A stretch of DNA of 33,212 nucleotides from a virus: IMG/VR virus record IMGVR_UViG_3300017748_000047, positions 1-33,212 of that record; one strand, given 5' to 3'. The notes beneath the pieces are model-generated. The model searched no databases. It was not told where the DNA came from and saw nothing but the letters and a program-made list of their open reading frames with translations. The position numbers and the translations under genes are program-made. Positions 1 through 33,212 of this stretch are shown in pieces (the stretch's first letter is position 1; each line of letters starts with the position of its first letter).

Positions 1-1
1 A

Positions 2-1147
2 CTTACCTATGAAGTTGCATACTCAAAGAACAGACTCAAAGCGTTTGAATCAGGTGCACGAATAGTTATCACAAACCACGATGCTGTAAAATGGATAGCT
101 AAAAACCCACACGTTCTCAAAGGCTTCAATACATTATGTATCGATGAATTCACTGCATACAAAAACAAAGACTCGCAGCGCAGCAAAGCTGCATTCAAAA
201 TATCACAAATGTTTGACCATCGTATCGCTATGTCAGGCACCCCTAACAGCAACACTATCTTAGATATATGGCATCCAACTCTTATTGTAGATGGTGGAGC
301 ACGCCTTGGACCACGGTTCTGGAGCTTCCGTTCGCAAGTATGCACCTCTAAATTCAATGGCTTTGCAAACGAATGGGTAGACAAAGACGGCGCGGAAGAG
401 ATGGTCGCTGCAATGTTAAGTGACATCAACATACGATACTCTCTTGAAGATTGTCTTGACATGCCAGAACAAACAATCAATACCCTATACACTACGCTGC
501 CAAACAAAGTGCAGGCACAATACAACACATTTGCAGAAGACTCTGTATTGTACACAGGCAAAGTAACAATCAACGCAGTGCACGCCGGGGCAAAAGTTAA
601 AAAGCTGCTTCAGTTATGTACTGGTGCAATGTATAACGAAGATGGTGAGTCTGTAGGTATCCACACAGAACGTTACGACATGGTGATGGACCTAGTAGAA
701 GCACGCTCGCATTCTCTTGTAGCATTCAATTGGAAACACGAGCGTGACCACATGGTAGCTGAAGCAGAGAAACGAAAAATTAAATATGGAATTATTGACG
801 GAGACACACCTGCACACAAACGCAAAGATGTTGTTGACCGGCTGCAAGCTGGCCAGTTGCAAGTTGTCTTTTGTCATCCGCAATCTGCAGGCCACGGTCT
901 AACAATGACCAAAGCAACAAGCATTATATGGGCCTCACCAACGTACAACGCAGAGCATTTCCAACAGTTCAACCGCCGTATATACAGAGCAGGTCAAACA
1001 CAAAAAACAGAGATTATACAAATTGCAGCACGCAACACCTGGGAACCTGGAGTGTATGAAAAACTACACACTAAACTAGGACGCATGGAAGAACTACTAA
1101 CTGTCCTCAACAAACTAACCGATGGAGATAACCATGGAAAAAATTAA
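2..1147 (+). CDS. SNF2-type DNA helicase, C-terminal part (5' end outside window)
   Basis: Partial gene; the frame is open from base 2 and reads through to the stop at 1147. It shows helicase superfamily 2 (SNF2-like) motifs in order: a Walker B/motif II box in CIDEFTAYKN (about bases 137-166), motif III in AMSGTPNSNT (about bases 227-256), then in the second RecA-like domain motif V in AGHGLTMTKAT and motif VI in QFNRRIYRAGQTQKT. The Q-x-x-R-x-x-R-x-G-Q form of motif VI is typical of SNF2 relatives. Such proteins are ATP-driven DNA translocases; in phages they sit in replication or recombination blocks, which fits the nuclease and conserved replication-block genes that follow. Motif I (Walker A) must lie left of the window. 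The end overlaps the next gene by 14 bases. The family is well supported; the exact substrate is not visible. Confidence 0.9.
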   Translation, partial: LTYEVAYSKNRLKAFESGARIVITNHDAVKWIAKNPHVLKGFNTLCIDEFTAYKNKDSQRSKAAFKISQMFDHRIAMSGTPNSNTILDIWHPTLIVDGGARLGPRFWSFRSQVCTSKFNGFANEWVDKDGAEEMVAAMLSDINIRYSLEDCLDMPEQTINTLYTTLPNKVQAQYNTFAEDSVLYTGKVTINAVHAGAKVKKLLQLCTGAMYNEDGESVGIHTERYDMVMDLVEARSHSLVAFNWKHERDHMVAEAEKRKIKYGIIDGDTPAHKRKDVVDRLQAGQLQVVFCHPQSAGHGLTMTKATSIIWASPTYNAEHFQQFNRRIYRAGQTQKTEIIQIAARNTWEPGVYEKLHTKLGRMEELLTVLNKLTDGDNHGKN

Positions 1148-1526
1148 CGTAGACGAAACCTCTAACATCAATGCTTTAATTGATGAACGAGCAACAATAA
1201 AAGCACAAATGGACGGACTCAACAAACGTCTAAAAGAATTTAGGGTAGCCTTAGATCAAGTAGATCTATTGCTCCTTAAAAAACTGGATGATGAAGGCTT
1301 AAACAGAACTGCCAATGGCATAGCCTCAGTATCCATTAACGAAGACACAGTCCCTGATGTGTCAGATTGGGATGCTTTATATGAGCATGTCATAGCAACA
1401 GGAGACTTTAGTCTTATACAACGACGCGTCAGCTCTACAGCCTATCGTGAGCTTCTTAAGATGGGTGAAGCAGTGCCTGGTTTGCAGCCACGTACTGTAC
1501 GACGCATAAACTTTAGATCACTTTAA
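1134..1526 (+). CDS. Conserved phage protein of the replication block, unknown function
   Basis: 130 residues from the ATG at 1134. That start has a GGAG Shine-Dalgarno at 1124-1127 with 6-base spacing; the in-frame ATG at 1122 is poorer because it overlaps the Shine-Dalgarno itself. The N-terminal half (about residues 5-55) is charged and helical, probably coiled coil. The C-terminal half has the pattern TVPDVSDWDALYEHV, then RRVSSTAYRELL, then a basic end, TVRRINFRSL. From memory this arrangement recurs in small podophage and siphophage proteins next to helicase and recombinase genes, where it has no assigned role. It overlaps the helicase end by 14 bases, so it is probably translationally coupled. 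A helicase or recombination accessory role is inferred from position only. Confidence 0.8.
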   Translation: MEKINVDETSNINALIDERATIKAQMDGLNKRLKEFRVALDQVDLLLLKKLDDEGLNRTANGIASVSINEDTVPDVSDWDALYEHVIATGDFSLIQRRVSSTAYRELLKMGEAVPGLQPRTVRRINFRSL

Positions 1527-1549
1527 CAATTGACAAAGGACATTTAACA

Positions 1550-2206
1550 ATGACTAATGAAATCACTTTAGCTTCATCAGAACTACCAGCGCATTTACAA
1601 AACACCGTAGGCGCAGGACGAGGCAACGAAGACATGGCAGCAACTGACTTGTCTATACCCCGGTTGAAACTGTTGCAAAGAACCAACGATGAGACAGATC
1701 CTCATCACCCAAAGTATATTCAAGGTGCCGAAGTAGGTAGCTTTTGTAATACTTTAACTGGTAAATGCTACAAAGAATTGTACGTTGTTAGTATAAAATT
1801 TAAACATCAGTTCCAAGTATGGAGTGATAAAAGAAAGTTTGGTGGCAACTACCCCTCTGCAGCAGCTGCAAAAGAGTACATTGCAAACCAAGACAACCCT
1901 GCAGAATGGTCAATTAGCGAGACGCACACGCATCTTCTATTGATAAAAGATGCAGAAACTGGACAAACAGACACCACCCCAGTTATCATGGACTTTAGTA
2001 ACACTAAACTAAAAGTATCACGAGACTGGAACTCACAGATTGTAATGAAAGGCGGCGATCGATTCGCTGGCTTATGGAAACTAGGAACTGTCAGTATGTC
2101 TAACGACAAAGGTTCTTGGGTCAACATTACAACTGAGTTTATAGGATGGGCGCAGGAAGATGACTACAAGGCAGCAGAAGCTCTTTATGAGCAACACGCT
2201 GATTAA
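1550..2206 (+). CDS. Conserved phage protein, candidate ssDNA-binding or recombination accessory
   Basis: 218 residues; start ATG preceded by AAAGGA (1536-1541). Recognisable conserved stretches are DLSIPRLKLLQ near residue 35, an aromatic middle (FKHQFQVWSDKRKFGG), a THLLLI strand, then KLKVSRDWNSQI and DRFAGLWKLG. I recall this arrangement from many phage proteins encoded between helicase and nuclease or polymerase genes. They are of uncertain function and are sometimes suggested to be single-strand DNA binding. No catalytic motif is visible. The acidic C-terminal end (about the last 20 residues) resembles the acidic tails of phage SSBs, but this is weak evidence. The gene stands between the helicase accessory gene and the nuclease with small gaps, so it is almost certainly in the same operon. 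Confidence 0.75.
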   Translation: MTNEITLASSELPAHLQNTVGAGRGNEDMAATDLSIPRLKLLQRTNDETDPHHPKYIQGAEVGSFCNTLTGKCYKELYVVSIKFKHQFQVWSDKRKFGGNYPSAAAAKEYIANQDNPAEWSISETHTHLLLIKDAETGQTDTTPVIMDFSNTKLKVSRDWNSQIVMKGGDRFAGLWKLGTVSMSNDKGSWVNITTEFIGWAQEDDYKAAEALYEQHAD

Positions 2207-2209
2207 TAC

Positions 2210-2599
2210 GTGAACGAGCACGGATTTATTAAATCTGTGCATTCACACCTTCCTTCTTCTGTTTATAAGTGGAAGATAAGAGACACATACACCGGGGGCA
2301 TACCCGACGTGTTCTACGCAGGACCCCAGTGTATGATGTTTATAGAATATAAGTATGTAAAAAACTTTCCTGTTAGATCAAAAACGAATATCAAATGTAA
2401 CATCTCGGCGCTGCAGCAGCATTGGTTGCAACGCATGCACAGCCAGGGGCACAAAGTTGCTGTTGTACTAGGCGTAGGTCGTGAAGCAGTTATCATGCTT
2501 GACAAACGTTGGTGTAAACCTATAGCTAAAGAAGACTTTTTAAAAAACAGTTTATCAATAAAACAAATAGCTAAATGGATTGAAAACACATGCATATAG
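2210..2599 (+). CDS. VRR-NUC-like PD-(D/E)XK endonuclease
   Basis: 129 residues, GTG start three bases after the previous stop; no in-frame ATG lies before the conserved core and no clear Shine-Dalgarno is seen. The nuclease core is compact: GGIPDVFY (Asp33), then MMFIEYKY with Glu46-x-Lys48, then SALQQHWL with the helix Gln69/Gln70. The D...ExK...Q order is that of the VRR-NUC branch of PD-(D/E)XK nucleases, which includes stand-alone phage members. VRR-NUC proteins are metal-dependent structure-specific DNA nucleases; in a phage the likely job is resolving branched replication or recombination intermediates. The last 10 bases overlap the next gene. The family call is from visible catalytic residues; the substrate is inferred. 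Confidence 0.8.
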   Translation: MNEHGFIKSVHSHLPSSVYKWKIRDTYTGGIPDVFYAGPQCMMFIEYKYVKNFPVRSKTNIKCNISALQQHWLQRMHSQGHKVAVVLGVGREAVIMLDKRWCKPIAKEDFLKNSLSIKQIAKWIENTCI

Positions 2600-3270
2600 T
2601 AGATCTATTACCCCTAAGCATAGGGATGTCAAAGTTAAACTTATCTGAAGAAACTAGGACAACTTTCGTTAATTATATTAACGCAGAATTTAATAGTAAT
2701 GATAACGGCGACACTACAGACACTTGGACTGGGGACCTCTACGGGCGTGCTGACTTGCACAATGTCAAAGAATTTAACCCTTTGTTTAATGAATTACCCT
2801 ACAAACTGCACGACTACTGTAAAACCATAGGCGTCAACAGCGAGCTTTTTGACTTTCATTACGTAAGATCATGGGGCACAAGAGCCCAACATAAAAACAA
2901 TACGCCCGTCCATGCGCATACATATGCCCATCTAGCAGCCGTTTACTACCCACTAGTGCCAGAAATAAGTGGTGACTTAATCATAGGAGCTGACGGTAAC
3001 AAGTGCCACAATGAAATAATCCCAGATTTGTTTAGTGATGAAAGTTATAAAGACCTTTTAACAAACAACCAGCGAGTAGAAAGACACGTTAGCATAACTC
3101 CTAGAGACAACGCTTTAGTTATATTCCCTGCGAAAACTGACCATTTAACTACTTTTAATGAGTCTACAGAAATACGGTATTCAATTGCTATTGATATATT
3201 AATGACTTTAAAAAGCACAGATAACAATGAGTACTGCTTACCACCAGTAGATACCTGGAGAAAAGCATGA
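2590..3270 (+). CDS. 2-oxoglutarate/Fe(II)-dependent oxygenase-like protein (first of two)
   Basis: 226 residues. The C-terminal two thirds look like a double-stranded beta-helix dioxygenase of the 2OG-FeII_Oxy_5 type: a histidine pair, PVHAHTYAH (His108, His110), directly before a hydrophobic strand ending in VYYP; an FPAKTDH strand with the distal His185; and EIRYSIAID with Arg196, in the usual place of the arginine that binds the 2-oxoglutarate carboxylate. Such enzymes hydroxylate proteins, nucleobases or small molecules. The ATG at 2590 overlaps the nuclease stop by 10 bases; an ATG at 2626 (residue 13) is an alternative start and would not affect the fold. The end overlaps the second oxygenase by ATGA. 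The substrate is unknown. Confidence 0.75.
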   Translation: MHIVDLLPLSIGMSKLNLSEETRTTFVNYINAEFNSNDNGDTTDTWTGDLYGRADLHNVKEFNPLFNELPYKLHDYCKTIGVNSELFDFHYVRSWGTRAQHKNNTPVHAHTYAHLAAVYYPLVPEISGDLIIGADGNKCHNEIIPDLFSDESYKDLLTNNQRVERHVSITPRDNALVIFPAKTDHLTTFNESTEIRYSIAIDILMTLKSTDNNEYCLPPVDTWRKA

Positions 3271-3818
3271 CGCTGCAAGACGACTACCTCCCATTAGATT
3301 CTTTTTTACTTAAAGAATTGCAAAACTTTGATACTTGGTTAGAGCTGTCTGACTCAGCTACCGTATACAACGAAGGTCTTGAAGGCGGCTACAAATGGTG
3401 GGATGGCAAAACAGAACCAGTTGACATATGGCAAATGATAATTGAAAAAGTATGGGGTCACTTAGACGTAAATACTATAGCAGGGTTTGAATATTGGGCT
3501 AACGTATTAAGTAAAAACAATGAGCTAAGCTGGCACCAAGACAAGGATGAGAAAGAGTATGACATAAGCGGTAAAACTATATGTCCATCAGTAAGCACCG
3601 TTTACTATGGCTATGACCACCAAGTAGAAGGTGGCTTCATAGAAATAGGGTTACCTAATAGTACAGACAAAAAACAAACTGAACGCATACAACCTAAATT
3701 CAATAGAATAGTAACCTTTGATCCTTCTAGGTGGCATAGAGTAATGCCTATAAAAAGCGGCGTGCGATTAGCATTTCAAATAAATATATGGGAAGACCGG
3801 CCTAGTTTCCTTGAGTAG
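3267..3818 (+). CDS. Prolyl-4-hydroxylase-like 2-oxoglutarate/Fe(II) oxygenase (second of two)
   Basis: 183 residues. The start is supported by GGAG at 3257-3260 and an ATGA overlap with the preceding oxygenase. The iron-binding facial triad is plain: His90-x-Asp92 in SWHQDKD and His157 in SRWHRVMP, followed by Arg167 in SGVRLAFQINIW for 2-oxoglutarate binding. GGFIEIG forms the middle strand, and TVYYGYD precedes it. The order and spacing match small phage 2OG-Fe(II) oxygenases of the P4Hc type, common in marine T4-like and podo-like phages. It probably acts together with its neighbour. The last gene of the rightward block, it ends 17 bases inside the 3' end of the leftward block. Confidence 0.85.
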   Translation: MTLQDDYLPLDSFLLKELQNFDTWLELSDSATVYNEGLEGGYKWWDGKTEPVDIWQMIIEKVWGHLDVNTIAGFEYWANVLSKNNELSWHQDKDEKEYDISGKTICPSVSTVYYGYDHQVEGGFIEIGLPNSTDKKQTERIQPKFNRIVTFDPSRWHRVMPIKSGVRLAFQINIWEDRPSFLE

Positions 3819-4446
3819 CAGTGTCAAAAACAAACGCTTTTACTTCTATATCCCATCTAGAATTAGCTTCTGTTTGATCATTTAAAACATCAAGGCCTCC
3901 AGTGCCATCTCTCTCTACCACAAGCCCAATACCATTAGCAGCAAAAAATAATTTTACTTCTTCAGTAGTTACGATAATAGTACCTCCTTCATCATTACCA
4001 TCAGGGTCTGTTGTTGACCCTGGTAATACAACAATATCACCTGGTTCATAAGTATCCCCATCTGCAGCTGTACAAATAGCCCTAAGTTGAACTAAATCAG
4101 GAATCCGCCCAAGGCCATGAGCAAACGTATGAGTAGAAGAACGAAAGGTTTTTTCACGTTGGCTAGTAAACATCCGCATACGACCAGTCCCAACAAAACC
4201 TCGGTTCTGTGCGTTAACAGCGTTTGGTACATACTTAGCATTCTTTTCAGGTGACTCAGCAACTCCAGCATCTACTAACTCACGCACTGTAACGTTGCGG
4301 TCTAAAGCGTTGCCTCTTATACCAACAGACCCTTCTAACAGTTCGTTTAATTGTCGTAAGTATTGCTGCAGATTAGCATCAATAGTAGTCGGTATAGCAG
4401 GCACACCGTTAACCCTGCGCTTAGTATTCTTATCATAATCACTCAT
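3802..4446 (-). CDS. Phage protein at the end of the virion operon, probable tail component
   Basis: 214 residues from the ATG at 4446, chosen because it forms an ATGA overlap with the stop of the nozzle-like gene; a longer reading from 4482 would overlap that gene by 40 bases for no gain. I do not recognise a named family. The N-terminal part is polar and helical (about residues 1-60). The middle has STHTFAHGLGRIPDLVQ, which resembles the 'hGLGxxPxxV' strand motif found in tail fibre and baseplate proteins that present beta-sandwich domains. The C-terminal 90 residues are Gly/Thr/Asp-rich beta. Position immediately after the tail nozzle-like gene suggests a tail-tip or fibre-attachment role. 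This is the last gene of the leftward block. Confidence 0.7.
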   Translation of the reverse strand: MSDYDKNTKRRVNGVPAIPTTIDANLQQYLRQLNELLEGSVGIRGNALDRNVTVRELVDAGVAESPEKNAKYVPNAVNAQNRGFVGTGRMRMFTSQREKTFRSSTHTFAHGLGRIPDLVQLRAICTAADGDTYEPGDIVVLPGSTTDPDGNDEGGTIIVTTEEVKLFFAANGIGLVVERDGTGGLDVLNDQTEANSRWDIEVKAFVFDTATQGN

Positions 4447-7400
4447 ATAGCTTTCATTTCTTGTGTGCTTTGAGCAAGACAAACTTCGTTAACAGGTTTA
4501 TCACCAGTAATTGTTATCTCCCACTCTATACCTAAAACACTAGGAAGCCTCATAATTGATTCGTAAAGAATAAAATCAGCTGTCCCGCTCGGTGTAGTAG
4601 TCTCCTGGTATAATACACCTGCAGCTGTTTTAGCTAAGTTAGCTTTAAATATTTCTACGCCATCTGCTGCAACAGCTATTTCTAACTTAGGTGTGGCAGA
4701 AGCACCACTGTCATAAAGCGGATACTCATCTGCGTGTACAGAAACATAAGACATACTAATCGGATAAGGAGCTACAAACTTTTTACTTTTCCAAACATAT
4801 GGCAACACTGCAGTATTACTGCCGCCAAATTGTTTTATATTAACTCCTTCTACTACGTACAAATTATCGTCACTAGGATCATTGTATAAAGTTAAAGCTG
4901 TTGCGCTTCTAGTTAAATTACTTAAAGCGGACTCAGGAGTAGTAGGATCAAATTGCCAACCGCCATATGATTCACTTGGATCAGTAAAAAAGGCAACATA
5001 TTTACCCTCATGTTTATTAGCTATATAATTTTGCGCTTTATATGTGTTTATCCACTGGTGGTATGAAACTAAACCAGCCGTTATTATATCTGCCCCACTA
5101 GTTGACACAGAACAAAGACCATCTGGCCCTGCATAAAATACAGACTCACCCATGTCTACTACGGAATCAACGTTTATACACGCCTGCGCAAAATCTATTT
5201 GCGTACCAACCATAACACTCCCATCATTGCCGGAGAAAAAGTATGGTTTACCTTCAGTAAGAACAAATATACCGTTACTAACAGCACCTAAAGCTACAAT
5301 TTTATCTTCTACAGTACGTCTATATTCAACAGGCCACGCGTGCGGTAAAAAAGCTTCGCTAAAACAAAGGCGCGTCCCAGAAAACCCGGCAAACATTCCG
5401 TTTGCCATTTCAGTAAGGCCTTGCATTGGCCCATCTGGATATAAAAACTCGTCATCGTTAGGCGGTCCAATCCACGAAGTACTAGGTAATACCTCTCCTA
5501 AGAAAGTAGCATCTTTAGTATCTATATAAGCCGTATTACTAAATGGTATCTCATCTACAAACTGAAACAACGTATCTGCAGAACCTGTATTTGACCTATA
5601 AATTCGCTTAACCGCACCAGAATTTTCAGCAAAATTGTATTCTGAATTAGTCATTAAATTTAATTCTTCAGAGCCAATGTTACTTAAAACTAATGATTGA
5701 CCAAAACCAAATCTAGTAGGTATTGACGGCGCACTAGGTGGGCCTTCTTCTCCAAAAGCAGAAACAAATGTATACACATATGAAACTAATAAAGTAGATA
5801 TAGCTGCATTTGCTGCACTTACATTACTTGCCGTACCTTTTGTTTTTGAACTTATACTAACTTGCTCGCCTTCTGCAACCCCTACACTCATAGGACGCCT
5901 TGGCGTAGGTATGCCTAATCTAAATTTAGATATGTTAGCTCTAGCTCTAGTTGCACCAGGCGATGTAGTTCCTACCAATTGATCTTGGCCTGCCACAGCT
6001 GGGTATGTTTCCCCAGTCCAATATAATCTTTTAAACTTATCAGAAGTAACAGGAGTTTTTGCAACTCTAACTCTATTTTTAAATTCTAAATAAGTTTTAC
6101 CAACTTCTTGATAAGGTTTTTTAACAGTTACAGTTTCGCCAGCGTACCTACTAGCTGCCCACCCAACTCCAAAACTAGGCGTGCGCTCTGTCCAAACCCG
6201 TGCTGATTGATCTAAAGAAGCAAGGCTTAAGCATCTATATTTGTAAAAAGACTCTGTTAAAATTTGTCCATTAATTGACGTAGTAGCGGGTATAGGCTCA
6301 AGTATGTAGTACTCATCGTACTGAGCAAAGTTGCCGTCTAGTCTAGCCGCATCAAACTCGCCATAATCATCATCTGTAATTGTAACTAAATCATCAACTG
6401 TAATAGTATTAGCAGTATTAGAGACAATAGTCCCTTTTGTGCCGCCTGTTACATTTACTAATGTTTTACCTATTAACAGATCATAATTAGTTGGAAAGTT
6501 TTTAGTGCTATCAGTAAGCGTTGTGCCAGATGTTCCAGAATTAGTTTTACTGCCCGTAACAATACTTTGATTTGTATCTAATACTGTATGTATACCGTTC
6601 AACACATGTACTTTAACAACATCTAATACTTGCCAATATGGGCCGCCATGCTCGTCTGCAAACGGAGTTATTGGAGTAGCCGCAGAAGTTGTAGGCGTAG
6701 CTTCAAAGTTCATCATAGTAGCAACATCACGTATGCCTGTTTGAGAACCATTATTTGTGTTATTACCATTAACTAAGGCTGCACTAATTGCACTACCATT
6801 ACTAGCAATACCAAAACCTTTAAAACAAACAATATCGCCTTGTTCTAAAGTTATTTTAGATGCGCTAGGCGTAGCAGCATCACTAGCAGTTCTGTCGCCA
6901 CTTGTGTTTGCGTCTGATGTAATTGCATCTTCAAACGCTAAAACGCAACCCATGTTACCAATCGCGCCTGCTAACTTACTAACTGGATGGTTAGAATGAA
7001 ATGTAGTCCAATCATAAAGATAATCGTCAGCATACTCATAGTTTAAAGTAGAACCATCAGTACCCAACCTAGTTCGTTCCATAGTTTTAGTAAACACCGT
7101 GCCTGCATGATTAGCAAAATAAGGATCTAAACCAAAGCCAGACCTAGATGTCGCATTACTATCTGTAGAATCTCCCCAAGGATTATGGAATCCGCTAAAG
7201 ATACCTGTAACACCCGGCATATCCCAATAGTCAGTACCGCCTTTAAAATCTGCAGTGTGCAACAGGACATTAGGCTCTACGCCAATCGTATATCTGTCAC
7301 CAGCATCGAAGTTATTAGCTACGCCACTGCTAAACAAATCATTAACTGTTACCGTTTGTGCTGTAGCAGCATTATCTAGTACAACACCTGTAGCTGAATC

Positions 7401-8537
7401 AGTACCATCTAATTTGTAATTAGTTAAAGTAGACCCTATTAAAATATCATCTGAGGTGTTATAAGTTTCAGCGCTATCTGTCAACACAGTTGCTTGGTTA
7501 TCGCTACCAGTATGAGTACCAGCACCTATAAAATGAGTGCGCTCAAAGAATATAAAAGTATTAACACCATCATATTCAAAAAACGAAACTGTGCCTGTCC
7601 TACCAGAACTACTACCAGTTAAAGTAGCTCCGACTGATAAATCAGTTCTTTTATCGCCTGCTACTTTTATATATTCAGCCCACAAAAAAGCTTCTGCACC
7701 TAAATAATTGGTATTAACATATCTAACAGGGGGGTATGCAGCAGCGCCGAACATTGTATTTGGCTTAGATATATAAGTTTTATTTACATCTGTAGCTAAA
7801 GTAGCCGTAGTAGCTGATAAAGCGTTTGAAAAACGGAGATAATGAGTAGTGCCAGGATTAAATAAACTATTAAATAAAGACTGAGTAATCGTTTTAGTCC
7901 AATAAGCACTAACAACACTACTAACTGTAAAAGTTAAGCCAGTTTCGCTTGCGTTATCAAAATCTAAAATCCAAGCACCGCCTGTTTCTTCGCCTGCAAT
8001 TTGACCATCAGTAAAGTTAGAATTAGTGTATATTTTTAAACTAGTACTAGTGCCGAGATGAGCACTAGTAAACGGCGTTGTACGTTGATTAACAGTGCCG
8101 TAATTTTGATCCCTTAAAAACACATGTAAAGAATACGTAGTATTAGTAGTAGAAGTACCATAATTATAAACAGTGCTACTAGTAACATACACTGCATTAA
8201 TATCATCAACTAACGTATTGTTAGAGTTGTAAAAAGACCCTTTCGTATAAAAACCATAAAGGAAATAACCGCCAGCTGCGGACGTAGGGTCTATAATTAG
8301 ATCAGTATTACTAGCGTCAGTAAAAGAATCAATTTTATATTCGTATGGATATATACTTTGTATTGGAATACTTGCAGAAGTAGACGACGTAGTTACAATT
8401 TCATCTGCTGGTTGAGCTACTAATTTACCGGACTCAAAATCGACACTAGTCGCATCTTGAGCAAAGTTATTATTTAACCTTCTTGCAGATATAGCAGGTG
8501 CTACGCCATTAAACTTGTCTACTTTAAAGTACGCCAT
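4443..8537 (-). CDS. Tail nozzle-like structural protein (T7 gp12 / tail tubular protein B type)
   Basis: 1364 residues, much longer than T7 gp12 (about 790). The N-terminus, with KFNGVAPAISARRL, NNFAQDATSVDFESG and KLVAQPAD, has the pattern of podophage tail tubular B proteins, in which early residues name the 'A-x-N-v-d-x-x-x-G-x-L' strand. The C-terminal half (about residues 880-1360) has YVYTFVSAFGEEGPPS, an Ig/FN3-like strand pair, then repeated blade-like strands (MANGMFAGFSGTRLCFSE, IFVLTEGKPYFFSG, GESVFYAGPDGLCSV) typical of the nozzle propeller. The middle (about residues 290-750) contains two or three copies of an inserted beta module, which would account for the extra length. The nozzle forms the distal part of the short tail, through which DNA leaves. 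Start at 8537 lies directly after the stop of the preceding small gene. Confidence 0.75.
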   Translation of the reverse strand: MAYFKVDKFNGVAPAISARRLNNNFAQDATSVDFESGKLVAQPADEIVTTSSTSASIPIQSIYPYEYKIDSFTDASNTDLIIDPTSAAGGYFLYGFYTKGSFYNSNNTLVDDINAVYVTSSTVYNYGTSTTNTTYSLHVFLRDQNYGTVNQRTTPFTSAHLGTSTSLKIYTNSNFTDGQIAGEETGGAWILDFDNASETGLTFTVSSVVSAYWTKTITQSLFNSLFNPGTTHYLRFSNALSATTATLATDVNKTYISKPNTMFGAAAYPPVRYVNTNYLGAEAFLWAEYIKVAGDKRTDLSVGATLTGSSSGRTGTVSFFEYDGVNTFIFFERTHFIGAGTHTGSDNQATVLTDSAETYNTSDDILIGSTLTNYKLDGTDSATGVVLDNAATAQTVTVNDLFSSGVANNFDAGDRYTIGVEPNVLLHTADFKGGTDYWDMPGVTGIFSGFHNPWGDSTDSNATSRSGFGLDPYFANHAGTVFTKTMERTRLGTDGSTLNYEYADDYLYDWTTFHSNHPVSKLAGAIGNMGCVLAFEDAITSDANTSGDRTASDAATPSASKITLEQGDIVCFKGFGIASNGSAISAALVNGNNTNNGSQTGIRDVATMMNFEATPTTSAATPITPFADEHGGPYWQVLDVVKVHVLNGIHTVLDTNQSIVTGSKTNSGTSGTTLTDSTKNFPTNYDLLIGKTLVNVTGGTKGTIVSNTANTITVDDLVTITDDDYGEFDAARLDGNFAQYDEYYILEPIPATTSINGQILTESFYKYRCLSLASLDQSARVWTERTPSFGVGWAASRYAGETVTVKKPYQEVGKTYLEFKNRVRVAKTPVTSDKFKRLYWTGETYPAVAGQDQLVGTTSPGATRARANISKFRLGIPTPRRPMSVGVAEGEQVSISSKTKGTASNVSAANAAISTLLVSYVYTFVSAFGEEGPPSAPSIPTRFGFGQSLVLSNIGSEELNLMTNSEYNFAENSGAVKRIYRSNTGSADTLFQFVDEIPFSNTAYIDTKDATFLGEVLPSTSWIGPPNDDEFLYPDGPMQGLTEMANGMFAGFSGTRLCFSEAFLPHAWPVEYRRTVEDKIVALGAVSNGIFVLTEGKPYFFSGNDGSVMVGTQIDFAQACINVDSVVDMGESVFYAGPDGLCSVSTSGADIITAGLVSYHQWINTYKAQNYIANKHEGKYVAFFTDPSESYGGWQFDPTTPESALSNLTRSATALTLYNDPSDDNLYVVEGVNIKQFGGSNTAVLPYVWKSKKFVAPYPISMSYVSVHADEYPLYDSGASATPKLEIAVAADGVEIFKANLAKTAAGVLYQETTTPSGTADFILYESIMRLPSVLGIEWEITITGDKPVNEVCLAQSTQEMKAI

Positions 8538-8729
8538 TTATTTTGCCTTCTTTTTGGCCTTTGCCTTTGCTTTTGGTTTAGCTGCTTTACGCTCGGGCTC
8601 TAAGTCATGCCGTTTTAAAACACGGAGAGATGCTTTAACGGACCCTTTAAACGCAACCCAACGGGCTTCTATAATTAATTTATATTTACTAACTAACGCT
8701 TTTAATTCTTCCCAAAAATTCTTGATCAT
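8538..8729 (-). CDS. Small amphipathic protein with a Lys/Ala/Pro tail
   Basis: 63 residues. The N-terminal half is an amphipathic helix rich in aromatic residues (FWEEL, KYKLIIEARW). The last 16 residues are almost only Lys, Ala and Pro, like the C-terminal tails of histone H1-type proteins. It has no signal peptide and no full membrane span. It sits between a TM-coiled-coil protein (gap of 3 bases) and the nozzle-like gene (no gap). Roles that fit the sequence are binding DNA or acidic membranes. Function unknown; the gene call is supported by tight operon packing. Confidence 0.65.
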   Translation of the reverse strand: MIKNFWEELKALVSKYKLIIEARWVAFKGSVKASLRVLKRHDLEPERKAAKPKAKAKAKKKAK

Positions 8730-8732
8730 AAT

Positions 8733-9230
8733 TTATCCTAATGGTGATGATGCAGCGTCCAACCCTTTCCATAGGTCGTCCACTTCTTTTTTAAATGTTT
8801 GAACATCCTTCTCAAACTGTTTAATCATATCCGCCATTGCTTTGTACTCATTACGTACTTCAATCCAATCTTTTTCCATGCTATTAACTTTTGCTGTAGA
8901 AGTTGAGGCATCTGTCAAAACTTCACTTTGACGTTCTTTTATACTAAGTAATAGTGTGTCGAGTTCCGCCAGCTTGCCTTGCAGATGCCCCAGATCATTA
9001 TCCTCTATTTTAGTGCGAATGGAAGCTAATTCTAGCTCCATAGGCTCTATGTCAGGTATAGATTCTATAGTATCGATCAACGTTTGTTCAATATTATCTA
9101 TGCGAGATACGAACTCGCTAGCTGCCCATATGCCGCCGCCTATGGTTGTAGCAAAACTAAACAGTATAGCTATGTAAACTCCTTTAAATTTAGTGCCGCC
9201 TACGTCTAATTCTATATCTTCAAGTGCCAT
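8733..9230 (-). CDS. Membrane-anchored coiled-coil protein
   Basis: 165 residues. After a short polar lead (MALEDIELDVGG) comes one transmembrane segment at about residues 17-38 (YIAILFSFATTIGGGIWAA), then a long charged coiled coil to the C-terminus, with Glu/Lys/Leu spacing over about residues 45-155. I recall similar short proteins, with a Gly-rich segment just before one TM span, from marine cyanophages, without an assigned role. The topology (one N-terminal TM, long periplasmic or cytoplasmic coil) is that of an inner-membrane spanin or a tail or core scaffold, but no partner lipoprotein is visible. Start overlaps the previous stop as TAATG. Confidence 0.75.
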   Translation of the reverse strand: MALEDIELDVGGTKFKGVYIAILFSFATTIGGGIWAASEFVSRIDNIEQTLIDTIESIPDIEPMELELASIRTKIEDNDLGHLQGKLAELDTLLLSIKERQSEVLTDASTSTAKVNSMEKDWIEVRNEYKAMADMIKQFEKDVQTFKKEVDDLWKGLDAASSPLG

Positions 9231-10306
9231 TACAGACCGCCTAAGTTCCCGTTTTGGTTGTTGTAATTTGTAGTCGGATTTTCGTTAGTTACATCGATTA
9301 CATCTTGTACTAATTGTACAGGATCGTACAGTTTTGCGTTAATATTATATCCAGACCCCATAGAAGCTACGGTTTCTCCTGATCCATAAGAGTACGCTGA
9401 GTACATTTCATTGATGCTAACTGGCGGTGTATCATTATAAAAGCCGTCATACACCTCTGTAGTAGCCTGTGTCCACCCTATGTTGTCTGCGTTGTTAAAG
9501 AATACGCCTTGCAGAACAGTGTCAGTAGCGTTATCCCAAGTGATTGTCATTTGATCTGACCAAGCATCATAGGCAACTGTAGAGTTAGTCATGTTACTTA
9601 AAGTAGCAATGCCATCGTAGTTAATCATAGCAAGGGTTGAGCTATCTTGGCTTGCCCATAGACTCGCACTAGCCGCTTGTGCTTTATCCTCAATAACATC
9701 AAGTGATTGATTAAATGTTTGGACTGTTGATTGGTCAATCTGCACATCGTTTGCACGAATATAATTCTGAAGCTGAATACGCTCATCGTCAGTCTGAGCA
9801 TTAATAGCCTCTGTGTATATTGCTTCTGCCTTTGAAATCTCTGTTGCCGCGCCTGAAAACATTTCAATAGCCGCTTCCATCTGATCCATATTCTCTTCAT
9901 AGCTATCCACCAGTAAGTGTTGAGCTGAATAATAATTGGCATTAGCCGTGTCTAGGATAGATTGATTATAGTAGGCGACCTCCAGAAGATCTATTTTGTG
10001 TGAGTCTGTACGCCCCGCCACTGGTACAATTGTGCCTGCGACGCCTGTAGGGTCAGTTGGCACGCCCATCGCCATCTCTACCACGCTAGCCTGGGCATCG
10101 CTGACCTGTGTATTAATGTAATTAGCAGTGTTAACCAGCTCTTGTATCTCTACAAAATCACCTGCGGGACGTAAAGGATTTATATTAGGGTCAATAAGAC
10201 TGCCAAAAGAAACAGCTTGAGGATAGTAGACACCTGCATCACCGCTTACTTGTGCGGAAACGCTCGCTAATAGACTTATCACTACCGCTTTCTTTATGTT
10301 CACCAT
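9230..10306 (-). CDS. Exported protein with N-terminal signal peptide, unknown function
   Basis: 358 residues from the ATG at 10306, preferred over the in-frame ATG at 10318 because GGGGAG (10311-10316) lies just upstream of it and because the reading then begins like a signal peptide: two lysines (Lys5, Lys6), a hydrophobic run VVISLLASVSA, and cleavage after Ala18 or Gly22. The mature part has YYPQAVSFGS, a proline-rich patch, a long helical region (about residues 65-210), and a Thr/Asn/Tyr-rich C-terminal half with Trp and Gly-Ser segments. No enzyme motif is seen. The DNA encoding residues 1-22 is shared, in another frame, with the 3' end of the preceding gene. Its end meets the TM-coiled-coil gene as TAATG. 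Likely periplasmic or outer-surface, or a virion part exported with help of the host Sec machinery. Confidence 0.8.
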   Translation of the reverse strand: MVNIKKAVVISLLASVSAQVSGDAGVYYPQAVSFGSLIDPNINPLRPAGDFVEIQELVNTANYINTQVSDAQASVVEMAMGVPTDPTGVAGTIVPVAGRTDSHKIDLLEVAYYNQSILDTANANYYSAQHLLVDSYEENMDQMEAAIEMFSGAATEISKAEAIYTEAINAQTDDERIQLQNYIRANDVQIDQSTVQTFNQSLDVIEDKAQAASASLWASQDSSTLAMINYDGIATLSNMTNSTVAYDAWSDQMTITWDNATDTVLQGVFFNNADNIGWTQATTEVYDGFYNDTPPVSINEMYSAYSYGSGETVASMGSGYNINAKLYDPVQLVQDVIDVTNENPTTNYNNQNGNLGGL

Positions 10307-10943
10307 TTGTCTCCCCATTGATGCCTAACGCAACATCAAAATATTCTTTGTTTGCTTCGTAATCCCTTACAAAAAGTGTGGGTTTACGCTTCATCATTAG
10401 GTAAGCATTCTTACCTGCTACTACTTTACCAGCCACAATAAGGGGGCATGGCGTCCCTGACTCAAACATACTCATCCAGTTCTTATCACTTTGGCACATC
10501 CTGGTTATAGCCGCTATCTTCATATTAAGCGTAAATAGCATTTGTGCATCTTTACGTCTGTTGCACTCCTCGTCTTCTACATATTTACCAGAGCTTATGC
10601 CTATCTGTAAGGTAGATACACCGCCGCTAGTAGACTTCAAACAACTATCGTTACCACCTGACATCAGGCTTGGCGCTACTGCACTGGCTACAGGTATCTC
10701 GCTAGCACTGCCCGCACCGTTGTATTGATTAGTATTAGTAGTAGTCTCATTGTTGCTATCTACTGTAGCGCCCTGCTGGTTGGTGTTTAAATCACCCGAC
10801 TGCGTAGAGCTATTACCACTGTCTGTTTGGCTATGAGATAAACTGGGCCAAAGTAAAAGCAGCCCCAACAGTGATACTAATAATAATCCCGTACAGCCCC
10901 CAGATAGATTTTTGCAAGAAGTCGAACTTTTCTTTTCCATCAT
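10239..10943 (-). CDS. Exported Cys-containing protein with signal peptide, unknown function
   Basis: 234 residues from the ATG at 10943; the Shine-Dalgarno AAGGAA lies at 10951-10956 (7-base spacing), and the second codon is also ATG. N-terminus: Lys pair, hydrophobic run GLLLVSLLGLLLLWP (about residues 19-33), and a probable signal peptidase site after SLSHS (residue 38). No lipobox is seen. Residues 39-80 are a Ser/Thr/Asn/Gln linker. The compact domain from about 85 to 205 carries four cysteines (NDSCLK, EECNRR, TRMCQS, TPCPLI), plausibly two disulphides, which fits a periplasmic location. From memory, proteins with EECNRRKDA and SGTPCPL occur in marine phages as hypothetical proteins. 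The signal peptide is encoded over the TM segment of the preceding gene in another frame, and the gene's 3' end in turn encodes the next gene's signal peptide. Confidence 0.8.
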   Translation of the reverse strand: MMEKKSSTSCKNLSGGCTGLLLVSLLGLLLLWPSLSHSQTDSGNSSTQSGDLNTNQQGATVDSNNETTTNTNQYNGAGSASEIPVASAVAPSLMSGGNDSCLKSTSGGVSTLQIGISSGKYVEDEECNRRKDAQMLFTLNMKIAAITRMCQSDKNWMSMFESGTPCPLIVAGKVVAGKNAYLMMKRKPTLFVRDYEANKEYFDVALGINGETNGEHKESGSDKSISERFRTSKR

Positions 10944-11028
10944 CTAAACGTTCCTTGATGTTGTCTAATCTAATAGCGCACTCAGCTTCGTGCTTCTCTA
11001 GCTTAGCTAGTAATTCTTTAATAGTCAT
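10831..11028 (-). CDS. Small coiled-coil membrane protein, XhlA/holin-accessory-like
   Basis: 65 residues. Start overlaps the preceding stop as ATGA. Residues 1-40 form a charged helix (KELLAKLEKHEAECAIRL), and residues 42-63 a single C-terminal transmembrane segment (WGLYGIIISITVGAAFTLAQF). The order 'Leu/Glu coiled coil, then one C-terminal TM', the length and the Trp at the membrane edge resemble haemolysin XhlA-type proteins, which assist holins in some Gram-positive phages; the resemblance is of architecture, not proven homology. Residues 29-65 share DNA with residues 1-37 of the next gene in another frame, so the two hydrophobic segments are encoded by the same bases. It could be a second holin, a holin regulator or an antiholin. 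Confidence 0.7.
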   Translation of the reverse strand: MTIKELLAKLEKHEAECAIRLDNIKERLDDGKEKFDFLQKSIWGLYGIIISITVGAAFTLAQFIS

Positions 11029-11510
11029 TTATCTAAAACCGCCTTTCTATAATTACACTCTTGGCCTGTTACATTGTACTGCTCAAGTGTTGGTGTTGTT
11101 AAAGAGTATCTAGTGTGCATTTCAGTTTGATAATTTTCCATTGGCGAGCCAACTAAACCAGATGAGACTTGCTCATCTAAATCTTGCGTTCTAAAAAACT
11201 CAATACCCGCCTGTGTGTAAGCATCGCTATAAACGTAAGCCTTGCTACCATTAACATCTTTGCCATATATAGCAAAATCCCAAGTCAATGTTTTATCTTT
11301 TACTCTACCTATAGACATAGCCACTAAATAGCCGTCATCTAAAACAGACATAATGTAATTGGCATTAGCTATAGACCGCCTAGCAAAGCTGTTATTTGTT
11401 GAATCTGTGCTATTAGTAAAAGCCTGTAACATATACGGCTGTGAATCCGCTATTAACCTTGCAATTTCTTCTTCTGTATTATCTCTATTGAGATGATAAG
11501 TAAACGCCAT
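11025..11510 (-). CDS. Tail-region protein, unknown function
   Basis: 161 residues from the ATG at 11510, which overlaps the preceding stop as TGATG; a TTG at 11513 is not needed. I do not recognise the family. The N-terminal part, HLNRDNTEEEIARLI, is helical; the middle carries NYIMSVLDDGYLVAMSIGRVKDKTL as beta strands, followed by FAIYGKD and a Tyr-rich stretch. The length, the aromatic/Gly beta strands and the position between the fibre gene pair and the membrane cassette suggest a tail fibre-associated or chaperone protein. One Cys near the C-terminus. No signal peptide or TM. Confidence 0.7.
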   Translation of the reverse strand: MAFTYHLNRDNTEEEIARLIADSQPYMLQAFTNSTDSTNNSFARRSIANANYIMSVLDDGYLVAMSIGRVKDKTLTWDFAIYGKDVNGSKAYVYSDAYTQAGIEFFRTQDLDEQVSSGLVGSPMENYQTEMHTRYSLTTPTLEQYNVTGQECNYRKAVLDK

Positions 11511-12076
11511 CAATAGCCCCTTAACTCAACAGTTACTAAATCATCTTCAGCCCAGTTAAGAGAATCCGTTGACATACTTCTTAACGCATCAAATGCAATG
11601 CTACTGTCCGCCCCACTTGTATTTGTTGTTCCACTGTTTGACCTAGTTACTGGGCCATTTGCGCTGTTAATATTAAAAGCATCAGATTGAACAGTATCTA
11701 TGGCGCTTTGCGTGTGATTAATTAGTTTCATTGAATTAAAATAATTTGTTTTAAGTTCAGCCTCATTAGTATAAGCAGTGGCAACATGACCAACAAAAAA
11801 GAAGTTAACTGCAAGATTATGAGTTACACCGCTTGGAAATCCAGCAAGCCTATGGTCAAAAATAGCTGAACCATGTGTCAAGTATTGCTGAGTAACATTA
11901 ACTAAAGAACCGTTAGCTGTTTTAAATGCACTTGATATGGTATCTATATCATCATCAGTCCCATACAAACTTCGTAAATCAAATCCAACAGATTGCGAAT
12001 ACGAGAAAGCACCGTAGTCACAAGTGAAGCTAACCCTGCTAATTAAGCCTGAATCTGCAACAGCACCAGAACTCAT
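11510..12076 (-). CDS. Tail fibre-associated structural protein (putative)
   Basis: 188 residues; ATGA overlap with the fibre gene stop. The composition is that of a beta-rich virion protein: many Ser, Thr, Asn and aromatic residues (FTCDYGAFSYSQSVGFDL), few charges, a hydrophobic strand VNFFFVGHVATAY, and a Gly/Ser/Thr-rich C-terminal third. No catalytic motif, signal peptide or TM segment. The following gene overlaps by one base, so this and the 161-residue gene look like a translationally coupled pair downstream of the main fibre. A receptor-binding tip, hub or fibre assembly factor would fit; this is inference from position. Confidence 0.7.
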   Translation of the reverse strand: MSSGAVADSGLISRVSFTCDYGAFSYSQSVGFDLRSLYGTDDDIDTISSAFKTANGSLVNVTQQYLTHGSAIFDHRLAGFPSGVTHNLAVNFFFVGHVATAYTNEAELKTNYFNSMKLINHTQSAIDTVQSDAFNINSANGPVTRSNSGTTNTSGADSSIAFDALRSMSTDSLNWAEDDLVTVELRGY

Positions 12077-14652
12077 ATCACACCAGAACCAAATATAATG
12101 ATTTGATTGTCAGCAGTAACCGTTAGCTCGGCAACACCGCCCTCTGATAAGGTAACTGTATTGGCTAAACTTGCAACCGTAGAGCCGTTTAGCTTTTTGA
12201 ATTGACTTGCGCTTACTCTGTCAAAGGTTAGCGTATCTGTTCCTGCATTTACAACAACCCAAGTATCACCTAAATTACTTGATGCTGTGACATTAGGAAA
12301 TTTCAAAGTAACAGCGCCACCAGTATGCACATACTTCTTGCTAATGTTAGAAGTCATATCATTGATTGCGGCTGAACCTACTACAGTGGTTGGTGCAACA
12401 AATCCGATGTCAGAAGTAAGAGCTAGTGTTCCTGCTGATGTAGGGAGGGTGACGGTAACGTCTGCTGTTGAAGCTGGCCCTTGTAATGTAACAGAATTTG
12501 TGCCGTTATCAGTCCCCTCTTTAAATAAAATCTTACCACCAACACTAGCGCTGGTCGCCGCCATTGTAAGACCCGTTAATGAACCAACGCTTGTAATGGC
12601 TGTTTGCGCGGCCTGTGTGACAGTTAAAGCAGTGCCTGATACATTACCTGTTACATTACCTGTTACATCACCTGTTAATGTTCCGTGAATGGGTTTGCCA
12701 AACTCTATTTTTTCTCCACCGCTATTAGCAGTGTTGAACGTCATATATGCAGTGTTAGCTTCTTCAATAACTAATGCTGTAGCAGAGTTGTCAATTACTT
12801 TGATTGAGCTTGCCGCGCCAAATGTTAAAGCCCCGTCACCGCCAGCGGATAGAGTAAGGTCGCCTGAGATGTCAGCTGCGCCTGTGACTTCTACTGGTTT
12901 TTGTAGCTTAATTAAATCAGGCTCTACTACTACTTGCTTGAAAGATGCCGCACCAGCTTTAGGTACGCTTATTTCAAACTGACCTTCGTAGCTTGCGTTA
13001 GTTGCATCTTTAATAACACCACGAGTTGCCGCCCAAGTAACTTCAGTGCCGTTATCAGTTTTGCCGTTGTATTGAAAATTACCTACTACATCGTTATCGG
13101 CATTGTCTGCGTTATTTGCTTTTGTTCTTTTAAGAACTATATCAGGTGCGCCCGAAGTGTTTGAGCTTGTGCTTTCTATAATTAAATTATTAGTTAGCTC
13201 ACCTGATGTTAAAGTGGCAACACCGTTTACAGTCAATCCGCTAGAAATTACAGTGCCCGCAACTGTAACTTGGTTTTGGGCAAGCGTAATCAGGTCTTCA
13301 TCATTGAATGTGCCGATTGTTCCGCTGTTTGATTTGGAAGCTGTAGGCGATCCAGCAGTGCCCATGCCCTCAACAATAATACCGCCAGCACTAGGTTGTA
13401 ATCTAATGTTTTGAGTGCTGTCATTAGTTCTACCAAAATGTAAATTAGTAAGTGTTCCATTTGTTGCCGCACCGTCTATGCTTAAACCTATAAATGACTC
13501 GTGGCCAAAAAAACCATCGCTAGCAGCGCCATCATTAGAAAGAGATCCATCATCTGCGCCAGTTAGCTTACCCCTAAGCTGTAGCTTGCCAGAACTTATG
13601 GTCAAGTTACCTAATCCAAGCTGTGATATATTAGCGTCTAAATATTCTTCGCCTGCGGTAGTACCGTGAGTAGCATTATCAGCATTATGATTATAGTTAG
13701 CTTGTATAACAAATGCGGGGTTTTGATAACCTAATCCTTCAGATTGAACGTGTTCATGTTGCTCTGAGTCAAAGATAATCCTTGAGTTATTTTGGCTTGA
13801 GCCACCTTTACTGTCTGTGCTGTTATCTGCATCATAATCACCATCGACCTTCATTCGCAAGTCGCCCTGCTTCATAATGATGCCTTTAGCGCCAAGCCCT
13901 CCTGCTACACTTGTAACTAAGGGTGGATCAATCGTGACTGTGCCAGTGATGGCTGCATTGCCGTCAATATCAAGCGTATCGCCTTTGACCTCGCCTGTTA
14001 CATCTATGCCTGTATCTGTAGTTTCTAGCTTGGTGTTTGCGCCTTCATGCTGAAGCTTAACGGCTGTGCCATTAGTTTGTGCTTGAATAACCATGTCGCC
14101 AGTTGCACTGGTAATAACTGACTGTGCGTCATTAAAATGTTGTATTCTTAAATCATAATCATCACTTGCAGGTTTTTTTATGTCTATAAAAGAACCGTCA
14201 GTACCGCCTAGCTCTATGCTTGCGTGTTTACTTCCACCAGTTGCATCGGTGTCTATAAATAGTCTAGCGCTACCTGTCGAACTATGAATAATACCTTCAG
14301 AAGCGCCTGTACCTGCGTCTACAGTAAGAGTATTTGTAGTAATCCCAGCTTGTAGTAAGCTAGGGTCTTGCAACCCTTCAGCAGTCATGCGTACTTCAAA
14401 CTTGTCACCAGCAGAGAAGGTAGCTGACGTAGAAATACTACGGTCTATCGTATAAGTTTTAGTGCTTAAGGCGGTTACTTTTACTACCTCTTTTGTATTA
14501 GCATCGGCTTCTCGTTCTAAGGTAGCAAAGAAAAAATCTGTGTTGGCTACACTAGGAAAACCTGTGACGCTTTCTACAGTTACAGAAGTTGCGTCAGCTG
14601 CTATGTCAGCCGATAGAGTAGTGCTCGAGTTATTAGTAAATTTTACAGGCAT
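12073..14652 (-). CDS. Main tail fibre / receptor-binding structural protein
   Basis: 859 residues, no gap after the 77-residue gene. The N-terminal module (about residues 1-95, with TSVTVESVTGFP and DKFEVRMTAEGLQDPS) resembles attachment modules at the start of many phage fibres. The shaft is made of repeated short beta elements (SGKLQLRGKL, GDLTLSAGGDGALTFG, and VTGNVTGNVSGT encoded by a 12-bp tandem repeat), with many Asp-Gly-Thr turns. The C-terminal module (about residues 770-859) has a TDTLTFDR strand and ends in QIIIFGSGVI; there is no S74 self-cleaving peptidase, so folding does not appear to need an intramolecular chaperone domain. The protein should form trimeric fibres on the short tail that bind the host surface. 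Tail fibre type is well supported; the receptor is unknown. Confidence 0.85.
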   Translation of the reverse strand: MPVKFTNNSSTTLSADIAADATSVTVESVTGFPSVANTDFFFATLEREADANTKEVVKVTALSTKTYTIDRSISTSATFSAGDKFEVRMTAEGLQDPSLLQAGITTNTLTVDAGTGASEGIIHSSTGSARLFIDTDATGGSKHASIELGGTDGSFIDIKKPASDDYDLRIQHFNDAQSVITSATGDMVIQAQTNGTAVKLQHEGANTKLETTDTGIDVTGEVKGDTLDIDGNAAITGTVTIDPPLVTSVAGGLGAKGIIMKQGDLRMKVDGDYDADNSTDSKGGSSQNNSRIIFDSEQHEHVQSEGLGYQNPAFVIQANYNHNADNATHGTTAGEEYLDANISQLGLGNLTISSGKLQLRGKLTGADDGSLSNDGAASDGFFGHESFIGLSIDGAATNGTLTNLHFGRTNDSTQNIRLQPSAGGIIVEGMGTAGSPTASKSNSGTIGTFNDEDLITLAQNQVTVAGTVISSGLTVNGVATLTSGELTNNLIIESTSSNTSGAPDIVLKRTKANNADNADNDVVGNFQYNGKTDNGTEVTWAATRGVIKDATNASYEGQFEISVPKAGAASFKQVVVEPDLIKLQKPVEVTGAADISGDLTLSAGGDGALTFGAASSIKVIDNSATALVIEEANTAYMTFNTANSGGEKIEFGKPIHGTLTGDVTGNVTGNVSGTALTVTQAAQTAITSVGSLTGLTMAATSASVGGKILFKEGTDNGTNSVTLQGPASTADVTVTLPTSAGTLALTSDIGFVAPTTVVGSAAINDMTSNISKKYVHTGGAVTLKFPNVTASSNLGDTWVVVNAGTDTLTFDRVSASQFKKLNGSTVASLANTVTLSEGGVAELTVTADNQIIIFGSGVI
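12641..12676 (-). repeat. Three tandem 12-bp units in the tail fibre shaft
   Basis: Plus-strand unit acattacctgtt occurs twice without change, then once with a single base change (acatcacctgtt). On the coding strand each unit reads V-T-G-N or V-T-G-D. Repeats of this kind are common in fibre shafts and can lengthen or shorten by slippage. Confidence 0.8.
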
Positions 14653-14886
14653 CTAAGACCCCAAAGTTTTTGCGTTTAGCGTAAAAACATTAACGCCATT
14701 AGTAACGTCTGTAGGCGTTGATGAAACTATAAGTGACACTACAGCTCTTGCGTACGGATATGCTACTGTGCTTCTTGCGTACGGATACGCTGCAGTAGCC
14801 CTTGAATATGGATAGGCCACGGTAGCCCTTGCGTCTGGATGCGCTACTACTGCTCGAGCTGCCGCTATTCCAATAGTTACAGGCAT
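14653..14886 (-). CDS. Small repeat protein of Ala/Arg/Tyr-Pro-Tyr units
   Basis: 77 residues; TGATG overlap with the preceding gene, stop directly followed by the fibre ATG. Residues 15-50 are four tandem 9-residue units: AHPDARATV, AYPYSRATA, AYPYARSTV, AYPYARAVV. Alternating small and larger residues would allow beta strands with Tyr/Pro turns, so a beta-helix, solenoid or trimeric shaft element is plausible. The N-terminal 14 residues, with Ala/Ile/Val only, and a C-terminal 27-residue segment (TNGVNVFTLNAKTL) flank the repeats. I do not recognise a family. Position between a BppU-like protein and the fibre suggests a fibre-base or fibre-tip adaptor. No Cys, no TM. Confidence 0.7.
   Translation of the reverse strand: MPVTIGIAAARAVVAHPDARATVAYPYSRATAAYPYARSTVAYPYARAVVSLIVSSTPTDVTNGVNVFTLNAKTLGS
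14737..14844 (-). repeat. Four tandem 27-bp coding units
   Basis: Four units of 27 bases, one 9-residue unit each, in the 77-residue protein. The third and fourth units are most alike (both start AYPYAR), and the first is the most diverged (AHPDAR). Unit length is a multiple of three, so copy-number change would keep the frame. Confidence 0.8.
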
Positions 14887-15260
14887 CAGCCGTCAAACTC
14901 ATCTCGTACATTAAATTTAAGCAGGTCATGTATTGTCATAACCGTGCCGTCGTCGTAAGTAACTTCTATCTCACCTTCGTAAGTGCCAGCAGTAGCAAAC
15001 GTACTAGTAGCGGGAGTGAACGTTACTGTGCCGTCAGATGACGGACTGCCGCCTGTTAAGGTAGCTGACAAAGTAGTGCTGCCCGCCTTTCTTAAAAAAA
15101 GCCTGACCGTGCTGCTTGCTATACTTATAACGTCCCAAGTAGCGGGGTTCTGTGCATCTAAAGTAAACCCGGTTTCAGCTGTATTACTGTCTTTAATGGT
15201 CACAGTTATAACTGGTTTAGTATCACCTACCACATATTTAATCGTATCTGAGTATGCCAT
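14886..15260 (-). CDS. BppU-like tail protein (Ig-like N-terminal domain)
   Basis: 124 residues; TAATG overlap with the lysozyme stop. The start region, YVVGDTKPVITVTIKD, followed by TGFTLDA, STVRLFLRKAG and a GTYEGEIEVTYDDG strand, matches the Ig-like fold of the N-terminal domain of phage baseplate upper proteins (BppU_N, PF10651), which connects receptor-binding proteins to the tail. This is a resemblance seen from strand pattern and motifs, not a search result. At this length it is essentially only that domain. Next to the repeat protein and the fibre, an adaptor between fibre and tail body is the simplest reading. Confidence 0.7.
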   Translation of the reverse strand: MAYSDTIKYVVGDTKPVITVTIKDSNTAETGFTLDAQNPATWDVISIASSTVRLFLRKAGSTTLSATLTGGSPSSDGTVTFTPATSTFATAGTYEGEIEVTYDDGTVMTIHDLLKFNVRDEFDG

Positions 15261-15676
15261 TAGCTTTCTCCAGCTAACATATTGGCGACTCGTTCACTAC
15301 GTTGGCCTACTTGACGAGCGTAGTTACTATCTAGTAACTCAGCTCCGGCACGCTCAAACTCGCCCGCTTCTATGTAAGCGATTGTTTTCTTAAATTGTTG
15401 GAACTTAGATAATCCCATATTAAATACGAGGTTAATCACAGCTTCTTTGCGCTCTGCCGAAAGGTCTAAGAACCACGGGAATGCACGAGCACACTCGCCG
15501 GCGCACCGTGCTATATCGTTCTCAAGCAACACCATGGCTTCTTCTTTAGTGATTCCGACCTCCTGGATATTTCTCCCAACGCCAATAGTGAGCTTGTCCG
15601 CGCTGCAGCGGTAAGGCTTCAGCTCGAGGCCCTCGTCTATAACTAGTTGTTTTTTAAGCCTTTCTAAATCAATCAT
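15260..15676 (-). CDS. Endolysin, GH24 lysozyme
   Basis: 138 residues from the ATG at 15676, which overlaps the holin stop by 8 bases; a longer reading would need a TTG at 15697. The T4-lysozyme-type catalytic pattern is E-8-x-5-T: Glu15 in IDEGLELKPY, then Cys24, then Thr30 in KLTIGVGRN. Cys takes the place of the usual Asp (T4 Asp20), a variant known in the P22/R21-type branch of GH24. The C-terminal lobe has NLVFNMGLSKFQ and a helix with GQRSERVANML, standard for the family. It cleaves the glycan strands of peptidoglycan. There is no signal peptide or signal-anchor, so it depends on a holin for release, and its gene directly follows one. Confidence 0.95.
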   Translation of the reverse strand: MIDLERLKKQLVIDEGLELKPYRCSADKLTIGVGRNIQEVGITKEEAMVLLENDIARCAGECARAFPWFLDLSAERKEAVINLVFNMGLSKFQQFKKTIAYIEAGEFERAGAELLDSNYARQVGQRSERVANMLAGES

Positions 15677-16145
15677 CTGCTTTATGACTCGCACCAAAGT
15701 AAAAACTAGAGATGCCAGAAACTAGACCACCAAGATAACCTAATACTAGGCTAACTATCGTGTCAGAATTTGCATCCGGGGGTTGTATTGTAACTAAAAA
15801 TATGTAACCGATAAACCCAATTAAACTAAATAAGCCAAATACACGGGGCGTCCAGTCACCTTTGTGCGCTTTTCGCGCATCTTGTACATCAGCTGTTTCT
15901 AAAGCAAACAGGTCTACGTCCATCTCTTTGAGCTTAGCTTCAAAGTCCAGCTCTGCCTTTTTGATCTCTACGAGCTGTTCGGGGGTAGCATTCTGTACGG
16001 CTTTTTCAATAGATTGGGGGTCAGCTTTGCACCCTAATACAGCAGAGATAGCCTGTGCAGCAGTGCCGCCAAGCGGTCCAGCTAATGCTGTGCCCAGTGT
16101 GGGTGCGACTGCACCTATTAACCCTTTAATTGCACCAAAGTTCAT
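15669..16145 (-). CDS. Holin, GTA 3-TM type
   Basis: 158 residues; ATGA overlap with the preceding small gene and 8-base overlap with the lysozyme. Order: a Gly/Ala-rich hydrophobic N-terminal segment (about residues 4-36, TLGTALAGPLGGTAAQAISA), a charged helical middle (about 48-95, with QLVEIKKAELDFEAKLKEMD), then two clear transmembrane segments (about 103-121, VFGLFSLIGFIGYIFLVT, and about 131-150, VSLVLGYLGGLVSGISSFYF). This matches holins annotated as GTA_holin_3TM (PF11351), named after gene transfer agents of alphaproteobacteria. The neighbouring lysozyme, without a signal, confirms a holin-endolysin pair. The holin sets the time of lysis by making holes in the inner membrane. Confidence 0.85.
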   Translation of the reverse strand: MNFGAIKGLIGAVAPTLGTALAGPLGGTAAQAISAVLGCKADPQSIEKAVQNATPEQLVEIKKAELDFEAKLKEMDVDLFALETADVQDARKAHKGDWTPRVFGLFSLIGFIGYIFLVTIQPPDANSDTIVSLVLGYLGGLVSGISSFYFGASHKADD

Positions 16146-16438
16146 TTCTTTTTACTCCTCTTCCGTTTTGCCATTGTGCTTACATTAGTCGGCTTACCTC
16201 CGGGATTACCGGCGGCTCGTTTTCTGGTAACGGCGCTACGTTTCTGAGCAGCTGTCATCGTCTTAGCTTTTGACCTAGGCACACATTTTGGGTAGCTTCG
16301 TTTGCTTTTACTGGCTGATTTCCGACCACAAGCTTGGTGCTTACCTTTTTTCTTAGGTGCACCAATGTCAACCCAATCGCCTTTCTTACCTTTACCAAAC
16401 CACGCGGTAAGTCCGCCTGTAGGTTTACGACTAGCCAT
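16142..16438 (-). CDS. Small Lys/Arg-rich Cys-containing protein A
   Basis: 98 residues; TAATG overlap with the preceding 56-residue gene and ATGA with the holin. Conserved-looking core: GGLTAWFGKGKKGDWVDIGAP, then HQACGRKSAS, then YPKCVPRSKAKTM, ending in a very basic AKRKRSKKK. From memory this pattern, 'G-G-L-x-x-W-F ... D-W-V-D-I ... C-G-R ... Y-P-K-C-V-P', occurs in small proteins of marine phages and algal viruses without known role. Cys at two positions with basic surroundings could bind metal or form a disulphide. Nucleic-acid binding is likely from charge alone. Confidence 0.75.
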   Translation of the reverse strand: MASRKPTGGLTAWFGKGKKGDWVDIGAPKKKGKHQACGRKSASKSKRSYPKCVPRSKAKTMTAAQKRSAVTRKRAAGNPGGKPTNVSTMAKRKRSKKK

Positions 16439-16608
16439 TAGCTATACCCGCCGCCTCTTTTCTTGTAAGTGCGCACTAACCAACCGTTTGCATATGCGCT
16501 TGGGTAGACATCAAACTTACGTTTAGCTTCCGATTTCACCCGTGCATACAGAGCTGGGTTTGTAGGTTTAGCACTTGATTTACTTTTTGGTTTCTTTTTT
16601 GCGGCCAT
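16438..16608 (-). CDS. Small Lys-rich protein B (56 residues)
   Basis: 56 residues. The reading frame is complete from the ATG at 16608, with GGAG lying 8 bases upstream inside the end of the preceding gene, to the TAA at 16440-16438 that overlaps the next ATG as TAATG. The gap between its start and the preceding stop is one base. Lys-rich N-terminus, then NPALYARVKSEAKRKF, then YPSAYANGWLVRTYKKRGGGY. From memory this is a recurring small phage and algal-virus domain, possibly the one catalogued as DUF5872, without known function. It is easy to miss with a length cut-off. Confidence 0.8.
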   Translation of the reverse strand: MAAKKKPKSKSSAKPTNPALYARVKSEAKRKFDVYPSAYANGWLVRTYKKRGGGYS

Positions 16609-16609
16609 C

Positions 16610-16912
16610 TTAGCATCTCCATCGTTTTCTAGCTTGACGCAACCTTGAATTAGGATTCGCAGCTGCTTTAGGGAACTTCTTCATTTGTCCAGCAGATCTA
16701 GCACAATAAGACTTACGTCTTTTTGCAGCTTTACTACCAGGTTTTACCTTCTTTGCGGTTACGGCAGTTTTAAGTTTAGACCCAGGGTTATCCCTACGGT
16801 ACTTTGCAACACCTTTTTTGGTCATGCCAGCGCCTTTTTTAGTGGCTCTTTTATGCCCGCCACCTATGGTGTGGCCTTTCATAGTGCCTTTACGTTTCTT
16901 TTTCTCTGCCAT
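16610..16912 (-). CDS. Small Lys/Arg-rich Cys-containing protein C
   Basis: 100 residues. Gly/His-rich start (GHTIGGGHKRATKKG), then MTKKGVAKYRRDNPGSKLKTA, then GSKAAKRRKSYCARSAGQM, ending in ARKRWRC. The ordered set 'G-V-x-K-Y-R-R-x-N-P-G-S-K-L-x-T-A-V ... K-A-A-K-R-R-K-S-Y-C-A-R ... R-W-x-C' is, from memory, a widespread small phage protein (possibly catalogued as DUF6321). Role unknown; about a third of residues are Lys or Arg, so nucleic-acid contact is likely. It starts 7 bases after the stop of the 2548-residue ejection protein and leads into the two other small basic genes. Confidence 0.8.
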   Translation of the reverse strand: MAEKKKRKGTMKGHTIGGGHKRATKKGAGMTKKGVAKYRRDNPGSKLKTAVTAKKVKPGSKAAKRRKSYCARSAGQMKKFPKAAANPNSRLRQARKRWRC

Positions 16913-16919
16913 ACATCAC

Positions 16920-19900
16920 CTATATTAACGGTATTCCAGTAAACGGAATGGATCTTTTTATAACCTTATCAAAGTTACCTTTATAAGTATCTTCTGCTAC
17001 ATCTTTTGCAAAAGACACTGTAGGGCCTAATAACGAAGCTGCGGGGTCAATTACTCCTAAGTTACCCCAGTCGTCGGCTTTACGTGCGTCTACTAGCAAC
17101 TGAGCTGGCCCAAGCCAACCTGATCGTTGTACTAGTTCCCACATGTATTCTGGGTAATCCATTCGGTCAGTTCTAAAGTAACGCCAGTTACCGTTCTTGT
17201 ATTTAGGTGATTCACCTAAACCTTGATACATGTAAGCTAGGCCAGTCTTGCCATACTCGCGTAACTCAAGACCAAACGCTGCTAATGGCAAGGTAGTTAT
17301 AGCTAATAAAGCAGCGGTACTACCGACTAGACCATATTTTTCTATAGGCGTAGCGCCCTCTTCTTGCCTAGTCTGCATTTCTCTATACACACCACCCATT
17401 ATAGTAGACGCGTATGCATAGAAAAACGACTTCAACTGCCAGATAATTGCAAAGCGCGGGTCAGATGCCCATAGCGGACGTTGCGCAGAATCTGGGCGCA
17501 TAATAGAGCTTTCTACAAAGCGCGATACTGCCTCGTCTACGCGCTGCCCCTCTGGAGTAGTTAAGTCCCTATCGTTCTTTAACCACGCTTTTACTGTTGC
17601 GCTATCCAAACCTAACTGGTCTAGATACCGTGCGGCAACTTTGCTCTTGCCGTGGTTTGGGTCGTCAGCTATCTCAGCTTGGCGAATAATAAACTGCACG
17701 CCCATGCCGCTAGCAAATATTCTTGAGAAGTTAGTAAACTTAGTAAGGCCGTTCAACATGAAGGTAAACTCAGTAATCTTACGGCCTCGCTGTGTCATGA
17801 AGTCTGCTTCTGACTGCGATACGAATGCGTTAACAATAGCGTCGTTTGATACTAATCCTAAATCTTCTGCTAGTTTCTGCATGTCTGCAGCTGTAGTTCC
17901 TGGGTCTGCTTTAAACTCAGATAATATGTTCTTCAAGCCTGCGGATGCAGACGCGAAGTCTTTAGAGTTTATAAGCGGGCCAGCTAAATCAGGTATAGAA
18001 GATAGGGTTGCAAACGGCAGTATAGTTACAAACTGAAATACCTGCGCGTAAGTGTTTACTACTTTAGGGTCAAACAAAGTTCTTTCTTTACCAAGAATAT
18101 TTGCTTTTATAGGCTTCATAGTAGAAGACGTATAGCCTAAATGCGCTTTAACTATATCGATTGTTTCTCTGTGCGCTCTAGGGTCTTTCTCTTCTATTTT
18201 AGCTAGTTCTTGTTGGAACAGGTTTGTTTCGCCATCTTCAGACATAGTGTGGCGTTTCCACTCGCCACGTTTGATCATCTTAGCTAGATAAATAACTAAG
18301 GCTGATTTATTGTCCAAAGTGTAGCTTGTGCCATCGGGGGCAACTAACACACTGGGGTCAATGCCCGCTGTTAAAGTTCTTGCTTCCTCTGCTTTAGAAG
18401 CAGGGTCAGTCCAATCTGTGTTTTCTATATTACCTGTTTCATTTACAACAGCATCTTGGTACTTAAGTATACGGTCGATGGTTCTAGCTACTTGTATGTA
18501 GTTAAGCTCTACGCCTTGTTTAGCTCGCTCACTAAGAATAGTTTGCATAAAATGGTCACTATTTCTAGCTATATTGTTTAAGTCTAAAACTACAGGCGAA
18601 TAGTTCTCTTGGTAAGGTACACTGAAACCATGGCCAACTTTACTTATATAGTCTTTATAAAATGACTCTAGATACTTTCTTACTTTAACCGCTTCTGGTC
18701 TCTTAAGATTAGCAGTTGGCGTGTCAGTAAATGCTTCGGTTAGACCTGCTTCTACTTCTGGAGAAGACAAGTCGCCTACGTCTTTATATAGCTTAGTAAG
18801 CCATTTGTTCTTTTGTTTTGTAGACGCTTTGATAAACCCTAGGCCTGCTTTTTCTTGTGACCGAATTTGCATCATGTCAGCTATTTCGGGGGAGTGTCTA
18901 CGAACCATAGCATCTGTAGTACGTGCGAGCATTTCTAATGTGTGCCAGTCATCCGCTATACTATCTTTAGCGTGTTTTAGTATATATTTAGCTAAGTCAT
19001 CTCTTGTGTTAGATATTTTGCCAGTTAGCTCTTCTTCTGCAAAAGCTTCCTTAGTGCTTTCATAACGGTCTTTGCCTTTAGAGTTCATTTCTTTAATGAC
19101 AGCTCCTGCAAACCTAGCAGCGTTGCCGCTAGTTTTGGTTGGAGACACGTCTACATTAGTAGACTTACGGTGCGCATCGTAAGTGTCATTTAGTTCTTGT
19201 CTTGGAACTGCTGCAACTTGACCGCCGATTGGTTGCCCCTCCAAGCCAAAGCCGAATGGAGACACCACGTACACCGCGTCATCTTCGAATGACAAAATAC
19301 TAGCCTGCTCAGCTTGTGTTTTAGATCTTCTATCAAAGAAACTCCTCGGTGGCGCACGCCCTCGATCTGGTTTTTGTGTTCCGCCACCTTGGGAGCGTTG
19401 ACGATTAGTCATTAAGACTTCTTCCATATAAGTTCGGAAGTCTGTTTTAACTTCTCCGCCAAACCGTCGACGCATCTGCGCGTTCATCTTGTTAAAGAAG
19501 TCTCTAAACCTGCGTGCTAGTCTAGCGAAATAAGCCTCGGTCTGGTTTTTTGGTTTGCCCTGTCTTTTACGACGTATTTCAACTAAGTCTAGGTGTTCAA
19601 GAAACTCTTTTCTTGTAGCGCCAGCTTTGGTCGTATTACCATCTTCATCTTGGTAAGTGTATGACTTTCTGTACTTGTCAGCAGTCTCTGCTTCAAGTTT
19701 ATTAAACTCATTAGCTGCAGTTATTGCTAATTTTTTAGCGTCATTTATTGCTTTTTCCAATTCAAAAGTAAGAACCTGCGCGTCATGTAGTTCACTAGTT
19801 TGCGCTTGTCTTGCTTCTTCTTGAAGTTTTTTAACTGTAAACTCAGCCTCGTTCATAGCTCTTATTATTGCGGCTTTCTGAGCTTGTATTTCAGGACTGC

Positions 19901-22900
19901 CAGTAAACGCATCTCGGTTGTAACGGCCGGTTTCTTGAGAGGAGACAGTGTATATCCACTTAGATACTTGATCTGAGTACCATTCTTCAAAGCCATTTTT
20001 CCCCTCGTATGGGTTGTTAGGTTTATTCCAGCTATCCCTGTCTTTTATAAATGACTTATTAAGGCGTGCTCTTATCTTGTTAAAGCCCTTAGACGCTTTT
20101 TCTTGTTCTAAGAAAGCGTGGCCTATTTCGTGACCTACGGTGTAAACCTGTCCAGCTAAGTTAGCTGTACCATCTACAATAATAAAGTCAGCTTCTAAGC
20201 CTTTGCCACCAACGTAAGTACCGACCGTTGAGGTGTTTGGGTCTGCTATAACTAAGAGTTGAGTGCGTATCTGCGTAAGTAATTTTTCAGCAGCCCGGCC
20301 TTGATCGATGTCAAAAAGATCTGCTGTAGTGTTCTGTACGCTCTTGTTTGCTTGACGACGTACATCTTGTAAAAAGTCGGGTAAGTTTAAGCTATCAACA
20401 GGTGGTATAACGCTGCCATCACTACCTAAAACTTCTTGTGCGGTATATATGTATACTGGTTTTGTTAAGCCCAGTTCTTTTATACCAGTTTTAGTAAGGC
20501 GTTGAATTTCTTCGCCTATAGAATTAGAGAAAAAAGCCGCTGATTTTAGGTCGGGGCCTTGTACAGCACCCATTCCAGCCGTTCTATTACCTAAGTTTAT
20601 AAAACCACCTACGTCGAAATCATAGTCATTGAGGCTGGTATTTACTAATACGTCCTTAACAAGTCGACTGTCCTGTACTACATATGACTTGGGCCCTAGT
20701 GGTTTAGTAGAGCCTGGACGACCGAGCGCACCTTCTGACCCATCAGCAATATCACCGATCTCAACCCCAGATACATTGCTAGGGTCTAATCCTAGCGGGT
20801 CATGTATGTCAGTAATAGAGTCAAGTCGATCTTGTAGCCTAGTAGTAACAGCGCCGTCTTGGTTAATACTGTTATCAATCTTGTTAGCCTCACGGCGTAA
20901 TGCCATAGCAAGTGTAGTCGTAGTTCTGCCGTCTTCTAAATTTATTTGTTTTGTGCCGTCTGGGATAGAGTACCCAAGCATAAGTTCATATATAGAAGGC
21001 TCTGGTGCGCCGGTAGCGTCGTTATACATCATTGAGTCTTTTGATAAGATATGTTGCATATCTTTAAAGCCTAGCAAAGTTTGAACTAAGCCAGTTACGT
21101 CAGTTGACCCGTCACCTATCATGCCAAGGACCATATCAACTGCGTCGTGTTCTTCTCTGATTGCAGTCAACACTGCATCTATATCGCCGGGCGCGTCTGG
21201 ATAAATCTCTCTAGTAGTAAGCATTTCTGTAATACTTACTGGCTGGCCATTAACTATAGCCGCTGTAGTGTATCGAGGTTCTTGTAAAGTTTTAGTAATA
21301 GCAAAAATTTTTCTTTCGAGTTTAGTTTTCTTTTGCTTTAGCGCCGGGGTTAAAGTCGTTCTATTAATCTCATTGTTTAGATTAAACAACTCGTCTTTAG
21401 CTTTTCTTAATTTAACGCGTTGGTTGTGTAAAGTAGTAAACCCAAACTTACCGGCTTCAGCGTTATATTTTTTAAGGGCTACGGATTTACCAATAAGTTG
21501 ATCTATGCGGCCTGTTGGTTTAGTAGTAGTTCTTTGCGGCGTTGTTAAATCAAACCTTTGTTGTATCTGTTTCATGTTGTTCTCAAAGGTCTGCTTTAGC
21601 TTTAAGAACTGAGCTGGTTTAATTTGGCCTGTTTTTACTGCAACTTCAGCGCGTTTCATTGCAGCAAGCTGCCGTTCAATAGTTTCTCTTTCGACTATAG
21701 TTAAACCGCCATAGTTTCGTTTAGCTGGAGCTGTTGTTCCAGGCAACGCTTCTGCGCTAGGCGCTTCTTGTAGTAGTAAAGATATAGAGACTGGTGATCC
21801 TTTGTTATCAACCGCTGGTATAAGCACGTCGTAACCTTGGGTTATAAGTTCGCCTAATATTGCTTGCAAGTTACGCTTTGCTTTTACTTGCTGGTTACCT
21901 GCGTATGCCGCGTCCTCCTCCACTTCTTTAACGCCTTTAACTTGTGCTTGGTTTATGTTCCCACCGCCTCTAGTCAAAGCAACTAAACTAGCGTTTGGCT
22001 TGCTAGGCATCTTCTCGCCTTCCTTAACTAAGAAAATATTTCTAAACTCTTGTTTAGAGCCTTTCGCGTCTCTGATAGCTATATCAACTGCTTCGGCTAC
22101 AGTTACAGCTCTTTGTTGTCTGGTTTCTCGATCTTTAATAAAAGTAGTTGGATCATCAGGCCCGCGCTCGAATGCCGTCTCTTCAGTGGGTGTTATTGTT
22201 AACCTTTGATTATCGCTTAAAACACCACCTGTAGTTATTTTAACATCTAACGTAGGATCGGCTTCTTTAGCAGTAGAAGCTGCGTTTAAGATTGCTGTAT
22301 TTAATCTTTCAAAGAACGGCTTGCTAAAGTCTATTGGATTACCGTCTTGTTGAAACTGCTGGCCAAGTACGGCTTGGAATCTAGCGCGAGCTTCGTTTGT
22401 ATTGTCGTATATAACACCGGCGTCTTTTGCTTTAAATAATTGAGACACGGGCGCTGGTAGCTGCGCAAAGTCGTTAGAGTCAAACTCTGAAAGGTTTAGT
22501 TCTTGTTTTTCTTGAGTTTGAGGAGTGCCCTCCTGTTCTATATCTACGTTTGGATCAGTATCTTGGTCAGTTTCTAAGTCAGGAGCAACAGTTGGCCCGA
22601 GGTCTTCTGGCGCTACGTTCATTTCTTTGAAGACTGGCCCTTCTTCATCTTTTACTAAGTTAGCCCGCTCTGCTAATACTTCTGATACTGGTCGTACTGC
22701 AATGGAGCCGCCTTCTGGCTTTAACTTTTCAGCGGCTTCCATAGCTTGGTTTAGTACATTAGGTGCAGATGAATCGACGCCTTGCTCAGATACAACGCGT
22801 CCTTGTTTATCTTTAACTTGTACTACTGACTCGCCGCCGCGTTTAACATCGCTGTAGCCTAACGCTCTAGCCAAAGAGTATTCGTCGGCATCTTTCTCTA

Positions 22901-24566
22901 AAACGTCATCCATAGCTTGTCGATTAGTAGTATATATAGTACCCCGGCCAGGTATGTGTGAAGCTAGCATTGGGACACCCTTATAGCTAATCTTACTAAA
23001 CCTAGGTGCCAGTAGAACTTTCTCTGCTTTTACTGGCGGGCCTTCTCTCCAAACGGTGTCTTTTGTACTAGAGGGGTCTACGACTGCATCAAGCTGGGCG
23101 GTGATTACAGATTGTGGTTCTGGGTCAGAGTAGAAAGGGCTTGCGTCTACAGGTCTACCAGAGACTTCACTATCAACTTGCCTATCGATGCGCATTTGTC
23201 GAGCTTTGTTAACCATCTGCTCGGCTTCATAAATCACGCCTGATGTAGCATCTGTTGCGGCTTTTCCAAAAGCCTGTACGTTTTTGTTCTTAACTACGTC
23301 GCGTTTCATGTTTCTGTAAGCGGCTTGCGCACGAGTCATTTCTTCGTACGAGCCATCTTCGTTTTGATATACGACTTTTTCATTTGCTATGTCACTAATG
23401 CCAGCGGCTGTCTCTACAACTGTGCCTACTGAAGTACCTATAGCGCCGCCGCCAATGAACCCGCTGAACGCTGCTTCTGCTATTCTTAAAGCTGCTTCTT
23501 CAGACCTAAACTGGAAGTTGGCGTCCATGTCAGCACGGTTTAACACTGCTAAAGTTTCTTGTGCAGTTTCAGCAGCACCTTCGACCGTGGCTGATTTAAG
23601 GCCAGCAGCTCCAATACGTTTTAGCGTTTCACCTGTGTTCTTTGCAAAGCTAGAAAGTAAGCTGTCTTTTACGTTTTCTTTAGCAGATTTTTTAAGTCGC
23701 TCTTTAGCTACGTTGAGTAACAGCTTAGCCATGAACGCTTCGCCGCCCACGCCTATAGCAGCTTGCATAGAGCCTAGAGCTGATGATCTTAGAACTAGAT
23801 CACTGTCAAGATCTCTACCAGATTGAAGACCTTCTTTTATGTTACTACCAGTTAGAGGCTCAAACTCAGACACGAACATACCTGTCAGAGCACCGTTGCG
23901 TACAAACTTGTAAGTGTTATCTGCCAAAGCGTCTTCGGCGGGGGTAGATATTTTTAATCGTTTACGTGTTAAAGAGTCTCTTATTAATTTAGAAGCTACT
24001 TCTTTAGAACCTTTTTGGCTAAGTTGCGAGCCTAAGATACCCGAAGCGGCTATTTTATTTGCTCCTACTATGCCGCCTTTTAGTCCCAAACCATACAAAC
24101 CACCTGCTAGCATTAGTGACATTGAGTCTATGGCGGATGGAATTATCTGGCCAGTAGCCGAAGCTGCGGATTGTAAGAAGCCATCGAACGAGGGTTCATC
24201 AATTAAGTTCTTTCTAAATTTAGGTAGTTCTTTAGAAACTGCGTTCTGTTGTATCTCATAGAACTCAGCTTTAGAGAGGTTGTCGCTAGGGTCCATTCCG
24301 AACAAGACATTAAAACCAGCGCGTGATCTAGCACGGTCGGCTCGCAAGCCAGCGGTGCCGGCAGCTATACCATAGTCAAATATCTCTCCTATGGTATCTA
24401 TTTCTGGTTTGCCTTGGGGTTCTACATAAACAGGTCTGCTAGTAGTATCTACAGGTCGCAGGCCAGAAGTAGTATCGGGTTTAACTATGGCGTTGCTATA
24501 TGGATCGGGGTCCGATAAAGAACCGCGACCTAAGAATCGTTGGAGGGCTAATTCGCCCTCGCTCAT
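16920..24566 (-). CDS. Giant internal virion / ejection protein with zinc metallopeptidase motif (T7 gp16-type position)
   Basis: 2548 residues; ATGA overlap with the 1001-residue gene. It holds the place of T7 gp16, the largest ejected core protein, but is almost twice as long and lacks a visible lytic transglycosylase motif. Features in order: hydrophobic Gly/Ala-rich segments at about residues 130-165 and 365-388; an acidic linker (about 658-690); a long helical middle; a metallopeptidase site HEIGH at 1479-1483 with a likely third ligand Glu1527 or Glu1528 in GFEEWYSDQ (gluzincin pattern); a very basic patch near 1650-1700; and a C-terminal module with ASDPRFAIIWQLKSFFYAY (about 2362-2380) and a hydrophobic segment (about 2412-2434). 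Such multi-domain proteins enter the cell with the DNA and form or protect the DNA conduit. Membrane insertion and peptidase activity are inferred. Confidence 0.85.
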   Translation of the reverse strand: MSEGELALQRFLGRGSLSDPDPYSNAIVKPDTTSGLRPVDTTSRPVYVEPQGKPEIDTIGEIFDYGIAAGTAGLRADRARSRAGFNVLFGMDPSDNLSKAEFYEIQQNAVSKELPKFRKNLIDEPSFDGFLQSAASATGQIIPSAIDSMSLMLAGGLYGLGLKGGIVGANKIAASGILGSQLSQKGSKEVASKLIRDSLTRKRLKISTPAEDALADNTYKFVRNGALTGMFVSEFEPLTGSNIKEGLQSGRDLDSDLVLRSSALGSMQAAIGVGGEAFMAKLLLNVAKERLKKSAKENVKDSLLSSFAKNTGETLKRIGAAGLKSATVEGAAETAQETLAVLNRADMDANFQFRSEEAALRIAEAAFSGFIGGGAIGTSVGTVVETAAGISDIANEKVVYQNEDGSYEEMTRAQAAYRNMKRDVVKNKNVQAFGKAATDATSGVIYEAEQMVNKARQMRIDRQVDSEVSGRPVDASPFYSDPEPQSVITAQLDAVVDPSSTKDTVWREGPPVKAEKVLLAPRFSKISYKGVPMLASHIPGRGTIYTTNRQAMDDVLEKDADEYSLARALGYSDVKRGGESVVQVKDKQGRVVSEQGVDSSAPNVLNQAMEAAEKLKPEGGSIAVRPVSEVLAERANLVKDEEGPVFKEMNVAPEDLGPTVAPDLETDQDTDPNVDIEQEGTPQTQEKQELNLSEFDSNDFAQLPAPVSQLFKAKDAGVIYDNTNEARARFQAVLGQQFQQDGNPIDFSKPFFERLNTAILNAASTAKEADPTLDVKITTGGVLSDNQRLTITPTEETAFERGPDDPTTFIKDRETRQQRAVTVAEAVDIAIRDAKGSKQEFRNIFLVKEGEKMPSKPNASLVALTRGGGNINQAQVKGVKEVEEDAAYAGNQQVKAKRNLQAILGELITQGYDVLIPAVDNKGSPVSISLLLQEAPSAEALPGTTAPAKRNYGGLTIVERETIERQLAAMKRAEVAVKTGQIKPAQFLKLKQTFENNMKQIQQRFDLTTPQRTTTKPTGRIDQLIGKSVALKKYNAEAGKFGFTTLHNQRVKLRKAKDELFNLNNEINRTTLTPALKQKKTKLERKIFAITKTLQEPRYTTAAIVNGQPVSITEMLTTREIYPDAPGDIDAVLTAIREEHDAVDMVLGMIGDGSTDVTGLVQTLLGFKDMQHILSKDSMMYNDATGAPEPSIYELMLGYSIPDGTKQINLEDGRTTTTLAMALRREANKIDNSINQDGAVTTRLQDRLDSITDIHDPLGLDPSNVSGVEIGDIADGSEGALGRPGSTKPLGPKSYVVQDSRLVKDVLVNTSLNDYDFDVGGFINLGNRTAGMGAVQGPDLKSAAFFSNSIGEEIQRLTKTGIKELGLTKPVYIYTAQEVLGSDGSVIPPVDSLNLPDFLQDVRRQANKSVQNTTADLFDIDQGRAAEKLLTQIRTQLLVIADPNTSTVGTYVGGKGLEADFIIVDGTANLAGQVYTVGHEIGHAFLEQEKASKGFNKIRARLNKSFIKDRDSWNKPNNPYEGKNGFEEWYSDQVSKWIYTVSSQETGRYNRDAFTGSPEIQAQKAAIIRAMNEAEFTVKKLQEEARQAQTSELHDAQVLTFELEKAINDAKKLAITAANEFNKLEAETADKYRKSYTYQDEDGNTTKAGATRKEFLEHLDLVEIRRKRQGKPKNQTEAYFARLARRFRDFFNKMNAQMRRRFGGEVKTDFRTYMEEVLMTNRQRSQGGGTQKPDRGRAPPRSFFDRRSKTQAEQASILSFEDDAVYVVSPFGFGLEGQPIGGQVAAVPRQELNDTYDAHRKSTNVDVSPTKTSGNAARFAGAVIKEMNSKGKDRYESTKEAFAEEELTGKISNTRDDLAKYILKHAKDSIADDWHTLEMLARTTDAMVRRHSPEIADMMQIRSQEKAGLGFIKASTKQKNKWLTKLYKDVGDLSSPEVEAGLTEAFTDTPTANLKRPEAVKVRKYLESFYKDYISKVGHGFSVPYQENYSPVVLDLNNIARNSDHFMQTILSERAKQGVELNYIQVARTIDRILKYQDAVVNETGNIENTDWTDPASKAEEARTLTAGIDPSVLVAPDGTSYTLDNKSALVIYLAKMIKRGEWKRHTMSEDGETNLFQQELAKIEEKDPRAHRETIDIVKAHLGYTSSTMKPIKANILGKERTLFDPKVVNTYAQVFQFVTILPFATLSSIPDLAGPLINSKDFASASAGLKNILSEFKADPGTTAADMQKLAEDLGLVSNDAIVNAFVSQSEADFMTQRGRKITEFTFMLNGLTKFTNFSRIFASGMGVQFIIRQAEIADDPNHGKSKVAARYLDQLGLDSATVKAWLKNDRDLTTPEGQRVDEAVSRFVESSIMRPDSAQRPLWASDPRFAIIWQLKSFFYAYASTIMGGVYREMQTRQEEGATPIEKYGLVGSTAALLAITTLPLAAFGLELREYGKTGLAYMYQGLGESPKYKNGNWRYFRTDRMDYPEYMWELVQRSGWLGPAQLLVDARKADDWGNLGVIDPAASLLGPTVSFAKDVAEDTYKGNFDKVIKRSIPFTGIPLI

Positions 24567-27500
24567 TGTGCTGCCTGTCTAGCTAATTCTTGTTTGAAAC
24601 TAGTAGACATTTGAACTGCGTAACCACCCTCGTGTCTTGCTTTCATTGATTGGTTAGCAATCCTTTGTATAGCGCTTCTAGGTATATAAGCAGCTAAAGC
24701 GTCTACAGACACTGTGTCATCTTGGTATTGAATCTCGGGGTTTGATGGATCCATTATAGCGAAACCCGTGACTCGATTACCGTCCCATATAGGGCTTAGT
24801 AATAGGCCTGTGTTATTTGGAGAGGGTTCAAGTATAGCGTCTTTTATGCCTAGGTCAGCTACAAATTGACCGGCGTCTTTACCGCCTGGGAGCATTCCAA
24901 TAACACCGCCTAAAAAGTTGCCTAATGCGTCGAAATTTCCTCCATTAAGTATAACAGTGCCAAAATCTTGCTCTTGTTTAATTGCTAATGCGCCAACTAA
25001 TTCAGTCGCAAATGTTAACATCTGGCTGCTGAGGAGCTCTTTTGTATCTTGATTTGTAGCTGAATCTATAGCCAAATTGATTTCATTAAAAGCATTTTTA
25101 GCGGCAGTTCTAGCTTTTCTGGCAGCTCTGTTCTTGCCAAAAAGACCTTCTTCGACTATTTCGCCATCTGGACCAAACAAAGCGCTACGGGCGTTGTTCA
25201 GGGCGTCAACTGCGGTGGGAGTATCTATCCCTAAAGTGGCAAAATTATTTTCATCTCTTTTATTAGCAGCGTCGGTAATAATAGCTAGATTTTTAACATT
25301 CTCAGCTGCAACCATAGTATCAAAATTCGCTTCCTCTGTTTTAACTTCAATAGCGTTTTTATTATTCTCTATTTGTTTCGCGATGTTATCAAGATCTAGG
25401 CCTTCTATTTCTAGTTCGCCTTTTGCTAGGTCTATTCGTTCTTGTGAAGCGCTGAGACGCGCAGCGGCTTTACTGGCACTTTCTGCTGCTAGCTGGGCAG
25501 CGGTTGTTGCTTGCCCTTCCGTAAATCCAGTAGCATCTAGAGATTCTATCTTGGCCATAATTTCTTTTTGGGCTTCGGCGTCGCCGTTTGTTGCAAACAA
25601 CAACGAAGCTAAACCCATTTGCTGTTCTTGAGTAGTAAGAATTTGAAAATCGCTAAGCTCTTTAACTTCTTTAGCGTTTAAATACTCTCGATAAGCAAAA
25701 AGCTCACCGTCGTTAAACGTTAAATCGCCGTTTTGTATTCTAGCTAATAGTTGGCTAGGGTCTGTAATTCCTTCAAGATAAGCTGTGCTATTTAATATAG
25801 TAGCAGTTTTATCTCTATTTTCTAAAGCGCCAGCATATGCTGTTGATAAAGCGTCCTCTGGGAACTGTTCAGCAAAAGCGTTAGCTAAAGCATCCGTAGA
25901 TTGTTGGCGGACATTGTTAGCTTGTAAGTACTTCTCTTGTATTGCTTTAGGCATATCAGAGAAACTACCGTGTTTCTGCATAAACCTTTCCATCATTTTT
26001 GTTGATTGATCGTAGGCTTCAAGAGGATTTTTATATGTCTTTTCACCTAAGACTTGTCGAGGCATTTTACCGCCCACTACACGGTCAGCAGCTACTGTAA
26101 ACGCGCCTTCAGGTGCAACAAACGTTCCGTCTTCTATTTGTTGTCTTATGTTTTGAACTAGGTCGGTAGCAGCGTCTCTAGATAGCTCAGAAGCGTTCAT
26201 ATAGTCAACTGTAAACGGACTATTTGGAGCGTTTTTAGCAACGGCGTTTGCAAAACTTAACGTAGTATTAACTAGATCTTCTGGGCTAGTGTCAGCGTCA
26301 GGAGCTTTTGCGGCTTTATACTCTCGAGCTAGCTCTGATATAGGACGATCAAACCGGCCTGTCTCATCACCTGCGAACTGAACTGATTGCTCTATGGCTA
26401 TCTCATCTTCTTTAGAGTCTAACGCTACATTTACTGACTCCCTTAACCTTGCTTCTTCAGTTGGATTATGATGAGCCAGCTGGGCAGTGATTTCTATTTC
26501 ACGAGCAAACTCATTCTTGCCCGCTTCTTTCATAGAAGTAATTATTCCCTCGACATTATTATGTAAGTCTTGGCTTTCTGTCATTGCTTTTAAAGCTTGT
26601 TCGCCTTGTCTTGCGACAACAGGATTTGGGTTATTAGCCATCTGTTGCGCGCGTTTGTACAGTGCGCCGGACACACCTGTGTTGGCCCAAACCTTTGTTG
26701 CGCCTAGCGCGTTTGCATGTACAAGCAGGTCTTCAAGAGGCATGCTTGTAATGTCTTCTTGAGCACTACTGCCACCTTGATCAGTAAGGTATATCTTTTC
26801 GCCGGCTTCATTTTGGCCGCTTATTGTGTACTCCGTGCCTATAGTAACGCCGGCTTGTTTTTGAAAGGATAAAAGTGCTTTGTCTGTTTCTGGCTGACCA
26901 TATAAACCCGAAAATACTTCTTCGCCGTTAGCGTCTCTTACTACTACGACCTGATCCATATCAGTCCAACGGTTTTCTTTGGACACTGAAGCCATTTGAT
27001 TAAAGAGGATTAGTAATCCGGCCTTTACATTCTTTTTTTGAACTTGGCCTTCTATATTGTCAGGTTCTATTATTGCGTTAAGAGTAGTAGCTATCGCTTC
27101 ATTGTTAAGGTAGCTTCGACCATTACCACCCCCATTATAATCTGAGTCAGTAAGGTTGAGCATCATCATCTGATTATGTGCGCCGTTTGCGGTGTCTATT
27201 ACGTTTTGTTGTTGCGCGGCATCAAGCTGAAGTTCAGCTACGCCTAAGTTTAGTCTAGCCGTGTCAGTTTTGACTCCTTCAGTGATAAGTTGTTGATCAT
27301 AGAACTCGCCTTGTCGCTTCGATGTATCGGTTTGCTGTCTAACTAAATCACGATTAACTTTGGCAGTTAGTAAGTTGTCTTTGCTAACTCTTAAGGCATC
27401 ATTTAGCGTAAGCGCATCTCGGGCATCTTTTCTAACGGCAAGATCATACTCACGGTCAGCTTGTTGTCTAGCTAACTGAAGTTTACCTTCAGCTGTGTAT

Positions 27501-27568
27501 GCTCCAGTAAAGCTCGCCGCTAGATCAGCGACGCCTGGACCTGTTAGGTTGCTATAGTATTTAGACAT
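24563..27568 (-). CDS. Internal virion protein, T7 gp15-type position
   Basis: 1001 residues; strong Shine-Dalgarno GAGGT before the ATG at 27568. It is almost wholly helical and polar: long Ala/Gln/Glu/Asp/Lys segments (about residues 25-130, and 640-770 with QATTAAQLAAESASKAAARL), no catalytic motif, no signal peptide, no TM span except a Gly-rich segment at about residue 890 (FLGGVIGMLPGGKD). Length and order (after two gp14-like genes, before the giant protein) match T7 gp15, which forms the periplasmic tunnel with gp16 during DNA ejection. The function is inferred from that order. The stop overlaps the next start. Confidence 0.75.
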   Translation of the reverse strand: MSKYYSNLTGPGVADLAASFTGAYTAEGKLQLARQQADREYDLAVRKDARDALTLNDALRVSKDNLLTAKVNRDLVRQQTDTSKRQGEFYDQQLITEGVKTDTARLNLGVAELQLDAAQQQNVIDTANGAHNQMMMLNLTDSDYNGGGNGRSYLNNEAIATTLNAIIEPDNIEGQVQKKNVKAGLLILFNQMASVSKENRWTDMDQVVVVRDANGEEVFSGLYGQPETDKALLSFQKQAGVTIGTEYTISGQNEAGEKIYLTDQGGSSAQEDITSMPLEDLLVHANALGATKVWANTGVSGALYKRAQQMANNPNPVVARQGEQALKAMTESQDLHNNVEGIITSMKEAGKNEFAREIEITAQLAHHNPTEEARLRESVNVALDSKEDEIAIEQSVQFAGDETGRFDRPISELAREYKAAKAPDADTSPEDLVNTTLSFANAVAKNAPNSPFTVDYMNASELSRDAATDLVQNIRQQIEDGTFVAPEGAFTVAADRVVGGKMPRQVLGEKTYKNPLEAYDQSTKMMERFMQKHGSFSDMPKAIQEKYLQANNVRQQSTDALANAFAEQFPEDALSTAYAGALENRDKTATILNSTAYLEGITDPSQLLARIQNGDLTFNDGELFAYREYLNAKEVKELSDFQILTTQEQQMGLASLLFATNGDAEAQKEIMAKIESLDATGFTEGQATTAAQLAAESASKAAARLSASQERIDLAKGELEIEGLDLDNIAKQIENNKNAIEVKTEEANFDTMVAAENVKNLAIITDAANKRDENNFATLGIDTPTAVDALNNARSALFGPDGEIVEEGLFGKNRAARKARTAAKNAFNEINLAIDSATNQDTKELLSSQMLTFATELVGALAIKQEQDFGTVILNGGNFDALGNFLGGVIGMLPGGKDAGQFVADLGIKDAILEPSPNNTGLLLSPIWDGNRVTGFAIMDPSNPEIQYQDDTVSVDALAAYIPRSAIQRIANQSMKARHEGGYAVQMSTSFKQELARQAAQ

Positions 27569-27580
27569 TACTTACCTCAA

Positions 27581-28318
27581 TTATAAGAACGCTAACAGCG
27601 CTAGTCCGCCACCGACCGCTGCGCCTGTCGCTGCGCCAGCTACCGCTCCAACAGCTACGCCAGTTGCGATACCGCCGACTATGCCTTGCGTGCGTTGTGC
27701 TTTGCGCATTTCTGATGCGGCTTTATCGGCTTTAATTCGTTCAGCTTCGTTTTTAGCAGAAGTAGACAAGCCTTCCATAGACCCTTGATAAACTTTTTGG
27801 CCTATGTCTAATAAACTAGCTCGTTTTTGTTTGTTAAGATCATATTGCGACATTGCGGCGTTATTCACGCTGTCTAATACGCTGAGAGTGCCTGCGCCTA
27901 CGTTATATCGACCCTGTTGGCGCCTTTGTGCAGCTGTAACTTCTCCGCCGAACCTTTTCATATCTCGGCCAGTTATACCTTGCGCTAAGCCAAATGACCT
28001 TGCTGAAGTAGGCGCGGCTAAGTCTATTAAGCTACTGTCTTTTGCAGCGTCTTCAAGCAGACCTTTTTCAAAAGATTCAAAGTTATTTTTATAAAAATCG
28101 TAATCTTCTCTAGCAATCCGAGCGTACTTGTCAGTTGGTTTTTCTGGTTTGTTTGAAGCAGAGAAACCACGCGCTACTCTGCCAAAAAACGAATTTGCTA
28201 AGCGGTTTTCGTCCGCCCTTTTTTTAGTAGCCATCTCAGTTTGAGCAGCGCCCAGGCCCATTACGCCGCCTGTATTCTCTGCTACGTATGGTTTAGCTGA
28301 AAGTTCAAATGTAGCCAT
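27581..28318 (-). CDS. Internal virion protein with C-terminal Gly/Ala membrane segment (gp14-like)
   Basis: 245 residues. Residues 1-205 are polar and helical with many Arg/Lys/Glu/Asp and SFGLAQGITGRDMKRFGGEV in the middle. The last 35 residues are a glycine/alanine-zipper membrane segment (GIVGGIATGVAVGAVAGA, GAAVGGGLALLAFL). This arrangement resembles T7 gp14-type proteins that insert in the outer membrane on ejection. A second protein of similar size precedes it. A 12-base gap follows to the gp15-type gene. Confidence 0.7.
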   Translation of the reverse strand: MATFELSAKPYVAENTGGVMGLGAAQTEMATKKRADENRLANSFFGRVARGFSASNKPEKPTDKYARIAREDYDFYKNNFESFEKGLLEDAAKDSSLIDLAAPTSARSFGLAQGITGRDMKRFGGEVTAAQRRQQGRYNVGAGTLSVLDSVNNAAMSQYDLNKQKRASLLDIGQKVYQGSMEGLSTSAKNEAERIKADKAASEMRKAQRTQGIVGGIATGVAVGAVAGAATGAAVGGGLALLAFL

Positions 28319-28330
28319 GTCTTATGTTAC

Positions 28331-29011
28331 CTATTTTAAAAGGAAAGGGTCTTGACCCATGCCTGTGACATCAAAACCAGATTGATCGCTAAGATCGGGC
28401 ATCCCGCGTCCTGTTGACCCGTCTCCAAATCCGCGTGCTTTAGCATTTTGACCGGCCATACTACTCCCTGAAGGCGGTTCAGTAGCAAAAGCTTGTCTAG
28501 CCTTATAAGTACCATAAGAGCCGGCTAGGGACTTGGCTCCGTCCATAACTATAGATACCTGCTCTGCTCTTCGTTTTTGCTCTGCCATATACCCAGATAG
28601 CGCAATATTACTATCTATCTTAGCAGCGTCTCGTAAGCTAGTAATAGCCCCAGCGGCTAATTGTCTACCGGATGCTAGTGCCCTTATTTGATCTTTAGAC
28701 TTTAATTCTTTAGCGTTCTTCTCAGCATTCATTATGCCTTTTGCTAATCCCTTACCTAAAACAGAGGCGCCGCCTGCGCTTGTAGTTATTGCATATTTAC
28801 CGGCGCCGGTTTGCTGAGTCTTTTGCATCATGTCAGCGTTCATTCTAGAGCCAAATATGCCTGAAAAGTTTACAGCCTGAGCGTCTGCTTTTTGTTGGAG
28901 TATAACGGGGCGCACGTATTTTTTTACGAATGCGTGTTCTTTTTCGGCTATTTCTGCGCTGGCTCTTTCATTAGCAGTGGGGCCAGGAGCTTTAGATTTT
29001 TTCTTACCCAT
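28331..29011 (-). CDS. Internal virion protein (gp14-like, first of two)
   Basis: 226 residues; start overlaps the preceding stop by 8 bases. Lys-rich start (MGKKKSKAPGPT), then helices with many Ala, Gln and Lys, a Gly/Ala segment (KYAITTSAGGASVLGKGLAKG), SLRDAAKIDSNIALSGYMAEQ, and a Gly/Ser/Asp-rich disordered C-terminus from about residue 175. The pattern 'Ala/Lys helices plus disordered tail' and position between the gp13-like and gp15-like genes fit a gp14-type core protein. It shares SLRDAAK-like helical character, but no clear sequence identity, with its neighbour. No enzyme motif. Confidence 0.65.
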   Translation of the reverse strand: MGKKKSKAPGPTANERASAEIAEKEHAFVKKYVRPVILQQKADAQAVNFSGIFGSRMNADMMQKTQQTGAGKYAITTSAGGASVLGKGLAKGIMNAEKNAKELKSKDQIRALASGRQLAAGAITSLRDAAKIDSNIALSGYMAEQKRRAEQVSIVMDGAKSLAGSYGTYKARQAFATEPPSGSSMAGQNAKARGFGDGSTGRGMPDLSDQSGFDVTGMGQDPFLLK

Positions 29012-29471
29012 TTACTACCTTCTTAACTACAATTGTGTCAATAAACCAACCGTGGTTCTCTGCATATTTAGCTACTTCAGGAACGGTCGTTTCGAACATT
29101 AGTTTATCGCAACCTATTTCCCTAGCTAAATCCTCCATTAGAGGAACATAATCATCACTTAACCTATGGCCGTGCCTATTTTTGTTCCACGTATACCATA
29201 GTACTAACTCTTTGCCTTTGTACGGCTGTTCTATCGTACTGAGTATAGCAAAAAATTCTCTATTCTCGTCTATATATAAATGACCAGATCCATTAACGCA
29301 CGCTGCATATACATCCTCTGGTATCTGTAACGGGTCAGGATCAGCGTTCTGTATGTACTCTAATCCGGGTCTGACCCAAGACCATTCTTTCTTAATATCA
29401 GAAGGAATTAGTTTTGTGGAGCCTTCTCCCAGAATATTTTCTTGTGCTTCTGATGCTTGTGAGTCCGCCAT
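29004..29471 (-). CDS. T7 gp13-like protein with acetyltransferase-type fold
   Basis: 155 residues. The start at 29471 lies 74 bases inside the end of the preceding gene and is fixed by a strong AGGAAGGT (29477-29484). The sequence shows GNAT-like order: strands YAACVNGSGHLYIDENREFFAILSTI, then LVLWYTWNKN, a helix with YVPLMEDLAREIGCDKLMFE, and then EVAKYAENHGWFIDTIVVKK, the classic 'helix, strand, ...GF' end of the fold. Similar proteins stand in the T7 gp13 place (a core protein that is present in the head or required for its assembly). There is no clear acetyl-CoA pyrophosphate loop (Q/RxxGxG/A), so activity is doubtful. Confidence 0.7.
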   Translation of the reverse strand: MADSQASEAQENILGEGSTKLIPSDIKKEWSWVRPGLEYIQNADPDPLQIPEDVYAACVNGSGHLYIDENREFFAILSTIEQPYKGKELVLWYTWNKNRHGHRLSDDYVPLMEDLAREIGCDKLMFETTVPEVAKYAENHGWFIDTIVVKKVVNG

Positions 29472-30108
29472 AATTTACCTTCCTAGCTATGCCTGTGTCA
29501 CCTTGTCTTGCGCGACGTTCTGCTTCAATGATTTGAGCTTCAAACAAACTTCCGTATGTGCCTGCACCTGTAAAATCTGTAAAGTCTTGCCCTGGAGTTC
29601 GTAGTAACCTGAACAAAGCTCCGTTAACTATAGCATCTCTGTAGTCATCTAATATCTCATTGTCACAGCTTGTAGACGAATGTGTGGGTCTGAGAGCAAC
29701 TCTAATTCTGATTGCATTCGCTTCTGTTGCTGACGGAACCGGCACTACCCAAAATAAACTTTGGCTTTGCTTAACAAAAAATTCTGGCATGCCCGTATCA
29801 GTGGTTGCGTTGTCTCTCCACTTAGGTTTACGTTGTTCTAACAAAATAGGTGATATAGGCTCTAAGTCTCTGCCGTCATGCGTAGCCCATATAATCTTGT
29901 GGACCACCGTGCCTGCTGGTGTATCAAAGTCGTATTCATACACATCTTCTATTGCAGTTATAGGATCTAAATCTTTTTGGTACGCATTTGTGCGTTCACA
30001 AAATTCGACTGTGGCAGCTCGGATCTTGTTCTCTATAAGAGCATCAGGAGCCTCTGGCACCATCGGTATTATCTCAGGTAAGAGAGACTCATATAAAGTA
30101 GTAGCCAT
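29398..30108 (-). CDS. Tail tubular protein A-like / head-tail connector protein
   Basis: 236 residues; TAATG overlap with the preceding gene. N-terminal helix with EIIPMVPEAPDALIENKIRAATVEFCERT, typical of podophage connector-side tail proteins (T7 gp11 or P22 gp4-like), followed by DPITAIEDVYEYDFDTPAG strand segments, then PEFFVKQSQSLFWVVPVP and IRIRVALRPTHSS, and a C-terminal helix with DYRDAIVNGALFRLL and AQIIEAERRARQGD. The protein likely forms the ring between the portal and the tail nozzle. Its last 24 codons share DNA with the next gene. Confidence 0.75.
   Translation of the reverse strand: MATTLYESLLPEIIPMVPEAPDALIENKIRAATVEFCERTNAYQKDLDPITAIEDVYEYDFDTPAGTVVHKIIWATHDGRDLEPISPILLEQRKPKWRDNATTDTGMPEFFVKQSQSLFWVVPVPSATEANAIRIRVALRPTHSSTSCDNEILDDYRDAIVNGALFRLLRTPGQDFTDFTGAGTYGSLFEAQIIEAERRARQGDTGIARKVNYGGLTSIRSTRKYSGRRLHKTNSF
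29477..29484 (-). promoter_or_regulatory. Strong ribosome binding site inside the upstream gene
   Basis: AGGAAGGT on the minus strand, 5 bases before the ATG at 29471. It decides the start of the gp13-like gene and shows that a 74-base overlap with the preceding gene is real. Confidence 0.75.
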
Positions 30109-30902
30109 TATTGACCTGCCTGTATTCTAGCTTGATCTGCAGAGTTCGTATAAACAACTGTGCTATTAGGAGAAGTTCTGTTATCAAGTGAACTTTTAAT
30201 ACCTAACGTGTTATTAAATGCTATTAAATGCGCCTGTGATCTTTGAGCGTTAGCGGCGAACTCTGCGTCTTTACTAAGTGCCCTATAGCAGACGTAATCT
30301 ACCATAGTATTAGCGTATGTATCGGGTATGTTAATAGTGTCTGTTTTAGCACTTAAAGCAGCCGGCACTGCGCTATATATTAGCTCTACATAAATAGATT
30401 GGCCGGATGCTACTCCGGGATACACATAAAAAGTAGTTGGATCAATCTCATCGAACACGTAGTGCTTAATATTTCCACCTGTTGATACAAATGTGGAGGA
30501 GCCAGTAGCAGCGCTAGGATCGTGCCAATTTGGGTCTTGAGAATCTAATATTTCTCGACTTACTAATCTTATAGCTCGACCTGCGCCATCACTATTATTG
30601 TCGGCAAAATCACTGGCCCCACCAACGGCGTGTATATTTCTTACTACGCGCAGTATTCTATTAGCGTTAGGGACACCGCCACTAGATGTAATCTCTATGC
30701 CTGACATTGTCTGCTTAGTGGTGTTAGCCCTAAGTTTAGCAATGTCATTAACTGACGAAGCGTCTGGTTTTAAAAAAGCTATTTCTCGTTGGGCATCGTT
30801 TACCCAAAGTAGTAACTCTGAATCTGGCCACCTGACGGCACCACCGTCTTGCAAAATAACGCGTGCTCGGTCAATTATATTTGTGCCTGTGGTAGTGGCC
30901 AT
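30108..30902 (-). CDS. Head-tail adaptor-like protein (DUF6682-type)
   Basis: 264 residues. N-terminus with IIDRARVILQDGGAVRWPDSEL and LLWVNDAQREIAFLKPDA is a clear, often seen pattern: R-A-x-x-x-L-Q-D ... R-W-x-D-x-E-L ... W-x-N-D-x-Q-R-E-I ... K-P-D-A, known from phage adaptor proteins, catalogued from memory as DUF6682. The middle has NRILRVVRNIHAVGG, VSREILDSQDPNWHD and HYVFDEIDPTTFYVYPGV, and a late helix region TYANTMVDYVCYRALSKDAEF. It probably joins the portal to the tail tube. It starts immediately after the stop of the preceding gene. Confidence 0.75.
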   Translation of the reverse strand: MATTTGTNIIDRARVILQDGGAVRWPDSELLLWVNDAQREIAFLKPDASSVNDIAKLRANTTKQTMSGIEITSSGGVPNANRILRVVRNIHAVGGASDFADNNSDGAGRAIRLVSREILDSQDPNWHDPSAATGSSTFVSTGGNIKHYVFDEIDPTTFYVYPGVASGQSIYVELIYSAVPAALSAKTDTINIPDTYANTMVDYVCYRALSKDAEFAANAQRSQAHLIAFNNTLGIKSSLDNRTSPNSTVVYTNSADQARIQAGQ

Positions 30903-31523
30903 TTAGATCCCTATCATTGTTGTTGCAGCGGCTCGTGCCATATCTGTCCTAGCGTCGTTTACTTTTTCTTCGAGGTCATCATTCATAGTTGCTGCTGACG
31001 TATACTGATTTTCGTCAGTTGTACTTGGGGCAGCGTTACCTGACATACCTACTTGAGTTTGGTTTGTTAAGTTGCGTCGGTCTAACCCAAAACTATTCAT
31101 TGGTGTTTCAGACGAGTTGCCAGTATCACCTATAGATGCTGCGCCTGGTTCGTACCCTAGATTACGTCTAGTCCGCCTTACATTACGGTTGTTCGGGTTC
31201 ATATCTGACATAAGATTGCGTTTTAAAACTGGTGAGTTGCCCATGACAGAGAAATCATACTTGCGAGCGCCACCTGCTTTTTCATAAACTTTACGGAATT
31301 TCTTTTTGCCGCCGCCTCTGGTGCCAAACTCTTTTACTTTACCGGCGTCTTTAATGTCGCCAGTTTTAGCAGTGGTAGATCGAGATCCAAACTCAGCATC
31401 TAAATTAGCTTTAGTGGTTTCAGCGGATTTTAAATTAGCGGCTGTTTTTTCTTGGCGTTGGCGTTCAACTGCAGCTGCGCGTTCTCTAGCCTTACGTCTT
31501 TTTGAAGCTTTCTTCTTACCCAT
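30903..31523 (-). CDS. Basic head-region protein, unknown function
   Basis: 206 residues. The first 25 residues are strongly basic (MGKKKASKRRKARERAAA), then a charged helical part; residues 60-120 are Lys/Arg/Gly-rich (GTRGGGKKKFRKVYEKAGGAR, and NPNNRNVRRTRRN); the last 70 are Ser/Thr/Asn-rich and look disordered, ending in a hydrophobic AATTMIGI. No recognisable family or catalytic motif. It lies between the 127-residue protein and the head-tail adaptor with almost no gap. Its charge suggests contact with packaged DNA, for instance as an internal head protein; this is inference. Confidence 0.65.
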   Translation of the reverse strand: MGKKKASKRRKARERAAAVERQRQEKTAANLKSAETTKANLDAEFGSRSTTAKTGDIKDAGKVKEFGTRGGGKKKFRKVYEKAGGARKYDFSVMGNSPVLKRNLMSDMNPNNRNVRRTRRNLGYEPGAASIGDTGNSSETPMNSFGLDRRNLTNQTQVGMSGNAAPSTTDENQYTSAATMNDDLEEKVNDARTDMARAAATTMIGI

Positions 31524-31527
31524 ATTT

Positions 31528-31911
31528 TTACCTATTTAGCGCGGTCTGCCATGCAGTCTCGCGTTCTTCGGTTGTAACTGCTTTACCAGCCAGTTTGTTT
31601 ATGACGGCGGATTTGGGAGTGCCGTCCTTTTTAAAATTCTCTGGATCGCCTTCCTCGATTAAACCCTCGAGAGCCGCGACTAGCGGGTCTTCTTCCTCTA
31701 CCTCCGGTTCAGGTTCTGGTTCCGGGGGTGGGGGTGGTGCTTCGTGTACGTAGTTTGCACCGTTCTGCAATGCTTTTTCTAATATGTCCCTATCTAAAAC
31801 TTTGCGTGGTGAATGAGCAATAAACTGCCAAAGCGCATTACCCTTAGTAAAACTAGCATCTCTATCAAAGACTATTTCTTCGCCCTTAACATCGCCTTTA
31901 TTTACTTGCAT
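31528..31911 (-). CDS. Head-region protein with Pro/Glu hinge
   Basis: 127 residues; AGGAG Shine-Dalgarno immediately follows the terminator T-run. Residues 1-56 are a small globular part (IVFDRDASFTKGNALWQFIA). Residues 58-75 are a Pro then Pro-Glu linker (APPPPPEPEPEPEVEEED). The C-terminal part has ENFKKDGTPKSAVINKLAGK and TTEERETAW, which resembles a small C-terminal motif ('F-x-K-D-G-x-P ... E-R-x-x-A-W') seen in small proteins of Mu-like phages near the head genes. Function unknown; a minor head or completion protein is the likeliest reading. Confidence 0.65.
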   Translation of the reverse strand: MQVNKGDVKGEEIVFDRDASFTKGNALWQFIAHSPRKVLDRDILEKALQNGANYVHEAPPPPPEPEPEPEVEEEDPLVAALEGLIEEGDPENFKKDGTPKSAVINKLAGKAVTTEERETAWQTALNR

Positions 31912-31919
31912 TTTTTACT

Positions 31920-31951
31920 CCTTAAAAAGAACCCCCCTCCGAAGAGGGGGG
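31920..31951 (-). terminator. Intrinsic terminator with UUCG tetraloop
   Basis: On the minus strand: CCCCCCTC, TTCG loop, GAGGGGGG, then TTCTTTTTAA. An uninterrupted 8-bp stem closed by C(UUCG)G and followed by a T-rich run: a textbook Rho-independent terminator acting on leftward transcription only (no T-run follows the stem on the plus strand). It separates the capsid genes from the rest of the virion operon. The adjacent AGGAG ribosome site leaves no room for a promoter between them. Confidence 0.9.
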
Positions 31952-31970
31952 ATAAGTCACTGGAACAATA

Positions 31971-32465
31971 TTACGAACCAATTACAGTTACAGCCATTAC
32001 GATATATTGAGCCGCACTATCAGGAGCAGTATCAAAAGCACCCCCAGCAGTAACGATGTCAATTGTATCATCAGCAGTGTAAGTGTAACGACCGGCGTTC
32101 AAGATAGCGTTAGCAGCAACTACAGCGTTACTATCTAAGCCGTCGTAGTAACGATCTGGATCCGCACCAGAAGTTATTCCTACTAAAGCATCTTCGGTAG
32201 TAGGAGAGGTGGCAGTTTCGCCAACATCCCATGTACCACTAGACGCCATAAGGTCAGGTGCTGATAAGGTGATCGCTACAACTGTTTCTCCAGCAAACAC
32301 AGGAACCATCTGAATGACAGTACCGGCGCCAAAGTCAGCAGTAGTGTGCTTAAACACACCAATGCGGGTTGTAGGTACAGGACCTAAGTTTTTAGTTGCT
32401 CGACCATGCATATATGGAAGAACGTCGGCAGCACCATTTTCTAAAGCAGCTGAAAAAGTAGCCAT
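31971..32465 (-). CDS. Probable capsid decoration/cement protein
   Basis: 164 residues, directly after the major capsid gene. Near-perfect Shine-Dalgarno GGAGGT (32474-32479) with 8-base spacing, consistent with high expression. Beta-rich, Gly/Ala/Thr/Asp-rich sequence with few Lys: KNLGPVPTTRIGVFKHTTAD, MVPVFAGETVVAITLSAPDL, and an end of AQYIVMAVTVIGS. No Cys, TM or signal. Size, placement and expression signals match capsid-stabilising decoration proteins of tailed phages; a head fibre protein is an alternative. It is followed by a terminator. Confidence 0.65.
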   Translation of the reverse strand: MATFSAALENGAADVLPYMHGRATKNLGPVPTTRIGVFKHTTADFGAGTVIQMVPVFAGETVVAITLSAPDLMASSGTWDVGETATSPTTEDALVGITSGADPDRYYDGLDSNAVVAANAILNAGRYTYTADDTIDIVTAGGAFDTAPDSAAQYIVMAVTVIGS

Positions 32466-32473
32466 TGTGTATT

Positions 32474-32479
32474 ACCTCC
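32474..32479 (-). promoter_or_regulatory. Strong ribosome binding site (GGAGGT) of the decoration protein gene
   Basis: GGAGGT, 8 bases before the ATG at 32465; the best Shine-Dalgarno match seen in this window. It lies in the short gap between the capsid gene and this gene. Confidence 0.8.
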
Positions 32480-32483
32480 GGGA

Positions 32484-33212
32484 TTAAATTAATGAGTCAA
32501 AACGGATGACACCAAAATCTTGGTCGCCACCAGCGTGATCACTTCTGAATACAGGTTTTTTGAACCCAAAAATCTTACCGATGGAGATACCATGTTGGTT
32601 ACCGTAGTCGAAAGTCTCTTCAACAACTTCAGGTAAACCGATGTCAGCCATAGCAAGTGCTTGTGCGCCTAACAATAAACCGCCGGCTTTTGCAGTAGCG
32701 CCAGTGCCTAAGTTAGTAAACACATGACGGAACTCATGAACCATAACGCCATCTACCATCAAGCCGTTGTGGCCAGTGAAGAATGGGTTAGAAGGTCCTC
32801 GAGTACCAGCGTTACGAACGGCAGTTAAGAAGTCAGTATCTAACTTCAAGTCAGCCATTTGACGTGGGTGAACGAACATATGATAAACTTCTTCGTTACC
32901 TGCGCCACGAATACCACGAATATAACGCTCTTTTGCAAGGGCTTTAAGTTCTACGATATGACCGTAAGACAACTTAACCATAGTGCCTTGATCAGCAAAG
33001 TTATCAGTCATGGTGCCATCACTATCAGTTGTCTGGCCGCCAGTGATGCAAGTGACGTGACGCTGAGTAGTAGGTACAGAAACAGCAGATGCAAACTCAA
33101 GCTCGCTTAAGTTTTGACCTGTGCCGGCAACATTACGAAGTGAGCCGTTATTTTTGTAAGCGTAAGAAACGCCAGACAAAGTTAAGAACGCAAGTTGGTC
33201 AATACGATCCGC
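32484..33212 (-). CDS. Major capsid protein, N4-gp56-like (5' end outside window)
   Basis: Partial; 242 codons are seen. The frame stays open to the window edge (residues ADRIDQLAFLT precede the TTG at 33179), so that TTG is not the start. Recognisable blocks: MVKLSYGHIVELKALAKER (spine helix), EVYHMFVHPRQMADLKLD (the 'v-H-P-x-q-x-x-d-L' strand), FFTGHNGLMVDGVMVHEFRHVF, then GGLLLGAQALAMADIG and a final FGFKKPVFRSDHAGGDQDFGV. This order is that of N4-gp56 family capsid proteins (HK97 fold, DUF4043), which occur in N4-like and many marine podophages. It forms the icosahedral head shell. The strongest anchor for calling the leftward block a virion module. Confidence 0.85.
   Translation of the reverse strand, partial: ADRIDQLAFLTLSGVSYAYKNNGSLRNVAGTGQNLSELEFASAVSVPTTQRHVTCITGGQTTDSDGTMTDNFADQGTMVKLSYGHIVELKALAKERYIRGIRGAGNEEVYHMFVHPRQMADLKLDTDFLTAVRNAGTRGPSNPFFTGHNGLMVDGVMVHEFRHVFTNLGTGATAKAGGLLLGAQALAMADIGLPEVVEETFDYGNQHGISIGKIFGFKKPVFRSDHAGGDQDFGVIRFDSLI

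Follow-up and report, generated by a model that had tools for sequence, protein, structure and literature searches.

Our results indicate that P0001, the 2548-residue product of a gene in the window (the whole stretch of DNA analysed here, a 33,212-base virus record from a short-tailed phage represented by environmental sequence only), belongs to a family of polyvalent-type ejection proteins with a near-universal gluzincin core. We give an even chance to the overall explanation that this is a gp16-type ejection protein with an M78-related gluzincin whose likeliest function is self-processing, and we infer that it is ejected, binds zinc and cuts peptides. P0001 would thus be a large internal (ejection) protein made up of an N-terminal part, the gluzincin, and a helical ejectosome module with a membrane-like segment. 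The features concerned lie in the window as follows.

16920-24566, minus strand: ejection/internal virion protein gene (product P0001, 2548 aa; ATG start, ORF call)
21819-24395, minus strand: N-terminal region, residues 58-916, family-conserved at ~30% identity (blastp against full-length relatives)
19767-20516, minus strand: gluzincin-like metallopeptidase region as modelled, residues 1351-1600, core about 1371-1546 (motif, model, profiles)
20118-20132, minus strand: HEIGH, residues 1479-1483, with predicted zinc ligands H1479 and H1483 and predicted general base E1480
19971-19991, minus strand: FEEWYSD, residues 1526-1532, with E1528 the predicted third ligand and D1532 a predicted second-shell residue (E-x-x-S-D)
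19341-19571, minus strand: conserved helical segment after the zincin, residues 1666-1742 (blastp)
16932-18983, minus strand: C-terminal all-helical ejection module (C-module), residues 1862-2545, phrog_30152 / 6958 (PHROG, PhiM1 gp48 fold match)
17259-17336, minus strand: hydrophobic segment, residues 2411-2436, KD 1.82, also present in relatives
24563-27568, minus strand: upstream gene, 1001 aa, presumed partner ejection protein (position only)
27581-28318, minus strand: upstream gene, 245 aa, phrog_594, present in 69 loci
15260-15697, minus strand: separate Phage_lysozyme gene, 145 aa (Pfam PF00959, 1.8e-14)

The P0001 gene runs from 24566 down to 16920 (2548 codons), its start overlapping the stop codon of the 1001-aa gene that precedes it, and is placed among late virion genes by its PHROG neighbours and by a conserved order of adaptor (phrog_399, SU10_adaptor), phrog_437, 155-aa gene, 245-aa gene, ejection gene and BppU-like gene. 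The model (pTM 0.81) shows nothing but helices in the C-terminal 690 residues, and the sole significant PDB match of the C-module is 8vb2_A (E 8.5e-5, probability 1.00, with low TM-scores of 0.27/0.18), the tetrameric ejection protein gp48 of phage PhiM1, which is the counterpart of T7 gp16 in the ejectosome (PMC11440229). The C-module falls in PHROG families named virion structural protein, and relatives are annotated likewise. Because gene position, these families and the fold match agree, P0001 is probably an ejection/core protein, as a sequence-only reading of the same DNA had proposed; it would correspond to T7 gp16 and PhiM1 gp48 and be packaged and ejected; sequence similarity of the C-module to T7 gp16 or the PhiM1 tetrameric ejection protein was not significant in hmmsearch/hhalign. 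Compared with these two proteins, P0001 has a comparable place among the ejection genes and a similar helical module, but it is about twice as long, with a zincin added and the transglycosylase absent. The hydrophobic segments expected at both ends proved unequal: the C-terminal one, at 2411-2436, is strong, and 59 of 62 full-length relatives retain it, whereas the N-terminal stretches are weak and reach a KD of 1.6 in 13 of the 62.

The 1001-aa neighbour (24563-27568, minus strand) has no recognisable homologue in the loci compared, which suggests that it is either evolving very fast or has been replaced. Between the connector and ejection genes, 52 loci keep the 155-aa gene (29004-29471, minus strand), which is weakly assigned to phrog_610 and looks acetyltransferase-like by eye, with no Pfam match. 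In the window C-module, a match to Glyco_hydro_43 (E 0.018) fell well below the cut-off and was disregarded; LPD38 (PF18857) did not match the C-module, and a control was unmatched as well, so that this comparison is uninformative.

The strongest evidence for an enzyme comes from conservation of the putative zinc site. HEIGH at residues 1479-1483 and EEWYSD at 1527-1532 are found exactly where the sequence-only reading had put them, in a gene on the minus strand, and HEIGH is the single HExxH in P0001; with 19 His and 174 Glu among its 2548 residues, chance would give 0.0097. In cultured phages, tblastn matched the C-terminal part alone, in 15 records including Aeromonas phage phiA008 (31.9%) and Pseudomonas phage KPP25. 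A first search of IMG/VR gave four relatives, the three distant ones (20-31% over length) retaining HE[IL]GH and FEEWYAD, and 243 relatives came from a subsequent profile scan, which used a F[ED]EW[YF][AS]D pattern and so biases the set toward the motif; 80 of them were kept. Among 84 motif-bearing ORFs, 82 have HExxH and the other two HEALGH, with a one-residue insertion; E1528, W1529 and D1532 do not vary among the 46-47 representatives that stand for this motif-selected set. Since these relatives had been found through the FEEWYAD-type pattern, conservation was recounted from an unbiased rescan in which the C-module was the sole query and zincin sequence was absent; two MAG loci from the C-module scan of genome contigs were included. 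With 75 ORFs having enough upstream sequence, the zincin profile aligns with all 75, and HExxH followed at the right spacing by E-[WYF]-x-[AS]-D is present in 74 (64 distinct domain sequences). The positions of E1528 and D1532 are invariant in these 74, and that of W1529 is not always W.

This recount also bears on the third zinc ligand, for which E1527 and E1528 had both been put forward: the 74 relatives never depart from E at position 1528 but have E, D or N at 1527, which makes E1528 the expected ligand and eliminates E1527. Thermolysin has an E-x-x-S-D motif with a second-shell Asp, and the invariant D1532 is a second-shell candidate by likeness to it. Loss of HExxH in homologues, which the sequence-only reading had counted against itself, is seen in one of the 75, on a Neomarinimicrobiota MAG contig (L091), where the histidines and the glutamate are lost and the whole domain is still aligned. 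In this ORF (L091:3442-10866) the zincin lies at residues 1581-1790, and its degenerate HExxH and Glu motif make it a natural dead control. In the zincins of L053 and L056, HEALGH replaces HExGH and thereby becomes HExxxH, a form that occurs in DPP III. HExxxH variants are also reported for some polyvalent MPTases by Iyer et al. (PMC5512222). When genome contigs were scanned, the zincin profile gave no confirmed match and the C-module matched two MAG contigs only, both with phage gene order. At the corresponding place in MW202615 (L089:27793-34293), a 2166-aa 'DNA repair protein' carries HELGH and is matched by neither profile.

Structure prediction and profile comparison relate the domain to peptidase M78. 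The model of residues 1351-1600, built from 46 sequences, has a mean pLDDT of 77 (about 90 in the core) and is ordered as helix, strand, helices, two strands, HExxH helix, helix and Glu helix. This is the same core layout as that of polyvalent MPTases, described in PMC5512222 as three strands with an N-terminal helix and two C-terminal helices. HEIGH thus sits in a zincin-like predicted core, as had been anticipated, but Foldseek of the model against the PDB gave nothing significant at E<0.001 (best E 0.39); against BFVD there was one match at 8e-4, and the IrrE/SprT-like models listed there reached a probability of 0.85, while a sequence search of the PDB with the zincin returned HExxH-local matches only, to many zincins. 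Peptidase_M78 (PF06114) is matched by 22 of 46 members, best in L032 (2.7e-7, from HExxH through the Glu motif); at the Pfam cut-off of 22 bits L032 (30.8) and L008 (22.8) pass and the window protein (13.3) fails. Profile-profile comparison with a profile built from 22 M78 domains of bacteria gave Prob 94.4 and E 8.9e-8, covering the edge strand, HExxH and Glu helix, whereas the C-module, used as control, gave Prob 0.1 against the same profile. HExxH lies on a predicted helix and the downstream Glu in an E-x-x-[AS]-[DN] helix that aligns with the M78 Glu helix, so the gluzincin-type site suggested earlier is supported by motif, invariance, predicted topology and the M78 match together.

We conclude that, as far as sequence can tell, the domain is an M78-related gluzincin and not a member of M78. 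The HExGH and E-x-x-A-N/D helix are common to M78 (ImmA/IrrE) and the zincin clade, but in the clade the two helices lie further apart, with a longer insert of 41-50 residues, and the domain sits inside a giant virion protein. Six related records searched with the MPTase-PolyVal profile (PF18818) yielded nothing at E<=10. NADAR hits in some relatives were treated as spurious; in L003, where the position is visible, the hit overlaps the zincin Glu helix. It could still be argued that HExxH arose by chance in a helical protein with no zincin at all, as the window protein, taken by itself, matches no family significantly and its M78 score of 13.3 bits stands against a cut-off of 22. However, this idea, to which we attach almost no probability, is refuted by the 74/75 conservation and the M78 profile-profile match, and an expectation of 0.01 per protein also speaks against it.

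The modules that accompany the zincin differ among the relatives. An N-terminal wall hydrolase and the zincin occur in one polypeptide in eleven relatives: a T4-type lysozyme in L011, L020, L040 and L082, an SLT-like module in L037, L041 and L063, and a phrog_873 / tail injection transglycosylase-like fusion in L002 (same contig as L031), L045, L046 and L077. Other additions are an N-terminal SNase in phiA008, a cpYpsA/SLOG domain in L004 and L050, and an HHH domain in L037 and L063. In P0001 residues 58-916 yielded no named domain and no wall hydrolase in Pfam and PHROG searches, nor did these searches detect one elsewhere in the window ejection protein; an insertion separates its zincin from helical segment 1666-1742, and the 145-aa Phage_lysozyme is probably the endolysin, outside the ejection protein. 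The idea of a polyvalent protein is supported by the relatives, in which lysozyme, SLT, SNase, HHH and SLOG modules are fused to the same core; in the window protein itself the zincin was the only enzymatic domain to be found. From the sequences compared, the zincin is the constant enzyme of the family and the hydrolase an optional one, and the two activities would be independent.

These fusions argue against the proposal that the metallopeptidase is present instead of a transglycosylase: because eleven relatives hold a wall hydrolase and the zincin together, the zincin is not a replacement, and the window phage merely goes without an optional hydrolase. The related proposal that the zincin substitutes for the T7 gp16 transglycosylase in wall or envelope passage, opening a peptidoglycan peptide or an envelope protein, could draw on the missing hydrolase in the window ejection protein and on the ability that a metallopeptidase might in principle have to cleave cross-linking peptides. 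We nonetheless regard it as very improbable, given that the zincin is kept alongside a T4-type lysozyme, SLT or transglycosylase-like module in one polypeptide and that M78-like zincins are not known to act as wall peptidases.

Another explanation is that the zincin fold serves packaging or assembly and that its catalysis is dispensable. In favor of such a structural relic, the MPTase region of N4 is required for encapsidation of a protein that is packaged uncut, according to PMC5512222, and the degenerate domain has been retained in L091. It is, however, hard to see why all catalytic residues should persist in 74/75 while the rest of the domain diverges, unless for catalysis or metal binding, and we consider this explanation improbable.

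A third possibility, unlikely in our judgment but deserving more weight than the other alternatives, is that the ejected M78-related peptidase is a host-directed effector that cuts a host protein (for example an HTH regulator, a defence protein or an envelope protein) within the first minutes after infection begins. M78 is the nearest cellular family by profile, and its ImmA/IrrE members cleave HTH repressors. SNase, HHH and SLOG in relatives are other possible host-directed modules, and host targeting is among the options given for such domains by Iyer et al. (PMC5512222). Against this, the site hardly changes among phages that are highly divergent (roughly 20-30% identical over the region) and presumably have many hosts, whereas faster turnover is usual for host-specific effectors.

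We favor self-processing during or after ejection, rather than cell-wall opening, as the role of the zincin, with a confidence that falls a little short of even. H1479, H1483 and E1528 would bind zinc, E1480 would activate water and D1532 would orient a histidine; the zincin would then cut the phage's own ejected protein or proteins, such that modules are separated or the channel is remodelled or dismantled. Because the zincin is retained whatever accessory module is present, its target probably goes with the core. Self-processing is preferred since the site is kept irrespective of the accessory domain in very divergent sequences, and since zincins and C-module are naturally split into two ORFs in Roseobacter phage CRP-810, where the C-terminal ejection module sits in a separate neighbouring gp34. 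The CRP-810 gp35 (L087, 2680-11221) contains two zincins, HELAH...QEFFANQ and HEIGH...EEWFAES. It is preferred also because autoprocessing has been proposed for such domains by Iyer et al., who cite DdrB of phage P1, cleaved before packaging (PMC5512222). The same paper reports that N4 vRNAP is packaged unprocessed, which, given its similar layout, counts against self-processing. Moreover, proteolysis is not strictly required, as L091 has lost all catalytic residues and tf gp51 has the C-module and no zincin; no cleavage site was identified. A wider idea, rather doubtful at present, is that of a widespread podovirus group, known so far chiefly from metagenomes, with a self-cutting ejectosome, in which an M78-related gluzincin in the tetrameric ejection protein would cut channel proteins after or during delivery, releasing cytoplasmic modules and dismantling the channel.

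Known systems resemble P0001 in part. The polyvalent phage proteins of Iyer et al. 2017 have zincin-like MPTase domains in injected proteins (PMC5512222); they are also large virion-region proteins in which a zincin (HExxH and a later-helix Glu) accompanies interchangeable effector domains, whereas the window protein shows one enzymatic domain only. N4 virion RNA polymerase gp50 has a C1 HExxH domain and a helical C2 (PMC12633501), so that it resembles P0001 in being a giant protein whose HExxH domain leads directly into an extensive helical C-terminus; in contrast to gp50, P0001 has no RNA polymerase domain (no Pfam/PHROG match), and gp50 is matched by neither of the two profiles, zincin or C-module, with no detectable sequence homology. 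The phiA008 counterpart shares the C-module (31.9% identity) and has HExxH upstream (HELGH ... FDEWFADQ), with the SNase as an extra. KPP25 also has the same C-module as the window protein (1e-73) with HExxH upstream, but its zincin is unmatched by the clade profile: in this large structural protein (L006), HESMH at residue about 1052 is followed by ERIAYMYELW just upstream of the C-module, so that another zincin-like clade occupies a comparable place.

It is therefore already known that injected phage proteins can carry zincins (PMC5512222) and that N4 vRNAP has HExxH followed by a helical part (PMC12633501). The zincin clade described here, along with its natural variants, appears to be new, and so does its almost universal presence in a gp16/TEP-like family whose phages are known largely from environmental contigs. 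The clade with the signature E-[WYF]-x-[AS]-D was not found in the main text of PMC5512222, and searches of the open-access literature gave no relevant description of ejection proteins with a metallopeptidase or protease. These findings touch on the question of how an ejectosome is dismantled and multi-domain ejected proteins are separated inside the cell. The natural controls (a member that lost catalysis, a zincin-less member and a gene-split member) open the autoprocessing proposal of Iyer et al. to direct testing, and the signature HExGH ... [EDN]E[WYF]x[AS]D could be used for annotating proteins now called hypothetical. Elsewhere in the window, 2590-3270 and 3267-3818 on the plus strand form an adjacent pair of 2OG-Fe(II) oxygenase genes (PF13759, PF13640).
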